Assembly (NCBI GenBank): GCA_029959285.1
Contig: JASCOE010000008.1
Span: 62,001-126,000, forward strand
Direction: 5' to 3'
From: Flavobacteriaceae bacterium PS02337
GTDB taxonomy: Bacteria > Bacteroidota > Bacteroidia > Flavobacteriales > Flavobacteriaceae
DNA length: 64,000 nt
Shown: one piece after another, positions 1 to 64,000 of the stretch
Layout: the number at the start of each line of letters is the position of its first letter
How positions within the stretch are numbered: position 1 is the first letter of the stretch
The notes under the pieces: model-generated
Told to the model about the DNA's origin: nothing
The model's input: the letters and a program-made list of their open reading frames with translations, nothing else
The model's database searches: none
Position numbers and translations under genes: made by a program

Positions 1-308
1 GTGACAGAAGAGGTTCCACCAACTTTCATTAGTTTCTTAAAGCTGAATTCGAGTCCTAAACTAAAAAGTAAAAATATGACCCCGATTTCTGCCCAAACTT
101 CAACACTTTTCATGTCGGTAATAGAAGGGAAAAAATCGAAATGGTTTCCAGCTAAAAATCCAGCGATTAAATAACCTAAAACCAAAGGTTGTTTCATTCT
201 TTTAAATAATAAAACGGCAATTCCGGCAGTCATCAGGATTAATCCTAAATCACTAATTAAAGGTTGTAAATGGTGTGTAGTTTCGGCTGCGGCATTTAAT
301 GCAATCAT
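1..308 (-). CDS. Cation:proton antiporter (CPA2/KefB-like), N-terminal part
   Basis: The reverse strand from the ATG at 308 reads without a stop to the window edge, giving about 102 residues. The visible part has hydrophobic helices (residues about 15-33, 42-52 and 72-84) and ends with GLEFSFKKLMKVG, a stretch typical of the start of CPA2 monovalent cation:proton antiporters. This family exchanges K+ or Na+ for H+ across the inner membrane. The start MIALNAAAET is the first ATG and has no competitor. Whether RCK/TrkA-N domains follow cannot be seen because the gene continues past base 1. The purB terminator lies upstream, so it is probably transcribed separately. Confidence 0.85.
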   Translation of the reverse strand, partial: MIALNAAAETTHHLQPLISDLGLILMTAGIAVLLFKRMKQPLVLGYLIAGFLAGNHFDFFPSITDMKSVEVWAEIGVIFLLFSLGLEFSFKKLMKVGGTSSV

Positions 309-330
309 ATAAAAACGTGGTATTTTTTTT

Positions 331-480
331 TAAGGAGCTGATCCAGCTTTTCATTACAAGCTTTTGTTCAAAAATGCCTATTTTTTGGTGCCGTTCCAGG
401 AGCTTCCGTTGGTCGCTCTGTACCGGCAAAAAAATATGGCTTTTTTCACAAAAGGCTTTTCATTTCAATCTGGGCTATAC
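331..480. repeat. Long palindromic intergenic element, copy A
   Basis: The non-coding gap between purB and the antiporter holds a relative of an element seen again near 28.5, 32.4 and 54.3 kb. It opens with GGAGCTGATCCAGC and closes with TTTCAATCTGGGCTA, with CTTTTGTTC facing CACAAAAGGC in the middle. The centre is longer and more diverged than in the other copies. A 77-codon open frame here (299-532, plus strand) is a by-product of the repeat and has no gene-like features. Confidence 0.55.
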
Positions 481-493
481 TCTGGATTTAAAT

Positions 494-527
494 AAAAAAA
501 GCTATCTCGATAAAGATAGCTTTTTTT
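494..527. terminator. Rho-independent terminator after purB
   Basis: The hairpin AGCTATCT / AGATAGCT has a 6-nt loop and is bordered by A-runs on the left and T-runs on the right, so it can work in both directions. It lies 23 bases beyond the purB stop codon on the minus strand. Confidence 0.8.
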
Positions 528-549
528 GGTAAAATATTTTATGTTTTCT

Positions 550-1896
550 TTAAATTCCTGTGTAATTACTAGGCGTTATCGCTAGTAATTCTGCTCGAAC
601 AGCATCAGAAACTTCTAAAGTTGCAATAAAATTATGAATTGCATTTTTGTCAATTGCTTCATTTGTTCTTGTCAAACCTTTTAAAGCTTCATAAGGATTT
701 GGATAAGCTTCGCGACGTAAAATAGTTTGAATCGCTTCGGCAACAACTGCCCAGTTTCTTTCTAAATCTTCAGCAAATTTTCCTTCATTTAAAAGTAATT
801 TGTTTAAACCTTTTAAAGTTGCTTCAAAAGCGATAATTGTATGTCCAAAAGGAACACCAACATTACGCAAAACAGTACTGTCAGTTAAGTCACGCTGTAA
901 TCTTGAGATTGGTAATTTTGCAGAAAGATGTTCGAAAATAGCATTTGCAATTCCTAAATTTCCTTCTGAGTTTTCAAAATCAATCGGATTAACTTTATGT
1001 GGCATTGCAGAAGAACCAATTTCTCCAGCTTTGATTTTTTGTTTGAAATAATCCATTGAAACATATGTCCAAATATCACGATCTAAATCGATGATAATGG
1101 TATTGATTCTTTTTAAAGCATCAAAAAATGCAGCAAAATGATCATAATGTTCAATTTGAGTTGTTGGGAAAGAATGTTGTAAACCAAGGTCAGTTTCAAC
1201 AAATTTATTTCCGAATTGTTTCCAATCGATTTGCGGATACGCCACGTGGTGCGCATTGAAGTTTCCTGTTGCTCCACCAAATTTAGCAGCAAACGGAACG
1301 TTAAATAACAAACGCATTTGCTCTTCTAAACGTTCTACGAAAACCAAAATCTCTTTTCCTAAACGAGTAGGAGAGGCAGGTTGTCCATGTGTACGCGCCA
1401 ACATCGGAATGTCTTTCCATTCCACACTTAATTCTTTTAATTTCGAAATTACAGAAATTAAAGTTGGCATATAAACTTGCTCAAACGCTTCTTTTGTAGA
1501 AAGCGGAATCGCGGTATTGTTAATGTCTTGAGATGTTAATCCGAAGTGAATGAACTCTTTGTATTGAGATAAACCTAATTTTTCAAAAGCATCTTTAATG
1601 AAATATTCAACGGCTTTTACATCGTGATTGGTTACTTTTTCAGTTTCTTTAATCCAAAGTGCATCTTCAGTTGAAAAGTTTTTATAGATGTTTCTTAAAC
1701 TTTCAAATAAATTAGCATCAATACCTTGCAATTGCGGTAACGGAATTTGGCATAAAGCAATGAAGTATTCCACTTCAACCAAAACACGGTATTTTATTAA
1801 AGCTTCTTCAGAGAAAAAAGGGGCTAAATTTTGAGTTTTATTTCTATATCTTCCATCAATTGGCGATATAGCATTCAATTCGTTTAGAGTAGTCAT
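550..1896 (-). CDS. purB: Adenylosuccinate lyase
   Basis: This enzyme removes fumarate from SAICAR and from adenylosuccinate in purine synthesis and acts as a cytosolic tetramer. The 448-residue product begins MTTLNELNAISPIDGRY, matching the long E. coli-like PurB form. It carries the fumarase/aspartase-family signature GSSAMPHKVNPIDFEN and the conserved TSQDIN and ARTHGQPASPT stretches. An in-frame ATG nine codons upstream (1923) overlaps the predicted -7 promoter box at 1921-1928, so translation from 1896 is preferred. It is monocistronic, with a promoter just upstream and a terminator just downstream. Confidence 0.97.
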   Translation of the reverse strand: MTTLNELNAISPIDGRYRNKTQNLAPFFSEEALIKYRVLVEVEYFIALCQIPLPQLQGIDANLFESLRNIYKNFSTEDALWIKETEKVTNHDVKAVEYFIKDAFEKLGLSQYKEFIHFGLTSQDINNTAIPLSTKEAFEQVYMPTLISVISKLKELSVEWKDIPMLARTHGQPASPTRLGKEILVFVERLEEQMRLLFNVPFAAKFGGATGNFNAHHVAYPQIDWKQFGNKFVETDLGLQHSFPTTQIEHYDHFAAFFDALKRINTIIIDLDRDIWTYVSMDYFKQKIKAGEIGSSAMPHKVNPIDFENSEGNLGIANAIFEHLSAKLPISRLQRDLTDSTVLRNVGVPFGHTIIAFEATLKGLNKLLLNEGKFAEDLERNWAVVAEAIQTILRREAYPNPYEALKGLTRTNEAIDKNAIHNFIATLEVSDAVRAELLAITPSNYTGI

Positions 1897-1920
1897 TGTT
1901 ATGTTGTTTTTCGAAAGGTG

Positions 1921-1928
1921 CAAATATA
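1921..1928 (-). promoter_or_regulatory. Promoter -7 box for purB
   Basis: The minus strand reads TATATTTG, an exact match to the Bacteroidota -7 consensus TAnnTTTG, 24 bases before the purB ATG. No clear -33 TTG is seen. Its position rules against the upstream in-frame ATG at 1923 being the start. Confidence 0.6.
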
Positions 1929-1987
1929 AACAGAATTTGCGGATTAAAAGTAATCAGAACGTCAATTGAAGTCATTTTAAAAAGCAA

Positions 1988-2100
1988 AACACAAATTTAC
2001 TTCGTCTGTTCGCTATCGCTCGAGTCACGAATTAGCACTAATTTTTTTGCTCTTTTATAGAGTAGGCAGAAGGTTTGTGCTAATTCGTGAAATTTGTGTT
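1988..2100. repeat. Nested inverted repeat between purB and the sirtuin gene
   Basis: Outer arms AACACAAATTT (1988-1998) and AAATTTGTGTT (2090-2100) are exact reverse complements. Inner arms CACGAATTAGCAC (2026-2038) and GTGCTAATTCGTG (2077-2089) are also exact. The right outer and inner arms touch, but the left ones are separated by 27 extra bases (1999-2025), as if something had been inserted into one side. It can form a long hairpin just past the sirtuin stop codon and may act as its terminator. Confidence 0.7.
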
Positions 2101-2115
2101 CAATAAATTATGTGT

Positions 2116-2805
2116 TTAAATCGATTTTAATTTCTCTCTCAAATCTGCAACTCCTTCAGAAGCCAATTTCGCAATCGTTTCTACTTTATTTCGAATGTTC
2201 GGAATTGAGATTGGTTTCGGATCAATATAAAAAACTGGCGTTGTGCTTGGTGCGTAGGAAATTAATCCAGCCGCAGGATAAACTTGCAATGAAGTTCCTA
2301 TTACGGCAAAATAATCTGCCGTTTCTGTTATGTCAATTGCTTCTTCAAGTGCGGGAACTTCTTCGCCAAACCAAACAATATGCGGGCGAAGCTGATGTCC
2401 GTTTTCGTCTAAATCTCCAGTAAATAAATCTTCAGTCCAATCTAAAATTAGATTTTTATTTCGAACACTTCTAACTTTTAATAACTCTCCATGCAAATGC
2501 AAAACATTTGTGCTTCCGGCGCGTTCGTGTAAATCGTCTACGTTTTGTGTAATAATATGAACATCAAAATCTTTTTCAAGTTCAGCTAAAATAATATGAC
2601 CCAAATTAGGGTTAACTTCTTTTAATTGTTGGCGTCTTTTGTTGTAAAAATCTAAAACCAATTCCTGATTTTTATGCCATCCTTCGGGTGTTGCAACTTC
2701 CATTACGTCATGACCTTCCCATAAACCATCGCTGTCACGAAAAGTTTTGATACCGCTTTCTGCACTAATTCCGGCTCCGGTTAAGACTACAAGTTTCTTT
2801 TTCAT
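2116..2805 (-). CDS. SIR2-family NAD-dependent protein deacylase (CobB-like)
   Basis: Sirtuins use NAD+ to remove acyl groups from lysines. The 229-residue protein has GAGISAESGIKTFR for NAD binding, TQNVDDLHERAG, and HLHGELL with the catalytic histidine. FYNKRR provides the YxxR pair that in E. coli CobB and SIRT5 favours succinyl and other acidic acyl groups. Between HGELLKVRS and RPHIVWFGE the four zinc-binding cysteines of CobB are all missing, so the small domain must fold without zinc. It is divergent from the next gene, has no operon partner, and its substrates cannot be predicted. Confidence 0.9.
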   Translation of the reverse strand: MKKKLVVLTGAGISAESGIKTFRDSDGLWEGHDVMEVATPEGWHKNQELVLDFYNKRRQQLKEVNPNLGHIILAELEKDFDVHIITQNVDDLHERAGSTNVLHLHGELLKVRSVRNKNLILDWTEDLFTGDLDENGHQLRPHIVWFGEEVPALEEAIDITETADYFAVIGTSLQVYPAAGLISYAPSTTPVFYIDPKPISIPNIRNKVETIAKLASEGVADLREKLKSI

Positions 2806-2894
2806 ATTGTGAATTGTTTTCTGTAAAACGAAATGTATTTTTATTTTGATTGTAAAAATAGTTTTTTCTTACTTTTATGTTTTAATTTTATCAG

Positions 2895-3275
2895 ATGAAA
2901 AAGTTATTTTTAATAGGATGCTTTTTATTGAGTATTTCATTTTTTGGGCAAACAATTTCTAAAAGCAAAAGTTTGTTTAGCCAAAGTGATAATATAACTG
3001 CATTTTCATTTGTAAAAGAAACTCCATTAATGCTTCAATTTCAGAAGTATTATAATTCTTCTGCTCCATTTTCTATTTATAATCCGAAACCTGGATTCAA
3101 CCCAACTAAAATTGAATCACAAAAATATTACTCTTTTGTAAATACAAAGTTATTATTAAAAAGAGAAATGAGTAATATAAAACCAGAACCTATTTTTCCA
3201 GATCAAGAAGAAAAGAAAACATTTGGAGAAGCCGTTTTTTATGGTGTTGTAGATGGTATTTTTAATAAAAAGTAA
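2895..3275 (+). CDS. Exported protein of unknown function
   Basis: The 126-residue product starts MKKLFLIGCFLLSISFFGQT, a clear signal peptide probably cut after the Gly-Gln region. The mature part is polar, without cysteines or repeats, and ends in FGEAVFYGVVDGIFNKK. I recognise no domain. It lies alone between the divergent sirtuin gene and an unknown gene that starts 186 bases later. Signal peptide, length and codon use like the neighbours support a real gene. Confidence 0.6.
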   Translation: MKKLFLIGCFLLSISFFGQTISKSKSLFSQSDNITAFSFVKETPLMLQFQKYYNSSAPFSIYNPKPGFNPTKIESQKYYSFVNTKLLLKREMSNIKPEPIFPDQEEKKTFGEAVFYGVVDGIFNKK

Positions 3276-3461
3276 ATCAAACCCAAATATTCAAACCCAA
3301 GAATTTGTTTTGATACCACTTTGGATATTAAATTTCTTATCCTTAAAAACTATATGTTTCTTTTTTATTTTATGTTAAGTTTTTTGATTGTTATTCAATG
3401 AAAATCAAATCGGAAATTTTTCAAATGAAATAGTTATTTTCGCAAACTAAATTTAATTGAT

Positions 3462-4097
3462 TTGAAAACGGAACTTAAATTAAAGATTAAAAGAAGTTTC
3501 TTGGATAATTACAAGAGAGAATTGCATTTACATCCTGATTTTATTCGATTTGAAGATAAGGATTTGGTAAATAATGGTTTTACATCTTTTAAAACAGATG
3601 ATATAAAAGAATTTTGTTATGGTATTACTTTATACCAATATCGTATTGTTTTTGGAAGAGAATATCAAATCCAAATTAAGAATTTTGAGGATAAAATTTT
3701 AAAGATAAAATTTACTAGTTATTTTGGAATTAAGAAATTTAAAGTTCATGAGCTTTATTCGGAAATAATCGGTTCAATTTGGGATTTGTATTTTAAGGAA
3801 AAAACATTGTCATTTATTGAAGATTTTAAAAGCGGTAAATCTTTTTATATCGGAGATGTGAATGTTAATCCCGAGGGAGTAATTATTACGGTTTCAAAAC
3901 TTCTTAAGCAGGAAAAAAAAATAATTGTGTGGAATGATGTAGGAATTAGAAAGTATACTACTTATGTTTCTGTTTATTCAAAAGAAAATCCACTAGACTT
4001 TAATCGTGGTTACTCCTATCAAAAAGATTGGAATACTTTTGTTTTGTACAATGTAATTAATACTATAATTGCCAATAAAAATATTAAAAATGATTGA
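3462..4097 (+). CDS. Unknown cytoplasmic protein with TTG start
   Basis: The 211-residue frame contains no internal methionine that could serve as a start, so the TTG at 3462 (reading KTELKLKIKR) is the best candidate. The protein is rich in Lys, Phe, Tyr and Ile, with no signal peptide or membrane helix, and looks like two similar beta-rich halves (about 20-100 and 125-200), which might be PH-like. Its stop codon overlaps the trmH start by 8 bases (ATGATTGA), which suggests translational coupling. The function is unknown. Confidence 0.65.
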   Translation: MKTELKLKIKRSFLDNYKRELHLHPDFIRFEDKDLVNNGFTSFKTDDIKEFCYGITLYQYRIVFGREYQIQIKNFEDKILKIKFTSYFGIKKFKVHELYSEIIGSIWDLYFKEKTLSFIEDFKSGKSFYIGDVNVNPEGVIITVSKLLKQEKKIIVWNDVGIRKYTTYVSVYSKENPLDFNRGYSYQKDWNTFVLYNVINTIIANKNIKND

Positions 4098-4752
4098 TTT
4101 AGATTACCTAGCATTCTTAGAAAATATATTAACTGATAATAGAAAAGCTAATTTTTTAAAAGTATTAGAAAACAGAACCAAACATTTTACAGTTGCGGTT
4201 GAAGATGTTTTTCAAATGCACAATACAAGCGCTGTAATGAGAAGTTGTGAAGTTTTCGGAATTCAGGAATTAAATATAATTGAACAGCGTTTTGGGAAAA
4301 GAATCGATAAAGAAATAGCAATGGGCGCTCAAAAATGGGTTGATATCAATCAATTTGATTCTATTACTAATTGTGTTTCTACTTTGAAAAATAAAGGATA
4401 TCAAATTATTGCAACAACACCACACGAAAATGATTGTTTGCTGGAAGATTTCGATATTACAAAACCAAGTGCATTATTTTTCGGAACAGAACGTGATGGA
4501 CTTTCTCAAGAAATTTTAGATAAAGCCGATGGTTTTTTGAAAATTCCGATGGTTGGTTTTACAGAAAGTTTGAATATTTCTGTTTCAGCGGCAATAATTA
4601 TTCAAGATCTAACCAATAGACTTCGCAGATCTGATATAAATTGGAAACTTACAGAGGAAGAAATTTTAGTGAAACGTTTGCAGTGGGCGAAGAATTCTAT
4701 AAAAGATATAAAAAGAATAGAAGAACGATATTATTTAGATAACCCTAGGTAA
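4090..4752 (+). CDS. trmH: tRNA (guanosine-2'-O-)-methyltransferase TrmH (SpoU family)
   Basis: This is a SPOUT methyltransferase expected to methylate the ribose of G18 in tRNA using S-adenosylmethionine. The 220-residue product has NTSAVMRSCEVFGI (motif 1), FGTERDGLSQEIL (motif 2) and IPMVGFTESLNISVSAA (motif 3, trefoil knot), with the length of E. coli TrmH. The ATG at 4090 is preferred over a TTG seven codons upstream because it gives the typical short N-terminus. The start overlaps the preceding unknown gene by 8 bases, so the two are probably co-translated. Confidence 0.92.
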   Translation: MIDLDYLAFLENILTDNRKANFLKVLENRTKHFTVAVEDVFQMHNTSAVMRSCEVFGIQELNIIEQRFGKRIDKEIAMGAQKWVDINQFDSITNCVSTLKNKGYQIIATTPHENDCLLEDFDITKPSALFFGTERDGLSQEILDKADGFLKIPMVGFTESLNISVSAAIIIQDLTNRLRRSDINWKLTEEEILVKRLQWAKNSIKDIKRIEERYYLDNPR

Positions 4753-4899
4753 GTCTCAGTTTACAGTCTCAGTTTGCAGTACTTGTGTATAATTGGGAAA
4801 AAATATTTTACTTAAAAAACAAAAGACCGACAGTTTTAAACTATCGGTCTTTTTATTTATAAAGTATCAGTCTGTAAACTGTTACTGCGACTGAATACT
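4753..4899. repeat. Inverted CAGTCTCAG arrays around a terminator
   Basis: Immediately after the trmH stop comes an array with two GTCTCAGTTT-type units (4753-4780). The opposite-strand version, containing CTGTAAACTG and GCGACTGAATACT, lies at 4865-4899 just before the secA stop. The terminator hairpin sits in the middle. The same array-terminator-array layout recurs at 33.23-33.35 kb, and arrays also occur at 8.66-8.78 and 12.47-12.95 kb. Confidence 0.65.
4824..4853. terminator. Bidirectional terminator between trmH and secA
   Basis: AGACCGACAGTTT faces AAACTATCGGTCT, a 13-bp stem with one mismatch, preceded by A-rich and followed by T-rich sequence. It serves the converging genes trmH and secA. 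Confidence 0.8.
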
Positions 4900-4906
4900 T
4901 AAAAAT

Positions 4907-7900
4907 TTATTCATTAACCAAAACCCAAGTTCCAGCAGCTAATAAACTTTCTGCTTTTTTGAATTTCATTGTTTCAGTTTTACCAGTTGCAACTTCTTGA
5001 ACCGTAACAGTATCATTTCTGTTGATTTTTGGCATATCTCTAACGATAGTTTCTGTAACTTGACGTTGTTGAGTTTCTCCAGCTTCGCGGTTAATATCTT
5101 CGCTGTTTGGAATTTCGTCTTTACTTAATTTAAAGTTTTCTTTTTGACGTACTTCTCTTGCTTCTTGAATTTCAGGAACGTTTTGAGCTGGTAAATCACC
5201 TTTGAATAAGAATGAAATTACTTCTTTGTTAACGTTGTCTAACATTCCTCTAAACAAATTGAAAGCTTCTAATTTGTAAATAAGCAATGGATCTTTTTGC
5301 TCGTGAACAGCCAATTGAACAGATTGTTTCAATTCGTCCATTTTGCGTAAGTGTTTTTTCCAAGCTTCATCAACAATAGAAAGTGTGATGTTTTTCTCAA
5401 AATCAGCAATCAATTGAGCACCTTCGCTATCGTACGCTTTTTTCAAGTCAGTTACCACATTCAAAGTTTTGATTCCGTCTGTAAATGGAACTACAATTCT
5501 TTCAAAATGATTGTTTGGCTCTTCGTAAACGCCTTTAACAATTGGGAAAGCTTCTCTTGCACTTCTTTCTGTTTTTTCAGTATAGAATGCTAAAGCCTCT
5601 TTATAAACTTTTCCAGTAATTTCAATATCTGTTAATTTAGTGAAATCTGCTTCTGAAATAGGAGATGTAATTCCGAAATAACGAATTAAATCAAAATCAA
5701 AACCTTTAAAGTCATTTGCAATTTTATTGTTGTTAACAATTACCTCGCAAGTATCATAAAGCATATTCGCAATATCCAGTTTCAAACGCTCACCAAATAA
5801 AGCGTGGCGACGACGTTTGTAAACTACTTCACGTTGAGAGTTCATTACGTCATCATATTCTAATAAACGTTTACGAACACCAAAGTTGTTTTCTTCAACT
5901 TTTTTCTGAGCACGTTCGATAGATTTAGTCATCATAGAATGTTGAATAACTTCACCTTCTTTAAGTCCCATTCTGTCCATTACTTTTGCAACTCTTTCAG
6001 AACCGAATAAACGCATTAAGTTATCTTCAAGAGAAACGTAGAATTGAGAACTTCCTGGATCTCCTTGACGACCAGAACGACCACGTAACTGTCTGTCTAC
6101 ACGACGAGAATCATGACGCTCTGTACCCACGATTGCTAAACCTCCCGCAGCTTTTACTTCTGGAGATAATTTAATATCGGTACCACGACCAGCCATATTT
6201 GTTGCAATAGTTACAACTCCAGCTTTTCCAGCTTCTTCAACGATTTGTGCTTCTTGCTTGTGCATTTTAGCATTCAATACGTTATGCGTGATTCCTCTCA
6301 TTTTAAGCATACGGCTTAATAATTCTGAAATCTCTACAGAAGTTGTTCCAATCAATACTGGTCTTCCTGCTTGTGATAATTCAGTAACGTCTTCAATAAC
6401 AGCGTTGAATTTCTCACGTGTTGTTTTGTAAATATAATCTTCTTTGTCAATTCTTGAGATTCCACGGTTAGTTGGAATTTCAACAACATCCAATTTATAA
6501 ATCTGCCATAACTCTCCAGCTTCAGTAACCGCTGTACCTGTCATACCACCTAATTTGCTGTACATTCTGAAATAATTCTGTAATGTAACGGTTGCAAAAG
6601 TTTGTGTAGCAGCTTCGATTTTTACGTTTTCTTTAGCTTCGATCGCTTGGTGAAGACCGTCTGAGTAACGACGTCCGTCCATGATACGACCTGTTTGCTC
6701 ATCGACAATCATAATTTTGTTGTCCATGATAACATATTCTACATCTTTTTCGAATAAAGCATATGCTTTTAAAAGTTGTGTTAAAGTATGAATACGCTCG
6801 CTTTTTACTCCAAAATCTTGAAATAATCTTTCTTTAGCTTCTGCTTCAGAATCTTTATCTAGTTTTTGTTTTTCGATTGCAGCGATTTCAGTTCCAATAT
6901 CTGGTAAAACGAAGAAATCCGCATCAGTATCTCCAGAAAGGTATTTAATACCGTTGTCTGTCAATTCAACTTGATTGTTTTTTTCTTCAATCACAAAATA
7001 TAAAGCTTCATCCACTTTATGCATTTCGCGATTGTTATCTTGCATATATTGATTTTCAGTTTTTTGAAGCAATTGTTTAATTCCTTCTTCACTCAAAAAT
7101 TTAATTAATGCTTTATTTTTAGGTAAACTTCTGTAAGCTCTTAACAATAAGAATCCGCCTTCTTTAGTATTTCCTTCTTTAATTAATTTTTTAGCTTCCG
7201 CCAAGAAACCATTTGCTAGTTGACGTTGTTGTGCAACTAAGTTTTCAATTTTTGGTTTCAACTCATTAAATTCATGACGATCTCCTTGAGGAACTGGTCC
7301 TGAAATAATAAGCGGTGTTCTAGCATCATCAATTAATACAGAATCGACCTCGTCGACAATTGCATAATTGTGTTTTCTTTGCACTAAATCGCTTGGCGAG
7401 TGCGCCATGTTATCTCTTAAATAGTCAAAACCAAACTCATTATTAGTTCCGTAAGTGATATCTGCGTCGTATGCTTTTTTTCTTTGTTCTGTACTTGGTT
7501 GGTGATTATCGATACAATCAACAGATAAGCTGTGGAATTCGAATAAAGGCGCTTTCCATGTACTATCACGTTTTGCCAAATAGTCATTCACCGTTACCAA
7601 GTGAACTCCATTTCCAGTTAAAGCGTTTAAGTAAAGAGGAAGAGTAGCAACCAAAGTTTTACCTTCTCCCGTTTGCATTTCGGCAACTTTACCTTCGTGC
7701 AAAACCATACCACCAATTAACTGAACATCATAGTGAATCATGTCCCAAGTGATGTCTTTTCCTGCAGCATTCCATTTGTTAGCCCAAACTGCTTTATCAC
7801 CTTCAATAGTAATATAAGGTTTAGCTGCTGAAAATTCGCGATCTTTTGGAGTTGCAGTAACTTCAATATGTGAGTTTTCTTTAAAACGACGAGCCGTTTC

Positions 7901-8251
7901 TTTTACAACAGAAAATGCTTCTGGAAGAATTTCCAATAAAGTTTTTTCTGAAATCTCGTAAGCTTCTTTTTCAAGAGCATCAATAGCATCATAAAGATCT
8001 TCTCTTTTGTCGATGTCTTCGATGTTTTCTACTTCCGCTTTAAGCGTAGCAATTTTAGCATCTTTATCAGCTCTAGCTTCTTTTATTCTATCTTTAAAAT
8101 AAACAGTTCTGCCTCTTAATTCGTCGTTTGATAGACTCATTAAAGGAGTTTCGAATGTTTTAATTTTATTTAAGTAAGGTTGTAAAGCTTTGACATCTTT
8201 CTGTGATTTATCACCTACAAAGACTTTAATAATACTGTTTATGAAACTCAT
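4907..8251 (-). CDS. secA: Preprotein translocase ATPase SecA
   Basis: SecA drives proteins through SecYEG using ATP. The 1114-residue product has the Walker A motif [20 protein letters not shown], the [19 protein letters not shown] box, [16 protein letters not shown] and [21 protein letters not shown]. It is longer than the roughly 900-residue E. coli protein because of insertions such as residues about 330-420 (rich in [13 protein letters not shown]-like helices), which is usual for Bacteroidota. The C-terminus ends in [10 protein letters not shown] and lacks the zinc-binding CxCxSGxxxxxCH tail. The preceding DUF2795 gene is separated by a hairpin, so secA probably has its own promoter. Confidence 0.98.
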
Positions 8252-8292
8252 GATTTATTGTATTTCTTTATTATTTAATATGTATTTGAACC

Positions 8293-8322
8293 AAAAAAAA
8301 AGCCTCTGTGATGAGACTTTTT
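8293..8322 (-). terminator. Terminator after the DUF2795 gene
   Basis: The minus strand reads AAGTCTC, a six-base loop, GAGGCTT, then a long T-run. Flanking AACCAAA and TTTGGTT can extend the stem. It lies between the DUF2795 stop and the secA start. Confidence 0.7.
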
Positions 8323-8338
8323 CATTTGGTTTATTTTT

Positions 8339-8560
8339 TTAATATTCATCCTCATTCCAAAGATAATCTTCGTCTGTTGGATAATCAGGCCAAATTTCTT
8401 CCATTGATTCATATATCTCGCCTTCATCTTCGATTGACTGAAGGTTTTCCACTACTTCTAATGGAGCACCAGCTCTAATTGCGTAGTCTATAAGTTCGTC
8501 TTTGTTAGCAGGCCATGGCGCATCACTTAAATAAGATGCTAATTCTAATGTCCAATACAT
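8339..8560 (-). CDS. DUF2795 domain protein
   Basis: The 73-residue acidic product begins MYWTLELASYLSDAPWPANK and contains DELIDYAIRAGAPLEVVENL, the core of DUF2795, a small helical domain frequent in Bacteroidota. The C-terminal 25 residues are extremely acidic (EEIWPDYPTDEDYLWNEDEY). The molecular role is unknown. It has a strong promoter (8582-8611) and a terminator of its own, so it is a single-gene unit, and its strong expression signals suggest a housekeeping function. Confidence 0.88.
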   Translation of the reverse strand: MYWTLELASYLSDAPWPANKDELIDYAIRAGAPLEVVENLQSIEDEGEIYESMEEIWPDYPTDEDYLWNEDEY

Positions 8561-8581
8561 CTGTTATCTGTTTAGTTTGTG

Positions 8582-8611
8582 CAAAAATAAATTTTTTACT
8601 GAAAAAGACAA
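8582..8611 (-). promoter_or_regulatory. Consensus promoter for the DUF2795 gene
   Basis: The minus strand shows TTG, 19 bases, then TATTTTTG, matching the Bacteroidota sigma-A pattern TTG-N19-TAnnTTTG exactly. The leader to the ATG at 8560 is about 15 bases. Confidence 0.75.
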
Positions 8612-8655
8612 GTAAATTTTGATTTATTTTAATAAAATTTAAGAACGTCCTTGTT

Positions 8656-8780
8656 AGTACTCAGTTTTCAGTGGCAGTTTTCAGTTTAAAAAAATGAATT
8701 TTGCTACTAATAGCTGATTTTTTAGTATTCAGTTTTTTGTTTTAGTATTCAGTCTGAAAACTGAAAAACTGTGACTGCTT
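8656..8780. repeat. Inverted CAGT arrays upstream of DUF2795 and after the adenosyltransferase gene
   Basis: Left units (CTCAGTTTTCAGTGGCAG, 8659 onward) and right units (AGTCTGAAAACTGAAAAACT, from about 8751) belong to the same family as the arrays at 4.75, 12.47 and 33.23 kb. The right end runs directly into the stop codon of the adenosyltransferase gene. No clear T-tailed terminator separates the halves here. Confidence 0.6.
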
Positions 8781-9348
8781 ACTTACGCGGAATCCATTTT
8801 ACTTCTTCCGCTTTTAAGTCAAACGACAACTTCCGTGCCAAGACAAAAAGGTAGTCAGAAAGTCGGTTTAAGTACATAATTGCGATTTCAGGAACGTGTT
8901 CGTTGTGGCTTAAATGTACCGCTAAACGCTCCGCTCGACGGCAAATACAACGCGCAATATGACAATGTGACACGGTAGGATGACCACCTGGCAAAACAAA
9001 ATGAGTCATTTGCGGAAGACTTTCCTCCATTTTATCTATTTCGTTTTCTAATAATTCAATATCTGAATCTATAATTCCGAGATTTTCTAAGCGAAGTTTT
9101 CCATTTTTCAAAACTTCTTTTTCTTGTGGAGTTGCCAAAATGGCACCAACTGTAAAAAGGCGATCCTGAATTTCGATTAAAATGGTTTTATAATGTGAGT
9201 CAATTTCCTGATCACGGATTAATCCTATATAAGAATTTAATTCATCAACAGTTCCGTAACTGTCAATTCTAATATGGTCTTTTGGTACGCGAGTTCCTCC
9301 AAAAAGAGCTGTTGTACCTTTGTCGCCTGTTTTGGTATATACTTTCAT
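8779..9348 (-). CDS. Cob(I)alamin adenosyltransferase, PduO type
   Basis: This enzyme transfers the adenosyl group of ATP to cob(I)alamin to make coenzyme B12. The 189-residue product has the PduO-type N-terminus MKVYTKTGDKGTTALFGG, then SYGTVDELNSYIGL, FVLPGGHPTVSHCHIARCIC and RRAERLAVHL, which form the ATP and cobalamin sites of the trimeric fold. No cobalamin riboswitch or B12 synthesis gene is nearby, so it probably serves corrinoid scavenging for B12-dependent mutases and radical SAM enzymes. A tandem 8-mer repeat lies directly upstream of its start. Confidence 0.95.
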   Translation of the reverse strand: MKVYTKTGDKGTTALFGGTRVPKDHIRIDSYGTVDELNSYIGLIRDQEIDSHYKTILIEIQDRLFTVGAILATPQEKEVLKNGKLRLENLGIIDSDIELLENEIDKMEESLPQMTHFVLPGGHPTVSHCHIARCICRRAERLAVHLSHNEHVPEIAIMYLNRLSDYLFVLARKLSFDLKAEEVKWIPRK

Positions 9349-9352
9349 TTTT

Positions 9353-9392
9353 TTAAGATACTAAGGTTCTGAGATGCTAAGATTCTAAGGTT
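9353..9392. repeat. Tandem 8-mer array (CTAAGGTT family)
   Basis: Five consecutive 8-base units are read: TTAAGATA, CTAAGGTT, CTGAGATG, CTAAGATT, CTAAGGTT. The same 8-base periodicity appears at 25162-25237 (as an inverted pair) and near 54378-54408. It begins four bases upstream of the adenosyltransferase ATG. Confidence 0.7.
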
Positions 9393-9435
9393 TCTCTTTT
9401 TTGCGATTAAACAATTAACCAAATAAACGGTTAAA

Positions 9436-10122
9436 CTATTTAGTCGTGTCACTTTCAATTAAACCGTCTCTTAAACGAATAACTCTGTGTGCATAAGCAG
9501 CGATATCTTCTTCGTGAGTTACTAGAATTACCGTATTTCCTTGCGCGTGAATATCTCCAAAAAGCTTCATGATTTCTACAGAAGTTTTACTGTCTAAGTT
9601 TCCAGTTGGTTCATCGGCTAGGATAATCGAAGGTTTATTTACCAAAGCTCTCGCAACTGCAACACGCTGACGTTGTCCTCCAGAAAGTTGATTGGGTTGG
9701 TGATCCATTCTGTCTGCAAGATTTACTTGTTTTAAAACTTCGGTAGCTCGTGCAATTCTATCCGTTTTTCCGTAACCGGCATAAATCATAGGAAGCGCAA
9801 CATTATCTAAAGCCGTAGTTCTTGGTAAAAGATTGAAAGTCTGAAAAACGAAACCAATTTCTTTATTTCTGATTTCGGCTAATTCATCATCTTTCATTTG
9901 GCTGACGTCTTTTCCATTTAATATATAACGTCCTGAAGTGGGAGTGTCTAAACAGCCTAATAAATTCATTAATGTAGATTTTCCAGATCCAGAAGGTCCC
10001 ATTAAAGCAACATATTCTCCTTTATTAATTTCTAAATCGATTCCTTTTAAAACATAAACGATTTCGTTACCCAGAACAAAATTTCGTCTGATGTCAGTTA
10101 TTTTAATTAATGGTTCAGCCAT
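9436..10122 (-). CDS. ABC transporter ATP-binding protein (LolD/MacB type)
   Basis: The 228-residue ATPase has Walker [11 protein letters not shown]-loop [17 protein letters not shown], signature [15 protein letters not shown], Walker [16 protein letters not shown] and the H-loop [11 protein letters not shown]. The [15 protein letters not shown] stretch and length fit the MacB/LolD subfamily, which powers lipoprotein release or periplasmic efflux without transporting across the membrane in the classical way. The ATG at 10122 is used rather than a TTG four codons upstream. No permease gene is adjacent, so its partner is encoded elsewhere. Confidence 0.9.
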
Positions 10123-10376
10123 TTGATTTTTCAATTTTGGATTTAAAAGTACAAAACACTTTTCAATAAAATTGATAAGTAGTTCATATTTGGTTTTTGT
10201 TACAAATCATCTTTCGTTTACAATGTTATTTAATAACCTGCTTATATTTTTAAAACCGTTATATTATTTTGATGTATTTTTATATAATTGCTGTTATTTT
10301 TTGATTTTTACAGTTTTAATATGTTTTTGATTGTTAAAAAGTGGTAATAATGTAATTTTAGCTATTGTGTATTGAG

Positions 10377-10384
10377 TAAATTTG
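10377..10384 (+). promoter_or_regulatory. Promoter -7 box for the helical lipoprotein gene
   Basis: TAAATTTG matches TAnnTTTG and lies 28 bases before the ATG at 10412. The -33 region is not clear. The preceding 240 bases (10135-10376) are AT-rich, divergent with the ABC gene, and show no other feature. Confidence 0.5.
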
Positions 10385-10411
10385 ATATTATTAATTAAAA
10401 CAATCAAGATT

Positions 10412-11071
10412 ATGAAAAATATCAAAATAGCTACAGGAATTGCATTATTGGCTCTGAGCTTTACATCGTGTAAAGATGAAAAACAAGAAAAAGCACAAAA
10501 AACAATTGATTCATATGTAACCTACGTCGATTCAGTTAAAAATGTAAAAGCCGATGATTTGAAAGAAAATTGGCAAGCTGTAGAAGCAGAGTATGACAGA
10601 AGATCTGCAGAAGCAAGTTTAGCTTTGGCTGACATTAAAGATAATGCGGCTCAAACAGAAAAAATAAATACGAGTAAAGCAAAATACGAGGAATTTAAAA
10701 ACGAAATGACTACCCTTTTAGCCCCACCGGCTCCAAGTCCTAAACAACAATTAAGAAATGCCTTGTTTGGTGAAGGAAAAATTGGAGACGATATGAACTT
10801 TGACTGGGTTAATGCTAAAAACATTCATAGTGTTTGCCAACAATTTGTTCATACAGTTGAAAATAATAAAGATAAATATTCTAGAGAAGACTGGGATGAA
10901 GTTAAGCTGATGTACGAAGCACTTGACAGTCGTAAAAATACAGTTGAAAAAGAAGGTTTAACATCTGAAGACAATAGGAAAATTGCAGGTTTAAAAATTA
11001 AATTTGCACCAATGTATACTGTTAACAGAATGGGAGCAAAATCTGAAGAAAACAAAGAAGCTAAAAAATAA
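10412..11071 (+). CDS. Helical lipoprotein of unknown function
   Basis: The 219-residue product begins MKNIKIATGIALLALSFTSC, a lipoprotein signal with Cys20 as the lipidation site. The mature part is highly charged and mostly helical (residues 25-110), with a Pro-rich APPAPSPKQQ linker at about 105-114 and a second helical part containing NAKNIHSVCQQFVHTVENNK. It resembles small coiled-coil lipoproteins common in Flavobacterium, but I cannot name the function. The ATG at 10412 is chosen because it starts the signal peptide; the frame is open 10 codons further upstream but that part overlaps the promoter. Confidence 0.75.
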   Translation: MKNIKIATGIALLALSFTSCKDEKQEKAQKTIDSYVTYVDSVKNVKADDLKENWQAVEAEYDRRSAEASLALADIKDNAAQTEKINTSKAKYEEFKNEMTTLLAPPAPSPKQQLRNALFGEGKIGDDMNFDWVNAKNIHSVCQQFVHTVENNKDKYSREDWDEVKLMYEALDSRKNTVEKEGLTSEDNRKIAGLKIKFAPMYTVNRMGAKSEENKEAKK

Positions 11072-11092
11072 GCTTTAAAAATTTTGAATTAG

Positions 11093-11130
11093 AAAAAAAA
11101 GACGATCATTTATGATCGTCTTTTTTTTTT
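11093..11130. terminator. Bidirectional terminator
   Basis: GACGATCA-TTTA-TGATCGTC is a perfect 8-bp hairpin between an A-run and a T-run, separating a plus-strand lipoprotein gene from a minus-strand methyltransferase gene that converge here. Confidence 0.85.
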
Positions 11131-11932
11131 ATGCTCGTATTATAAAATGCTCTTTTTCTTGTTCTCTTCTAAAGAATACAAATCCCCATTGAAAAGTGTC
11201 AATCGTTACTTTTACTTTTGGATGATTTTTAATGGTTGTCCAAGCTTCTTCCATTTCTGCTGACCAATGAATGTCGTCAAAAATCCAAACAGAATCGTTA
11301 TTGATTGTCGGTAATAAAAGTTCGAAATAAGCTAAAGTTGCTTTTTTAGAATGATTACCATCGAAATAAATTAAATCAAAGTTTTCAGTCTCAGTTCTTA
11401 GTCTCAGATTAATATCTTGAAGATAATTTTCAAATTCAGTTACAATCGGATCTACATTATTACAATCAAATTCTGTTAATTGATTTTTTGCAATTCCTGC
11501 TGTATTCGGACAGCCTTCTAAAGTAATTACTTTAGCTTTCGTCCCGAGGCTTCGGGATCCTAAAGCTAAAGCAGAAGTTGCTAATCCTAAAGAAGTTCCG
11601 ATCTCTAAAATGTTTTTTGGCTGAAAATAATTCGTTACACGAAACAATAATTCTGCTCGTTTTGGCGAAATTCCTGCTGTTTGTGCAATTTTAGCAATCT
11701 GTCTTCGGTTTGACTTGAAAACTTTAGAGCCAGCACCAAAATCGGTTACTTCAATAAAATTTTTATTCTTTAAAAGTGATTTTCTATAATTTTCTAAAAT
11801 GCGGTATTCAGGTTTTCTTTTCTTATCATAAAAGCATTTAGTTAATAAATTAAAAACAAAAGGCGAATGAACTGCGTGTTCATTTTTAGAATCCCAAAGG
11901 AATTTTAGATAAGATTTTATTTGAAAAAGCAT
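11129..11932 (-). CDS. Class I SAM-dependent methyltransferase with repeat-derived insertions
   Basis: The 267-residue protein has the Rossmann methyltransferase motif ILEIGTSLGLATSALALG (about 118-135), the acidic strand VITLEGCPNTAGIAKNQL and FDLIYFDGNHSKKATLAYFE. The fold suggests an O-methyltransferase-like enzyme with unknown substrate. Two parts of the coding sequence are repeat DNA. GSRSLGT after motif I is encoded by a nested palindrome (11530-11571), and RLRTETEN before FDLIYFD by two 13-base units (11381-11407) identical or nearly identical to an intergenic array at 12468. Both keep the reading frame. They fall in surface loops next to the SAM pocket, so effects on activity are uncertain. 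Confidence 0.85.
   Translation of the reverse strand: MLFQIKSYLKFLWDSKNEHAVHSPFVFNLLTKCFYDKKRKPEYRILENYRKSLLKNKNFIEVTDFGAGSKVFKSNRRQIAKIAQTAGISPKRAELLFRVTNYFQPKNILEIGTSLGLATSALALGSRSLGTKAKVITLEGCPNTAGIAKNQLTEFDCNNVDPIVTEFENYLQDINLRLRTETENFDLIYFDGNHSKKATLAYFELLLPTINNDSVWIFDDIHWSAEMEEAWTTIKNHPKVKVTIDTFQWGFVFFRREQEKEHFIIRA
11381..11407. repeat. CAGTCTCAG 13-mer pair inside the methyltransferase gene
   Basis: GTTTTCAGTCTCA is followed directly by GTTCTTAGTCTCA and G. The first unit is identical to the tandem 13-mers at 12468-12493. The 27 bases translate on the minus strand to nine residues (LRLRTETEN) in frame. Confidence 0.85.
11530..11571. repeat. Nested palindrome inside the methyltransferase gene
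   Basis: Outer arms CTTTAGCTTT (11530-11539) and AAAGCTAAAG (11562-11571) enclose TCCCGAGGCTTCGGGA (11542-11557). The reverse complement of the inner 16-mer occurs exactly at 58120-58135 in the loop of a terminator. The frame stays open. Confidence 0.8.
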
Positions 11933-11953
11933 TTATAAATCTACAATACGTAA

Positions 11954-12424
11954 TTAATTTACTTTGATCAATTTTACATCAAAAAGAAGTACAGAACCAG
12001 CTGGTATTCCTGTACGTGCGTAACTTCCATATCCTAAATGTGATGGAATAAGTAAAACGCCGCTTCCACCTTCTTTAAAGTAAGTAATTCCTTCTGTCCA
12101 ACCTTTGATTACTTCAGAAAGAGGGAATGAAATTCCTTCTGCGCCACTTTTATCAAAGACATTACCGTTTGTGAAATAACCTTTGTAAGCAACTGTTACT
12201 TTTGAGCTAGCTGTTGGTTTAGCACCAGTACCAGGTTCAGTGATGATGTAATATAAACCAGTGCTGCTTTTTGTTGCAGTTAAATTGTTTTTGGTTAAAT
12301 AATCGGTAATTTCTTTGTCATTTTCTGCTGTATAATCTTTAGCTGGAGGTAAAGAAATGTCTGAAGAACCAGTACAAGAAACCAAAAGTGTCAATGCAAA
12401 TAATGCAAATAATAATTTTTTCAT
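11954..12424 (-). CDS. FKBP-type peptidyl-prolyl isomerase lipoprotein
   Basis: The 156-residue product begins MKKLLFALFALTLLVSC, with Cys17 in a lipobox, so it is a lipoprotein. The FKBP fold follows from about residue 55: GLYYIITEPGTGAKP, KVTVAYKGYFTNGNVFD, FPLSEVIKGWTEGI, LLIPSHLGYG and VLLFDVKLIKV, which include the usual ligand-pocket aromatic residues. It catalyses cis-trans isomerisation of Xaa-Pro bonds and probably helps fold exported proteins. It is 21 bases downstream of the methyltransferase gene end on the same strand and upstream in transcription, so they may be co-transcribed. Confidence 0.94.
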   Translation of the reverse strand: MKKLLFALFALTLLVSCTGSSDISLPPAKDYTAENDKEITDYLTKNNLTATKSSTGLYYIITEPGTGAKPTASSKVTVAYKGYFTNGNVFDKSGAEGISFPLSEVIKGWTEGITYFKEGGSGVLLIPSHLGYGSYARTGIPAGSVLLFDVKLIKVN

Positions 12425-12467
12425 GTGGTATTTAATTTTTTTAAAGGTCGTAAATATAAATAAAAAA

Positions 12468-12493
12468 GTTTTCAGTCTCAGTTTTCAGTCTCA
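12468..12493. repeat. Tandem 13-mer (left flank of four-helix gene)
   Basis: GTTTTCAGTCTCA occurs twice in direct succession. The second unit contains the stop codon (TGA on the minus strand) of the four-helix-bundle gene. Confidence 0.85.
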
Positions 12494-12859
12494 GTTGCTG
12501 CATCCGAATTTGTTTGGGTTATTAATCATGTAATTGATCAATTTTCCAATTTCAAGGCTTTTTATATTTAATTTTTCAAATGTTTCTTGATCTATGTATT
12601 TACATTTCAATGAAAATTCAAGCCAAGTGTAAGTTTCTGAGTTTTCAGCATCACTGTCGGTTAACTTACTTATGAAATGATTCGTGTATCTTCTTTTTCG
12701 ATAAGATTCTGCAATATTGGCAGCAACACTTCTAGAAGATCGTCTAATTTGATCGGTTAACGAATATTTTTCTTCTTTTGGAAATGATTTAGAAATCTCA
12801 AAAATTTCCATTGCCAATTCAAAAGACTTTTTATAAGCCAGTAATTCTTTAAAATCCAT
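12491..12859 (-). CDS. Four-helix-bundle protein (S23/IVP, TIGR02436 type)
   Basis: The 122-residue protein has the family pattern FKELLAYKKSFELAMEIF, YSLTDQIRRSSRSVAANIAE and AENSETYTWLEFS, giving four amphipathic helices. Relatives are encoded in 23S rRNA intervening sequences and are related to Avd of diversity-generating retroelements; they bind nucleic acid, but most have no assigned role. There is no rRNA or reverse transcriptase here. Instead the gene is flanked by inverted CAGTCTCAG-type repeats, and its stop codon lies inside the left one. This arrangement suggests a repeat-associated cassette. Confidence 0.93.
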   Translation of the reverse strand: MDFKELLAYKKSFELAMEIFEISKSFPKEEKYSLTDQIRRSSRSVAANIAESYRKRRYTNHFISKLTDSDAENSETYTWLEFSLKCKYIDQETFEKLNIKSLEIGKLINYMINNPNKFGCSN

Positions 12860-12919
12860 TTTTTATTTTCTGCAAGAATAATAAAAAAAGAAAGAAAAAG
12901 TTTACTTTTTGTTAAAAAA

Positions 12920-12950
12920 CTGAAAACTGCGACCGAGACTGAAAACTAAA
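12920..12950. repeat. Inverted CAGT array (right flank of four-helix gene)
   Basis: The sequence contains CTGAAAACTG and GAGACTGAAAAC (12935-12946). The latter is the exact reverse complement of GTTTTCAGTCTC in the left array. It ends a few bases before the stop of the ABC-F gene. Confidence 0.75.
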
Positions 12951-12954
12951 AAAT

Positions 12955-14817
12955 CTATCCTTCTATCTTCGCAGAAAGTTCAAACCAGCGTTCTTCTTTT
13001 GCGTCTATTTTTTTAATGATGTTTTGTAATTCGTTAGCTTTCTTTTCAATATCAGCGTCAGCTACTTTTCCGTCAGCAAATAATTGTTCGATTTTGACTT
13101 TTTCAATTTCTAAATCTTTTATTTCTCTTTCGATTTTTTGATATTCTTTTTGCTCGTTAAAACTCAGATTTCCAGTTGGATTATTTTGTTTCCAATCTTT
13201 CTTTTCGGCTTTGTTTTCTTCCTTTTGAGCAACATCAGCGCTGTCTTCATAAGCACGGAAATCAGAATAGTTTCCAGGGAAATTTTCGATTTCACCTTGT
13301 CCTCTAAACACAAATAAATGATCCACAATTTTATCCATAAAGTAACGGTCGTGCGAAACAACAAGTAAACAGCCTGGATAATCTAAAAGGAAACTTTCTA
13401 AAACGTTTAAAGTCACAATATCCAAATCGTTTGTTGGCTCATCCAAAATCAAAAAGTTGGGATTCTGAATCAAAACTGTACATAAATACAAACGTTTTAA
13501 TTCTCCACCGCTTAACTTTTCTACGTAATCGTATTGTTTTTTAGCATCAAAAAGAAAACGCTCTAACAATTGCGAAGCCGAAATAATTTTTCCTTTTGCA
13601 AGCGGAATATATTCTCCGTATTCCTTAATAATATCAATAACGCGTTGACCTGGTTTTGGGTTAATTCCAGATTGTGTGTAATATCCAATTTTTATGGTAT
13701 CTCCTTTTACAACACGTCCATTATCTGGCGGAATTGTTCCTGTCAGAAGATTTAAGAAAGTCGATTTTCCAGTTCCATTTTTACCAATAATTCCGATTCT
13801 TTCGCCACGCTGAAAATCAAAACTAAAATTATCCAAAATAACTTTGTCTTTAAATTTTTTAGAAAGTTTGTGAAGCTCAATAATTTTGCTTCCCATTCTT
13901 TCCATATTAATTTCAAGCTCAACTTTATTTTCTTTACGTCTGCTTTGTGCTTTTTCTTTAATTACATAAAAATCATCCTGACGCGATTTAGATTTGGTTG
14001 TTCTCGCTTTTGGCTGGCGGCGCATCCATTCTAATTCTTTTACAAATAAGTTTTTAGCTTTGTCAATACTTGAGTTTTCAGAAGTAACACGTTCTTCTTT
14101 TTTCTCCAAATAATAAGAGTAGTTTCCTTTGTATTGATATAATTTTCCGTTGTCCAATTCGATAATTTCGTTGCAAACACGTTCTAAAAAGAAACGGTCG
14201 TGCGTTACCATAAACAACGTAATATTTTCTTTTGCAAAATAACTTTCAAGCCATTCGATCATTTCAAGATCTAAATGGTTGGTTGGCTCATCCAAAATCA
14301 ATAAATCTGGGCGATTAATCAAAATGATAGCCAATGAAAGACGTTTTTTCTGTCCACCAGAAAGATTTTTTACTTTAAGTTTAAAATCTTCCAGTTTTAA
14401 TTTGAAGAGAATTTGTTTGTATTGCGTTTCAAAATCCCATGCATTATGCTGATCCATTCCGTCGAAAGCTTTTTGATACGCTTCTTCGTCATTTGGGTTT
14501 TCAAGTGCTTTTTCGTAAGCTTCAATTATTTTAAGCGTTTCATTGTCTGAAGCGAAAATACTTTCTTCAATCGTCAATTCATCTTGAAGATTATTATCTT
14601 GAGATAAAAACGCCATTCTGATGCCTTTTCTCAAAACAACTTGTCCCGTGTCAGGTTCGTCTAAACCATTAATGATACTCATAATAGTTGTTTTTCCAGA
14701 ACCATTTTTGGCAATAAAAGCAATTTTTTGGTCTTTATTAATTCCAAAAGAAATGTTGTCAAAAAGGACTCTTTCGCCAAATGACTTCGATATATTTTCT
14801 ACAGAAAGGTAATTCAC
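12955..14817 (-). CDS. ABC-F family ATPase (Uup-like)
   Basis: The 620-residue protein carries two ABC domains joined by a linker: Walker A AKNGSGKTT and GKNGTGKST, signatures LSGGQKKRLSLA and LSGGELKRLYL, Walker B LLILDEPTNHLD and FLILDEPTNDLD. A C-terminal coiled coil from about residue 535 (KEYQKIEREIKDLEIEKVKI) identifies the Uup type, which binds DNA or ribosomes and acts on translation or replication intermediates rather than transport. The start is GTG at 14817 giving MNYLSVENISKSFGE, the usual N-terminus. It has a promoter at 14878. Confidence 0.94.
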   Translation of the reverse strand: MNYLSVENISKSFGERVLFDNISFGINKDQKIAFIAKNGSGKTTIMSIINGLDEPDTGQVVLRKGIRMAFLSQDNNLQDELTIEESIFASDNETLKIIEAYEKALENPNDEEAYQKAFDGMDQHNAWDFETQYKQILFKLKLEDFKLKVKNLSGGQKKRLSLAIILINRPDLLILDEPTNHLDLEMIEWLESYFAKENITLFMVTHDRFFLERVCNEIIELDNGKLYQYKGNYSYYLEKKEERVTSENSSIDKAKNLFVKELEWMRRQPKARTTKSKSRQDDFYVIKEKAQSRRKENKVELEINMERMGSKIIELHKLSKKFKDKVILDNFSFDFQRGERIGIIGKNGTGKSTFLNLLTGTIPPDNGRVVKGDTIKIGYYTQSGINPKPGQRVIDIIKEYGEYIPLAKGKIISASQLLERFLFDAKKQYDYVEKLSGGELKRLYLCTVLIQNPNFLILDEPTNDLDIVTLNVLESFLLDYPGCLLVVSHDRYFMDKIVDHLFVFRGQGEIENFPGNYSDFRAYEDSADVAQKEENKAEKKDWKQNNPTGNLSFNEQKEYQKIEREIKDLEIEKVKIEQLFADGKVADADIEKKANELQNIIKKIDAKEERWFELSAKIEG

Positions 14818-14877
14818 TTTGTAAATTATAAGTTATAAATTATAAGTTATGAGTGTTTTGAAAAACATAACTTTTTG

Positions 14878-14885
14878 CAAAAGTA
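14878..14885 (-). promoter_or_regulatory. Promoter -7 box for the ABC-F gene
   Basis: The minus strand reads TACTTTTG (TAnnTTTG), with a TTCG about 20 bases upstream. The leader of about 55 bases contains repeated TTATAAGTTATAA-like AT palindromes (14822-14851). Confidence 0.55.
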
Positions 14886-14909
14886 AACTATTATCTTACG
14901 ATTTGCGAA

Positions 14910-15875
14910 TTATTTATGGAGATAGAAATTAAGAACAGCACTCAAATCAAAATAATGAATTTGCTGCAAAACATTTATAATAGGTTTTCGAACAAGATTT
15001 TCATTCGTCAAAAAATAATGCAATCCATCTTTAGTTGCGATTCCTTCAATTTGGTGAAAAGAAAGTTTTAAATCGATTCTTCTTTTATTGCCAGATAAAA
15101 AATCACCATTTTTAAAATCATAGAGCAAATAAAGAAATGGTTTTCCGATTTTGGTGTAGCCGCACAACGTAATTAGTTTTTTTTCTTCTAAATATGTTGC
15201 GCCAGTAACTAAACCTTTTGTATCGAGTGTCGATTTTAATTTTGCAATTTGAGTTCCAGATTGCTTTGAAAGTGCATAAATATTCGTTTTAGAAGATTTC
15301 CATTGTTTGGTAAACAAATAAATGCTGTCTTTAGAAACGATAAAAGCTTCGCAATCAAAATCTGTTTTATTTGGTTTTGAAGCAGAAAAATCGATCTGAT
15401 TAGAATAAGAAAAAGAGATGGTTTCTATTTTAGGATTTTCTTCTAAAAAAGATTTTTTTTCGATTTTAAGAATTTTTAAATCTGTTCTATTTCCTGAATA
15501 ATTATTGCCAAAATCGCCAATATAAATATGCGTGCTGTCTTGTGCAATTTCTTCCCAATCGTTATTTACAGCTTGTTCAAGAACGATTTTTCTTTTAATT
15601 TTTCCTAAAGAATCTAATCCGTAAATGGTTTTATCATGATCGTCGTTGTGTGTCCACAATAAATTTTCGAAAGCGATTAATCCTGAAGTTTCTTTTATAG
15701 AATCGCTTAACTGAATTGAATATTGAGGTTTTAATTTTAAAGATTTATAAGTGCAGCTTCCATCGTTTTCTGTTGCTTTCGAATTGTAATTTTCGGCATG
15801 CGGATCTGTACATCCTGAAATTTGCGCGTAAGCAGTTGTTGAAATTGCAAAAAAGAAGAAAATTATTTTTAACAT
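14910..15875 (-). CDS. Secreted propeller-like protein of unknown function
   Basis: The 321-residue product starts MLKIIFFFFAISTTAYAQ, a signal peptide. Directly after it comes GCTDPHAENYN...DGSC, a small Cys-containing motif common in secreted Bacteroidota proteins. The remainder shows repeated beta-strand units with Asp and Asn turns (LLWTHNDDHDKTIYGLD, IYIGDFGNNYSG, LITLCGYTKIGKPFLYLLY), which looks like a beta-propeller and resembles SdiA-regulated or esterase-like propellers. No catalytic motif is recognised. It is monocistronic on the minus strand. Confidence 0.75.
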   Translation of the reverse strand: MLKIIFFFFAISTTAYAQISGCTDPHAENYNSKATENDGSCTYKSLKLKPQYSIQLSDSIKETSGLIAFENLLWTHNDDHDKTIYGLDSLGKIKRKIVLEQAVNNDWEEIAQDSTHIYIGDFGNNYSGNRTDLKILKIEKKSFLEENPKIETISFSYSNQIDFSASKPNKTDFDCEAFIVSKDSIYLFTKQWKSSKTNIYALSKQSGTQIAKLKSTLDTKGLVTGATYLEEKKLITLCGYTKIGKPFLYLLYDFKNGDFLSGNKRRIDLKLSFHQIEGIATKDGLHYFLTNENLVRKPIINVLQQIHYFDLSAVLNFYLHK

Positions 15876-16019
15876 AATTGCAATATTAAATTTGCATACC
15901 TTAAAAGTAAAGTTTTAAATAATAGAATAAAATATGTATTAAAAAATATAATTTAAATGTTACTTTGCAACACTAAAATACCATTGTTTTCTATTCTTTA
16001 GAATAAAGTTTAACCCATA

Positions 16020-17438
16020 ATGAAGATTTTACAGAAACTTTCACATTACCGAATCTCTCGCTACTTCAAGCTTTTGTTTGTAATTGTAGATGTAATACTG
16101 CTAAATTTAGCAACGGTATTTTCTTCAATTGCAAGATTCGGAAGTTTAGATAAACTTTTGACAAAAGAAGAACAAGCAATTTCTCTTTTGGCAAATTTCG
16201 TTTGGATTGCTTTATTGCTTCAAAGCGATTCGAACAGAAGCATCCGCGTTGAGCCAATTGAGTCTATTTTGTGGAGAACAATAAAAAAGATTTCTATTCA
16301 TGCAGCTTTAATTTCTATTGCAATTGTTTATTTAAAATATGCCGATATTTCTAGACTTAGAATGGTATATTTTTACGTGATATTTTTTAGTTTGTTGATG
16401 ATTACTAGATATTTATCAATGAAACTTTTGAAATACGTACGAAGTAAAGGGTATAATTTTAAAACTTTCATTATTGTCGGAGCTAACGAAAGTGGAGAAA
16501 AAATCCGTAAAGTATTAGCGAAAGATTTAACGTACGGTTATAAATTTTTAGGTTTTTTTGATGAAAAACAAAACGAAACTTTTGTTGATCCGTCTCTCAT
16601 TATCGGTCAGTTTGAAAACGTAAAAAAGTTTTCAATAGAAAATAAAATCGATGAAATGTATGTCGCGTTGCATATCGATAATATTGACATAATCAATGAA
16701 CTTATTGAAATTTGCGAACAAAATATGATTCGTATAAAATTCATTCCAGATTTTCAACTTTATACAAAAGCGAGCAAAGTTGAAGTGACTTTTTACGAAA
16801 ATACACCTGTATTAATGTTTCGTCTAGAACCAATGGAATTTGCTTCAAATCGGTTATTGAAAAAGGTTTTCGATATTGTTTTTTCCGGTTTGGTTATACT
16901 TCTTGTTTTTCCATGGTTGTTTCCGATAATTATGATTATCATTAAGTTAGAATCGCCTGGACCAATATTTTTTAAACAAGAAAGAGCAGGAAGAGATAAT
17001 CGTTCTTTTATGTGTTTAAAATTTAGAAGTATGTATGTTAATGGTTTGGCGCACAATAAACAAGCTGAAAAAGGAGACAGCCGTATCACTAAATTTGGAG
17101 CTTTTATTAGAAAAACTAGTATAGATGAACTGCCTCAATTTTTTAACGTTTTTTGGGGAGATATGTCTGTTGTTGGGCCAAGACCGCATATGGTTAATCT
17201 TGCAAAAGAGTACAGCGATTTAATTAGCAACTATTTAGTTCGTCAATATGCTAAACCAGGAATTACTGGCTGGGCGCAGGTAAATGGTTTTAGAGGAGAA
17301 ACAAAAGTTCTAAGCGATATGGAAAATCGAGTAGAATATGATATTTGGTATATCGAAAACTGGAGTTTTCTGCTTGATATAAAAATTGTTGTAAAAACGA
17401 TTATCAATATTATTAAAGGCGAAGAGAACGCCTATTAA
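16020..17438 (+). CDS. WcaJ-like priming sugar-phosphate transferase
   Basis: This is a polyprenyl-phosphate sugar-1-phosphate transferase that would start synthesis of an exopolysaccharide or O-antigen by loading a sugar phosphate onto undecaprenyl phosphate. The 472-residue protein has four or five N-terminal membrane helices (residues about 15-130), a nucleotide-binding-like middle (FIIVGANESGEKIRK), and the C-terminal bacterial sugar transferase domain with KKVFDIVFSG, GPIFFKQERAGRDN, IDELPQFFNVFWGDMSVVGP and RPHMV. The ATG at 16020 follows a long AT-rich leader. Its stop codon abuts that of a CpsB-like phosphatase on the other strand. Confidence 0.93.
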   Translation: MKILQKLSHYRISRYFKLLFVIVDVILLNLATVFSSIARFGSLDKLLTKEEQAISLLANFVWIALLLQSDSNRSIRVEPIESILWRTIKKISIHAALISIAIVYLKYADISRLRMVYFYVIFFSLLMITRYLSMKLLKYVRSKGYNFKTFIIVGANESGEKIRKVLAKDLTYGYKFLGFFDEKQNETFVDPSLIIGQFENVKKFSIENKIDEMYVALHIDNIDIINELIEICEQNMIRIKFIPDFQLYTKASKVEVTFYENTPVLMFRLEPMEFASNRLLKKVFDIVFSGLVILLVFPWLFPIIMIIIKLESPGPIFFKQERAGRDNRSFMCLKFRSMYVNGLAHNKQAEKGDSRITKFGAFIRKTSIDELPQFFNVFWGDMSVVGPRPHMVNLAKEYSDLISNYLVRQYAKPGITGWAQVNGFRGETKVLSDMENRVEYDIWYIENWSFLLDIKIVVKTIINIIKGEENAY

Positions 17439-18176
17439 TCAAAATTTAAAAAACTGATTATTGGCGATAACTTCTTTTAGATTCTCAATATGGTCAATTT
17501 TTATTTTCTGATCAAAAGCATGAATATGATTTTTATGATGAACATCGGTTCCGCAGAAATCGTACATTCCTTTTTTCAAAAGCTCGTCTGCCGCTTTGCC
17601 AATTCTCGAACCGTAATATTCTACAACAGCAAGTAAATTCAACTGAAAAAGACAGCCAGCATCTTTTAGTTTTTCGTATTCACTAAATTTTTTATGATAA
17701 AATACATAACGTTCCGGATGTGCTAAAACTGGAATATAACCCGCAACTTGCAATTCGAAAATAGTTTTATAAAGATTTAATGGCGCATTTAAATACGACA
17801 TTTCAATCAACACATAATTGTCTTTTAAAGTCAGTAATTTGTCTTCTTTAAAATGTTTTTCAAACCAATCGTCTATAAAATATTCTGCAGCTGCCTGAAT
17901 TGGCGCTGTAATATTATTTTTTAGCAGTGCGTCTTTTGTTTCCTGAAGTTTAGACTCAATAATCTCAGGCGTATTATTCCAAACATAATGATTAATGTGT
18001 GGCGTGGTAATAATCTGAGAAACTCCTATTTTTTCTAAAGAAAGAGAAAGCTTTACAGATTTTTCGATATTTTGAGCGCCATCATCAATTCCCGGCAAAA
18101 CATGCGAATGTATATCTACAAAACTACCGTCTAATAGATCCTTTAATATAGGTTTGGATTTGAAGAAAGATAACAT
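17439..18176 (-). CDS. CpsB/CapC-family tyrosine-protein phosphatase (PHP fold)
   Basis: The 245-residue protein has DIHSHVLPGIDDGAQN, ITTPHINHYVW, HPERYVFYHKKF and FCGTDVHHKNH, the metal-binding His and Asp residues of the PHP phosphatase fold of CpsB/YwqE. These enzymes dephosphorylate the tyrosine kinase that controls polysaccharide chain length. No Wzc-like kinase is in the window, but the neighbouring gene is the priming transferase. The two genes converge with no spacer between stop codons and have no hairpin terminator between them. Confidence 0.93.
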   Translation of the reverse strand: MLSFFKSKPILKDLLDGSFVDIHSHVLPGIDDGAQNIEKSVKLSLSLEKIGVSQIITTPHINHYVWNNTPEIIESKLQETKDALLKNNITAPIQAAAEYFIDDWFEKHFKEDKLLTLKDNYVLIEMSYLNAPLNLYKTIFELQVAGYIPVLAHPERYVFYHKKFSEYEKLKDAGCLFQLNLLAVVEYYGSRIGKAADELLKKGMYDFCGTDVHHKNHIHAFDQKIKIDHIENLKEVIANNQFFKF

Positions 18177-18287
18177 GGGGCAAAACTTTACAACTCAATT
18201 TTCTAGCTTACAAAATTAATGTAGAAATTCTAATTACCCGTTTTAGAATTATGTTATATTTGATTTTTAGTAAAATGATAAAAAATT

Positions 18288-19481
18288 ATGAAAATAAAAG
18301 AGAATTTATTCAATCAGAGAATTATTTCTATTGATGCTTTGCGTGGAATTACCATTTTTGTAATGATTTTTGTAAATGAATTGGCAAGTATTAAAAATGT
18401 TCCGCAATGGATGAGGCACATGCCCGCAGATGCAGATGCCATGACTTTTGTAGATTTAGTTTTTCCAGCTTTTTTATTTATTGTTGGAATGTCAATTCCG
18501 TTTGCTTTTAATGCAAGATTACTAAAAGGTGACAGTTCGAAAACAATTTGGACTCACACGCTCAAAAGAGCCATTGCACTAATAATAATTGGTGTTTTTA
18601 TGGTAAATGCCGAATACGGTTACGACGCTTCAAAAATGATTATTGCGCCCGTTTTTTGGGCATTATTAGCTTATATCATGCCAATTCCGATTTGGAATAA
18701 ATATTCGAAAGAGTTTCCGGTTTGGTTAAAAAATGTGCTGCAATATGGAGGAATGTTGGTCTTAGTTGCTTTGTACTTTCTGTATATTCAAGAAGAAACT
18801 GGAGCAATCGGAATTACGCCAAAATGGTGGGGAATTTTGGGTTTAATTGGTTGGGCGTATCTTTTTACAGTTATTTATTATTGGTTGGTTTCGGGAAATC
18901 TTTTCGCAATGATCGGATTTCTAGTTTTTTGCATCGCAATGAATTCTTTAAACTTAACAGAAAACTCTTTTGTGCAAAATTCTTCTTGGCTTAGTTTTAT
19001 CGCTGGACATTTAACGCACGCCGCTTTGGCTACGTCTGGAGTTGTCATATCGTTGTTGTTTTTTGATCGAAAAATTGAAAATAAAATCAATTGGGCAGTT
19101 ATCGGTTTTATTATTTTCTTTTTTGGAATCGGATGTTTTCTTCGTCCTTATTTCGGAATTTCAAAAATACAAGGAACTCCTTCGTGGACAATGATTTCAG
19201 CTGGAATTTGTACCGTCATATTTTACTTTTTATATTGGTTGATGGAAGTTAAAAAACAAACAAAATGGAGCAAATTTTTTATGCCCGCAGCCGCAAATCC
19301 GTTGTTGATTTATATTTTACCAGGTATTATTTATTATTTCTGTAAAGCTTTTAATATTCATATTATTCCAGGATATTTTAGAGTAGGCGTTCCTGGAATT
19401 ATCTGGTCTTTGGTGTTTTCTACAATAATGCTTTTTGTAATGAAGATTTTAAATAAATATAAAATTCAAATGCAATTATAG
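18288..19481 (+). CDS. DUF5009/HGSNAT-like membrane acyltransferase
   Basis: The 397-residue protein begins with SIDALRGITIFVMIFVNELA, followed by MTFVDLVFPAFLFIVGMSIP, hallmarks of the DUF5009 family related to heparan-alpha-glucosaminide N-acetyltransferase and NagX. Ten or more membrane helices are predicted from the hydrophobic pattern. Family members are thought to acylate amino sugars across the membrane using cytosolic acetyl-CoA. Here the substrate is unknown. A second member lies at 33.95-35.22 kb. It is transcribed alone, divergent from the CpsB-like gene. Confidence 0.9.
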   Translation: MKIKENLFNQRIISIDALRGITIFVMIFVNELASIKNVPQWMRHMPADADAMTFVDLVFPAFLFIVGMSIPFAFNARLLKGDSSKTIWTHTLKRAIALIIIGVFMVNAEYGYDASKMIIAPVFWALLAYIMPIPIWNKYSKEFPVWLKNVLQYGGMLVLVALYFLYIQEETGAIGITPKWWGILGLIGWAYLFTVIYYWLVSGNLFAMIGFLVFCIAMNSLNLTENSFVQNSSWLSFIAGHLTHAALATSGVVISLLFFDRKIENKINWAVIGFIIFFFGIGCFLRPYFGISKIQGTPSWTMISAGICTVIFYFLYWLMEVKKQTKWSKFFMPAAANPLLIYILPGIIYYFCKAFNIHIIPGYFRVGVPGIIWSLVFSTIMLFVMKILNKYKIQMQL

Positions 19482-19488
19482 ATTTAAA

Positions 19489-19651
19489 TTTTAACGCAAA
19501 GTTCGCAAAGATTTTTCGCAAAGCGCGCAAAGAATTTTTGAGAAAAATATTTAAAAATATAAAAAGTTCACAAAGCTTAATCAAAACAAAGCTTTGTGAA
19601 CTTACAGTTTGTAAAACTCACTTAATAAGCTTTGCGCGCTTTGCGTTAAAA
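19489..19651. repeat. GCAAAG inverted repeat with central hairpin
   Basis: The left arm contains TTAACGCAAAG and AAGCGCGCAAAG (19491-19532); the right arm CTTTGCGCGCTTTGCGTTAA (19630-19649) is complementary. In the middle GTTCACAAAGCTT (19566-19578) pairs exactly with AAGCTTTGTGAAC (19589-19601). It fills the gap between two converging genes and may serve as a terminator. Confidence 0.7.
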
Positions 19652-19658
19652 ATCAAAA

Positions 19659-20231
19659 TCAAATTATAATAACAGATTTAATCTTCAAGACAGATCCAGA
19701 AACAGGATTATAATTCACAAAGTTGAATTTGCATAAATTGTTTATGTCTAAAGTTTTCCCATCAGGAAGTTCATCTTGTCTAAAATCTGTCCACGGAATT
19801 TTAATTGTAGAAAAATGTTTCGGAGACGCAGGCAAACTTACTCTCGGATGCGAACCTCCATGCACACAACCAGTCCCTTCTACATTTCCTTCTCTTGCTT
19901 GCAGTTTTATAATTTGAGAAGATTGATACGTAATTTCTATAAACTTTGATTCGTTTGAAAGATGGGCCGGAATTCCATCATTCGTTTCAGAAGGTGTAAT
20001 GGTAACATTCAATTCAATTTCTCCTTTCGGATTATCTTTTGCAGTAACTATAATTATTCCGCTTTTTAAACGAGATGCATTAATTATTTTTTCATTTTCA
20101 ATCGAAGGTCCAGCAATAAACCATTTGTTAGATTTTACAAGATCGATTTGCTTTTTCTGAGCATTTGCCGAAAAAGCACAAAAGGTAAATAGGAAAAGTA
20201 TTGTAAATAATTTTAATTCTTTCAAAATCAA
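19659..20231 (-). CDS. Exported protein of unknown function
   Basis: The 190-residue product has a signal peptide (MILKELKLFTILFLFTFCAF, cut after SANAQ). The mature region is beta-rich, with FIAGPSIENEKI, GTGCVHGGSHPRVSLPAS and FSTIKIPWTDFRQDELPDG. The IPWTDF...D pattern resembles CBM11 or CIA30-type jelly rolls, but this is only a resemblance. It is divergent from the Omp85-like gene by 129 bases, so a shared role in the outer membrane or periplasm is possible. Confidence 0.65.
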   Translation of the reverse strand: MILKELKLFTILFLFTFCAFSANAQKKQIDLVKSNKWFIAGPSIENEKIINASRLKSGIIIVTAKDNPKGEIELNVTITPSETNDGIPAHLSNESKFIEITYQSSQIIKLQAREGNVEGTGCVHGGSHPRVSLPASPKHFSTIKIPWTDFRQDELPDGKTLDINNLCKFNFVNYNPVSGSVLKIKSVIII

Positions 20232-20304
20232 ATAATTTAAGTTATTTCAAATATAATCTTTTTGGTTATTCTTCAACTCTTAATTTATTACTTCAATATT
20301 TTAA

Positions 20305-20333
20305 TTGTTATTATTGATAAAATTCTAAATTTG
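20305..20333 (+). promoter_or_regulatory. Promoter for the Omp85-like gene
   Basis: TTG at 20305-20307, 18 bases, then TAAATTTG (20326-20333). This fits the Bacteroidota consensus and lies 27 bases before the ATG. Confidence 0.6.
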
Positions 20334-20360
20334 TAAGAGTTTGTTTTTAAATATTTGTAA

Positions 20361-21545
20361 ATGAATGATTTAAAAATTAAATATATCTTGCTTTTCATTT
20401 TGACTCAATCATTTTGCCATGCTCAAAATGATAATATAACTGTGAAAAATAAAGATATTTTAGATGTTATTCATAGCATTTTTCACAAGCACGATACGAT
20501 TCAAAAAACAAATCAGAAAAAATTAGCTTTTTCTTTATTGCCTGTTCCTGTTGGTGTTAATTCTAATTCTGGTTTGGTGGTTTCTTTTTTAACGACTTTT
20601 TATTTGGGTGAAGATCACGAAAAAACCAAAATGTCTCAAATTACATTTTCTCCGTATTTTAGTTTTAGTAATCAATATGTTTTTCCAGTTCAATCGTATA
20701 TTTATACGAGTGAAAATAAATGGAATTTCATCGGCGATTATCGGTACATGATTTATCCGCAACTAACGTATGGTTTAGGAGAACACGATTCTAAAAATGA
20801 AATGTCAACGCTCGATTACAAACAATGGCGTTTTTATCAATTTATTACCAGACAGATTGTTGGAAATTATCGGTTGGGAGTCGGTTTTCTGTTTGATAAT
20901 TATAAAAATATTTCTGAAGAATCTTATATAGAAGAACCAACAGATTATTATCAATATATGGATGGAAATTATGCTGATGAAACTTCGTTCGGATTTGCCA
21001 TTCAAGGTTTATATGATTCTAGAAAAAATATCATAAATCCTGAAGAAGGCTTATATATCGAAGCCGATTTAAGAATGAATACCAGTGGCGTAAACAACGA
21101 TAAATGGCAGTCTTTGTATTTTGATGCTCGAAAATATCATTCTTTTAGCAAAACAAAACATCGCGTTTGGGCTTCACGTGCCTTTTATTGGTCTACTTTT
21201 GGCGGAAAACCTCATTATTTAGATTTGCCAAGTATCGGTTGGGATCGCGAAGGAAAAACGGGACGCGGATTTACTAAAAACCGCTACAGAAGTAATGCGT
21301 TACTTTATTTTGAAACCGAATACAGAACAGATATTACCCGAAATGGATTTCTTGGAGCCGTGTTTTTTACCAATATTTCTTCGGTTTCAAAATTAGAAAC
21401 CTATCAATTTAAAAAATGGAATCCAGCCGTTGGAACCGGAATTCGTATCAAATGGAATAAACGAAACGGCAGTAATTTAGCCTTAGATTACGGAATTAGT
21501 AAAAACGATTGGTCACTGCGTTTGGGGTTATCAGAAAATTTCTAA
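20361..21545 (+). CDS. BamA/TamA-family outer membrane beta-barrel protein
   Basis: The 394-residue product has a signal peptide (to about residue 21) and then alternating strands typical of an Omp85 (surface antigen D15) barrel: PVGVNSNSGLVVSFLTTFYL, DSRKNIINPEEGLYIEAD, KYHSFSKTKHRVWASRAF, DREGKTGRGFTKNRYRSN and LALDYGISKNDWSLRLGLSE at the end. There are no POTRA repeats, so it is a barrel-only member similar to patatin-linked or secretion-type Omp85 proteins. It lies in the outer membrane; the cargo is unknown. Confidence 0.85.
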   Translation: MNDLKIKYILLFILTQSFCHAQNDNITVKNKDILDVIHSIFHKHDTIQKTNQKKLAFSLLPVPVGVNSNSGLVVSFLTTFYLGEDHEKTKMSQITFSPYFSFSNQYVFPVQSYIYTSENKWNFIGDYRYMIYPQLTYGLGEHDSKNEMSTLDYKQWRFYQFITRQIVGNYRLGVGFLFDNYKNISEESYIEEPTDYYQYMDGNYADETSFGFAIQGLYDSRKNIINPEEGLYIEADLRMNTSGVNNDKWQSLYFDARKYHSFSKTKHRVWASRAFYWSTFGGKPHYLDLPSIGWDREGKTGRGFTKNRYRSNALLYFETEYRTDITRNGFLGAVFFTNISSVSKLETYQFKKWNPAVGTGIRIKWNKRNGSNLALDYGISKNDWSLRLGLSENF

Positions 21546-21576
21546 CTTTCGGCAAAATTTACAGAATCAATTATTC

Positions 21577-22740
21577 ATGCAATTATCGGTTATTATTCTG
21601 AATTATAATGTGCGTTACTTTCTGGAACAATGCGTTTTAAGTGTTCAGAAAGCAATCGCAGCAATCGATGCCGAAATTATTGTAATTGATAATAATTCAT
21701 CAGACCAAAGTGTTTTGATTATGAAAGAACGATTTCCTGAAGTAAAACTAATTGAAAATAAAGAAAATTTTGGTTTTCCAAAAGGCAATAATATTGGGGT
21801 TCGTCAAGCGAAAGGAAAATACGTTTGTATCTTAAATCCAGACACCGTTGTCGCCGAAGATACTTTTGTTAAGATTCTGGCTTTCGCCGAAAGGCAAACT
21901 AATCTCGGAATTATCGGCTGTAAATTAATTGACGGAACTGGAGTATTTCTTCCAGAAAGCAAACGCGGCATTCCGTCGCCTTGGGTTGCTTTCACAAAGA
22001 TTTTTGGGTTGTATAAGATTTTCCCAAAAACAAAACTTTTCAATCAATATTACGCGCAGCATTTAAACGAAAATGAAACTGGAAAAGTTGAAATTTTGGT
22101 TGGTGCTTTTATGTTTTTAGAAAGAAAACTTTACGAAGATTTAGAAGGTTTTGATGAAAATTGTTTTATGTACGCCGACGATATTGATTTGTCATACCGC
22201 GCTTTACAAATGAAGAAAAATAATTACTATTTTCATGAAACTACAGTTCTACATTATAAAGGAGAAAGCACAATAAAAGACGGAAAATACATGATGCGTT
22301 TTCAGGAATCTATGAATTTCTTTTATCAAAAACATTTTAAGAAATCATGGTTCTTTAGTATCTTTATTAAAATCGGAGCTTTTTTGTTTTCATTTGCTAA
22401 AATGTTTCAAGGAAAACCAAAAGAGAATCCGTTACCAGAAAGTTATTTTTTTTACTCCGAAAATGAGAATTTCACTAAAAAACTGGCTTCGATTTTAGAA
22501 AATAAAGTTGGTTTTTTAAATTTCAAAGAGGAAAAAATGGTAAATTCGTGCCTGATTTTAAAGGGTAAAAGCACCGAGATCATTTTGGATAATCAATACA
22601 TTTCATTCAAAAAATGTATTGAAATCATAGAAACTATTAAAGATAAGAGTATTACTTTTAAAATTTTACCCAAAAATACCAGTTTCATAATTGGAAGCAA
22701 TTCAAGAAATGACAGAGGGCAAATTGTAAAAATTGAGTAA
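21577..22740 (+). CDS. Glycosyltransferase family 2 protein
   Basis: The 387-residue protein has the GT-A fold of GT2: MQLSVIILNYNVRYFLEQC, EIIVIDNNSSDQS, NFGFPKGNNIGVRQAKGKYV and CILNPDTVVAEDTF, then VGAFMFLERKLYEDLEGFDE and MYADDIDLSYR. These features match rhamnosyltransferase-like enzymes that build surface polysaccharide. A hydrophobic stretch (about 261-275) probably anchors it to the inner membrane, and a C-terminal tail of about 110 residues has no known domain. It starts 31 bases after the Omp85-like gene and is likely co-transcribed with it. Confidence 0.9.
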   Translation: MQLSVIILNYNVRYFLEQCVLSVQKAIAAIDAEIIVIDNNSSDQSVLIMKERFPEVKLIENKENFGFPKGNNIGVRQAKGKYVCILNPDTVVAEDTFVKILAFAERQTNLGIIGCKLIDGTGVFLPESKRGIPSPWVAFTKIFGLYKIFPKTKLFNQYYAQHLNENETGKVEILVGAFMFLERKLYEDLEGFDENCFMYADDIDLSYRALQMKKNNYYFHETTVLHYKGESTIKDGKYMMRFQESMNFFYQKHFKKSWFFSIFIKIGAFLFSFAKMFQGKPKENPLPESYFFYSENENFTKKLASILENKVGFLNFKEEKMVNSCLILKGKSTEIILDNQYISFKKCIEIIETIKDKSITFKILPKNTSFIIGSNSRNDRGQIVKIE

Positions 22741-22824
22741 AAAATTATATTAAATGAAATTTATGTTTAAAATATTCATTAATTTCGCAATCTGAAAATC
22801 AAAAACATCTTTTAGATTAACAAT

Positions 22825-24168
22825 ATGGCAAGATTTGAATTAAAGCTTCCTAAAATGGGAGAAAGCGTCGCTGAAGCAACCATTACCAATTGGTTGAAAG
22901 AGGTTGGAGACAAAATTGAAGCTGATGAAGCAGTACTTGAGATTGCAACTGATAAAGTTGACAGTGAAGTGCCTAGCGAAGTGTCAGGAATCTTAGTTGA
23001 GCAATTGTTTGGTAAAGATGATTTAGTGCAAGTAGGGCAGACTATCGCAATTATCGAAACTGAAGCTGGAGATTCTCCAGTTGCAGAAACAAATAAAGTA
23101 GAAGATGTTGCTGTTCCTGCAGAAGCTGCAGCAATTGAAAAATCAATTGAAGAAGTAAAAGATACTGTTGCTGTACCTCAAGATTTTTCTGGGTCAGACA
23201 AATTCTTTTCTCCGTTAGTAAAAAATATTGCTAAAGAAGAAGGTGTTTCTTTAAATGAATTAGAAAATTTAGCTGGTTCAGGAAAAGATGGAAGAATTAC
23301 AAAAGAAGATATTTTAAAATATATAGAAGATCGTAAATCTGGAGCTGTACAAGCACCAAAAGCGATTGAAGAAGCTCCAAAAACAGTTGTTGAAACTCCA
23401 AAAGCTGTTGAGCCAGTTGCTCAAAAAAGTCAGCAAGCAGTTCCGGTTTCTGTAAATGGTGGTGACGAAATTGTCGAAATGGACAGAATGCGTAAACTGA
23501 TTTCAGGTTACATGGTCGCTTCGGTTCAAACTTCTGCTCACGTTCAATCTTTTATAGAAGTTGATGTAACGAATATTGTAAAATGGAGAGATAGAGTAAA
23601 AGCAGCTTTCGAAAAAAGAGAAGGTGAGAAGTTAACTTTTACTCCAATTATGATGGAAGCGGTTGCAAAAGCTTTGAAAGATTTTCCTGGTATGAATATT
23701 TCTGTTGATAGCGATTATATCATTAAAAAGAAAAACATCAATTTAGGAATGGCGGCAGCTTTACCAAACGGAAATTTAATTGTTCCTGTAATTAAAAATG
23801 CAGATCAATTGAATTTGGTTGGAATGGCAAAAGCGGTTAACGATTTAGGGAACCGTGCAAAAGCAGGAAAATTAAAGCCAGACGATACACAAGGCGGAAC
23901 ATATACGGTAACTAACGTTGGTACTTTTGGAAGTGTTTTTGGAACTCCAATTATCAATCAACCACAAGTTGGAATTTTGGCTCTTGGAGCGATTCGTAAA
24001 GTTCCTGCGGTTATTGAAACTCCAGAAGGAGATTTTATCGGAATCCGTCAAAAAATGTTCTTGTCACATTCTTACGACCATAGAGTTGTAGATGGCGCAT
24101 TAGGAGGAAGTTTTGTAAAACGAGTAGCAGAATATTTAGAAGCTTTTGATGTAGATAGAGATTTCTAA
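22825..24168 (+). CDS. Lipoyl-dependent 2-oxo acid dehydrogenase E2 acyltransferase
   Basis: The 447-residue protein has an N-terminal lipoyl domain (IATDKVDSEVPSEVSG with the lipoylated Lys at about 43), a Pro/Ala/Glu-rich linker, a peripheral subunit-binding domain (FSPLVKNIAKEEGVSLNELE, about 132-170) and the catalytic domain ending with LSHSYDHRVVDGALGGSFVK. It transfers acyl groups to CoA. Sequence alone does not tell pyruvate, oxoglutarate or branched-chain type; the SxxRxxI-like core and lipoyl motif fit the branched-chain/pyruvate group. E1 and E3 genes are not nearby. Confidence 0.93.
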   Translation: MARFELKLPKMGESVAEATITNWLKEVGDKIEADEAVLEIATDKVDSEVPSEVSGILVEQLFGKDDLVQVGQTIAIIETEAGDSPVAETNKVEDVAVPAEAAAIEKSIEEVKDTVAVPQDFSGSDKFFSPLVKNIAKEEGVSLNELENLAGSGKDGRITKEDILKYIEDRKSGAVQAPKAIEEAPKTVVETPKAVEPVAQKSQQAVPVSVNGGDEIVEMDRMRKLISGYMVASVQTSAHVQSFIEVDVTNIVKWRDRVKAAFEKREGEKLTFTPIMMEAVAKALKDFPGMNISVDSDYIIKKKNINLGMAAALPNGNLIVPVIKNADQLNLVGMAKAVNDLGNRAKAGKLKPDDTQGGTYTVTNVGTFGSVFGTPIINQPQVGILALGAIRKVPAVIETPEGDFIGIRQKMFLSHSYDHRVVDGALGGSFVKRVAEYLEAFDVDRDF

Positions 24169-24189
24169 ATTCAATTATAAATAAAATTC

Positions 24190-24224
24190 AAATCCGATAG
24201 GTTTTAAACTTGTCGGATTTTTTT
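24190..24224 (+). terminator. Terminator after the E2 gene
   Basis: AAATCCGATAGGTTT faces AAACTTGTCGGATTT, a 15-base stem with minor wobbles, followed by a T-run. Confidence 0.85.
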
Positions 24225-24358
24225 GTTTTGTAAGAAAAGGTTAACTTTCAATGTAGAAACTTATTTAAGGCTCGTTTTATAAATGTTAAATTCACCAAAT
24301 TGAAAGCTTTTTTCGACAAAAAAAATGAGAATAAAGGAGGATATTCGGCTTTAAAAAT

Positions 24359-24366
24359 TACATTTG
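24359..24366 (+). promoter_or_regulatory. Promoter -7 box for the exonuclease gene
   Basis: TACATTTG matches TAnnTTTG and is 20 bases before the ATG at 24387. The -33 element is not obvious. Confidence 0.5.
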
Positions 24367-24386
24367 TAAACTTATAAAAATTAGAA

Positions 24387-25157
24387 ATGGAATTAAAACT
24401 TAACAAGCCAATTTGCTTTTTTGATCTCGAAACAACGGGAATTGATATCGGTAAAGATAGAATCGTAGAAATTTCAATATTCAAAGTTTTTCCTAACGGA
24501 AACAAAGAAAGTAAAACCTGGCTGGTTAATCCAACAATTCCAATTCCTCCACAAACTACTGCAGTTCACGGTATCACTGATGAAAAAGTAGCTAATGAAC
24601 CAACTTTTGCAGAATTGGCGTCGCAAATTCACAACATGATTAAAGACAGTGATTTGGGCGGATTTAACTCTGATCGTTTTGATATTCCGCTTTTGGCAGA
24701 AGAATTGCTTCGTGCCGGAGTTGATTTTGATATGAAAAATAAAGTTTCGGTAGATGTGCAAACTATTTTTCATAAAATGGAAGAACGTACTTTGAGTGCG
24801 GCTTTGAAATTTTATTGTGGAAAAAGTCTTGAAAATGCGCATTCGGCAGAAGCAGATACAATGGCAACTTACGAAATCCTAAAAGCGCAATTAGATCGTT
24901 ATCCAGAATTGGAAAATGATATGAAGTCTTTGTCTGAATTTACAACACGTAAAAAAATCGCCGATTTTGCCGGAATGATCGCTTTTGATAAAGATGACGA
25001 AGAAATTTTTACATTTGGAAAACACAAAGGTGCTAAAGTTGATAAAATTTTAGAAACTGAACCAGGATATTTCAGCTGGATTCAAAACGCTGATTTTCCT
25101 TTGTACACCAAAAAAGTTTTGACAGCAATTAAATTAAGAAAATTAAATACGAAATAA
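24387..25157 (+). CDS. DEDDh 3'-5' exonuclease (DnaQ/ExoX-like) with DUF3820
   Basis: The 256-residue protein has FFDLETTGIDIGKDRIVEIS (Exo I, Asp and Glu), GGFNSDRFDIPLLAEEL (Exo II) and NAHSAEADTMATYEIL (Exo III, His and Asp). A C-terminal DUF3820-type domain (FTFGKHKGAKVDKI and YFSWIQNADFP) often accompanies ExoX-like exonucleases. It would degrade single-stranded DNA ends, or proofread or repair DNA. It has its own -7 box and is followed by an inverted 8-mer repeat. Confidence 0.93.
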   Translation: MELKLNKPICFFDLETTGIDIGKDRIVEISIFKVFPNGNKESKTWLVNPTIPIPPQTTAVHGITDEKVANEPTFAELASQIHNMIKDSDLGGFNSDRFDIPLLAEELLRAGVDFDMKNKVSVDVQTIFHKMEERTLSAALKFYCGKSLENAHSAEADTMATYEILKAQLDRYPELENDMKSLSEFTTRKKIADFAGMIAFDKDDEEIFTFGKHKGAKVDKILETEPGYFSWIQNADFPLYTKKVLTAIKLRKLNTK

Positions 25158-25161
25158 GCTT

Positions 25162-25237
25162 CTAAGGTGCTAAGTTTCTAAGGTTCTGAGTTTTTTACCT
25201 TAGAAGCTTAGCGCCTTAGTATCTTAGAACCTTAAAA
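25162..25237. repeat. Inverted 8-mer arrays upstream of the FAH gene
   Basis: Four units on the left (CTAAGGTG, CTAAGTTT, CTAAGGTT, CTGAGTTT) face five units on the right (CCTTAGAA, GCTTAGCG, CCTTAGTA, TCTTAGAA, CCTTAAAA). They can form a long hairpin whose right arm ends 3 bases before the FAH start codon. Confidence 0.8.
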
Positions 25238-25240
25238 AAA

Positions 25241-25852
25241 ATGAAAATTATCTGTGTCGGCAGGAATTATGCCAATCATATAGAAGAGTTGAAAAACGAG
25301 CGTCCGAGCGAGCCTGTTGTTTTTATGAAACCAGATTCTGCGGTTTTGTTGAAACAGCATCCGTTTGTAATTCCAGAGTTTTCTGAAGATGTTCATCATG
25401 AAATTGAAATCATCGTGAAGATTAATAAAGTTGGAAAATATATTGAGCCTAAATTTGCTCATAAATATTATGATGATATTAGTGTAGGAATCGATTTTAC
25501 AGCGCGAGATCTTCAAAGTAAATTAAAAGAAAAAGGACTTCCGTGGGAAAAAGCTAAGGCATTTGACGGCTCGGCGGTTATTGGAGATTTTTTGCCAAAA
25601 ACTGATTTTGTTTCTATGGAAAATCTTAATTTTGAATTAAGAACAAATGGAGAAACAGTTCAAAAAGGAAATTCAAGTATGATGCTTTGGAAAATTGATG
25701 AACTGGTTGCTCATGTTTCTCAATTTTTTACATTAAAAATTGGAGATATTATTTTTACAGGAACACCTGCGGGAGTTGCAGCTGTAAAACCAAATGATGT
25801 TTTAGAAGGCTTTTTGGAAGATAAAAAATTATTCAGAATACAAGTAAAATAA
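25241..25852 (+). CDS. Fumarylacetoacetate hydrolase family protein
   Basis: The 203-residue protein begins MKIICVGRNYANHIEELKNE and contains PDSAVLLKQ, FSEDVHHEIEIIVKINKVGK, GIDFTARDLQSKLKEKGLPW and FTGTPAGVAAVKPND, the metal-binding FAH fold. Family members cleave C-C bonds of acylpyruvates or decarboxylate oxaloacetate; the exact substrate is not visible. Its start is separated from the preceding repeat by three bases, and its stop overlaps the Hpt gene start by one base (TAATG), which suggests coupled translation. Confidence 0.92.
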   Translation: MKIICVGRNYANHIEELKNERPSEPVVFMKPDSAVLLKQHPFVIPEFSEDVHHEIEIIVKINKVGKYIEPKFAHKYYDDISVGIDFTARDLQSKLKEKGLPWEKAKAFDGSAVIGDFLPKTDFVSMENLNFELRTNGETVQKGNSSMMLWKIDELVAHVSQFFTLKIGDIIFTGTPAGVAAVKPNDVLEGFLEDKKLFRIQVK

Positions 25853-26196
25853 TGGCTTTAAAATACAACCTTTCGAAAGTATATGGGCTTTCAGATAACG
25901 ATCCAGAATTTGTAAATCAAATTTTAACCTTATTTGTTACAGAAGTTCCAGAAGATTTAAAGCAAATCAAAGAAGGAATTAAAAAAAAGGATCATAAATA
26001 TGCCTATTCGTATGCTCATAAAATAAAGCCAACATTAGATTTAATGGGCTTAAATGTAGCTTTCGAAGAAATTTTGCAAGTTGAAGCTTGGACAAAAGCT
26101 GAAGGCAAGAAAAAAGACATTATCGAAACTTTTAAAAGTATTAAGATACAAGTAAAAGAAGCGATTAAAGAAATTAAAAAAGACTTTGATCTTTAA
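25852..26196 (+). CDS. Hpt (histidine phosphotransfer) domain protein
   Basis: The 114-residue protein is a free-standing four-helix Hpt domain with YAYSYAHKIKPTLDLMG, where His56 is the phosphorylated residue. It would shuttle phosphoryl groups between a hybrid kinase and a response regulator. No such partner is next to it; the two-component genes at 46.6-48.5 kb are an ordinary kinase-regulator pair. The ATG overlaps the FAH stop codon, so the two are translated together. Confidence 0.9.
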   Translation: MALKYNLSKVYGLSDNDPEFVNQILTLFVTEVPEDLKQIKEGIKKKDHKYAYSYAHKIKPTLDLMGLNVAFEEILQVEAWTKAEGKKKDIIETFKSIKIQVKEAIKEIKKDFDL

Positions 26197-26206
26197 AATA
26201 TAAAAA

Positions 26207-26248
26207 TTGACTTATTTCTAATGTTACTTAAAATTAGGAATAAGTCAA
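26207..26248 (+). terminator. Hairpin after the Hpt gene
   Basis: TTGACTTATTTCTAAT pairs with ATTAGGAATAAGTCAA (16 bp, one wobble, 10-base loop). It has no strong T-run directly after it, so its role as a terminator is uncertain. Confidence 0.5.
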
Positions 26249-26391
26249 GATTATCATTTTTAAATTTTGTGAAGCTGCTTATAGTTTGTAAAAGCGCTTA
26301 AATACCTCCCTTTCAAAGACAAAGTTTAAATTCCTACTTATAAATTATTGGCTTACTTATTTAGGTAAGAAACAAAAAATATTTCACTGAT

Positions 26392-27645
26392 ATGAAAGCA
26401 GCAATCATAACCATTGGAGACGAAATCTTAATTGGGCAAATCGTAGATACAAATTCAGCATTTATTGCTAAATCACTAGATAGAATTGGTGTTGAAGTAA
26501 CTGAAATGCTGTCGATAAGCGATGACAAAAAACATATTTTAGATACTTTTGCGCAATTTCAAAATAGAGTAGATGTCGTAATTATAACTGGCGGATTAGG
26601 TCCGACAAAAGACGACGTAACTAAAAAAACATTCTGCGATTATTTTAATGATGAATTAGTTGTGAATCTAGAAGTTCTAGCGCATGTAACACAATTAATT
26701 GAAGGTTTTTATAAAAGACCCATCTCGCAATTAAATAAAGATCAGGCATTGGTTCCGTCAACTTGTACGGTTTTGCATAACAAAGTGGGAACTGCGCCAG
26801 GAATGTGGATGAAAAAAGAAAATACGGTTTTTATTTCGCTTCCTGGAGTGCCGTATGAAATGAAATATTTGGTAGAAGAAGAGATAATTCCAAAAATTGT
26901 ACGCGAATACAAACGTCCTTATATTATTCATAAAACCATTTTAACATATGGACAAGGTGAAAGTTTAGTTGCAGAACGTATTGAACACTGGGAAAATAAT
27001 CTTCCCGAATTTATAAAATTGGCCTATCTGCCAAATCCAGGAAGAGTTCGTTTGCGTTTAACTGCCCGCGGAACAAATAAAGAAGAATTAGAAGAAGCTA
27101 TTGAAAGTAATGTTCAGTCTTTAGACGCTATAATTCATGATATAATAGTAGGTTACGAAGAAAATGAAACAATAGAAACTGTAATTGGCAAATTGCTTTC
27201 TAAAGAGAATAAAACCGTTTCTACAGCAGAAAGTTGTACCGGAGGAAGAATTGCTTCGCTTTTGTCTGCTGTTCCAGGTTCGTCAACTTATTTTAAAGGA
27301 AGTGTTGTCTCGTATGCGACAGAAGTAAAAATAAATGTTCTTGGCGTTTCGCAAACTCTAATCGATGAGTTTTCGGTTGTTAGTGCTGAAGTTGCATCTG
27401 CTATGGCTTTGAATGTGAAAAGCTTACTAAAAACAGACTACGGAATAGCAACGACGGGTAATGCCGGTCCGTCAAAAGGAGATTCTGATGCCGAAATTGG
27501 CACTGTTTTTATCGCACTTGCAACGCCAAACGAAGTAATTGTTGAAGAATTTAACTTCGGACAACCGCGTGAAAAAGTGATAGATAGGGCATCAGTTAAG
27601 AGTTTAGAAATATTACAGAAAGAAATTTTAAAAATTGTGCAATAA
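26392..27645 (+). CDS. CinA-family protein (nicotinamide mononucleotide amidohydrolase)
   Basis: The 417-residue protein has an N-terminal molybdopterin-binding-like domain ([51 protein letters not shown]) and a C-terminal PncC domain ([40 protein letters not shown]). Full-length CinA of this type splits NMN to nicotinic acid mononucleotide and may hydrolyse ADP-ribose, recycling NAD breakdown products. It is followed at 71 bases by rpmB, with a promoter between. Confidence 0.93.
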
Positions 27646-27680
27646 TTTTTTGCTACAATGGTTTATTTTTCTTTTCTTTG
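27646..27680 (+). promoter_or_regulatory. Probable promoter of the ribosomal protein operon
   Basis: TTTTTTG (27646-27652), 20 bases, then TTTCTTTG (27673-27680), one base away from TAnnTTTG. Strong T-rich -33 elements are typical of ribosomal genes in this phylum. Confidence 0.5.
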
Positions 27681-27716
27681 CACCCTGATTTTGAATAACG
27701 ATAAAAGATAAGTATA

Positions 27717-27953
27717 ATGTCAAGAGTTTGTGACCTTACAGGTAAAAGAGCGATGGTAGGAAATAACGTTTCTCACGCTATGAACAAAACTAAGAGAAAG
27801 TTTTCTGTAAACTTAGTTAAAAAGCGTTTTTATCTTCCAGAAGAAGATAGATGGATTACTCTTAGAGTAGCAGCATCTACGATAAAAACAATTAATAAAA
27901 ATGGAATCACTGCTGTTTTGAAAAAAGCACAGTCAGAAGGATTTATCAAATAA
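27717..27953 (+). CDS. rpmB: 50S ribosomal protein L28
   Basis: The 78-residue product reads [20 protein letters not shown], then [20 protein letters not shown] and [14 protein letters not shown], the bL28 pattern. It is the first gene of a three-gene ribosomal operon with spacing of 27 bases to rpmG. Confidence 0.97.
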
Positions 27954-27980
27954 TCTTTTCCTAAATAAATATATAGCAAG

Positions 27981-28163
27981 ATGGCAAAGAAAGGTAATAG
28001 AATCCAAGTAATTTTAGAATGTACTGAACACAAAGCTTCTGGTGTTGCAGGAACTTCTAGATATATTACAACTAAGAACAAAAAAAATACTCCAGATAGA
28101 CTAGAGATTAAAAAATTTAATCCAGTTTTAAAAAGAGTAACTGTTCACAAAGAAATTAAGTAA
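27981..28163 (+). CDS. rpmG: 50S ribosomal protein L33
   Basis: The 60-residue product has [20 protein letters not shown], then [20 protein letters not shown] and [11 protein letters not shown]. Only one Cys is present, so this is the zinc-free C-minus form of bL33. It is the middle gene of the ribosomal operon. Confidence 0.97.
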
Positions 28164-28237
28164 TAATTAGAGATTTTGATAAAATCTCAAATGGTTTTTC
28201 ATTTGAAGATTTATTGAATTTCAAATAACATTGAATC

Positions 28238-28390
28238 ATGGCAAAGAAAACCGTAGCATCGTTACAAACATCTTCTAAGAGATTATCAAAAGCCATCAAA
28301 ATGGTAAAATCTCCAAAAACTGGTGCATATACATTCGTAGAATCTATTATGGCTCCTGAAGAAGTTGATGAATTCTTGAAAAAGAAATAA
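28238..28390 (+). CDS. DUF4295 protein, likely Bacteroidota-specific ribosomal protein
   Basis: This 50-residue basic protein (MAKKTVASLQTSSKRLSKAI...FLKKK) follows rpmG by 74 bases and ends just before the operon terminator. DUF4295 proteins are conserved in Bacteroidota at this position. I recall that the F. johnsoniae ribosome structure contained an extra small protein named bL38 and believe it is this family, but I could not check. Position and composition independently suggest a ribosomal role. Confidence 0.9.
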   Translation: MAKKTVASLQTSSKRLSKAIKMVKSPKTGAYTFVESIMAPEEVDEFLKKK

Positions 28391-28408
28391 TTACAATTAC
28401 ATTATATA

Positions 28409-28443
28409 GAAAAGCTACTTTCATTCGGAAGTAGCTTTTTTAT
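28409..28443 (+). terminator. Terminator of the rpmB-rpmG-DUF4295 operon
   Basis: AAAGCTACTT faces AAGTAGCTTT (10 bp, 8-base loop), followed by a T-run. Confidence 0.88.
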
Positions 28444-28493
28444 TACCTATATTTGTCTGAAAATTTGAAGAAGCACAACAATTTGCCTTTTTT

Positions 28494-28572
28494 AAACAAA
28501 ATTCCCGCCTTACACTACAATCTTTTCTTTTGAACACCAAAAGAAAAGGATTTTCGTTTCAGTCGGGGCTAG
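28494..28572. repeat. Long palindromic intergenic element, copy B
   Basis: TTCCCGCCTTACACTACAAT leads into CTTTTCTTTTG-AACAC-CAAAAGAAAAG, then GATTTTCGTTTCAGTCGGGGCTAG. Ends and layout match copies at 331, 32383 and 54262, with a different hairpin tip. It lies in the ftsY leader. Confidence 0.6.
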
Positions 28573-28658
28573 ATTTAAAACAATTGGCTTTCTTTAAAGA
28601 TTTGGATTTCTGATAATCGGTAATTCAGAAGTCTATCAATCAAAATAATCTAAAAAAA

Positions 28659-29612
28659 ATGAGTTTTTTTAAAAAATTATTCTCTACTGATAAAAAAGAG
28701 ACTTTAGACAAAGGTCTTGAAAAATCAAAAACTACTTTTTTCTCAAAGTTAAGTAAAGCCGTTGCTGGAAAATCTAAAGTCGATGACGACGTTTTAGATA
28801 ATCTGGAAGAAATTTTGGTAGCTTCGGATGTTGGTGTAAATACAACTTTGAAGATCATTACAAGAATTGAGAAACGCGTTGCTGAAGATAAATATTTAGG
28901 AACAGACGAATTAAACCAAATTCTTCGTGATGAAATTGGCGCGTTATTATCTGAAACTAATACAGGTGAAGCAACAGAATTTGAAGTTCCGAAAGACAAA
29001 AAGCCTTATGTTTTAATGGTTGTCGGCGTAAATGGAGTAGGAAAAACAACAACGATTGGAAAACTGGCTTATCAATTTAAAAAAGCTGGACATAAAGTTG
29101 TTTTAGGAGCAGCAGATACTTTCCGTGCCGCTGCAATCGATCAATTACAAGTGTGGGCAGATCGCGTTGATGTACCAATTGTAAGACAAAATATGGGAAG
29201 CGATCCAGCTTCTGTGGCTTTTGATACTTTACAATCAGCAGTTGCGCAAAATGCAGATGTTGTTATTATTGATACTGCTGGACGTCTTCATAATAAAATC
29301 AATTTGATGAACGAGCTGACAAAAGTAAAACGTGTAATGCAAAAAGTTGTTGCCGATGCTCCTCACGATGTGCTTTTGGTTTTAGACGGTTCTACAGGTC
29401 AAAATGCTTTTGAACAGGCAAAACAATTTACTGCTGCAACAGAAGTGACTTCACTTGCTGTAACTAAATTAGACGGAACTGCAAAAGGTGGAGTTGTAAT
29501 TGGTATTTCAGATCAATTTCAAATTCCGGTTAAATATATTGGTGTAGGTGAAGGAATTGAAGATTTGCAAGTCTTTAATAAATATGAATTCGTTGACAGT
29601 TTCTTTAAATAA
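28659..29612 (+). CDS. ftsY: Signal recognition particle receptor FtsY
   Basis: FtsY is the GTPase that receives SRP-ribosome complexes at the membrane. The 317-residue protein has the N-domain helices and G-domain motifs GVNGVGKTTTIGKLA (G1), DTFRAAAIDQLQVWA (G2), IDTAGRLHNKINLMNEL (G3), TKLDGTAKGGV (G4) and GVGEGIEDL. The long acidic A domain of E. coli FtsY is absent, replaced by about 20 basic and polar residues. The small membrane protein gene follows after 6 bases. Confidence 0.97.
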   Translation: MSFFKKLFSTDKKETLDKGLEKSKTTFFSKLSKAVAGKSKVDDDVLDNLEEILVASDVGVNTTLKIITRIEKRVAEDKYLGTDELNQILRDEIGALLSETNTGEATEFEVPKDKKPYVLMVVGVNGVGKTTTIGKLAYQFKKAGHKVVLGAADTFRAAAIDQLQVWADRVDVPIVRQNMGSDPASVAFDTLQSAVAQNADVVIIDTAGRLHNKINLMNELTKVKRVMQKVVADAPHDVLLVLDGSTGQNAFEQAKQFTAATEVTSLAVTKLDGTAKGGVVIGISDQFQIPVKYIGVGEGIEDLQVFNKYEFVDSFFK

Positions 29613-29618
29613 TATATA

Positions 29619-29798
29619 ATGAGTTTTGAATCTTTAAAAAACATATCGGCTCTAACTTTTTATTTTGCCAGTATATTATGTTTTGTTTTAGCAAACGTAT
29701 TGAAAGAAAGTAATCTTTCGGTTTATTATGTTTTGTTGGTACTTGGAGTAATTTTATTCTTTTTAGGAGTTCTTAAAAGAATTCAAACGAAACGATAA
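29619..29798 (+). CDS. Small two-helix membrane protein
   Basis: The 59-residue frame begins MSFESLKNISALTFYFASIL and contains a second hydrophobic stretch VYYVLLVLGVILFFLGVL before a basic RIQTKR end, so two membrane helices are expected. It starts 6 bases after ftsY, which suggests co-transcription. No domain is recognised. It resembles short membrane proteins that are easily missed in annotation. Confidence 0.7.
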   Translation: MSFESLKNISALTFYFASILCFVLANVLKESNLSVYYVLLVLGVILFFLGVLKRIQTKR

Positions 29799-29842
29799 TA
29801 ATCGAGAAACATAATAATTGATTTATTGAGTTTTTAACTTTT

Positions 29843-30439
29843 ATGAAATATTGTGTTTTCATTTTGCTTTTTAGCTTATTGTCTTGTGTAAATAAGAACA
29901 GGGAAGATGCAATAAAAGCTCAAAAAGTTATTGTTATTCAGCCATTAGGTAATTTTCAGCAAAAGCAATCTCAAAAGGTTTTTACTGAGATAAAAGCCAT
30001 TAATCCGAAAGTAGTTTTGAAGGGAAATATTGAGTTTCCTGAAAAATCCTTTTACAGTCCTAGAAATAGATATCGTGCTGATAGTATCATTAAAAATCTA
30101 AAAAATAATATCGGTAAAGATTCTGTAATTGTTGGATTATCTCATTTTGATATTAGTACAACTAAAAACGGAATTAAAGATTGGGGAATAATGGGTTTGG
30201 GTTACAGACCTGGAAAAGCTTGCGTCGTTTCTGATTTTAGATTATCTCGCAAAAATAAAAACGAACAATTTTATAAATTGGTTTTACATGAATTAGGCCA
30301 TACTGAAGGCTTGCCTCATTGTAAAGAAAAAACATGTTTGATGCGTGATGCTGAAGGTGGAAATCCTTTTGATCAAGAAAAAAGCTTCTGCAAAAATTGC
30401 AAAAGCTTTTTAAAAAGTAAAGGTTGGCAATTAATTTAA
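29843..30439 (+). CDS. Archaemetzincin-like zinc protease, lipoprotein
   Basis: The 198-residue product begins MKYCVFILLFSLLSC, with Cys15 as lipidation site. The motif HELGHTEGLPHC (His149, Glu150, His153, His159) followed by CLM and CKNC matches the archaemetzincin pattern HExxHxxGxxHCx4CxMxnCxxC, which coordinates one catalytic and one structural zinc. The family is of unknown physiological function; most bacterial members are cytosolic, so a lipidated exported form is notable. It starts 44 bases after the small membrane protein gene. Confidence 0.9.
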   Translation: MKYCVFILLFSLLSCVNKNREDAIKAQKVIVIQPLGNFQQKQSQKVFTEIKAINPKVVLKGNIEFPEKSFYSPRNRYRADSIIKNLKNNIGKDSVIVGLSHFDISTTKNGIKDWGIMGLGYRPGKACVVSDFRLSRKNKNEQFYKLVLHELGHTEGLPHCKEKTCLMRDAEGGNPFDQEKSFCKNCKSFLKSKGWQLI

Positions 30440-30457
30440 ATCGCTAATTTCTATTTG

Positions 30458-31528
30458 TTATTGATACAAAGCATTAATTTTCTCCCACAAAGTTTTATCA
30501 AAATCGGATAGAGCAAGATTAACATTATCTGCAGCATCTCCCATTCTAATAACTACCATTTTCTTGCTTGGAATTATATAAATTTTCTGATCGTTTTTTC
30601 CTAACGCCATAAACATATCACTTGGTCCAGTTGGAATTACGCTTCCTTGAAATGTCAGCTGAGATTGCGGTAAATGGTAATTTGCTTTTCCGTTTAGCCA
30701 CCATAAATAGCCATATCCTAAATTAATATTTTGAGAAGTATTGGTTGCTTCATTGAAAAAGCTTTCATTTAGAATGACATTATTTTCCCATTTTCCTTTA
30801 TTAAGCATTAATAATCCGAAACGAGCCATACTTCTTGTTGTGCTTGTGTAGACACTGTTTACGCCAAGTTGTACCCAATTGCCATTCATGCCAATTTTAT
30901 CTCTTAATTTGGTATTGAAATAATTTTCCCAAGTTTGTTTGCTTGCTTTAGCAACAACATCTTGAAGTTTAACATAAACATTATGATAAGCCCATCTTTT
31001 TCCCGCATCGGCTTTGTAAATTAAATCTTCGGGATCAACCTCGTCTGTGCTGTCATCAAGACCAGATGTCATAGTAAGTAAATTTTTGCAGGTAATTTGA
31101 TTTTCTTGAGCAAGAGTTTCACTTGTCCAGCCTGTGCCAATGTAATCTGAAACTTTGTTATTAATGTTTAAAAGACCTTCTTGCTGAGCTATTCCGGTCA
31201 TTGTTGAGGTCAAGGTTTTTCCTGCGCTAGCCCAATACCAGTTTGTTGTGCTTGAATGTCCGTTGAAATAATTCTCTAAGACAATTCGTCCATTAACTAA
31301 AATTATAAATGATTTAGAATGTTTGAGTTCTAAATAATCTAAAAGTGGTTGAACTGCACTTTGATTCCATTTTAAGTCAGAAATAGATTTTGTTTCCCAA
31401 TTTGTTCCTGTTAAAGGAGGAAAATACATGCTCTCTTCTGGAATTGTAGAAGAATCTGAATCAGACGAATCTTTGCTGCAACCTATAAAAAATAGGGCTA
31501 AAAGAATGGTGTAAATTGTTTTGGTCAT
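30458..31528 (-). CDS. Serine hydrolase, beta-lactamase class C family lipoprotein
   Basis: The 356-residue protein starts MTKTIYTILLALFFIGCSKD, a lipoprotein signal, which is why the ATG at 31528 is chosen over an upstream one (31570). The catalytic SAGK (SxxK, Ser101 and Lys104) lies in NWYWASAGKTLTSTMTGIAQ, and YHN (WAYHNVYVK) provides the YxN motif. Family members include esterases and D-aminopeptidases more often than true beta-lactamases. Convergent with the metzincin gene with a gap of only 18 bases. Confidence 0.92.
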   Translation of the reverse strand: MTKTIYTILLALFFIGCSKDSSDSDSSTIPEESMYFPPLTGTNWETKSISDLKWNQSAVQPLLDYLELKHSKSFIILVNGRIVLENYFNGHSSTTNWYWASAGKTLTSTMTGIAQQEGLLNINNKVSDYIGTGWTSETLAQENQITCKNLLTMTSGLDDSTDEVDPEDLIYKADAGKRWAYHNVYVKLQDVVAKASKQTWENYFNTKLRDKIGMNGNWVQLGVNSVYTSTTRSMARFGLLMLNKGKWENNVILNESFFNEATNTSQNINLGYGYLWWLNGKANYHLPQSQLTFQGSVIPTGPSDMFMALGKNDQKIYIIPSKKMVVIRMGDAADNVNLALSDFDKTLWEKINALYQ

Positions 31529-31613
31529 GACTTTTTGTTTTTGGTTTGGGGTTTGACCAAAAATATGCAAAATAGTTTAATGTCTTAACAAACTTGTTTT
31601 CAGAAGTTTTGAA

Positions 31614-32144
31614 TTACAATGAAACTTCATCTTTGTTAAGTTGCCATTTTGTGCCATTATTAAAGACAACATAATAAGCTCTAATTTTAATGATTTTATC
31701 TGCATCTGTCGAAAAATCTTCCCAGATTTCTGTTTTGATTTCTCCAGGTTTTATTAAATCGGTAGTTTTCCCTTTAAATTTTCCTTCGCCATAAAAATAA
31801 TTTCCGCTTGCAGGTTCTTCAAATGCATTTATGCAAAACCACTCAAATTTGATTGCTTTTATCGCTTTTTTGCTTGAGTTTTTGTAAATAACTTTAATGT
31901 CTTTGTGGTGAGAATAATTATTGTTTAATAAAGTGGCTTTTATAATTTTTATTGGAGACTTTTCTAAATGTGACTTATTTGCAGTGCTGTTTTTTATTGA
32001 AATTGTATCTGTTTTATAAAGATTGTCTTCATTTTCGGTTGATTTTTTTTCAGATTTTATGTAGATTTTTTTTTCTTGTTTGTGTTGATTACATTTTGAA
32101 AATAGAAAGGATGAACTAAAAACTAATAGTAATATTTTTTTCAT
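31614..32144 (-). CDS. Lipoprotein of unknown function
   Basis: The 176-residue product begins MKKILLLVFSSSFLFSKC, with a lipobox Cys. The N-terminal 60 residues are Lys/Ser-rich, then comes a beta-rich domain with IKATLLNNNYSHHKDIKVI, IKAIKFEWFCINAFEEPA and PGEIKTEIWEDFSTDADKI, which looks like an FxLYD-like or DUF-type extracellular domain. No enzymatic motif is seen. It follows the serine hydrolase in reverse order on the same strand and may be in one transcript. Confidence 0.68.
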   Translation of the reverse strand: MKKILLLVFSSSFLFSKCNQHKQEKKIYIKSEKKSTENEDNLYKTDTISIKNSTANKSHLEKSPIKIIKATLLNNNYSHHKDIKVIYKNSSKKAIKAIKFEWFCINAFEEPASGNYFYGEGKFKGKTTDLIKPGEIKTEIWEDFSTDADKIIKIRAYYVVFNNGTKWQLNKDEVSL

Positions 32145-32366
32145 TTTTTAATTGAAGTTGAAAACTTTGAATTTAATTTTTGCTTCAATTTTTCGGCAAA
32201 GCAATTGTGACTTAAAAATAATTGTCCTTCAAAATAATTATTTCCTCTATAAGTTATAATGTGGACAGAATAAGACATTTGTTTGTTCTTTTTGTTTTTG
32301 ATGAATTTGTTTTTTAAAGAATGAAATAATAAATGTATAAAGTATTTCTTTTGATGATTATAAGAT
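32145..32366. other. AT-rich gap with no recognised element
   Basis: Between the divergent lipoprotein gene at 31614-32144 and the promoter box at 32367 I see only AT-rich sequence with several T-runs. No reading frame, hairpin or repeat that I can support is present. Confidence 0.5.
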
Positions 32367-32374
32367 TATCTTTG
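32367..32374 (+). promoter_or_regulatory. Promoter -7 box upstream of the lipocalin-like gene
   Basis: TATCTTTG matches TAnnTTTG exactly. The repeat copy C starts nine bases later, so if active the repeat would form nearly the whole 5' leader (about 125 bases). Confidence 0.45.
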
Positions 32375-32382
32375 TAGTCCGA

Positions 32383-32492
32383 GAAAATTTTCTTTTGAAA
32401 ACTGAGGCCCTAGCCCTGATGGGAGCGGCATCCTTTTGTGCCGGGGTTCGGCACAAAAGATACAGCGGACAGCAGGTTTCAGCTCCTTATTA
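32383..32492. repeat. Long palindromic intergenic element, copy C
   Basis: The core is CATCCTTTTGTGCC-GGGGTTC-GGCACAAAAGATAC. On the left GGCCCTAGCCCTGATGGGAG and on the right CAGCGGACAGCAGG and TTTCAGCTCC complete the family pattern in the reverse orientation to copy A. The 16-base spaced stem is strong (TCTTTTGTGCC with GGCACAAAAGG). Confidence 0.75.
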
Positions 32493-32507
32493 ATAGTATA
32501 GATATTT

Positions 32508-32948
32508 ATGAAAAAGACTTTTATGATTTTGGTTTTGTCAATTTTGTTTGTGGGATGCAAACAGGAAATAAAACCAGCAGATATTGCTAAATTAAATGGA
32601 TATTGGGAGATTGAAAAGGTGGTTTTTGAGAAAGGGGAGGAGAAAGAATATAAAATGAACGAAACTTTTGATTTTTTTCAAATTAAAAACAATAAAGGGA
32701 TTAGAACGAAAGTAATGCCGCAATTTGACGGCACGTTTTTAACGACAGACACGTTTGAAAATGTTTCAGTTCGTTTTAAGGGAGAACAGGTTTTTTTAGA
32801 TTACAAAACAGATTACGCGAAATGGAGTGAGGAAATTATTTCAATTTCTGATGAAAAATTAGTTACTAAAAACCCGCAGAAAATAGAATATCATTACAAA
32901 AAAGCAGCACCAATAAATCTCTTGAACGATGGCGAAAAGACTAAATAA
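32508..32948 (+). CDS. Lipocalin-like lipoprotein of unknown function
   Basis: The 146-residue product begins MKKTFMILVLSILFVGC, with a lipobox Cys17. The mature part, KLNGYWEIEKVVFEKGEEKE, FQIKNNKGIRTKVMPQFDG and VFLDYKTDYAKWSEEI, fits a small lipocalin-like barrel common in Bacteroidota lipoproteins. The gene overlaps the DUF721 gene by 20 bases, which couples a lipoprotein with a DNA-related protein for unclear reasons. Confidence 0.75.
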   Translation: MKKTFMILVLSILFVGCKQEIKPADIAKLNGYWEIEKVVFEKGEEKEYKMNETFDFFQIKNNKGIRTKVMPQFDGTFLTTDTFENVSVRFKGEQVFLDYKTDYAKWSEEIISISDEKLVTKNPQKIEYHYKKAAPINLLNDGEKTK

Positions 32949-33225
32949 CGAATCTACAATAAGTGCTGTTTTGCAACAGATTATTCAGGTGAATAAATTG
33001 CAGCCAGGAATGGATCAAATTGACGTTCGTGATGCATGGAAACAGCTGATGGGAAGTGGCGTAAACACATACACGAGAAATGTTGTCTTAAAAGGCAGTA
33101 CGCTTTATGTTGAATTGGGTTCTTCGGTTCTTCGTGAAGAATTAAGCCACGGGAAATACAAAATCGTAAAAATGATTAATGAAGAACTAGGACGTGAAGT
33201 TGTAAAGGAAGTGGTATTACGCTAA
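32929..33225 (+). CDS. DUF721 (DciA-like) protein
   Basis: The 98-residue protein has MAKRLNNESTISAVLQQIIQ, VRDAWKQLMGSGVNTYTRNV, GSTLYVELGSSVLREELSHG and KMINEELG, the DUF721 pattern. DciA-type DUF721 proteins load replicative helicase in many bacteria, but this short version lacks the longer C-terminal extension of DciA. It overlaps the lipocalin-like gene by 20 bases and is followed by a CAGT repeat and terminator. Confidence 0.9.
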   Translation: MAKRLNNESTISAVLQQIIQVNKLQPGMDQIDVRDAWKQLMGSGVNTYTRNVVLKGSTLYVELGSSVLREELSHGKYKIVKMINEELGREVVKEVVLR

Positions 33226-33230
33226 TTTAT

Positions 33231-33352
33231 AGTCTCAGTCTCAGTGACAGTTTTCAGTTTGGGTCTTATAAAATAAAAAATCCTGTTTGTTTTGCAAACA
33301 GGATTTTTTTATGAAGTACAATCACTGAAAACTGTGACTGTAACTGAAAACT
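33231..33352. repeat. Inverted CAGTCTCAG arrays around a terminator
   Basis: AGTCTCAGTCTCAGTGACAG starts six bases after the DUF721 stop; CACTGAAAACTG and GTAACTGAAAACT lie at 33323-33352, just before the ndk stop. The terminator at 33279-33305 is in the middle. Confidence 0.75.
33279..33308. terminator. Bidirectional terminator between DUF721 and ndk
   Basis: AATCCTGTTTG, 5-base loop, CAAACAGGATT, flanked by A-run and T-run. It serves two converging genes. Confidence 0.85.
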
Positions 33353-33357
33353 AATTA

Positions 33358-33777
33358 TTAGAATTGCTCTCTTCCAGCAAAGTGGAATGCACCTTCGATC
33401 GCAGCGTTTTCGTCGCTGTCAGATCCGTGAACTGCATTTTCTCCGATAGAAGTTGCGTATGCTTTACGAATAGTTCCTTCAGCAGCTTCAGCTGGGTTTG
33501 TAGCTCCAATTAAAGTTCTGAAATCTTCTACTGCGTTATCTTTTTCTAAAATAGCTGCAACGATTGGACCGCGAGACATGAATTCAACTAATTCTCCGTA
33601 GAAAGGTCTTTCTGCGTGAACTGCGTAAAATGCTTTTGCATCTGCAACAGTTAATTGAGTTAATTTTAATGAAACGATTTTGAAACCACCATTAGTAATC
33701 ATTGCTAAGATGTTCCCGATGTGTCCGTTTGCAACAGCATCTGGTTTGATCATTGTAAAAGTTCTATTTGTTGCCAT
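33358..33777 (-). CDS. ndk: Nucleoside-diphosphate kinase
   Basis: NDK transfers the gamma-phosphate of ATP to other nucleoside diphosphates through a phosphohistidine. The 139-residue protein has [36 protein letters not shown] and [15 protein letters not shown] with the active-site His117. It has a TAnnTTTG promoter box 24 bases upstream and a shared terminator downstream. Confidence 0.98.
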
Positions 33778-33800
33778 TTTGTATTTTATTAAATTTTGTG

Positions 33801-33808
33801 CAAAAGTA
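33801..33808 (-). promoter_or_regulatory. Promoter -7 box for ndk
   Basis: The minus strand reads TACTTTTG (TAnnTTTG), 23 bases before the ndk ATG. Confidence 0.6.
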
Positions 33809-33900
33809 TACTTTTTTTGCGAATTGATTTTAATAAATTCTTAATTAAAGTATATTGGAATACTATTTTAAGCAAGAAAAATCAAAATGTCAAATTTTGA

Positions 33901-33927
33901 TAAAAAAAAGACGCACGATTGTGCGTC
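33901..33927 (-). terminator. Terminator after the second DUF5009 gene
   Basis: GACGCAC-4-base loop-GTGCGTC followed on the minus strand by a run of eight T residues. Confidence 0.82.
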
Positions 33928-33949
33928 TGTATAGGTTTTAATTTGGAAG

Positions 33950-35221
33950 TTAAACTTTAAAAATTAGTTTGTTTCTGTAGAAAATCCATAAAATAAATGT
34001 CCATATTGCGACATAAGTCAAAGCGCCTGCCAAAGAAGCTGACATCGGATTATTGAAAAATGGTGCAATTCCGGAATAATATAGATAACTTAAAAGATTG
34101 GTTTGTTCTTCTGGATTTGATGGATTTTGAAATCGAATCATAGTCAACGCCTGCGGAATAATCTGCGAAGCAAAGAAAACAATCATTGGGTTTACTCCCC
34201 AGATTACAAATAGTTTAAAGCCCTTTTTATATTCTTTAATGTCTATTAAATAGTATAAAACGGTTAGGCATACCGTTGCTAATCCGGTTGTATATAAAAC
34301 ATAACTGCTTGTCCAGATTGATTTATTTATAGGAAAAACCAAATCCCAAAGTAATCCGAAAAAGATAAGCGAAGTTCCAATCATGCCCATTCTTTGCGCT
34401 TTTTGGATTTTGGTTACGCTAAGAAGTAAAATCTGTCCGATAAATAAACCAATAATTCCGTTTACAATTGACGGAAGCGTGCTCAAAATTCCTTCTGGAT
34501 CCCAAGTATTAGTTTCGTGATACATATGACCTTTTAGTAAAACACTGTCAACCCAAGCGGCTAAATTTGTTCCTCTTTCTAAATTTGCTTCTCCAAATCC
34601 TGGAACAGGAATTAAAGTCATCGCTGCCCAATATCCTAAAAGTAAAACAGCGCCAGTAATAATTTGTGTTTTTCGAGATGTTTTTAAATATAAAAGCGAA
34701 ACTACAAAATAGACAACGGCGATACGTTGTAAAACACCAGGAAGTCTAACATCTTGATAATTTTCAAATCCGCCATAAGCTAAGATTAAATATATCAGTA
34801 ATATCCCAACAGCAAATACATTTTTTAGACGATTACTAAAATTGCCCATTAAAGCATAACCAACTGCAATTGTAATGGCTAAACGACCAATAAGAAGCGG
34901 AATTCCGTCTAAGCCAAATAATTGAATTTTTCCAAAAAAGTTAAAGAAGATTCCCAAACAGAACATTCTTAGCGAACGAATTAATATTTTATTGAAAGTG
35001 GTGTTGTCATACGTTTTTTCGGGCATGGCCAATGGCACAGCAACTCCCATTATGAAAACGAAAAAAGGAAATACTAAATCGGTTGGTGTGCAGCCGTTCC
35101 AGTGTGCGTGTAAAAGTGGTGGATAAACATTTCCCCAGTCACCGGGATTGTTTACAATTGTCATCAATAGAATAGTCAATCCGCGAAAGACATCAAGCGA
35201 AATTAGGCGTTCTCTTACCAT
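33950..35221 (-). CDS. DUF5009/HGSNAT-like membrane acyltransferase (second copy)
   Basis: The 423-residue protein begins RLISLDVFRGLTILLMTIVN, followed by CTPTDLVFPFFVFIMGVAVP, and has about ten membrane helices; it is closer to the classical DUF5009/NagX form than the copy at 18.29 kb, with LLHAHWNGCTPTDLV and GILSTLPSIVNGIIGLFIGQ. It would transfer acyl groups to amino sugars at the inner membrane. Having two divergent copies suggests two substrates. Its own terminator lies just downstream. Confidence 0.92.
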   Translation of the reverse strand: MVRERLISLDVFRGLTILLMTIVNNPGDWGNVYPPLLHAHWNGCTPTDLVFPFFVFIMGVAVPLAMPEKTYDNTTFNKILIRSLRMFCLGIFFNFFGKIQLFGLDGIPLLIGRLAITIAVGYALMGNFSNRLKNVFAVGILLIYLILAYGGFENYQDVRLPGVLQRIAVVYFVVSLLYLKTSRKTQIITGAVLLLGYWAAMTLIPVPGFGEANLERGTNLAAWVDSVLLKGHMYHETNTWDPEGILSTLPSIVNGIIGLFIGQILLLSVTKIQKAQRMGMIGTSLIFFGLLWDLVFPINKSIWTSSYVLYTTGLATVCLTVLYYLIDIKEYKKGFKLFVIWGVNPMIVFFASQIIPQALTMIRFQNPSNPEEQTNLLSYLYYSGIAPFFNNPMSASLAGALTYVAIWTFILWIFYRNKLIFKV

Positions 35222-35342
35222 TTGGTTAGTTAGTTAATAGGTTATAAAAATAATTCTATTTGGTTTGAGAGAGCAATAATTTAGGAAATATGCTGGTTAT
35301 TTGTTCCTAAATTATCACTTTGAATTTCTAAAGATAATTATT

Positions 35343-36932
35343 TTAGATTATTATGATGTCAAAATTTTGTTCTAGCGGTTTTAATTTTTGAATTAAAAGC
35401 GGAATCAATTGTTCTCCTTTTTCTAAATAAAATTCAGAGAAATTGGTTTGGCGTTCTTGAAGTCCATAATTTGGAAACAATTCACATTGTAAATCAGTTA
35501 CGCGTTGCAATTGATCTTGCAGTTTTCTTTTTTGTGCTTTTAATAAACGCTTTTCAAGATTTTCTAAACCTTTCTTTTGTTTTACTTCTTGTGCTTTTAC
35601 AGCTCCAGAAAAAGATTGATCTGTTTTTTCTGCTAATTCAAAAAGATAATCAAATTGTTTTTCAAGTGCTTCTTTTTGAGGAGTTAAATCAATTGGAAAA
35701 GGAGAAAGTTTATGAGTAATTTCATTAATTAAATTCTCTGATTTATTAAATAAATCTTTCCAAGTTAAATTTAAATTATCGGCTTTTTTAGCTTGTTTTT
35801 CGGTTGCTAAAAGAACAGAATTTCGAACTAAAAGTATTGGAAAAGTAATGTTTACAGCATCAAAAAAAGCTTTTAATTCTAACCAATATGCGATTTCTCC
35901 GCCTCCGCCGATGTAACAAAGATTAGGCAAAATAATTTCCTGATACAACGGACGCATAATTACATTTGGACTGAATTTTTCAGGATTGCTTTCTAACAAT
36001 TTAAAAATTTCATCTTTAGAAAACGAAATTTTGGTATTATTAACCACATATTTATCATCTTCAAAAATGATTCTTTCGCGTAATTTATCTTCGATGTAAA
36101 ATAAATTAATCTCACGCGGATTTACCTGAACGGTATAATCGGATAATTTTTCAATTGATTTTTGAACTTCTTTAAATGAAGTTTGATTTTCTAATTCTTC
36201 TTTAATAAAAGGAATAAAAGCGCGTTTTAAATCAGAATCGTCTGCATCTAAAATTACTAAACCATAACTTGAGAAAAGAGAATTGGCTAAAAAACGAGTT
36301 GCATCAGCTAAATTTTCGTGTTTTAAATATGCTTCTTCAAAAAGTTTTTTCAAAGTATTCGCATTGGTGTTTGAGCCTAATTCTTTAGAATAAACTTCAA
36401 ATAAATCGTCTAATCCGTTTGTTGATAATCTTCCAACAGGACCAGTGCTTTCGGCATTCCAGCGAACTTTTTTTCCTCTAAAATTAAAATAATTTATTTC
36501 CTCAAAATCGTGATCTTCTGTTGCCATCCAATAAATTGGAACAAAATTATGAGCTGGATATTTTGATTTTAATTCTTTGGTTAAATTAATTGTAGAAATA
36601 ATTTTATACAAAAAATACAACGGCCCGCTAAATAAATTTAATTGATGTCCAGTTGTAATTGTAAAAGTATTTTCGAGTGCTAAAAGCGCAATATTTTGTT
36701 TGGTTGCATCAGAAATTTCGATTTTTTGATATTGCTTTTGCAAAGTATCAACCAATATTTTTCGGTTGTTATGATCAAAATTGGCTGCTTTTTCGGCAAT
36801 TTGTTTTTCGAAATTTTCTAAAGTTGGAAAATTATTGTACAGCGGTTTTAATTCGGTTTTCTGGTCTAAATAATCTTGCATTAGTTTAGAAAAATATCCA
36901 GAAGATTGAAAGCTGATACAGTCGGTAGGCAT
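35343..36932 (-). CDS. bshC: Bacillithiol biosynthesis cysteine-adding enzyme BshC
   Basis: BshC joins cysteine to glucosaminyl-malate in the last step of bacillithiol formation. The 529-residue protein has TTGHQLNLFSGPLYFLYKII, PIYWMATEDHDFEEINYF, FRGKKVRWNAESTGPVGR and IGGGGEIAYWLELKAFFD, then a long coiled coil (about 430-500) as in the known structure. Flavobacteria commonly carry this pathway. BshA and BshB genes are not in the window. The start ATG at 36932 is the first in frame and begins MPTDCISFQ. Confidence 0.95.
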   Translation of the reverse strand: MPTDCISFQSSGYFSKLMQDYLDQKTELKPLYNNFPTLENFEKQIAEKAANFDHNNRKILVDTLQKQYQKIEISDATKQNIALLALENTFTITTGHQLNLFSGPLYFLYKIISTINLTKELKSKYPAHNFVPIYWMATEDHDFEEINYFNFRGKKVRWNAESTGPVGRLSTNGLDDLFEVYSKELGSNTNANTLKKLFEEAYLKHENLADATRFLANSLFSSYGLVILDADDSDLKRAFIPFIKEELENQTSFKEVQKSIEKLSDYTVQVNPREINLFYIEDKLRERIIFEDDKYVVNNTKISFSKDEIFKLLESNPEKFSPNVIMRPLYQEIILPNLCYIGGGGEIAYWLELKAFFDAVNITFPILLVRNSVLLATEKQAKKADNLNLTWKDLFNKSENLINEITHKLSPFPIDLTPQKEALEKQFDYLFELAEKTDQSFSGAVKAQEVKQKKGLENLEKRLLKAQKRKLQDQLQRVTDLQCELFPNYGLQERQTNFSEFYLEKGEQLIPLLIQKLKPLEQNFDIIII

Positions 36933-37203
36933 AATTTTAAATTTATTTTTGACAGCTGTAAATTTAATGAAAATATACAGTTAAAAACGCTTTTAACGAT
37001 TGCTTAAGATTTGATTTTTAATTTTTGTTTTAAAGTTCCGATAATCAAGTTTTTAATTTTGGGTTAAATGATTGTTTTTAAAATGAAAAACACATCAAAT
37101 TTGTTAAAAAATGATTGGTGTTATAAAACTAATTCTTCTAAATATGAATTATTAATAATGAAACTATATTTTTGTAATCAAAAAAAAAGTTATATCTATT
37201 TAC

Positions 37204-38481
37204 ATGAAAAATGACCCAAATAAAAAGAACTCTCTAAAACACGTTCTTTTTGGAAGCCTTATTGGCACGACAATCGAGTTTTTTGATTTTTATATTTATG
37301 CCAATGCAGCCGTATTGGTTTTTCCTCAATTATTTTTTCCTAGTTCAGATTCTACAATGGCAACTTTAGAATCTTTAGCAACTTTTTCTATTGCATTTTT
37401 ATCGCGTCCTTTAGGTTCTGCTTTTTTTGGACATTACGGAGATAAAATCGGACGTAAATTTACGTTAGTTGCGGCTTTATTGACAATGGGAATCTCAACA
37501 GTAACAATCGGATTTTTACCAAGTTATGCCAGTATTGGTGTTGCTGCGCCATTATTATTAATGTTATGCCGATTTGGGCAAGGTGTTGGTTTAGGTGGAG
37601 AATGGGGAGGAGCCGTTTTATTGGCAATTGAAAACGCGCCGCCAAATAAACGTGCTTGGTACGGAATGTTTCCGCAATTAGGAGCGCCTATCGGTTTGTT
37701 GCTTTCTGGAGGAACATTTTTATTATTAACCGATTCTATGAGCAACGAAGATTTTATGAACTACGGTTGGAGAATTCCTTTTATAGCAAGTTCATTATTG
37801 GTTGCAGTTGGTTTTTATATTCGAACAAAAATTACGGAAACACCATCATTTGAAAATTCTAAAAAAGAACAAGAAGAAGTAAAAGTGCCGTTTTTAACTT
37901 TGGTAAAATCGTATAAAAACCAATTAATCTTTGGAACATTTGCTGCCATTACAACATTTTTAGTTTTTTATTTAATGACCGTATTTACATTAAGTTGGGC
38001 AACTTCAGATTTGGGAATTGTAAAAAGAGACGGATTATTAATTCAATTATTTTCGGTGTTGTTTTTTGCTTTTTTTATTCCGGTTTCGGCTGTAGTTGCG
38101 GATAAAATCGGACGTAGAAAAATGCTTATTGTAGCGACGGCAGCTATTGCAATCTTTGGCTTTTTCTTTTCATACTTTTTAAGTTTAGGAAATATAACTT
38201 TGGTAACCATTTTTGCTTGTATCGGAATGTCATTAATGGGATTTACATACGGCCCTTTAGGAACATTTTTGTCTGAATTATTTCCAACAAGTGTACGTTA
38301 TTCTGGAGCATCTTTAACCTTTAATATGGCAGGAATTCTTGGAGCTGCTTTTGCTCCAATGATAGCAATTTGGCTCGCTAAAACATATGATGTGAGTTAT
38401 GTGGGCTTTTATTTAGTCATTGCCGCACTGATATCATTAATATCATTTTTGGTCATTAGCAAAGACGAGCATAAGTTTTAG
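37204..38481 (+). CDS. MFS transporter of the metabolite:H+ symporter (MHS) family
   Basis: The 425-residue protein has 12 predicted membrane helices and the MHS hallmark FGSLIGTTIEFFDFYIYA in helix 1, GHYGDKIGRKFTLVAALLTM between helices 2 and 3, RFGQGVGLGGEWGGAVLLAI in helix 4, and KIGRRKMLIVAT in the second half. Relatives carry proline, betaine, citrate, alpha-ketoglutarate or shikimate with protons. The substrate is not predictable. The 271-base gap upstream shows no clear element apart from AT-rich sequence. Confidence 0.93.
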   Translation: MKNDPNKKNSLKHVLFGSLIGTTIEFFDFYIYANAAVLVFPQLFFPSSDSTMATLESLATFSIAFLSRPLGSAFFGHYGDKIGRKFTLVAALLTMGISTVTIGFLPSYASIGVAAPLLLMLCRFGQGVGLGGEWGGAVLLAIENAPPNKRAWYGMFPQLGAPIGLLLSGGTFLLLTDSMSNEDFMNYGWRIPFIASSLLVAVGFYIRTKITETPSFENSKKEQEEVKVPFLTLVKSYKNQLIFGTFAAITTFLVFYLMTVFTLSWATSDLGIVKRDGLLIQLFSVLFFAFFIPVSAVVADKIGRRKMLIVATAAIAIFGFFFSYFLSLGNITLVTIFACIGMSLMGFTYGPLGTFLSELFPTSVRYSGASLTFNMAGILGAAFAPMIAIWLAKTYDVSYVGFYLVIAALISLISFLVISKDEHKF

Positions 38482-38504
38482 ATTAAAAAAATTAATATTT
38501 AAAA

Positions 38505-38542
38505 AAAGTCCGCAAGGTAAATATACTTGGCGGACTTTCTTT
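38505..38542. terminator. Terminator after the MFS gene
   Basis: AAAGTCCGCAAG and CTTGGCGGACTTT face each other around an AT-rich loop, with T-rich sequence on the right. It lies between converging genes. Confidence 0.78.
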
Positions 38543-41500
38543 TTATCTTTTTAAACTAAAATGACCTCTAAATTCTGTTCCATTCAATCTTGTTGCAATA
38601 AACCAATAATCGTTTGCAGGCTGTAATTGACCAATGTAAATTCCGTCCCAAGAAGTATTTTTAGCTAATTCTTTAAGTAATTTTCCATAGCGGTCAAATA
38701 TTCTAATTGAAGAATTGGGCGCTAAATAAGAAAAATCAATTGTCCACGAGTCATTATATCCGTCACCGTTTGGAGTAAAGAATTTTGGAAAAGGAAGTTC
38801 ATTTACTAAATTGATGCAATTTCTATCTATTGCCGGAAGGATATTTATTGTTACCGGAATTCTATCACTTTCGCAATCGTTTAAACTTTGTGAAGCATAA
38901 TAAGTTTTTTCATTTTCTAATGAAGTTGATTCAGATAAACTACTCAAAGACGAAGAGCTTTCGTACCATTTAATATTTTGTCCGATAATCTCGATATCAC
39001 TGATTTTTGCATTTTTTTGAATACAAAACTCTTGTGGAGAATTGGAAATTGGAATTTGAGTGTCTTGTACTTTTACGTTGATTGCAAATCTTTCGCTTTC
39101 GCAATCATTTAGTGTTTGAGAAACATAGTAAACACCATTTTGCAATAATGTTGTCTCAGGTAAAATATTTCCATTTACAGCAGAATCATACCATTTTAAA
39201 TCGGTTCCGTTTATGTTAAGATCTTCGATAGAAGTAATTTCATCAATACAAAATTCTTGATTGTTGTTTCCTGTAGGCAATGGAGTGTCATGAACTTGAA
39301 CTGAAAAAGGAGTTCTGTCACCTTCGCATCCAATAGTTTGCGAGGCATAATAGGTTCTATTTTCTAACAAAGTTGTATTTGGCAAAGGAGCTGCAGAAAA
39401 ATTGGTATCGTACCATTTTACATTTTGTCCACTAACTTGAATATTACTTAACGTTGCATTTTCCTTTTTACAAAAAGCTTGATTTGCATTTCCTGTTGGC
39501 GCGGCAGGTGTATTCACAACAGAAACTGTAACTCCAAATCTAGAACCTTCGCAGTTATTTTCTGTTTGCGAAGCGTAATAAGTTTTTCCGTTTTCAAGGT
39601 TTGTTGTTTCGGATAATAAATTGCCATTGTTTGGTGCATCGTACCATTTTATTGAAGTTCCAGTGACTTGAATATTTGCTATTGTTGGATTTTGTCCCGT
39701 ACAAAAAGACTGATTTGCATTTCCTGTTGGAGGAAATGTAACTTGTATATTAATTTTAACTGGAACTCTTTCACTTTCACATCCGTTTATGGTTTGCGAT
39801 GCATAATAGGTTGCTTTGTCTTGAAGTACAGTTTTTGCAGGAACAATTGTTCCTGCTGTTTGATTACTATACCATTTTATATTTTGACCCGTAATTTGAA
39901 TAGCATCTAATTTTGCATTTTGATCAACACAGAAAGTTTGTAAAGAATTTGCAGTTGGCAATGGCTGACTGTTAATTATAACGGTTTGATTTTGCGTTGA
40001 TGTATTTCCGTTTCCGTCATTATAATTCCATACAATTGTATAATTTCCAGGTAAACTATAAGAAAGCGGATTTGTTGTTGTTCCGTTAATTATTCCTGCA
40101 CATGCATCTGTTGCTGTAGGTATTGTGGTTATAGAAGTAGAGCAATCTCCAGTTATAGTTGGTAAAACAGAAATATCAGGAACAGGTTTTTCTATATCTC
40201 CAACAACTATATTTATTTTTTTTGTGTCATCACAGTCGCCAGTTCCAGTAATTAAACAGCTGTATTCTCCACTATTAGCCGTCGTTGCATTTGAAATTGT
40301 CGGATTTTGATCTGTTGATGTAAAACCGTTTGGACCAGTCCATAAATAGTTGGTTCCTCCTGATGCTTTTAGTTCTAATGTTTTGCCAATGCAAATTGGC
40401 GAGTTACTTGATGTTAATGCATTTGAATCACAATCTTTAAATTTTACTAAAAAAGCATCTGCAACATTAGGTTGATAACTGATTTTGTCAGGATATAGAT
40501 TTTCTTGATGAGTTCCAGGTGTAGAAATATTAGTTTTACTATTAGTAGATCCAGTTAAATAAATATTAGAATTATTGTCAACAGCTGTAAAAAGGGCGTT
40601 ATCGGCCATTTCACCTCCAAAATAAGTTGCCCATTCTCTTTGTCCATTAGTATTAAATTTTACTAAATAAGATTCCGTTCCAGAGTTTTGAGTTTCTTGA
40701 AAAACATTTTCTGTTGCTTGAAATCCACTTTCTGCTCTCCCTGTAAAATAAATTGAACCGTTATTAGTAACAGATCCACCTAAAATTTCTGGAAAAAAAT
40801 AAGAACCCCATATTTTTTGCCCTTTATTGTTAAATTTAATAACGCATCCAGTGCTGTAGTTTCTTGAGCTTTCAATATAAGTTTCTTGAAAAATACCTGG
40901 ACTGCTGATATTATTTAAACTATTTGTTCTTCCAAAACAATAAATATTGTAATCAGAGTCAAAACCTATATTATAAAAATAGTCATTGTTTTCTCCTCCA
41001 AAATAGGTTCCCCAAAGACGATTTCCATCTGTAGTAAATTTTACTAAAAAGCCATCATCTTTTGAAACTGTTTCTTTGTAAGAATTTATGGTAGCTATAT
41101 TGTTAGTGCTTCTTGAATATCCGAGAAAAACAATATTTCCGTCTGAATCAAATCCGCAATCATTTAAAGTATCTGAATTATTGCCTCCGTAATAAGTTGC
41201 CCATTGTCGTGAACCGTCAGAATCAAATTTTGCAATAAAGCCATCATTTGTACTATCGGTTAAATTTCCAGCTGTTATTTGGTGCGATCCAATGGTACTA
41301 ATATTCTCTTTACTATTGGATTCTCCACAAATATAAAAATTCTCGTTTGAGTCAATTATAATACTATTTATAGATTCATTTACTAAACCTCCATAATATG
41401 TTCCCCATTTTCTTGCTCCATCAGAGTCAAATTTTGCAATAAAGCCATCAAAAGAACCACTTTTTATTGGTTGATGACTCAATGGAGTTGTAATGTTTGT

Positions 41501-42598
41501 AGGACTTAAACTTCTGCCTGCAATAAAAATATTATTACTGTTAGAAACTTTAATTTTTAAAATTTCATCTGTACTACTACCTCCATAATAAGTACCCCAA
41601 GCTCTTGTTCCATCAGAATTGAATTTAGCAAAAAAAGCATCATAATTTGCGCCTAACATTGAGGATGTTTGAAAAGCATTAGCCGAAGCTATGTTGTTTC
41701 TACTATAGGTAACTCCAGCGATATACACAATATCATCTTTTGTGAAAATTGAAGTTGTATAATCAAATTCCTCACCACCATAATAAGTTCCCCAAAGTCT
41801 TGTTGGCACAGGATCAATTACAACCGTCTTTCCACTTAAAAAATTGGCAGAACGAAATCCGTAAACATCTTTTTTGATTTTTCTGTATCCAACAATGATT
41901 TCTTTTTTATGACCTCTTTCTTCAATCCAGCTTGCAGGAAGTGTTTCTTCCATCTTTCCGAAACGAACATTCATCTGGATTTTATTATCAACTAAATCGG
42001 TTTCTGCACCATTAAATTTTAATTTAATATCAGAAATTTTTCCTTTTGGATGAATGATAAAATTGTATTCAACGGTTTTTTGAGGATCGTTCGGGATTGT
42101 AAAAACAACATCAATATTTGGATAGATGTTTTTATATGTGATTTGCTTGTATTGATGAACTCCAATGATTCCTTCGGGTTTATTTGGAATATTATAATAG
42201 TTGTCAAAATCAGCTGATTTTTGTTCCGTAATTAATTCAACTTTAGGATTGGAGTTTACAAAATCAATATCTATTCGATGGAAATTATATTCTAGATTAA
42301 ATTCTTCTTTTTCTTCATTGTCTTTTTCAGGAATTAAATAAGGAAGAGTTTTTGCTGTTTTAGAACGAACAATCGGAGTCTTTTTTACTTCGTAAACATC
42401 ATAAGAAAATCCATTTTTCTTTAATTGAACATTTAAGCCATTTGTATTCAATAAATATTTTACAGCGTTATTTGGATTTCCGTTTTGATCTACAATCTGA
42501 CCTTTATTTTCTTTAAAACCAAAAGATTGATTTTTATTTTGAGAAATCAGTTGTGCAGTAATTAATAAAAATAATAAGAGTAATTTTTGTTTCATCAT
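38543..42598 (-). CDS. Giant T9SS type B cargo with SBBP repeats (gliding C-terminal domain)
   Basis: The 1351-residue secreted protein has a signal peptide, an N-terminal beta region (residues 20-260), then about seven SBBP repeats (each with GTYYGG or similar, RxWGTYYGG...D.A...F) forming a propeller, an Ig/HYR-like region, and five or six copies of a module with PTGNANQ-FC...G-NVKWYD...YYASQ-.CES. The end, PFPKFFTPNGDGYNDSWTI and RIFDRYGKLLKEL, is the gliding-motility-associated C-terminal sorting domain of type IX secretion. Probable surface adhesin; binding target unknown. Confidence 0.95.
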   Translation of the reverse strand: MMKQKLLLLFLLITAQLISQNKNQSFGFKENKGQIVDQNGNPNNAVKYLLNTNGLNVQLKKNGFSYDVYEVKKTPIVRSKTAKTLPYLIPEKDNEEKEEFNLEYNFHRIDIDFVNSNPKVELITEQKSADFDNYYNIPNKPEGIIGVHQYKQITYKNIYPNIDVVFTIPNDPQKTVEYNFIIHPKGKISDIKLKFNGAETDLVDNKIQMNVRFGKMEETLPASWIEERGHKKEIIVGYRKIKKDVYGFRSANFLSGKTVVIDPVPTRLWGTYYGGEEFDYTTSIFTKDDIVYIAGVTYSRNNIASANAFQTSSMLGANYDAFFAKFNSDGTRAWGTYYGGSSTDEILKIKVSNSNNIFIAGRSLSPTNITTPLSHQPIKSGSFDGFIAKFDSDGARKWGTYYGGLVNESINSIIIDSNENFYICGESNSKENISTIGSHQITAGNLTDSTNDGFIAKFDSDGSRQWATYYGGNNSDTLNDCGFDSDGNIVFLGYSRSTNNIATINSYKETVSKDDGFLVKFTTDGNRLWGTYFGGENNDYFYNIGFDSDYNIYCFGRTNSLNNISSPGIFQETYIESSRNYSTGCVIKFNNKGQKIWGSYFFPEILGGSVTNNGSIYFTGRAESGFQATENVFQETQNSGTESYLVKFNTNGQREWATYFGGEMADNALFTAVDNNSNIYLTGSTNSKTNISTPGTHQENLYPDKISYQPNVADAFLVKFKDCDSNALTSSNSPICIGKTLELKASGGTNYLWTGPNGFTSTDQNPTISNATTANSGEYSCLITGTGDCDDTKKINIVVGDIEKPVPDISVLPTITGDCSTSITTIPTATDACAGIINGTTTNPLSYSLPGNYTIVWNYNDGNGNTSTQNQTVIINSQPLPTANSLQTFCVDQNAKLDAIQITGQNIKWYSNQTAGTIVPAKTVLQDKATYYASQTINGCESERVPVKINIQVTFPPTGNANQSFCTGQNPTIANIQVTGTSIKWYDAPNNGNLLSETTNLENGKTYYASQTENNCEGSRFGVTVSVVNTPAAPTGNANQAFCKKENATLSNIQVSGQNVKWYDTNFSAAPLPNTTLLENRTYYASQTIGCEGDRTPFSVQVHDTPLPTGNNNQEFCIDEITSIEDLNINGTDLKWYDSAVNGNILPETTLLQNGVYYVSQTLNDCESERFAINVKVQDTQIPISNSPQEFCIQKNAKISDIEIIGQNIKWYESSSSLSSLSESTSLENEKTYYASQSLNDCESDRIPVTINILPAIDRNCINLVNELPFPKFFTPNGDGYNDSWTIDFSYLAPNSSIRIFDRYGKLLKELAKNTSWDGIYIGQLQPANDYWFIATRLNGTEFRGHFSLKR

Positions 42599-42615
42599 AT
42601 TAATTTGGGTTATCG

Positions 42616-42646
42616 CAAATGTAATTAAATATCCTACAAATCAAAA
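42616..42646 (-). promoter_or_regulatory. Promoter of the T9SS cargo gene
   Basis: The minus strand shows TTTTG, 18 bases, then TACATTTG, a close match to TTTG-N19-TAnnTTTG. The leader to the first ATG (42598) is about 15 bases. Confidence 0.72.
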
Positions 42647-42705
42647 CTCAAAAAAACAAAACACTCCCCAATAAAATCTTTTCCTAAAAAGTCCCCAATA
42701 ACCCG

Positions 42706-42713
42706 TATTTTTG
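42706..42713 (+). promoter_or_regulatory. Promoter -7 box for the radical SAM gene
   Basis: TATTTTTG matches TAnnTTTG. It covers the TTG that a longest-frame call would take as start (42711), so the start at 42732 is better supported. Confidence 0.6.
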
Positions 42714-42731
42714 CAAAAAAATAATTCCCTT

Positions 42732-44957
42732 TTGAAAACGAAACTTTTTGTAATTACGCCTCCATTTACACAACTGAATACACCGTATCCGGCGACGGCG
42801 TATATAAAAGGTTTTCTAAACACAAAAAATATCGAATCGGTTCAGGCCGATTTGGGTATTGATGTCATTTTGGAATTGTTTTCGAAAAAAGGATTAAATA
42901 ATTTGTTTCAAGTTTCAAGTTTCAGGTTTCAAGTTTCAGGTTCCGAAATCTCCGATAACTCCAAAAGAATTTTTGCTTTACAAGACGAATATACTAGAAC
43001 AATCGATTCTGTAATTCAGTTTTTACAAGGAAAAAATCCAACCTTGGCGTTACAGATTTGTCAAGAAGATTTCTTGCCAGAAGCTTCTCGTTTTGCGCAA
43101 CTAGAAGAACTCGATTGGGCTTTTGGAACAATGGGAACACAAGACAAAGCAAAGCATTTAGCAACTTTATATCTCGAAGATATTTCGGATTTTATTGTAG
43201 AATGTGTTGACGAAAATTTTGGCTTCAGTCGATATGCCGAACGTTTAGGGCGAAGCGCGAATTCTTTTGATGAATTATATAATGAACTTCAAAAAGAACC
43301 AACTTATATCGATTCGATTTTAATTTCGATTTTGAAAGCTAAAATTGAAGCCGTAAAACCAACCTTATTTTTAATTTCGGTTCCTTTTCCTGGAAATTTA
43401 TATAGTGCATTTCGATCTGCTCAATGGGTAAAACAAAATTATCCTGAAATTAAAATATCAATGGGCGGCGGTTTTCCGAATACAGAATTACGTTCGCTTT
43501 CGGATACACGTGTTTTTGAGTTTTTCGATTTTATTACTTTGGATGACGGAGAAGTTCCAATTGAAGAATTGATTTTTAATTTAGAAAACCCAGATTCTGT
43601 CCCTTCGAGCGAAGTCGAGAAGCGTTATAAAAGAACTTTTCTTTTAGAAAATGGAGAAGTAGTTTATAAAAACAATTCTTTAAAACACGACTACAAACAA
43701 GCCTACGTCGGAACGCCAGATTATTCAGATTTGCCTTTGGATAAATATATTTCGGTAATCGAAATTGTAAATCCTATGCATAGAATGTGGAGCGACGGAC
43801 GTTGGAATAAACTCACAATGGCGCACGGCTGTTACTGGGGAAAATGTACTTTTTGTGATATTTCTTTAGATTATATAAAAGTTTACGAACCTGTTGCTGC
43901 CAGTCTTTTATGCGATAGAATAGAAGAATTAATCGAAAAAACTGGTCAAAACGGATTTCATTTTGTTGATGAAGCAGCGCCACCTGCCTTAATGCGTGCT
44001 TTGGCACTCGAAATTTTAAAAAGAAAACTTGCTGTAACGTGGTGGACAAACATTCGATTTGAAAAAAGTTTCTCCAAAGATTTGTGTTTGTTGCTAAAAG
44101 CTTCTGGATGTATCGCAGTTTCTGGCGGTTTAGAAGTTGCTTCAGATCGATTATTGAAATTAATTGACAAAGGTGTTACGGTAGAACAAGTTGCGAAAGT
44201 AACTCGAAATTTTACCGAAGCGGGAATTATGGTGCATGCGTATTTAATGTACGGATATCCAACACAAACCATTCAGGAAACAATTGACAGTTTAGAAATG
44301 GTTCGCCAATTGTTTGAAGCGGGAGTTTTACAATCTGGATTTTGGCATCAATTTGCATTGACGGCTCATAGTCCAGTTGGCTTGTATCCGGAACAATTTG
44401 GCGTAACGAAAAAAACAGAAGCGATTGGAACTTTCGCTAATAATGATATTGAATACACTGATTCTACAGGAATTAACCACGATAAATTTAGTTTCGGATT
44501 AAAGAAATCGCTTTTCAATTTTATGCACGGAATCTGTTTTGATTACGAACTGCAAGATTGGTTCGATTTTAAAATTCCGAAAACTAAAATTCATCCCGAT
44601 TTTATTTTCAATGCTTTAGAAGAGCAAAACGATTTCAATACAAAACCAAATGCAAAAGTGGTTTGGCTTGGTGGAAAACCTTCGTCAGAAATCTTCACAA
44701 AATCAAAAAAAGGAAGAAGCTGGGAAATGATGGCTTTGACTTTTCATGACAAAAAAGAAAGTTTTGACATTCAAACTAGTCAGCAAGAAGGTGAGTGGTT
44801 AGTTTCCATTTTGTCGAAAATAGCCGTTTCGGGTTCTAAAAATTATACTTTTCAAGAAGTAAAAAATGATTTCGAATCTGAATTAGAAGATTTCGAATTG
44901 TTTTGGTATTCTAAACCAATCAATACATTGCGTGAATTTGGATTATTAGTTTTATAA
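42732..44957 (+). CDS. B12-binding-like radical SAM protein
   Basis: The 741-residue protein has an N-terminal cobalamin-binding-like fold (LFVITPPFTQLNTPYPATAY) without the DxHxxG motif, and a radical SAM domain with HGCYWGKCTFCDIS (Cys367, 372, 375; CX4CX2C) and HFVDEAAPPALMRA, FEKSFSKDLCLLLKASGC and LEVASDRLLKLI. It probably methylates or otherwise modifies an unactivated carbon. Repeat DNA lies inside the gene (42906-42940, 43599-43622), both in frame. The TTG at 42732 is taken as start because the -7 box overlaps the upstream TTG. Confidence 0.88.
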   Translation: MKTKLFVITPPFTQLNTPYPATAYIKGFLNTKNIESVQADLGIDVILELFSKKGLNNLFQVSSFRFQVSGSEISDNSKRIFALQDEYTRTIDSVIQFLQGKNPTLALQICQEDFLPEASRFAQLEELDWAFGTMGTQDKAKHLATLYLEDISDFIVECVDENFGFSRYAERLGRSANSFDELYNELQKEPTYIDSILISILKAKIEAVKPTLFLISVPFPGNLYSAFRSAQWVKQNYPEIKISMGGGFPNTELRSLSDTRVFEFFDFITLDDGEVPIEELIFNLENPDSVPSSEVEKRYKRTFLLENGEVVYKNNSLKHDYKQAYVGTPDYSDLPLDKYISVIEIVNPMHRMWSDGRWNKLTMAHGCYWGKCTFCDISLDYIKVYEPVAASLLCDRIEELIEKTGQNGFHFVDEAAPPALMRALALEILKRKLAVTWWTNIRFEKSFSKDLCLLLKASGCIAVSGGLEVASDRLLKLIDKGVTVEQVAKVTRNFTEAGIMVHAYLMYGYPTQTIQETIDSLEMVRQLFEAGVLQSGFWHQFALTAHSPVGLYPEQFGVTKKTEAIGTFANNDIEYTDSTGINHDKFSFGLKKSLFNFMHGICFDYELQDWFDFKIPKTKIHPDFIFNALEEQNDFNTKPNAKVVWLGGKPSSEIFTKSKKGRSWEMMALTFHDKKESFDIQTSQQEGEWLVSILSKIAVSGSKNYTFQEVKNDFESELEDFELFWYSKPINTLREFGLLVL
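42906..42940. repeat. Tandem 7-mer array inside the radical SAM gene
   Basis: Five 7-base units TTTCAAG, TTTCAAG, TTTCAGG, TTTCAAG, TTTCAGG, followed by the diverged TTCCGAA. They encode FQVSSFRFQVSG in frame, which looks foreign to the domain. Confidence 0.8.
43599..43622. repeat. Short palindrome inside the radical SAM gene
   Basis: GTCCCTTCGAGCGAAGTCGA contains the CTTCGA/TCGAAG-type palindromic core that is common in intergenic Bacteroidota repeats. It encodes VPSSEVEKR in frame, between beta strands. Confidence 0.6.
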
Positions 44958-44958
44958 T

Positions 44959-45723
44959 TTAATATTCCAAACATTCTCCATCATTCGGAATAGCAGTTTT
45001 ACTCAAAAGTCCATGATCTGAAAGTGCAGTTCTTAATTGCAATCTTGTTGTCGGACAATGGTTTAAAGCTTCTAAATGATTCGCAATAACTTTCCCGGGA
45101 GCAAGTGTTACAAACTTCAAAATATCATCCATTCGCATTAATAAAGGCTGTCCGAAATCTAATCTTGCCGTTCCGCACGCGACAGTAGAAATGTCTGGTT
45201 TAAATTGGGTTAAAACTTTTTGTACGTGTTCTGTAAAAATAGTGTCAGAACTTATATAAATCGATTTTTCATTGGCTAATTCGATAAGAAATCCCATAAC
45301 ATTACCCATTAATTTGGCGATAAAACCATAACCGTGAATGGCAGGAATTCCTGTTATTTTTCCGTCTAAAAACAATTGAGGTTGCCAATATTCTAAAGTT
45401 TGAATCACGCTTAATCCTCTTTGTACAAGCGCTTTTTCGTCTTTAGAACTGCAAATAACTGGAATGCTTTTTCGACGTAAAAAAACTTCGCCCGCCTTAT
45501 CAATATGATCGGGATGCAAATGCGTAATCAAGCAATGCGTTACTTTGCTTAATATTTCGCGACTGTTTTTAGGCAACGCTACCAGCGGATTTCTTTTGGG
45601 TTTGTATCTGAAAATTGTAAAAGGCGGAATCGTTTTTCTTTTACCTAACATTGGGTCAACTAAAATGACATGCTTTTCTGTTTCAATTACCAATGTGGCA
45701 TTTCGCAAATGATGTAATTTCAT
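44959..45723 (-). CDS. MBL-fold metal-dependent hydrolase
   Basis: The 254-residue protein has the HxHxDH metal site in THLHPDHIDKAG, the N-terminal strand ATLVIETEKHVILVDPML, ISSDTIFTEHVQK and IANHLEALNHCPTTR. It resembles UlaG-like or YcbL-like lactonase/hydrolases; substrate not predictable. Its end is convergent with the radical SAM gene with a one-base gap. No terminator between the stops is evident. Confidence 0.9.
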   Translation of the reverse strand: MKLHHLRNATLVIETEKHVILVDPMLGKRKTIPPFTIFRYKPKRNPLVALPKNSREILSKVTHCLITHLHPDHIDKAGEVFLRRKSIPVICSSKDEKALVQRGLSVIQTLEYWQPQLFLDGKITGIPAIHGYGFIAKLMGNVMGFLIELANEKSIYISSDTIFTEHVQKVLTQFKPDISTVACGTARLDFGQPLLMRMDDILKFVTLAPGKVIANHLEALNHCPTTRLQLRTALSDHGLLSKTAIPNDGECLEY

Positions 45724-45817
45724 ATCGAAGAAAATTAGATATTAAAAATACAAAGTTTTTCGAAAAACTGTTTACAGATTTTTCTTTATTTTTAACAGAA
45801 TTGTTATTATTAAATCT

Positions 45818-46123
45818 ATGCATCTACAAGAGGGTTTTCATACTTATTTCATTTATATTCTTACAAATAAAGCGAAATCTGTTTTTTATGTTGGAGTTAC
45901 AAATAATTTGAAGAAAAGAATAATGAAGCATAAAGACAATGTTTTGCTGGAAAATAAAACGTTTGCTTCTAAATATAGAGTTGAATTTTTACTTTATTAT
46001 GAAAAATTTACTTGGATTCAAGAAGCAATTACGAGGGAGAAGGAGATCAAAGGCTGGAGAAGAGAGAAGAAAATAGAATTAATTAAAACTATGAATCCTG
46101 AATTGGAATTTTTGAAGTATTAA
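45818..46123 (+). CDS. GIY-YIG endonuclease-domain protein
   Basis: The 101-residue protein has YFIYILTNKAKSVFYVGVTN (GIY and YIG elements), LKKRIMKHK with the catalytic Arg, TFASKYRVEFLLYYE, and ITREKEIKGWRREKKIELI. This is the stand-alone UvrC-like single-domain form that is abundant in Flavobacterium. Such proteins are likely DNA nickases. Three tandem 149-bp palindromic repeats start 18 bases after its stop. No methylase or reverse transcriptase is near, so restriction is unlikely, and a link to the repeats is the best contextual clue. Confidence 0.93.
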   Translation: MHLQEGFHTYFIYILTNKAKSVFYVGVTNNLKKRIMKHKDNVLLENKTFASKYRVEFLLYYEKFTWIQEAITREKEIKGWRREKKIELIKTMNPELEFLKY

Positions 46124-46140
46124 TTGAAAACAAAGCCTTT

Positions 46141-46575
46141 CAAGTCTAGTTTGTCATTCCGACGAAGGAGGAATCTCCGAAAGTAGCTCGTCAAAGATTG
46201 GAATTACTTTATGGAATATTGCCGCGGAGATTCCTCCTTCGTCGGAATGACAAATCTTTGCGGTTACTATATGTTTAATTACTTAATTTCAAGTCTAGTT
46301 TGTCATTCCGAGGAACGAGGAATCTCCAGAAGTAGCTCGTCAAAGATTGGAATTACTTTATGGAATATTGTCGCGGAGATTCCTCCTTCGTCGGAATGAT
46401 AAATCTTTGCGTTTAGTATATGTTTAATTACTTAATTTCAAGTCTAGTTTGTCATTCCGACGAAGGAGGAATCTCCGAAAGTAGTTCGCTAAAGATTGGA
46501 ATTACTTTATGGAATATTGCCGCGGAGATTCCTCCTTCGTCGGAATGACAAATCTTTGTGGTTACGGAATGTTTT
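46141..46575. repeat. Three tandem 149-bp palindromic repeats
   Basis: Units begin at 46141, 46290 and 46439 with CAAGTCTAG and have an exact period of 149. The third is cut short near 46575. Each contains a hairpin: in unit 1, 30-base arms 46150-46179 and 46225-46254 are perfect complements (core GTCATTCCGACGAAGGAGG) around a 45-base loop. In unit 2 the left arm reads GTCATTCCGAGGAACGAGG and pairs with mismatches. Short frames at 46211-46399 and 46452-46655 are by-products. Confidence 0.93.
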
Positions 46576-46593
46576 AAGTAAAAATGTTCTGAT

Positions 46594-47280
46594 TTAGCCA
46601 ATAGAAAACCTAAAACCAATTCCATGAAGGTTTTCAATAGAAATTCCTTCTTCATTTGCTAAAATTTTTCGCAGACGCGAAATAAAAACATCCAGACTTC
46701 TTCCCATAAAATAATCGTCTGTTCCCCATAAAGAAGTTAAAATTTGTTCTCTTTTTAAAACAGAATTTTTATGATCGAGGAACAACTTCAATAATTCAGC
46801 TTCTCGTTGTGTAAGTCCAACTTTTTCTTCATTAGTAAAAAGAATAAAATTTTTAGTGTCAAACTGATATTTTCCAACTTCGTAAATTGTTTTTGCTGTT
46901 GGAATATTTTTCTGCGAACGCTTTAAGAAAATTTCAATTTTCAAAAGTAATTCTTCAATACTGAAAGGTTTTACCAAATAATCATCAGCGCCCAAACGCA
47001 AACCTTTAATTCGGTCTTCTTTTAAAGTTTTTGCCGAAAGAAAAATAATTGGAACTTCTATATCAATTTTTCTAATAGCTTCTGCCAATTCAAAACCATC
47101 CATTTTTGGCATCATAATATCAAAAATGCAAATATCAAATTCCTCTTCTTCAAAAATTTTCAACGCCGATTTTCCATCAGAACAATGAATAACTTCGTAG
47201 TTATTTTGCTCCAAATTGTCTTTGGTTAGAAACGCTAGAGTTTCATCGTCTTCGGCATAAAGTATTTTGAAATTTCTCAT
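46594..47280 (-). CDS. OmpR-type response regulator
   Basis: The 228-residue protein has a receiver domain with the phospho-acceptor Asp54 in CIFDIMMPKMDGFELA and the switch LSAKTLKED, then a winged-helix DNA-binding domain (VGLTQREAELLKLFLDHKNS, SLDVFISRLRKIL). It is encoded four bases overlapping its kinase (start 47280, kinase stop 47277). The combination resembles the Bacteroidota RprX/RprY pair, but targets are unknown. Confidence 0.95.
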   Translation of the reverse strand: MRNFKILYAEDDETLAFLTKDNLEQNNYEVIHCSDGKSALKIFEEEEFDICIFDIMMPKMDGFELAEAIRKIDIEVPIIFLSAKTLKEDRIKGLRLGADDYLVKPFSIEELLLKIEIFLKRSQKNIPTAKTIYEVGKYQFDTKNFILFTNEEKVGLTQREAELLKLFLDHKNSVLKREQILTSLWGTDDYFMGRSLDVFISRLRKILANEEGISIENLHGIGFRFSIG

Positions 47281-48542
47281 TTTTTATTCGGGATTGATAA
47301 GGTAATCGTAACACCTTTTTCAGGATTATTTTCGGCTTTTATTTTCCAGTTTTGAAGGCTGCAGATTTCTTTTACATAATATAAACCAAGACCAAATCCG
47401 TTGACTTCATTGCTTTTTTCGTTTTGTACTCTGTAAAACTTATCAAAGATAAAAGATATTTTTTTAGGATTAATACCAATTCCGTTATCAATAAATTCTA
47501 ATTTTAAACAATTGTTTTCTTCTGTGAATTTAATCGTAATTTCTGGTTTTTCATTACAATATTTTACCGCATTGTCCAATAAATTATAAACTAAATTGGC
47601 AAAATGAAAACCGTCAGTTTCTAGTAAATAGTCGTTCGAAGAAGTTTCAATTTTAATAGAAGCTTCAGGATATTTTAGTTTAATATTCGAAATCGCTTCT
47701 TCAATAATCGGAATAATCAGAATGTTTTCTTTTTTTAATTCTAAAGGAGTGTATTCTGATTTAGAAATATTTAAAATTTTCTCAATATGACCATTCAATT
47801 TATTACTCTGATTGATAATAATATCAGTATAAGTAAACAGCTTTTTGTCATTTTTTATCGGACTTTGCTCAATTAAATATTTTGAAGCAATTAGAATAGA
47901 AGACAATGGCGTCTTAAATTCATGCGTCATATTATTAATGAAATCGCGCTGTAATTCTGAATATTTCTTTTGCTGCAAAAGTTTAAAAATCGAATAAACA
48001 TAAATAAGCAAAATAAGAATTAAAGCTGTCGAAAGGATAAACCAGAAACGCATCGAACTAAATAAATACGTAGTTTCATTCGGAAAACGAACAGCAAAAT
48101 AATAAACCAGATTTTTATGTTTCGGAAAATAAACGGTTTTTTTACATTCGGCTTTTTTCTTATAAAGTGAAATATAATCGCCATAAATCATTTCGTCGCT
48201 TTGGCAATTGTACATCGCATATTCGAAATCGGTCGTGATATTCATTTTTTTGAATTCCGTTTTTAGATAAAATTCTAAAATTTCGGGTTCAAATTCATTA
48301 TCAACATTTACGATATAATAGTCATTGGATATTTTCTGGACGGGATTTTGAACCGGAAGTTCGTGATTTGTTCCTTCGTATAATTTTTTAGCCACTTCCA
48401 ATAAAGCAATATGCGCTTTCTGACTCAGTTTTTTCTGTTCTATTGTAAAAGCCTCTTTTGTCCAAAGCAATTGTGCCACCAAAATGCTAATGATGGCTAC
48501 TAATCCTAAGAGAATGATGCTGTTGAGTTTATTAATTTTCAA
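47277..48542 (-). CDS. Sensor histidine kinase
   Basis: The 421-residue inner-membrane kinase has an N-terminal helix (about 8-28), a periplasmic sensor region with two or three Cys (YNCQSDEMIYGD, KKAECKKTVYF), a second helix (about 165-185), the H-box INNMTHEFKTPLSS with His207, and an HATPase domain with LVYNLLDNAVKYC, FIDNGIGINPKKI and VNGFGLGLYYVKEI. The gene precedes the response regulator in the transcript, with a 4-base overlap, and is divergent from the DUF1573 gene. Confidence 0.95.
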   Translation of the reverse strand: MKINKLNSIILLGLVAIISILVAQLLWTKEAFTIEQKKLSQKAHIALLEVAKKLYEGTNHELPVQNPVQKISNDYYIVNVDNEFEPEILEFYLKTEFKKMNITTDFEYAMYNCQSDEMIYGDYISLYKKKAECKKTVYFPKHKNLVYYFAVRFPNETTYLFSSMRFWFILSTALILILLIYVYSIFKLLQQKKYSELQRDFINNMTHEFKTPLSSILIASKYLIEQSPIKNDKKLFTYTDIIINQSNKLNGHIEKILNISKSEYTPLELKKENILIIPIIEEAISNIKLKYPEASIKIETSSNDYLLETDGFHFANLVYNLLDNAVKYCNEKPEITIKFTEENNCLKLEFIDNGIGINPKKISFIFDKFYRVQNEKSNEVNGFGLGLYYVKEICSLQNWKIKAENNPEKGVTITLSIPNKK

Positions 48543-48656
48543 GAATAAAGAATTTTGAGAGTGTAATATTAATCAATTTTAGCCTTAAAACAGCCGATTA
48601 ACAAGTCATTAACAAACGTTTGAAACCAGTTAACAGCGATTTGAATTTGTCTGAAT

Positions 48657-48664
48657 TACCTTTG
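48657..48664 (+). promoter_or_regulatory. Promoter -7 box for the DUF1573 gene
   Basis: TACCTTTG matches TAnnTTTG, 42 bases before the ATG at 48707. Confidence 0.6.
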
Positions 48665-48706
48665 TAATATCAAGTTGAACTATAAACCATTTTAAATATA
48701 ACTGTT

Positions 48707-49123
48707 ATGAAAATGATCAAAATTTCGATGTTAGCTTTGGCTTTAGGCCTAATGTCTTTTTCGGCAATTGCTCCAGTAAAATCTTTAGTTTCAGAAACTG
48801 CAATTTCAGAAACGACTGCTTCTACAATTGTTTGGAAAGCAGAAACAATTGATGTTGGACAAATTCCGCAAGGAACTCCAAAAGCCATTGTTTACGAATT
48901 TAAAAATACTGGAAAAACTGCTGTAGTAATTACAAACGTTCAAGGATCTTGCGGTTGTACAGCTACAGATTACACAAAAGAACCAATTCAGCCAGGTAAA
49001 TCTGCAAAAGTTACTGCAACTTACAACGCTGCAAACAAAGGTGCTTTTACAAAAACAGTTACTGTTACAACTAGTGCAGAAACTACACCAAAAATCCTTA
49101 CTTTAAAAGGTACGGTTATCTAA
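48707..49123 (+). CDS. DUF1573 exported protein
   Basis: The 138-residue product has a signal peptide (MKMIKISMLALALGLMSFSA) and the DUF1573 core VYEFKNTGKTAVVITNVQGS followed by CGCTATDYTKEPIQPGKSA, with an immunoglobulin-like fold. The CGC cysteines are conserved in the family. Function unknown; such proteins are abundant exported proteins in Bacteroidota. It lies next to the divergent two-component genes, which might regulate it, but that is only positional. Confidence 0.9.
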   Translation: MKMIKISMLALALGLMSFSAIAPVKSLVSETAISETTASTIVWKAETIDVGQIPQGTPKAIVYEFKNTGKTAVVITNVQGSCGCTATDYTKEPIQPGKSAKVTATYNAANKGAFTKTVTVTTSAETTPKILTLKGTVI

Positions 49124-49151
49124 GAAATTTTAATAGGTTGGTTATATGGCG

Positions 49152-49186
49152 AAAACTCCAAACAAGAAATTGTTTGGAGTTTTTTA
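49152..49186 (+). terminator. Terminator after the DUF1573 gene
   Basis: AAAACTCCAAACAA-4-base loop-TTGTTTGGAGTTTT followed by T residues: a perfect 14-bp stem. Confidence 0.9.
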
Positions 49187-49248
49187 TTTGCGGTTATGAG
49201 ATTTTAATTTAATAGAATTTTTTCTACTTTTAATAAAAAATTCAACCT

Positions 49249-50829
49249 ATGAAAATTTGGTATTCGCCTATAATTGCAATTGTTTTTTTTGCTGTTTTTT
49301 CGTGTAATTCGAAGGCAGATAAAAAGGAGGAAAATGCAATAAAAACTGTTGAAAAGATTCCAGAATTGAAACTTATAATTGATACAACTCGTATCGCAAA
49401 GTTTTACGAAAATTATCCAAAACTGGCTAAGTTTAAAACAGATGTAACTTCTTTATATCAAAAGAACAAATCGACTCAATTGTGGCAAGATAATAAAGGA
49501 GTTGTCGAATTTGGAAACACTTTATTTAATCAATACAAAAATCTGGATCAAGAAGGTTTAAAAGCCAATTATCCTTATAAAGAAGAACTAAATTCGGTTT
49601 TTGAGAATAATCCAGCTAAAAAAATATCCAAAGAAGATACTGATTTGCTGCTTTCTAACCTGTATTATTACTATGCCGAAAAAGTGTATGCTGGTTTTGA
49701 TGAAAAAACTAGTATTTCGATGGAATGGCTTTTACCTCGAAAAAAGTTCAATTATCAAGTGCTTTCTGATTCTATTTTTAAAAAATCAACCATTTTGGAT
49801 GATAAGAAAAAAAAGATGTTCAGCCAGTATTACAAGCTTCGTGATGCTTTAAAAGAATATAGAGAAATTGAAAAAAATGGCGGTTGGAAAACTATTGAAG
49901 TTGGCGAAGATTATAAAGCTCTAAAAGTTGGAGATTCTTCAAATGTTGTTGCTCAAATCAGAGAAAGGCTTTTTGTAACTAAAGATTTAAAGGAAGATAG
50001 TAAAAGCGCAATCTGCGATACAGTTTTGATAAAAGCTATGAAAAACTATGAAGTTCGTCACGGTTATACACCGAAAAACACCATTTTATTAGAACATATT
50101 AAAGACTTGAATATTCCTGTTTCAGATAGAATAAAAACAATTATTGCCAACATGGAGCGCTGCCGTTGGATTGATCCTGAATTAGAAAAAGGTCAAAAAT
50201 ACATTGAAGTCAACATTCCTGAATTTAAATTGTATATCGTTGAAGATGGAAAAATAGCTTTTACGTCGCCAGTAGTTGTTGGAAAAGCGATGACAAAGAC
50301 AGTTATTTTTAGCGGAATGATGAGCAATATCGTTTTTAGTCCGTATTGGAATGTGCCACCAAGTATTATTAAATCGGAGATTAAACCAGGAATGGCTAGA
50401 GATAAAAATTATTTGCAGAAGAAAAATCTAGAATGGAATAATGGTTCAGTTCGTCAGCTTCCTGGAAAAAACAATTCTTTAGGTTTAGTGAAGTTTTTGT
50501 TTCCGAATTCAAGCAATATTTATTTGCATGATACGCCATCAAAAAGTTTGTTCGAAAGAGAAAGCAGAGCTTTTAGCCACGGATGCGTGCGTGTTGCAAA
50601 ACCGCGCGAATTGGCAATTGAATTACTAAAAGTAGATCCGCAATGGAATCCTGCCAGAATTGATAAAGCCATGCATGCCGGAAAAGAAAGTTGGTATACT
50701 TTGAAGAAAAAAGTTCCAGTTTACATTGGCTATTTTACGGCTTGGGTTGATCGCGAAGGAAATCTAAATTTCTATAAAGATATTTATGGAAGAGATGAAA
50801 GTTTAATCAAATTATTGACTGAAGAATAG
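49249..50829 (+). CDS. L,D-transpeptidase lipoprotein (YcbB-like)
   Basis: The 526-residue lipoprotein begins MKIWYSPIIAIVFFAVFSC and has the YcbB-type layout: an N-terminal scaffold, a peptidoglycan-binding-like part (ALKVGDSSNVVAQIRERLFV) and the YkuD catalytic domain (YIEVNIPEFKLYIVEDGKIA, LHDTPSKSLFERESRAFSHG with Cys446 in HGCVRV). It makes 3-3 crosslinks in peptidoglycan or attaches proteins. Its neighbour on the other side of a repeat is an NlpC/P60 peptidase, so both act on the wall. Confidence 0.93.
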   Translation: MKIWYSPIIAIVFFAVFSCNSKADKKEENAIKTVEKIPELKLIIDTTRIAKFYENYPKLAKFKTDVTSLYQKNKSTQLWQDNKGVVEFGNTLFNQYKNLDQEGLKANYPYKEELNSVFENNPAKKISKEDTDLLLSNLYYYYAEKVYAGFDEKTSISMEWLLPRKKFNYQVLSDSIFKKSTILDDKKKKMFSQYYKLRDALKEYREIEKNGGWKTIEVGEDYKALKVGDSSNVVAQIRERLFVTKDLKEDSKSAICDTVLIKAMKNYEVRHGYTPKNTILLEHIKDLNIPVSDRIKTIIANMERCRWIDPELEKGQKYIEVNIPEFKLYIVEDGKIAFTSPVVVGKAMTKTVIFSGMMSNIVFSPYWNVPPSIIKSEIKPGMARDKNYLQKKNLEWNNGSVRQLPGKNNSLGLVKFLFPNSSNIYLHDTPSKSLFERESRAFSHGCVRVAKPRELAIELLKVDPQWNPARIDKAMHAGKESWYTLKKKVPVYIGYFTAWVDREGNLNFYKDIYGRDESLIKLLTEE

Positions 50830-50837
50830 AAAATGAA

Positions 50838-50943
50838 TTTCACGCAGATTTGGCAGATTAAAGCAGATTTAATTAGATTTTTTACACTTTGAAGATAAAT
50901 AAATCTGCGTGTATCTGCTTAAATCTTTTAAATCTGCGTGAAA
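50838..50943. repeat. AATCTGCGTGAAA inverted repeat
   Basis: TTTCACGCAGATTT (50838-50851) pairs exactly with AAATCTGCGTGAAA (50930-50943). Several diverged AGATTT and AAATCTG half-units lie in between. It sits just after the L,D-transpeptidase stop between two converging genes. Confidence 0.8.
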
Positions 50944-50960
50944 ATAAATTGAAAAAAAAA

Positions 50961-51470
50961 CTAGTTACTCAAAACATCAATACATTTATAAAAACGTTTG
51001 GTATAATGTTCTGTATCGAGCGCTGTAATCGTAACTTGTTGCGCTTTTCCTGAAGAAGCGTGAATAAATTTTGACTGCATTCCATTAGCTTCGCAAATAA
51101 TGCCGACGTGTCCTACAATGTTTCTGTTTTTATATCCGTAGAAAACTAAAACATCTCCAACTTTAAATTCTTCTGGTTTTAGAGCCTTTCCTAAATTCTT
51201 GTATCCGCTTGAACTTCTTGGCAAAGTCAATCCGAAATTGCTGAAAACATAACTCACAAAACCCGAACAATCAAAGCCTTTTTGCGGATTACTGCTTGCG
51301 TATACATAAGGCGTTCCTAAATATTTCTTCGCAAAAACAATTATAGAATCACGATTTATTTCTGTCTGATTTTTAGTGTTTTGAACTACTATTGGCGACT
51401 CTTTCTTTTTTATGGAGAAAGAAGAAAGTAAAATAACAGGCAATAAAAATAATAATAGTCGTGATTTCAT
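50961..51470 (-). CDS. NlpC/P60 (C40) peptidase
   Basis: The 169-residue exported protein has a signal sequence (MKSRLLLFLLPVILLSSFSI) and the catalytic Cys68 in GFDCSGFVSYVFSNFGL, the His in GHVGIICEAN and FIHASSGKAQQVTIT. C40 enzymes cut the bond between D-Glu and diaminopimelate in stem peptides. It converges with the L,D-transpeptidase gene. No SH3 or LysM domain is present. Confidence 0.94.
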   Translation of the reverse strand: MKSRLLLFLLPVILLSSFSIKKKESPIVVQNTKNQTEINRDSIIVFAKKYLGTPYVYASSNPQKGFDCSGFVSYVFSNFGLTLPRSSSGYKNLGKALKPEEFKVGDVLVFYGYKNRNIVGHVGIICEANGMQSKFIHASSGKAQQVTITALDTEHYTKRFYKCIDVLSN

Positions 51471-51651
51471 TTTTTAAGTCTTAAAATATATATTGAAACG
51501 CTAAATATAAACTGTTATTTCATTTTAAAAAGAACAGAAACACCCTAAAAAGTACAAATAAGCGTTTGTTGCTTTCCAAGTGATGTGTTTATGTGGTGTT
51601 TTTTTATTGCATTTTGATATTTTAGTATCTTTCTGTCTAATTCATTTCAAA

Positions 51652-51659
51652 TATATTTG
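51652..51659 (+). promoter_or_regulatory. Promoter -7 box for the esterase operon
   Basis: TATATTTG matches TAnnTTTG, 30 bases before the ATG at 51690. A TTT lies at the -33 distance. Confidence 0.5.
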
Positions 51660-51689
51660 TGAATCGTATTTATATTTAACAGATTAATT

Positions 51690-52790
51690 ATGTTTCTCAA
51701 AAAAATAGCTCTTTTAATTTCGTTTTTGATGATTTCGTTCGTTTCGACTTCACAAACTCAAAATTCAAGTAAAACTTTTTTATACCAAGGTCGAGTAGAT
51801 CAACTTCAAAATGATCAAGTAATTTTAATTGGAACGGCTTCTTCGGTTGCTTTTAATTTTACAGGAAATGAATGTTCAATCTCACTTCAAAGTGTTGATT
51901 CTTATGAACATCATAATTATGTTCAATTGGTTTTGGATGGAAAATATATTGGAAAGATTAAAGTTGAAAAAGGAGCAGTTCAATCTTTTCCAATCAAAGT
52001 TACTTCAAATAAAAAAGAACATCGTTTAGAAATTTATAAAAATACAGAAGCTCAAAGTGGAAATATTTTGTTTGCTGGAACAACTGCAAAACTGACTTCA
52101 ATTTCATTTAAAAAGAAAAAGAAAATCGAATTTATCGGCGATTCAATTACTTGTGGTGCGGCGAGCGACCCGACTGATATTCCTTGCGATAAAGGAGAAT
52201 ATATGGATCATCATAATGGTTATTATGCATACGGACCAACGCTTTCTAGAGCAATTGGAGCAGATTATTTAATGAGCTGTGTTTCGGGAATCGGAATGTA
52301 TAGAAATTGGAATGATGAAAACAAAGACGAAGCGATAATGCCTGATGTTTATCCAAATTTATATCTGACAAAAGATGCTTCAAAACCGAAATATGATTTT
52401 GCTTTTCAGCCTGATATTATAAGTATTGCTTTAGGAACAAATGATTTTTCTGGAGGTGATGGCAAGAAAGAACGTTTGCCTTTTAATCCTGAAAAGTATG
52501 TTTCTAATTATATCAATTTTATCAAAATGTTGTACGAACATAATCCGAATGTGCAGATTGTAATTACAAACAGTCCCATGGTTGGCGGGGAAAGAGGAGT
52601 TGTTTTTGAAGATTGTCTGAATAAAGTTAAAAACGCTTTCGCGGATGATAAAACGCATAAAACAATTCAGATTTTCAAATTTAAATCAATGACGCCAAAC
52701 GGATGTACTGGACATCCTGACGTGAAAGATCATAAAGTTTTGGCAGATGAATATGCACCATTTTTAAAGAAGTTGCTAAATGAAAAATAA
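51690..52790 (+). CDS. CE2-like carbohydrate esterase (SGNH)
   Basis: The 366-residue protein has a signal peptide, an N-terminal jelly roll (residues about 30-145, with SVDSYEHHNYVQLVLDGKYI) and an SGNH domain starting with FIGDSITCGAAS (Ser152), followed by IISIALGTNDFSGGD and TGHPDVKDHKVLADE. This two-domain layout is that of CE2 acetyl esterases acting on acetylated mannan or xylan. With the downstream mannanases it probably deacetylates mannan. The gene overlaps the next one by 11 bases. Confidence 0.9.
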   Translation: MFLKKIALLISFLMISFVSTSQTQNSSKTFLYQGRVDQLQNDQVILIGTASSVAFNFTGNECSISLQSVDSYEHHNYVQLVLDGKYIGKIKVEKGAVQSFPIKVTSNKKEHRLEIYKNTEAQSGNILFAGTTAKLTSISFKKKKKIEFIGDSITCGAASDPTDIPCDKGEYMDHHNGYYAYGPTLSRAIGADYLMSCVSGIGMYRNWNDENKDEAIMPDVYPNLYLTKDASKPKYDFAFQPDIISIALGTNDFSGGDGKKERLPFNPEKYVSNYINFIKMLYEHNPNVQIVITNSPMVGGERGVVFEDCLNKVKNAFADDKTHKTIQIFKFKSMTPNGCTGHPDVKDHKVLADEYAPFLKKLLNEK

Positions 52791-54159
52791 TATATTTAAG
52801 TTTGTTTTCTTTCTATTGATTTCCAGTACTATGATGGCAAACGTTTCGCTTCCGAATATTTTTAGTGATAATATGGTTTTACAACGCAATTCTGAAGTGA
52901 AAATTTGGGGTTGGGCAAATCCAAAAGAAGAAATAAAACTAGTTTCGAGTTGGAATAACCAAGAATATAAAACCGTTGCCAATAATCAGGCAAAATGGGA
53001 AATTACGATTAAAACTCCAGAAGCAGGCGGACCATTCACAATTTCTATAAAAGGTTATAATGAAGTTGTTCTTAAAAATATTCTGATTGGAGAAGTTTGG
53101 CTATGTTCTGGACAATCGAATATGGAAATGTCGGCAAGTTGGGGAATTGACGATGGAGAAGAAGAAGCCAAAAATGCTACAAATCCGAATATTCGTTTTT
53201 TTACGGTTCCGAAATTAACCGCAGAAAATCCGCAGAATAATTTATTGGGAAATTGGACAGAATCGACTCCGGAAACTATGAAATACTTTAGTGCTGTTGG
53301 TTACTTTTTTGCCAAACGCCTTCGCGAAGAGTTGAAAAATGTTCCAATCGGATTAATTTCTTCCAACTGGGGCGGAACTCCGGCTGAAATCTGGATGCCT
53401 TCAGAAGTTGTAAATAACGATCCGGTTTTATTAGAAAATGCCAAAAAACTAAACGAACAAGAATACGGACCACGTCAACCTGGACGAGCTTATAACGCTA
53501 TGATTTCTCCAATTATTGGATTTAAAATTGCGGGAACTCTTTGGTATCAAGGAGAATCTAATGTGGGTTCTTTGGTTTATGACAAAACGTTGGGAGCGTT
53601 AATTACTTCTTGGAGAAAAGAATGGAAAGACGAATTTCCGTTTTATTATGTTCAAATTGCGCCTTTTAAAACGGGATCGAATAATTTCTCGAATGTGACT
53701 GTTAGAAATTCTCAAAGAAAATTATTAAAAGAAGTTTCAAAAACAGGAATGGTCGTAATCAGTGATATTTCGGATACGATTGATATTCACCCAAAAAATA
53801 AAAAATCAGTTGGAATTCGTCTGGCAAATCTGGCCCTTGCCGAAACTTATAAAGTCAATTCTAATTTGGTTAATGGACCACTTTTTAAAGACATTAAAGT
53901 TGAGAAAAACAAACTTATAGTTTCTTTTGACTACGGAGACGGATTATACTTTAAAAACAAAAAATCGAATCAGTTTGAAGTTGCGGGAACAGATGGAATT
54001 TTCTATCCTGCAGAAGCTTCAATTAAGAATAACGAAGTGATTTTGACAAGCAAAAAAGTGGCTTCTCCGGCAAAAGTGAGATTTGCATGGGGAAATACAA
54101 CGCAATCGGATTTGTTTAATAAAGCAAATTTGCCTGCTTCTTGTTTTACGACGGAATAA
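52780..54159 (+). CDS. Sialate O-acetylesterase-like SGNH protein
   Basis: The 459-residue protein begins with a signal peptide and VSLPNIFSDNMVLQRNSEVK, then GEVWLCSGQSNMEMSA (Ser and Asn of the SGNH core), FFTVPKLTAENP, GLISSNWGGTPAEIWMPSE and YGPRQPGRAYNAMISPIIG and GTLWYQGESN. It matches the SASA/DUF303 esterases that remove O-acetyl groups from sugars. It overlaps the CE2 gene by 11 bases, so two deacetylases are produced together, presumably on differently acetylated mannan. Confidence 0.92.
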   Translation: MKNNIFKFVFFLLISSTMMANVSLPNIFSDNMVLQRNSEVKIWGWANPKEEIKLVSSWNNQEYKTVANNQAKWEITIKTPEAGGPFTISIKGYNEVVLKNILIGEVWLCSGQSNMEMSASWGIDDGEEEAKNATNPNIRFFTVPKLTAENPQNNLLGNWTESTPETMKYFSAVGYFFAKRLREELKNVPIGLISSNWGGTPAEIWMPSEVVNNDPVLLENAKKLNEQEYGPRQPGRAYNAMISPIIGFKIAGTLWYQGESNVGSLVYDKTLGALITSWRKEWKDEFPFYYVQIAPFKTGSNNFSNVTVRNSQRKLLKEVSKTGMVVISDISDTIDIHPKNKKSVGIRLANLALAETYKVNSNLVNGPLFKDIKVEKNKLIVSFDYGDGLYFKNKKSNQFEVAGTDGIFYPAEASIKNNEVILTSKKVASPAKVRFAWGNTTQSDLFNKANLPASCFTTE

Positions 54160-54175
54160 TTTTAGATTTTAGAAT

Positions 54176-54249
54176 GTCATTGCGAGGAACGAAGCAATCA
54201 CATTTGCTGAATCAAATTGTAGTGAGATTGCTTCGTTCATCGCAATAAC
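54176..54249. repeat. GTCATTGCGAGGAACGAAGC-type REP
   Basis: GTCATTGCGAGGAACGAAGC (54176-54195) is followed by AATCACA and 30 bases later by the complementary GAGATTGCTTCGTTCATCGC-AATAAC with a few changes. The family recurs at 61824-61908 and shares its start (GTCATT.CGAGGAACGA) with unit 2 of the array at 46.3 kb. Confidence 0.75.
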
Positions 54250-54261
54250 AGAGATTACTGT

Positions 54262-54375
54262 AAGGCTCTTTTGAAACCGTTCGCGTGAGGGATAGAAGTG
54301 GAAAGCCCAAAGCCTGACGAAGGAAGTGCGAGGACTTGTAGCGGATAGCCCGACCCGGAGGGACACGCCCAAAAG
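54262..54375. repeat. Long palindromic intergenic element, copy D
   Basis: It starts AAGGCTCTTTTGAAACCGTT, carries GCGTGAGGGATAGAAGTGG and GGACTTGTAGCGGATAGCCC and ends with GGACACGCCCAAAAG. The GGGATAGAAG...AGCGGATAGCCC frame matches the same element class as copies A-C, but the hairpin tip is GC-rich and different. Confidence 0.55.
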
Positions 54376-54408
54376 AAACTTAGGATCTAAGAACCTTAGC
54401 AACTTTAA
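54376..54408. repeat. Short 8-mer array (CTTAGGA family)
   Basis: ACTTAGGA, TCTAAGAA, CCTTAGCA, ACTTTAAA are four 8-base units related to those at 9353 and 25162. They lead directly to the GH3 gene start region. Confidence 0.55.
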
Positions 54409-54432
54409 AGAAAAAAACTAACTAAACCACAT

Positions 54433-56730
54433 ATGAAAAATAAACAAATACTAATTTTTGGGATTTTTTCCCTGTTTACTGTTGGAAATATGAATGCACA
54501 AAAAAAGCCGTATCTGGATAAAAATAAAACTGTTGAGCAGCGTATAGATTTGCTTTTACCGTTAATGACATTGGAGGAAAAAGTAGGCCAGATGAACCAA
54601 TACAACGGTTTTTGGGATGTTACGGGACCAGCGCCAAAAGGCGGATCTGCTGAATTGAAATATGAACATTTAAGAAAAGGATTAGTTGGTTCGATGCTGA
54701 CCGTTCGAGGTGTAAAAGAAGTTCGCGCCGTTCAGAAAATTGCGGTGGAAGAAACCCGTTTGGGAATTCCATTAATTATTGGTTTTGACGTAATACATGG
54801 TTATAAAACGTTAAGTCCGATTCCGTTGGCAGAAGCGGCAAGTTGGGATTTAGAAGCGATTAAAAAATCGGCGGCGATTGCGGCAGATGAGGCTTCGGCG
54901 TCTGGAATAAACTGGACTTTTGGACCAAATGTCGATGTAGCTAATGATGCGCGTTGGGGACGTGTGATGGAAGGTGCAGGAGAAGATCCGTATTTGGGAA
55001 GTAAAGTGGGTTATGCACGTGTGAAAGGTTTTCAAGGTGAAACGGTTGCTGATTTAGCCAAAGTAAATACAATTGCGGCTTGTGCAAAACACTTTGCAGC
55101 TTACGGTTATGTTGAAGCGGGATTGGAATATAATATTGTAGATATCAGTAATTCTAAATTATATAACTCTGTTTTGCCTCCTTTTAAAGCTACAGTTGAC
55201 GCGGGAGTTCGTACGTTTATGAATTCGTTTAATACGTTGAATGGCGTACCAGCAACTGGAAATGCTTTTTTGCAAAGAGATATTTTAAAAGGAAAATGGA
55301 AGTTTGATGGATTTGTAATTTCTGATTATGCGTCGATTCGTGAAATGATTGCGCATGGTTACGCAAAAGACGAAGCCGATGCAACGGCAAAAGCTGTAAT
55401 TGCAGGTTCTGATATGGATATGGAATCATATTTATACGTTGCAAAATTAGTCGATTTAGTAAAATCAGGAAAAGTAAAAGAAGCTTTGGTTGATGATGCT
55501 GTCCGCAGAATTCTTCGTGTGAAATTTGAGTTGGGATTATTTGATGATCCGTACAGATATTGTGATGAAAAACGTGAGAAAGAAGTGGTTGGAAGTAAAG
55601 CCAATAATGAGGGCGTTTTGGATATGGCAAAAAAATCTATCGTTTTATTGAAGAATGAAAAGAATTTGCTTCCGCTAAAGAAATCCGGACAAAAAATCGC
55701 TTTGATTGGCGCTTTGGCAAATGATAAAAATAGTCCGTTGGGGAGTTGGAGAATTGCGGCTTCTGATGATACTGCGGTTTCTGTTTTAGAAGGAATGCAG
55801 CAATACAAAGACAATAAACTGACTTTTGAAAAAGGTGTTGATTTATTGAAACAAAAAGCAACTTTCTTAACGGAAACAGTTTTCAATACAACAGATAAAA
55901 GCGGATTTGAAGCAGCGAAAAAAGCAGCAAAAGAGGCAGATGTTGTCGTTATGGTTTTAGGTGAATACGGTTTCCAAAGCGGTGAGGGAAGAAGCAGAAC
56001 GGATTTGAATCTTCCAGGATTACAGCAAGAATTATTAGAAGAAATTTATAAGGTTAATCCAAATGTTGTTTTGGTTTTAAATAATGGTCGTCCGTTGAGT
56101 ATTCCGTGGGCAGCAGAAAATGTTCCAGCAATTGTAGAAGCTTGGCATTTAGGAACTCAGACTGGAAATGCTGTTGCACAGGTTTTATACGGAGATTATA
56201 ACCCAAGTGGGAAATTGCCAATGTCGTTTCCGAGAAACGTAGGTCAGGTTCCGATTTATTACAATAAATATAGTACTGGAAGACCAATTGATAGCGATAA
56301 AAATGTTTTTTGGTCACATTATATGGATGTGGAGAAAACGCCGCAATTTCCTTTTGGTTTTGGTTTAAGCTATACAACTTTCGAATATAAAAATCTAAAA
56401 GTGAATAAAGCCTCTTTTGCAAAAGGAGAAAATGTTCAGGTTAGTGTTGAGGTTACAAACACTGGAAATTATGATGGAAAAGAAGTAGCACAATTGTACA
56501 TTCATGATGAATTTGCTAGTATCATTCGCCCAATAAAAGAATTAAAAGGTTTTGAATTGGTAAACCTGAAAAAAGGAGAAACGAAAACCGTAACTTTTAC
56601 TTTAACTGATAAAGAACTTGGTTTTTATAATAACGAAGGAACTTATTTGGTTGAACCGGGAACTTTTAAAATCATGGTTGGAGGAAGTTCTGATAAAGGT
56701 TTGCAAAGTGGTTTTGAGATAAAAGAGTAA
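54433..56730 (+). CDS. GH3 beta-glucosidase (BglX-like)
   Basis: The 765-residue protein has a signal peptide and the GH3 three-domain layout: the TIM barrel (TLEEKVGQMNQYNGFWDVTG, GFDVIHGYKTLSPIPLAEAA, ACAKHFAAYGYVEAGLEYN) with the nucleophile Asp298 in FDGFVISDYASIREM, the alpha/beta sandwich (VLGEYGFQSGEGRSRTDLNL), and a C-terminal fibronectin-like domain (VQVSVEVTNTGNYDGKEVAQ). Similar enzymes are periplasmic beta-glucosidases. In this cluster it could release glucose from gluco-mannan oligosaccharides. Confidence 0.95.
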   Translation: MKNKQILIFGIFSLFTVGNMNAQKKPYLDKNKTVEQRIDLLLPLMTLEEKVGQMNQYNGFWDVTGPAPKGGSAELKYEHLRKGLVGSMLTVRGVKEVRAVQKIAVEETRLGIPLIIGFDVIHGYKTLSPIPLAEAASWDLEAIKKSAAIAADEASASGINWTFGPNVDVANDARWGRVMEGAGEDPYLGSKVGYARVKGFQGETVADLAKVNTIAACAKHFAAYGYVEAGLEYNIVDISNSKLYNSVLPPFKATVDAGVRTFMNSFNTLNGVPATGNAFLQRDILKGKWKFDGFVISDYASIREMIAHGYAKDEADATAKAVIAGSDMDMESYLYVAKLVDLVKSGKVKEALVDDAVRRILRVKFELGLFDDPYRYCDEKREKEVVGSKANNEGVLDMAKKSIVLLKNEKNLLPLKKSGQKIALIGALANDKNSPLGSWRIAASDDTAVSVLEGMQQYKDNKLTFEKGVDLLKQKATFLTETVFNTTDKSGFEAAKKAAKEADVVVMVLGEYGFQSGEGRSRTDLNLPGLQQELLEEIYKVNPNVVLVLNNGRPLSIPWAAENVPAIVEAWHLGTQTGNAVAQVLYGDYNPSGKLPMSFPRNVGQVPIYYNKYSTGRPIDSDKNVFWSHYMDVEKTPQFPFGFGLSYTTFEYKNLKVNKASFAKGENVQVSVEVTNTGNYDGKEVAQLYIHDEFASIIRPIKELKGFELVNLKKGETKTVTFTLTDKELGFYNNEGTYLVEPGTFKIMVGGSSDKGLQSGFEIKE

Positions 56731-56740
56731 ATCTTTTTAG

Positions 56741-56960
56741 GTGCAAAGACACAAAGGTTAAGAGGAACAAAGTTTTTTTTTTTGAATAGCCCCTAGCTTT
56801 AGCTAGGGGAATAAGATTTTAAGTTAGAAAAGGCTTTAGCCAAACCTACAAAGTTTGGCTAAAGCCTTTTTAACACTTGCTAATTTTGCATCCAGCTAAA
56901 GCTGGACGCAATTCAATTTTTATTTTTAATTAAACTTTGCGACTCTGCTACTTTGCGAGA
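56741..56960. repeat. Three consecutive palindromes between GH3 and AKR
   Basis: CCCCTAGCTTTAGCTAGGGG (56790-56809), then an 18-bp hairpin AAAAGGCTTTAGCCAAAC / GTTTGGCTAAAGCCTTTT (56828-56845, 56853-56870), then TCCAGCTAAAGCTGGA (56891-56906). Outer AAAGACACAAAGG and CTACTTTGCGAG form the ends. The middle hairpin has a T-run and is a good terminator for GH3. All three share an AGCTNNAGC core. Confidence 0.85.
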
Positions 56961-57048
56961 TTAAAAAAAACACATCTTTCGAATTATTAGCTTTCGATAT
57001 TTTTCTACCTTTAAAATCTATTAAAACTCCAACTTTTAAATTAAAAAA

Positions 57049-58005
57049 ATGAAATATAACAGATGTGGAAAAAGCGGTTTGCTGCTTCCAGAAATTTCTT
57101 TAGGATTATGGCATAACTTCGGTTCGGTTGATAATTTTGATAATGCCGAAAGTATTGCGGTAGAAGCTTTTGATAAAGGGATTACACATTATGATTTGGC
57201 TAATAATTACGGGCCCGTTCCGGGTTCTGCGGAAACTAATTTTGGTAAAATTCTATGGCATAATTTTCAGGGAAATCTGCGTGATGAAATTATTATTTCT
57301 ACTAAAGCTGGCTATACAATGTGGGACGGGCCTTATGGAGATTGGGGTTCGAGAAAATACTTATTGTCAAGTTTAGATCAGAGTTTGAAGAGAATGAAAG
57401 TCGATTATGTTGATATTTTTTATTCGCATCGTCCAGATCCTGAAACACCAATTGAAGAAACGATGATGGCTTTAGATCACGCAGTAAGAAGCGGAAAGGC
57501 TTTGTATGTTGGAATTAGTAATTATTCGGCAGAACAAACTCGAGTTGCGGTTGATGTTTTAAAACAATTGGGAACGCCATGTTTGATTCATCAGGCTAAA
57601 TATTCAATGTTGGAACGTTGGGTTGAAAATGGTTTATTGGATGTTTTAGAAGAAAAAGGAGTAGGTTGTATTGCGTTTTCGCCTTTAGCACAAGGACTTT
57701 TGACCGATAAATATTTAAACGGAATTCCCGAAAACTCTAGAGCGCATAATCCAAACGGACATTTGAAGGAAGATGAGGTGACGCAGGAAAGAATTCAGAA
57801 ATTAATTCAGCTGAATGAAATTGCTCAGAATAGAAATCAGTCTTTGGCGCAAATGGCTTTGGCTTGGTTGCAAAAAGACAAACGAATTACATCGGTTTTA
57901 ATTGGGGCGAGTTCTGTAAAACAATTGTGTAATAATATTGATTGTTTGCAGAATACTGAATTTTCGCAAGATGAATTGAATGCGATTGAGAAAATATTAT
58001 CTTAA
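57049..58005 (+). CDS. Aldo/keto reductase (YghZ/GPR type)
   Basis: The 318-residue protein has the AKR tetrad and TIM-barrel motifs: LGLWHNFGSVDNFDNAESIA, DLANNYGPVPGSAETNFG with the catalytic Tyr, STKAGYTMWDGPYGDWGSRK with Lys, DIFYSHRPDPETPIEETMMA with His, and IGASSVKQLCNNID for the cofactor. It matches the YghZ subfamily (L-glyceraldehyde-3-phosphate reductase and related), which uses NADPH. It may handle sugar-derived aldehydes, but nothing in the locus proves the substrate. Confidence 0.93.
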   Translation: MKYNRCGKSGLLLPEISLGLWHNFGSVDNFDNAESIAVEAFDKGITHYDLANNYGPVPGSAETNFGKILWHNFQGNLRDEIIISTKAGYTMWDGPYGDWGSRKYLLSSLDQSLKRMKVDYVDIFYSHRPDPETPIEETMMALDHAVRSGKALYVGISNYSAEQTRVAVDVLKQLGTPCLIHQAKYSMLERWVENGLLDVLEEKGVGCIAFSPLAQGLLTDKYLNGIPENSRAHNPNGHLKEDEVTQERIQKLIQLNEIAQNRNQSLAQMALAWLQKDKRITSVLIGASSVKQLCNNIDCLQNTEFSQDELNAIEKILS

Positions 58006-58108
58006 TTGTGAATTGTTAATTATAAATTGTGGATTCGTAAATTTTGAAAACGCATAATCGTAGAGATGCACCCCAGTGTGTCTACGACTTGTTACCATCA
58101 TAAATATT

Positions 58109-58154
58109 AAACCCGACAGTCCCGAAGCCTCGGGATAAAACCTGTCGGGTTTTG
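58109..58154. terminator. Terminator with a palindrome in its loop
   Basis: AAACCCGACAG (58109-58119) pairs with CTGTCGGGTTT (58142-58152). The loop holds TCCCGAAGCCTCGGGA (58120-58135), which is itself a hairpin and the exact reverse complement of a 16-mer at 11542-11557. Confidence 0.82.
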
Positions 58155-58173
58155 TGTTTTGTATAAAACCAAC

Positions 58174-58404
58174 ATTTAAACTGGACTGAAGTCCAGCTCT
58201 ACAATATAATTTGTTCCTTCGGAACGTAAAAGAGCCTTTGGCTCGATCCATATTGTAGGGCTGGACTTCAGGTTTTGGTTTTTTATAAAATCAAATTGCA
58301 TATTTAAACTGGACTGAAGTCCAGCTCTACAATATAATTTGTTCCTTCGGAACGTAAAAGAGCCTTTGGCTCGATCCATATTGTAGGGCTGGACTTCAGT
58401 CCAG
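58174..58404. repeat. Two direct copies of a multi-hairpin element
   Basis: Copy 1 (58174-58271) and copy 2 (58302-58404) agree almost fully. The closing arms are CTGGACTGAAGTCCAGCTCT and GTAGGGCTGGACTTCAG, enclosing ACAATATA facing TATTGT, and two inner hairpins TTCCTTCGGAA and GAGCCTTTGGCTC. The predicted fold is a closing stem with two small arms. Two plus/minus frames in this gap (57997-58251, 58176-58379) share a translated stretch only because of this duplication. The rest of the gap (58006-58108) is AT-rich without features. Confidence 0.9.
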
Positions 58405-58428
58405 TTTTGTTTAAATTATTAATGGAAT

Positions 58429-60408
58429 TTATTTTATTATCATGGCCAATCCGCCGCCGCTTGCTAATCTAAGTTTTAATTTAGTTGTCGAATCTACCGT
58501 AATAATTTCTCTTTTATAATCTGTTGCAGCTTTGTCAGCATTTAATCCATCTGAAAAAATTTCGGCTTGGAACTTTTTACCTTTTTCTAGGAAAGAAAAA
58601 TCAATTGTAATATCTCTGGAATCCCAGTTTGTTATTGCGCCTAAATACCACGTATTTTCTTTTTTTCTTGCTATTGTTACAAACTTTCCAACTTCACTAT
58701 CAAGAGCGACAGTTTCGTCAAAAGTAGTTGGAACTTTAGCAATAAAATCAGTGCTTTCCTGTTCTTTCATAAAAGCGGTTGGACTATCAGCCATCATTTG
58801 CAAAGGCGCTTCAAAAATCGTGTACAATGCCAATTGATGGCATCTTGTTCCCTGACTCATTGGGTTTGAATGACTCGGTTTGAATTCGCTTTTTGTTGCA
58901 TTTCGCATTGCGCCTGGCGTATAATCCATTGGACCGGCCATCATTCGGATAAACGGAATTGTGGTATCGTAAAGCGGAACATCATCATTTGGCGTCCATT
59001 TATTGTTTTCTAAACCTTTTACGCCTTCAAAATTTAAAATGTTTGGATATGTTCTCTGAATTCCGGTTGGTTTGTACATTCCGTGAAAATCAAGAAGCAA
59101 TTTATGATTAGCTGCTTTTTGAGAAATATCATAAACAGAATTTACCATTTTCGCATCGTCACGGTCAATAAAATCAACTTTAAAACCTTTTATGCCTAAT
59201 TTCGCATAATTATCAAAAACGCCATCAATATTATCATGTAGAGCCATCCACGAAGACCATAAAATAATGCCAACGTTTCTTTCTTTCGCGTAAGCAATCA
59301 AATTCTCCAAATCTACATTCGGATTGTGCTTCATAATGTCGGTTTCAACACTCCAGCCTTCATCCAAAACCACATACTCCACTTTGTTTTTCGATGCAAA
59401 ATCAATGTAATATTTATACGTTTGTGTATTAATTCCGGCTTTAAAATCTACGTTGTAAATATTCCAATCGTTCCACCAATCCCAAGCTACTTTTCCTGGT
59501 TTTATCCACGAAACATCTTTTATTCTTGATGGTTCCGCTAATTTCTGAACCATATCATTATTAGCTAAAGCAGCGTCATTTTCAGAAATTACAATTGCTC
59601 TCCACGGAAAAGTTCTTGTTCCTTTGGTTTTAACCAAATAGTCGGTCCTTTCTGTAATTAATTTGTTTAAGAAATTAAAACCACCGTTGGTTTCTTGAGT
59701 TGGATATTTAGAAAAACGAGACTCAAAACCTGATTTGTTTTTATTGTTGGTGACAAATAATCCTGGATAATCTTCCAGATTTGCTTCTAGAAAGACTGCT
59801 TTTTTATGATTTCTGTAATCAATTAAAAAAGGTAAAAATGCCAAAGTATCTTTTTTGAATTCGCTTATTTTTTTGTTTTCATAATGCGATTCAAACGAAG
59901 AAATAAATTGATCTTTTGGGTTTCTTAAATCGCGTACGTAAGGCATTAAAGTGTTGTAATCTTTATCAAAATTTAAAACAACTTCTTCATTTTTAATGGT
60001 AATATCTTTTTTCTTTTTTGTGATAAAGCGATATGCAGCGCCATCATCAAAAACACGAAATTCAATACTGAAATCATTTTTAAAATTTATAGTAAGTTGA
60101 TTGTATTGGCTTTTTACGGATTTCTTTTTGTAAAAAGGTGTTTCAAAAGAAGTATTTACACTTTCTTTTTTTGAATTTAAAACAACAGGATTTTTTCCTA
60201 AAACAATATTTTCGTCCAAAGTCAAAGACATTTGTGAAGGTGCTAAAATCAGATTTTTTTCATGCGAAATGGTCCACGAGATTTTATCATCAACAATGAT
60301 TTTTACTTCAATTTTTCCGTTTGGAGAATTCAACTGAAAATCTTGTTTTTTCTGAGCAAAAGAAAAGTTTGTGAGTATGAAACAAAAAAGAATAAATGTA
60401 TTTTTCAT
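58429..60408 (-). CDS. GH97 glycoside hydrolase, alpha-galactosidase-like
   Basis: The 659-residue protein has a signal peptide, the GH97 N-terminal beta-sandwich (QLNSPNGKIEVKIIVDDK), and the catalytic barrel: AWDWWNDWNIYNVDFKAGIN, VEYVVLDEGWSVETDI, GIKGFKVDFIDRDDAKMVNS, LLDFHGMYKPTGIQRTYPN. The KVDF Asp412 position suggests the retaining, Asp-nucleophile branch (alpha-galactosidase) rather than the SusB alpha-glucosidase branch with Glu residues, and the length fits that branch too. It would remove alpha-galactosyl side groups from galactomannan. Confidence 0.9.
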   Translation of the reverse strand: MKNTFILFCFILTNFSFAQKKQDFQLNSPNGKIEVKIIVDDKISWTISHEKNLILAPSQMSLTLDENIVLGKNPVVLNSKKESVNTSFETPFYKKKSVKSQYNQLTINFKNDFSIEFRVFDDGAAYRFITKKKKDITIKNEEVVLNFDKDYNTLMPYVRDLRNPKDQFISSFESHYENKKISEFKKDTLAFLPFLIDYRNHKKAVFLEANLEDYPGLFVTNNKNKSGFESRFSKYPTQETNGGFNFLNKLITERTDYLVKTKGTRTFPWRAIVISENDAALANNDMVQKLAEPSRIKDVSWIKPGKVAWDWWNDWNIYNVDFKAGINTQTYKYYIDFASKNKVEYVVLDEGWSVETDIMKHNPNVDLENLIAYAKERNVGIILWSSWMALHDNIDGVFDNYAKLGIKGFKVDFIDRDDAKMVNSVYDISQKAANHKLLLDFHGMYKPTGIQRTYPNILNFEGVKGLENNKWTPNDDVPLYDTTIPFIRMMAGPMDYTPGAMRNATKSEFKPSHSNPMSQGTRCHQLALYTIFEAPLQMMADSPTAFMKEQESTDFIAKVPTTFDETVALDSEVGKFVTIARKKENTWYLGAITNWDSRDITIDFSFLEKGKKFQAEIFSDGLNADKAATDYKREIITVDSTTKLKLRLASGGGLAMIIK

Positions 60409-60422
60409 ATAGATAGTTTTAA

Positions 60423-60503
60423 ACCATACAAGTGATATAAGTTCATTTTAGTAAAAAGCTTAAAAGCCAAACTTATTAAATGAACTTATATCACTTATAT
60501 GGT
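60423..60503. repeat. 26-bp inverted repeat between GH97 and GH5
   Basis: ACCATACAAGTGATATAAGT-TCATTT (60423-60448) and its complement (60478-60503) differ by one base and enclose a 29-base AT-rich loop. It lies between the GH5 stop and GH97 start, in the same transcript direction, so it may terminate or protect mRNA. Confidence 0.85.
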
Positions 60504-60517
60504 GAAAGAAAATTAGT

Positions 60518-61807
60518 TTATTTTTTATTCAATTCTAAATTGTATTTCTTAACGATTTCTAAAGTCGATTTATCTCCATTAAAAACTGAATTTAAACCTT
60601 GCGGTTCTTGCGGAGGATCTGTAGTTAAAGGTTCTCCAGGATTCCATTTTCCGTCTGGATGAATTGCTTTTCCTTCGCCGCCGTAACCCCAAAAATTGGC
60701 TGCTTGCAACGGACCTCCATTTTTATGGCTTTCTACAACTCTTCCAAAAATATAACTGTAAAATTTATCTCTATAGATTGAAGTCGCTCCCGCATTCAGA
60801 TTTTCATTTTCTCTCGGAAGTCCGAACTCTTCAATTATAATTGGTCTTTTCAGATTGTTCGCCACTTTAATATGATCATCGATATATTTTCCTGCGTTTT
60901 CAATTGTTTTTGGCATTGTAGCTTCAGCATTATCGGCTTTAAACCAGTTCCAGTTTTTTGGCCAAATATGCATCGTCAAATAATCAATATTTGGGTTTTG
61001 ATGTGTTCTTTCGAAGATTTCCATGCTGTCGTTTGAACTGTTTTTCCCTTCAGAACCAGTCGAAACCAAATGATTTTTGTCTAAACTGTCAATTAAATCC
61101 ACAATATTATTCAGCCATTTTGTGAATTTAACTTCGTTTTCTGGCGTAAAAGTTCTTGGTTCATTTCCAACTTGCCACGCCATAATCGTGTTGTCTTCGT
61201 TGTATTTCTTTTTAGAATATTTGTTTGTTCTTCCAATAATAAACTTAACATGATTATTTAAAGCTTCCATGCAAGGTTCGCAGCTATGAAATTGCTCTGT
61301 ATAAGACATAAATTGTGGCCAAGTATTCGGCGGAATAGCAGGAACAGGAACTGCACCTTTGCCATTCCATTCTAAATATTGTGACATTCCGCCAGACCAT
61401 TCCCAGTTATTGGTCAGATACAAAACGGCATACATTTTACGTTTGCTCATTTCGTTGATTAAAAAATCTAATCCGTCCAATAAATCTTGATCGTATTTTC
61501 CTTGTTGATATTGCAATGCAGGACGAACCGTAAAATCGTATTTTCCGCCATCGCCGCCAACTAAAACGCGTAAATTGTCGATTCCGTTTTTCTTCAATAA
61601 ATCCAACTCGCGCAAAAGCCTTTTTCGATCTCCCACTTTTTTAGAAGCCAATAAACTTCCGTACCAATAATTGGTTCCGATATAACTGTAAGGTTTGTCG
61701 CCTTTATAAAATTGATTTCCTTTTACAGTAATTTTTTCCTGAGACTGAACAAAAATTGTCGCAAAAAGTAAGGCAATCGAAAGGGTTTTAAAAAGTTTGT
61801 TTTTCAT
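60518..61807 (-). CDS. GH5 endo-beta-1,4-mannanase-like enzyme (GH5_7 type)
   Basis: The 429-residue protein has a signal peptide, FYKGDKPYSYIGTNYWYGSL, NGIDNLRVLVGGDGG, YLTNNWEWSGGMSQYLEWNG, MAWQVGNEPRTFTPENE with the acid/base Glu216, YLTMHIWPKNWNWF and the nucleophile Glu327 in PIIIEEFGLPREN. The NYWYG and HIWPKNW patterns fit subfamily 7 mannanases. It would cut internal beta-1,4-mannosyl bonds. With GH26 next to it, the two endo-acting enzymes could have different sites or preferences. Confidence 0.93.
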   Translation of the reverse strand: MKNKLFKTLSIALLFATIFVQSQEKITVKGNQFYKGDKPYSYIGTNYWYGSLLASKKVGDRKRLLRELDLLKKNGIDNLRVLVGGDGGKYDFTVRPALQYQQGKYDQDLLDGLDFLINEMSKRKMYAVLYLTNNWEWSGGMSQYLEWNGKGAVPVPAIPPNTWPQFMSYTEQFHSCEPCMEALNNHVKFIIGRTNKYSKKKYNEDNTIMAWQVGNEPRTFTPENEVKFTKWLNNIVDLIDSLDKNHLVSTGSEGKNSSNDSMEIFERTHQNPNIDYLTMHIWPKNWNWFKADNAEATMPKTIENAGKYIDDHIKVANNLKRPIIIEEFGLPRENENLNAGATSIYRDKFYSYIFGRVVESHKNGGPLQAANFWGYGGEGKAIHPDGKWNPGEPLTTDPPQEPQGLNSVFNGDKSTLEIVKKYNLELNKK

Positions 61808-61823
61808 AATTTATTTTTTATTA

Positions 61824-61908
61824 GTCATTGCGAGGAACGAAGCAATCTCACTTAGTATTTATCAACAAATCCTACTTTTAGTGTGGTTGCTTCGTTCCTC
61901 GCAATGAC
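61824..61908. repeat. GTCATTGCGAGGAACGAAGC-type REP
   Basis: GTCATTGCGAGGAACGAAGC (61824-61843) pairs perfectly with GCTTCGTTCCTCGCAATGAC (61889-61908), with 45 bases between. Same family as 54176-54249. Confidence 0.88.
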
Positions 61909-61918
61909 ATATATTGTG

Positions 61919-63148
61919 TTATTTCGGCATTTCGTACATTTTCGGCAACGAATTCACCAAAGCCGATTTCGTTTTCAAACTATAGGTTTTAAAATCTGCT
62001 GTATTTGAAACTGTTCCATTCGGAACATAATATCCGTCAGCATTATTATTCCAAAACATGACATAACTTATTTGAATATCATTTTTAGTCAAAGCGCTGT
62101 ATAACAAAGTCGAAAACCAATCTGTAATGGCTGGCGTTGAGGTTGTAACACGATATCCAGTTTCAGTTAAAGCCGCGATTTTTACTTTCGCTTTAGCGTA
62201 ATCTGAAAGGATTTTAAGTTTTGAATTTGCTTTATCAGAACCAATTTGTCCTTGATTATTGAAATCGCCGTAATTGTCCATTCCGATAATATCAACATAT
62301 TTATCGCCTGGATAACGGCTTAAATAATTGGTTTCGGTTGTATAAGAGTTATCAGGAGAAAAAGCATATAAAATGTTGTGAACGCCTTTTGTGTTCTTTA
62401 AATAATCAACAGTAAATTGATACGCTTTTTTGTATTCATCGGGAGTACAAAAATCGGCTCCCCACCAAAACCAGCTTCCGTCAAATTCGTGAAAAGGTCT
62501 GAAAATAACTGGAATCAATTCGCCGTTTGAACCTTTTAAATTTGAAAATACGCTCGCTACTTTGTCTAGTTTTTTCTTGTACCATTCGTTATTTGCTCCG
62601 CCTGGCAGAATACTTCTAAATGCAGTTGCTTTTTGTTCAGAAGTCATATCTGAAGCGTAAAAAGAATCTTCTTTATTAGGTTCTCTCAAATGCCAACTGA
62701 AAGTGTTGATTATTCCTTTCGCGTAAGCGACTTTAGTATCGACAATTACTTTTTGTTCTTGCTGATAAAACCAATTATCTGCTTGATTATTATTGTTTTT
62801 ATCTGTAATAAAAATAAAATCTGAACCTAAAACCGCAGGATCAAAGCCTGTATTTTTTTTAATGTCTGAATCTCCGCCTGCATCTTTATAAAAACCTGTA
62901 AAAGCATCTTGTTGACCAATTGCGGTTTTGGTTTTTGCGAGTCTTTTTAAGTTGTAAAAAAGTGCAACAGTTTCTTTTGTTGCGCTAGGATCAACCATAT
63001 AAGATGCCGCGTTTGAAGTCGTTAAAGGATCGTTTTGCGTTGGCGGATCTACGATAATTTCTTCCGCAGAATCTTTGTCTGATGAACAGCTAGTTACAAT
63101 TAGAACCGCTACACTCAGATATATTATTTTTAAAAGATGTTTTTTCAT
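61919..63148 (-). CDS. GH26 endo-beta-mannanase lipoprotein
   Basis: The 409-residue lipoprotein has the signal MKKHLLKIIYLSVAVLIVTS followed by Cys21 and a SSDKDSAEE linker, which fits export to the outer membrane surface. The GH26 barrel carries IGQQDAFTGFYKDAGGDSD, GIINTFSWHLREPN, VIFRPFHEFDGSWFWWGA with acid/base Glu221, NILYAFSPDNSYTTE, IIGMDNYGDFNN and AALTETGYRVT with nucleophile Glu329. It cleaves beta-1,4-mannan. It is separated from the following CBM-like gene by five bases. Confidence 0.95.
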   Translation of the reverse strand: MKKHLLKIIYLSVAVLIVTSCSSDKDSAEEIIVDPPTQNDPLTTSNAASYMVDPSATKETVALFYNLKRLAKTKTAIGQQDAFTGFYKDAGGDSDIKKNTGFDPAVLGSDFIFITDKNNNNQADNWFYQQEQKVIVDTKVAYAKGIINTFSWHLREPNKEDSFYASDMTSEQKATAFRSILPGGANNEWYKKKLDKVASVFSNLKGSNGELIPVIFRPFHEFDGSWFWWGADFCTPDEYKKAYQFTVDYLKNTKGVHNILYAFSPDNSYTTETNYLSRYPGDKYVDIIGMDNYGDFNNQGQIGSDKANSKLKILSDYAKAKVKIAALTETGYRVTTSTPAITDWFSTLLYSALTKNDIQISYVMFWNNNADGYYVPNGTVSNTADFKTYSLKTKSALVNSLPKMYEMPK

Positions 63149-63153
63149 TTTGG

Positions 63154-63702
63154 CTATTTTGTTTCGGGACTTAGTTTAGCATATTCTTCTTCACCAAGCG
63201 CAATCATATTTATATCGTCAAAAAAAACAGTGCCGTTTGTTTGTGCCAAAGCAAGCATTATTCTAATTTTTTTTGCGTTTGCTGGAATTTTTACTGCTTT
63301 TTTGTAGTTCGTCCAATCGGTTGTGTTTTTTGCTCTTCCAATAGTTTCTGAACTAATTTGTTTATCGGCTGCATTAGTAAATTCTATAATTATCGCAGCA
63401 GCTTTATATTCTTCTTTTTGATTTTCTACTTGATCGGTTTTCATCCAAGCGCTGCATTCAATGGCATAACTATTTTTCGGAATCAAAATAATTTGATCCA
63501 AAGCTTTCCATTCTGCTCCTGTATATTGATTTATCAAAGCGCTGCTTCTTCCTGTTTTTTTATCGTAAGATGAAAGTGCGGCATTTTCCTGACCATTCCA
63601 ATTGGTAAGATCTCTTTCAAAGCCAGCATTTTTTACGAGATTTAACTGAGCATTTGTTATTGTGGCAAGAAATAATAAACTAAAAAGTAAAAGTTTTTTC
63701 AT
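63154..63702 (-). CDS. Small secreted carbohydrate-binding-like protein
   Basis: The 182-residue protein has a signal peptide (MKKLLLFSLLFLATITNAQ) and a single jelly roll: NLVKNAGFERDLTNWNGQEN, SYAIECSAWMKTDQVENQ and RIMLALAQTNGTVFFDDINM. The N...GFE..L..W and FDD motifs are those of CBM4/9-type domains. The ATG at 63702 gives the signal peptide; an earlier Met at 63756 is not supported. It sits between GH26 and the epimerase gene, so it probably binds mannan or its oligosaccharides. Confidence 0.85.
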   Translation of the reverse strand: MKKLLLFSLLFLATITNAQLNLVKNAGFERDLTNWNGQENAALSSYDKKTGRSSALINQYTGAEWKALDQIILIPKNSYAIECSAWMKTDQVENQKEEYKAAAIIIEFTNAADKQISSETIGRAKNTTDWTNYKKAVKIPANAKKIRIMLALAQTNGTVFFDDINMIALGEEEYAKLSPETK

Positions 63703-63736
63703 GATAATGCAATAATTAGAATTTGAACGAAATAGG

Positions 63737-64000
63737 TTAATCTTGAATTCGGGCAATAAGTTCTAAGCAAGCGCGACCGTTATGATAAGGGCATTTCCAG
63801 AATCCGGCTTTATCTTTTTCCATTAAAGAATAATCGCCGTAAACTCCCCAAAACCATTCGCCGTTTTGCGGATCAATCATGTGTTTTTTTGTGAATTTCC
63901 AGATTTTATAAACGATATCCAAATATTCTTCTTTTCCTGTTAATTGATAAGCATTGTAAAAACCGATTAAGGCTTCCGCTTGCGGCCACCAATGTTTTTC
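63737..64000 (-). CDS. AGE-family epimerase (cellobiose/mannobiose 2-epimerase-like), C-terminal part
   Basis: The minus strand is open from the window edge to the stop at 63737 and ends with KHWWPQAEALIGFYNAYQLT, EWFWGVYGDYSLMEKDKAGF and WKCPYHNGRACLELI. These carry the C-terminal active-site residues (Trp, His) of the alpha6/alpha6-barrel of the AGE family. In mannan-degradation loci of Bacteroidota the homologue converts mannobiose to glucosyl-mannose for phosphorolysis. The start is outside the window. It is the first gene of the strand in this region (AGE, CBM, GH26, GH5, GH97). Confidence 0.9.
   Translation of the reverse strand, partial: EKHWWPQAEALIGFYNAYQLTGKEEYLDIVYKIWKFTKKHMIDPQNGEWFWGVYGDYSLMEKDKAGFWKCPYHNGRACLELIARIQD

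Follow-up and report, generated by a model that had tools for sequence, protein, structure and literature searches.

Ssn, a family of site-specific single-stranded DNA (ssDNA) nucleases in the GIY-YIG superfamily, was reportedly described in Nature Communications in 2025; its target in Neisseria is said to be a sequence repeated in the genome, and its homologues, which number in the thousands, to differ in specificity in vitro, and Ssn/NTS is said to modulate transformation in Neisseria. REPINs are inverted doublets of REP sequences, and in the accessible text of PMC3116915 tandem REPIN clusters lie next to each RAYT. A further class of repeats, the CGTC REPs, was reported in 2013 to 'apparently lack a dedicated transposase'; their members include dRS3 from Neisseria and the Rickettsia repeats RPE-4 and RPE-6, and in the species given in the accessible text they flank no tyrosine transposase gene (PMC3733652). 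Words beginning with GIY are absent from the main text of that report.

Here we analyse a 64,000-nucleotide stretch of DNA from Flavobacteriaceae bacterium PS02337 (the window), in which a one-domain GIY-YIG nuclease gene is followed by hairpin repeats. The repeat units of its genus are like CGTC REPs in their (C/T)GTC tag, AT-starting stem, short loop and mostly head-to-head dimers, and CGTC REPs span several phyla including Bacteroidetes, as far as the accessible text of PMC3733652 describes them. That text defines a stem of 8–9 bp and a loop of 4–5 nt, from which the genus units depart with 5+1 bp, a conserved GA..GA mismatch core and a 3-nt loop; in the 15 unit types described below the unpaired tag and AT-starting stem agree with the definition, whereas stem and loop length do not. 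With REPINs, RAYTs and REPtrons, as presented in the accessible parts of PMC3116915 and PMC8266576, the system shares inverted doublet hairpins and one repeat family per enzyme, and the tandem REPIN clusters beside RAYTs (PMC3116915) are a close parallel to the array beside the nuclease. REPINs and RAYTs combine a GTAG tag with an HuH/Y1 transposase, whereas here a (C/T)GTC tag (TGTC in the genus) goes with a GIY-YIG nuclease.

Results

The window protein consists of a GIY-YIG domain and little beyond, scoring 57.1 bits in a profile search with PF01541 against a curated cut-off of 22.6 (Table 1). Y13, Y24, G26, R34, H38 and E74, which we take to be the catalytic residues of the domain, are invariant in an alignment of 14 proteins. 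The closest solved chains belong to UPF0213 one-domain GIY-YIG proteins (PDB 1zg2 and 1ywl; E 2.5e-7 and 1.6e-6), which are annotated as hypothetical, and the search of solved structures returned nothing useful besides them.

Table 1 Features of the window and stem families beside the short GIY-YIG genes of the same genome.
Feature	Position	Strand	Details
One-domain GIY-YIG nuclease gene	45818..46123	+	101 aa, no internal stop; Y13, Y24, R34, H38, E74 present
Gene and array segment	45809..46587		Absent as a block in G005, G042, G055; present, with other array length, in G013, G036, G049
Array copy 1	46138..46286		149 bp; arms 46150-46179 (+) and 46225-46254 (-), 30/30 complementary, 45 nt between
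Array copy 2	46287..46435		Arms 46299-46327 and 46375-46403; heterotypic, left GAGGAACGA core, right GACGAAGGA core
Array copy 3	46436..46584		Arms 46448-46477 and 46523-46552, 30/30 complementary, 45 nt between
Dispersed type III doublet	54175..54250		Unit 54175-54199 (+), decayed partner 54226-54250 (-)
Dispersed type III doublet	61823..61909		Units 61823-61847 (+) and 61885-61909 (-)
C55 (window) nuclease			Stem family GTCATTCCGACGAAGGAGGAATC
C44 nuclease			Stem family GTCATCCTGAGGGACGAAGGATC
C56 nuclease			Stem family GTCATTGCGAGGAACGAAGCAATC (type III), one arm each side of the gene
C53 nuclease			Stem family TGTCTTCCTGAGCGAAGTCGAAG, pairs on both sides

The first-pass annotation had read the locus as an intact one-domain GIY-YIG gene followed by three tandem 149-bp palindromic repeats, and the ORF, the PF01541 match, a repeat search (copies 1, 2 and 3 are 100, 95 and 91% identical to the reference copy) and TRF (score 772) all show this to be real. 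Its 30-bp stem and 45-base loop describe copies 1 and 3 but not copy 2, whose 29-nt arms are 90% complementary with 47 nt between them. The gap of 18 bases that it placed after the gene is, in the register used by the repeat search, 14 bases from stop codon to repeat and 26 to the first arm, where a tandem repeat can be divided into copies at any point; and its array end at 46575 falls short, as copy 3 runs to 46584. Every 149-bp copy holds two 26-nt units in inverse orientation, each tagged TTGTCA and reading TTGTCATTCCGACGAAGGAGGAATCT or close to it, and as ssDNA the stretch 46150-46254 folds with −38.1 kcal/mol (z −10.7). We infer that the array is a later tandem amplification of a doublet and its flank. 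It sits between convergent genes, the nuclease gene (+) and one at 46594-47280 (−), and the nuclease gene has units downstream only and none upstream, which is not the gene-inside-doublet form described below. A run of GTTTCAGGTTTCAA heptads was also seen at window positions 42905-42942, within a 748-aa ORF (42711-44957).

The genome to which the window belongs (5.7 Mb in 56 contigs, the window being on contig C55) contains seven PF01541 matches, four in short frames (98–125 aa) and three in long ones (462, 471 and 624 aa). Palindromic units adjoin all four short genes found, with a different stem family at each (Table 1); the strict unit detector finds them at two of the four, and those at the C53 and C56 genes come from a repeat search and a looser pattern. 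At the three long genes, with only the upstream side covered for the 624-aa gene (L035), no such units were found by pattern, repeat search or unit detector. The first-pass annotation had also related scattered elements at 54.18 and 61.82 kb to the stem of the array. They are built from the same kind of unit but belong to another stem family, the type III family that flanks the C56 nuclease.

With up to three mismatches, the 26-mer unit occurs at 64 places in the genome, and its reversed pattern at none. All six pairs are kept in 63 of the 64 units, and changes from unit to unit are nearly all paired: CC..GG, TC..GA or CT..AG in the outer stem and C..G or G..C beside the loop. Every pair is likewise kept across 15 unit types of equal length, hand-picked from lists (alignment A3), with 22 double-change cells against 7.3 in shuffles; most of these types came from a detector requiring a 5-bp stem, which biases the outer pairs, whereas their inner pair and the pattern-based set of 64 units are free of that bias. 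The TGTC tag is found in all 15 types, followed by AT in 14 and as TGTCAC in one, and the stem comprises 5 bp, GA/GA mismatches and 1 bp around a 3-nt loop. Because the conserved GA..GA core is without dyad symmetry, the unit reads as a putative single-strand hairpin made up of a TGTC tag, a stem, tandem G.A mismatches, one pair and a GAA-type loop. This asymmetry of the core, together with covariation of the pairs around it inside one unit, led us to reject a dyad in double-stranded DNA bound by a dimeric protein. In DNA, both GA mismatches and CGAAG loops have unusually high stability. In ViennaRNA, a lone isolated unit folds no better than shuffles (z −0.09), which counts against the hairpin. 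At L071, L199, L204 and L239, unit arms are broken up by inserted short palindromes of another kind, which have a GAGCGATAGCGAA-like core.

A match to the window protein is present in 69 of the 81 genomes of the genus. We sampled 100 stretches of up to 20 kb around matches, hand-chosen from at least about 155, together with 20 kb of the window; 96 of these 101 stretches held 102 one-domain GIY-YIG ORFs, and five had no one-domain match. Controls were other non-overlapping ORFs of at least 80 aa from the same stretches, and leaving out five GIY-YIG ORFs and those control ORFs that lay within 400 bp of a stretch end gave 97 genes and 1360 controls. A tagged GA-core hairpin lay within 300 bp of 50 of the 97 GIY-YIG genes but only 120 of the 1360 controls (OR 11, p 3e-24), so the enrichment beside one-domain GIY-YIG genes that the first-pass annotation had anticipated is there. 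When the GA core was not demanded the numbers were 61/97 and 294/1360, and nine permuted tags then gave 9–21 of 97 genes and 11–25% of controls. Long inverted repeats regardless of tag were found within 300 bp of 44 of 97 genes and 236 of 1360 controls (p 1.4e-9). The control genes and permuted tags rule out chance adjacency. At 36 of the 97 genes even the loosest tag definition found no tagged hairpin within 300 bp, which counts against a strict link.

The 64 unit matches in the window's own genome include 28 doublets, dispersed and inverted so as to form one long hairpin, as in REPINs; in 26 of the 28 both arms belong to one type, where shuffles average 9.1 such doublets and reach 19 at most, and four that were folded gave −32.4 to −38.1 kcal/mol (z −9.5 to −11.6). 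The inner halves of 12 gene-less doublets lie near TCGCAAGTAACTCTACAAAGATTG on the left and TCGCAAGAAGCTCCACAAAGAAAG, as reverse complement, on the right, and their outer flanks differ by inspection. The same inner half recurs on the gene side of 21 of 43 gene-facing units (those with no other unit between them and the gene) and on the outer side of none; it is missing in the remaining 22, a point against the relation drawn here. At five loci (L104, L111, L114, L120 and L136) both sides of the gene match, with about 50 bp in common per side, and there the gene-bearing form is a doublet holding the predicted nuclease gene in its loop. GA units stand on both sides within 300 bp at 22 genes, most commonly (11) with their tags outward, a layout seen in 0 of 3 two-sided controls; without the GA demand it was found at 13 of 28 two-sided GIY-YIG genes and 3 of 19 two-sided control genes. 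Judged from sequence, gene-bearing and gene-less doublets look like autonomous and miniature forms of an element.

Among the 50 of 97 nucleases that have a GA-type unit, nuclease identity and unit similarity in pairs from different genomes correlate with a Spearman coefficient of 0.60, which none of 2000 permutations reached (maximum 0.42); when paralogues were shuffled within one genome, 56 of 2000 shuffles reached it. When units were compared with that of the nearest nuclease elsewhere, in a different genome, the match was closer than the paralogues' average in 22 of 28 cases, worse in five and tied in one (sign test p 0.0008).

We then counted units of two families against nuclease types set by identity thresholds of our own, at least 57% for type I and at least 60% for type III, the latter set including broken or partial copies in G015, G017 and G028. 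The median number of type III units is 12 across the 20 genomes that have a type III nuclease and 1 across the 61 that do not (p 2e-8, and 0.001 or less in each of three genome-size classes); for type I units it is 31 across the 30 genomes that have a type I nuclease and 0 across the 51 that do not (p 1.5e-12). A joint model of genome size and both nucleases gave, for type III units, t 7.3 for nuclease III and 1.9 for nuclease I and, for type I units, t 6.9 for size, 5.0 for nuclease I and −0.5 for nuclease III; the pattern holds when Y1 transposases are added (Y1 term t 2.3–2.7, size term for type I 5.9). On these counts, in which kinship among genomes is only partly controlled, the two repeat families co-occur with their own predicted nuclease types, with a double dissociation. 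Against this, type I counts follow genome size, and above 4.5 Mb the comparison for them is 21 against 1; before correction, type III units are also more frequent where a type I nuclease is present (p 0.001); and there are exceptions with type III units but no type III nuclease (G048 with 19, G032 with 12) or type I units but no type I nuclease (G068 with 21, G026 and G038 with 16 each). In the 12 of 81 genomes that lack a match to the window protein, the two counted families number 0–5 copies; abundance of the repeats where such genes are missing, which the first-pass annotation had named as an outcome that would undo its reading, was not found.

Orthologous sites differ in what they carry. 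Where the gene and array segment is absent (Table 1), the junction reads AGAATTGT joined to GATTTA; the left edge of the absent segment is not a unit, which counts against the element. At the window locus G007, G044, G045, G046, G052 and G058 have 69–205 bases and no gene, and G074 has a window-type gene in the same neighbourhood. Besides the window's own genome, four of the 18 relatives searched (G003, G007, G044 and G058) carry the C56 element. In G052 (L213) the units at this site are kept and the nuclease gene is missing, apparently a deletion derivative; the other 13 relatives have no gene there, G049 among them having a doublet of another family. By inspection, the 54.2-kb spot is occupied in all six relatives compared by units from other families or by what is left of such units. 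At the site matching 61.8 kb of the window, G036 and G042 (L383 and L387) have another palindromic family, of AGGAGCTAATCCCGCTATC ... TATCGGGGCTAGG type, instead of the type III doublet. On a larger scale, nuclease pairs 70–85% identical have no common neighbouring gene in 281 of 335 cases, and pairs more than 85% identical have at least two common neighbours in 58 of 70, the pairs in this comparison not being independent. By this measure, predicted nuclease loci are stable for a while and differently placed over longer times. No target duplications or exact doublet junctions could be read at these sites, where flanks are about 80–90% identical, because the nearest genomes are about 10% divergent.

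Finally, we scanned genome_contigs with 11 genus proteins and kept the best 80 of at least 556 relatives, which come from proteobacteria, Fibrobacter, Nitrospirae, Chloroflexi, Leptospiraceae, Patescibacteria and Neisseria gonorrhoeae among others. A GTC-tagged hairpin of at least 6 bp lay within 350 bp at 65 of these best 80 loci, against 188 of 736 pseudo-sites in the same loci; the other 15 had none within that distance. Permuted tags were also high, CGT (36/80) because it overlaps CGTC, and CTG (43/80), for which we have no explanation. The outward-tag inverted layout was found at 32 of the 46 loci that have units on both sides (p 3e-10 for an expectation of one in four). Units of CGTCATTCCCGCGAAAGCGGGAATC type recur among the best 80 loci, where by inspection many units have a longer stem than those of the genus. 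The gonococcal homologue (L317), which may be the published Ssn, is flanked by CGTCATTCCCGCGAAAGCGGGAATC and close variants; it shares 37% identity with the window protein across 82 aa (E 3e-19) and 53% with the genus protein of L168. In putative viral contigs of IMG/VR (L341-L376), which may be virus or host DNA, GTC-tagged hairpins lay within 350 bp in 33 of 36 GIY-YIG loci, with 12 outward and 8 inward layouts and no control set; one of 37 loci was left out for its 31-residue match.

Discussion

The gene and the repeats are probably two forms of one element family, REPtron-like, in which a GIY-YIG nuclease takes the place of the Y1 tyrosine transposase. The best-supported part of this reading is that the nuclease would recognise its own hairpin family, probably in ssDNA, and that gene-bearing and gene-less doublets would make up one family. 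The unit would be a hairpin of about 25 nt in single-stranded DNA with an unpaired (T/C)GTC tag, and two inverted units with a short, partly conserved spacer would give a REPIN-like doublet about 105 nt long; the gene-bearing form would have the nuclease gene between its two units, each nuclease type having its own stem family. The nuclease would bind and cut its hairpin in ssDNA, as Ssn is said to do, and this cutting may be what causes the repeats to spread. A folded doublet might be released and repaired into new sites, or repair might turn a gene-less doublet into a gene-bearing one, in a homing-like way. To our knowledge GIY-YIG enzymes do not join strands, so insertion would need host repair. 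More tentatively, and with somewhat less than even confidence, we propose a second, independent REPtron class across the bacterial tree, in which GIY-YIG nucleases would fill the vacant role of mover for the CGTC REP superfamily, the doublets with a gene being autonomous and the gene-less ones miniatures, with mobility coming from ssDNA hairpin cutting and host repair and no transposase.

Several features of the loci can be read differently. The nuclease might mark the genome as Ssn is said to do, tuning DNA uptake or recombination by site-specific ssDNA cutting at repeats that are spread by other means. The gonococcal homologue, flanked by its units and related to the window and L168 proteins, fits this, as does the reported modulation of Neisseria transformation by Ssn/NTS; gene-bearing elements with both ends as in gene-less doublets, and the presence or absence of gene and repeats at one site, are left unexplained. 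We regard it as unlikely that the nuclease only marks and does not move, and marking and mobility can both hold. The central position of the gene in the doublet at five loci, with about 50 bp of common sequence on each side, and the gene-less and gene-bearing states of one site (G052 versus G058 and others) would also be expected if the gene parasitised pre-existing doublets, cutting gene-less ones so that repair copied it into the middle, while doublets spread by an unrelated route. But the G052 state looks like a deletion, and because its units are intact the gene-bearing form would stay cleavable unless a close doublet fold is needed; we find this homing scheme very improbable.

Nor does it seem credible, beyond a slim chance, that RAYT/IS200-type Y1 transposases move the repeats while GIY-YIG genes hitchhike in repeat-rich spacers. 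A Y1 match does occur in 57 of the 81 genus genomes, and unit counts correlate weakly with Y1 copy number (t 2.3–2.7). The 24 genomes without a Y1 match, however, include G045 (59 type I units), G046 (28 type I) and G076 (16 type III); GA-core units were found at none of eight Y1 loci, the best of many, with 3.3–3.4 kb at each; and CGTC repeats flank no tyrosine transposase gene in the species that the accessible text of PMC3733652 gives. On the strength of these unit-rich genomes and empty loci we rejected Y1 transposases as movers. The palindromes could in principle be ordinary RNA hairpins, bidirectional terminators or mRNA stabilisers unrelated to the nuclease, as the array does lie between convergent genes and its long stems would fold in RNA too. 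Such hairpins fail to predict the enrichment at one gene family, the matching of nuclease and stem or the gene inside the doublet; with enrichment and type matching found, terminators alone were rejected, and we attach next to no probability to this account.

The reading as a nuclease-bearing element family places the system among known ones as follows. With Ssn, as reported, it has in common a one-domain GIY-YIG protein, a homologue detected in Neisseria and a repeated genomic target, whereas the gene-in-doublet element, miniature derivatives and site turnover lie outside what we recall of Ssn. The putative system operates in the manner of REPIN/RAYT without belonging to it, because tag and enzyme differ: the tag is TGTC, the associated gene encodes a GIY-YIG protein and eight Y1 loci are without units. 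Its probable place is with CGTC REPs and Ssn, even if stems in the genus depart in length from the 2013 definition. The analogy to RAYTs and REPs with a nuclease instead, drawn in the first-pass annotation, has stood up, given the unit enrichment at one-domain genes and with neither of the outcomes that would have spoken against it being found. That annotation's suggestion of an undescribed system is doubtful, for Ssn has reportedly been published. CGTC REPs, too, have been published, in a report whose accessible text describes them (PMC3733652). Among the papers listed by our literature search, which took in a minority of subscription papers, none described the pairing of GIY-YIG nucleases with hairpin repeats.

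The pairing offers a candidate mover for a repeat class reported in 2013 without an enzyme, as the accessible text of PMC3733652 has it, and makes the question of the CGTC REP enzyme directly testable. Many nucleases gain a predicted target, and matched nuclease and hairpin pairs might serve as single-strand cutting reagents. The pairing also suggests that a nuclease need not have strand-transfer chemistry to sustain a repeat family.
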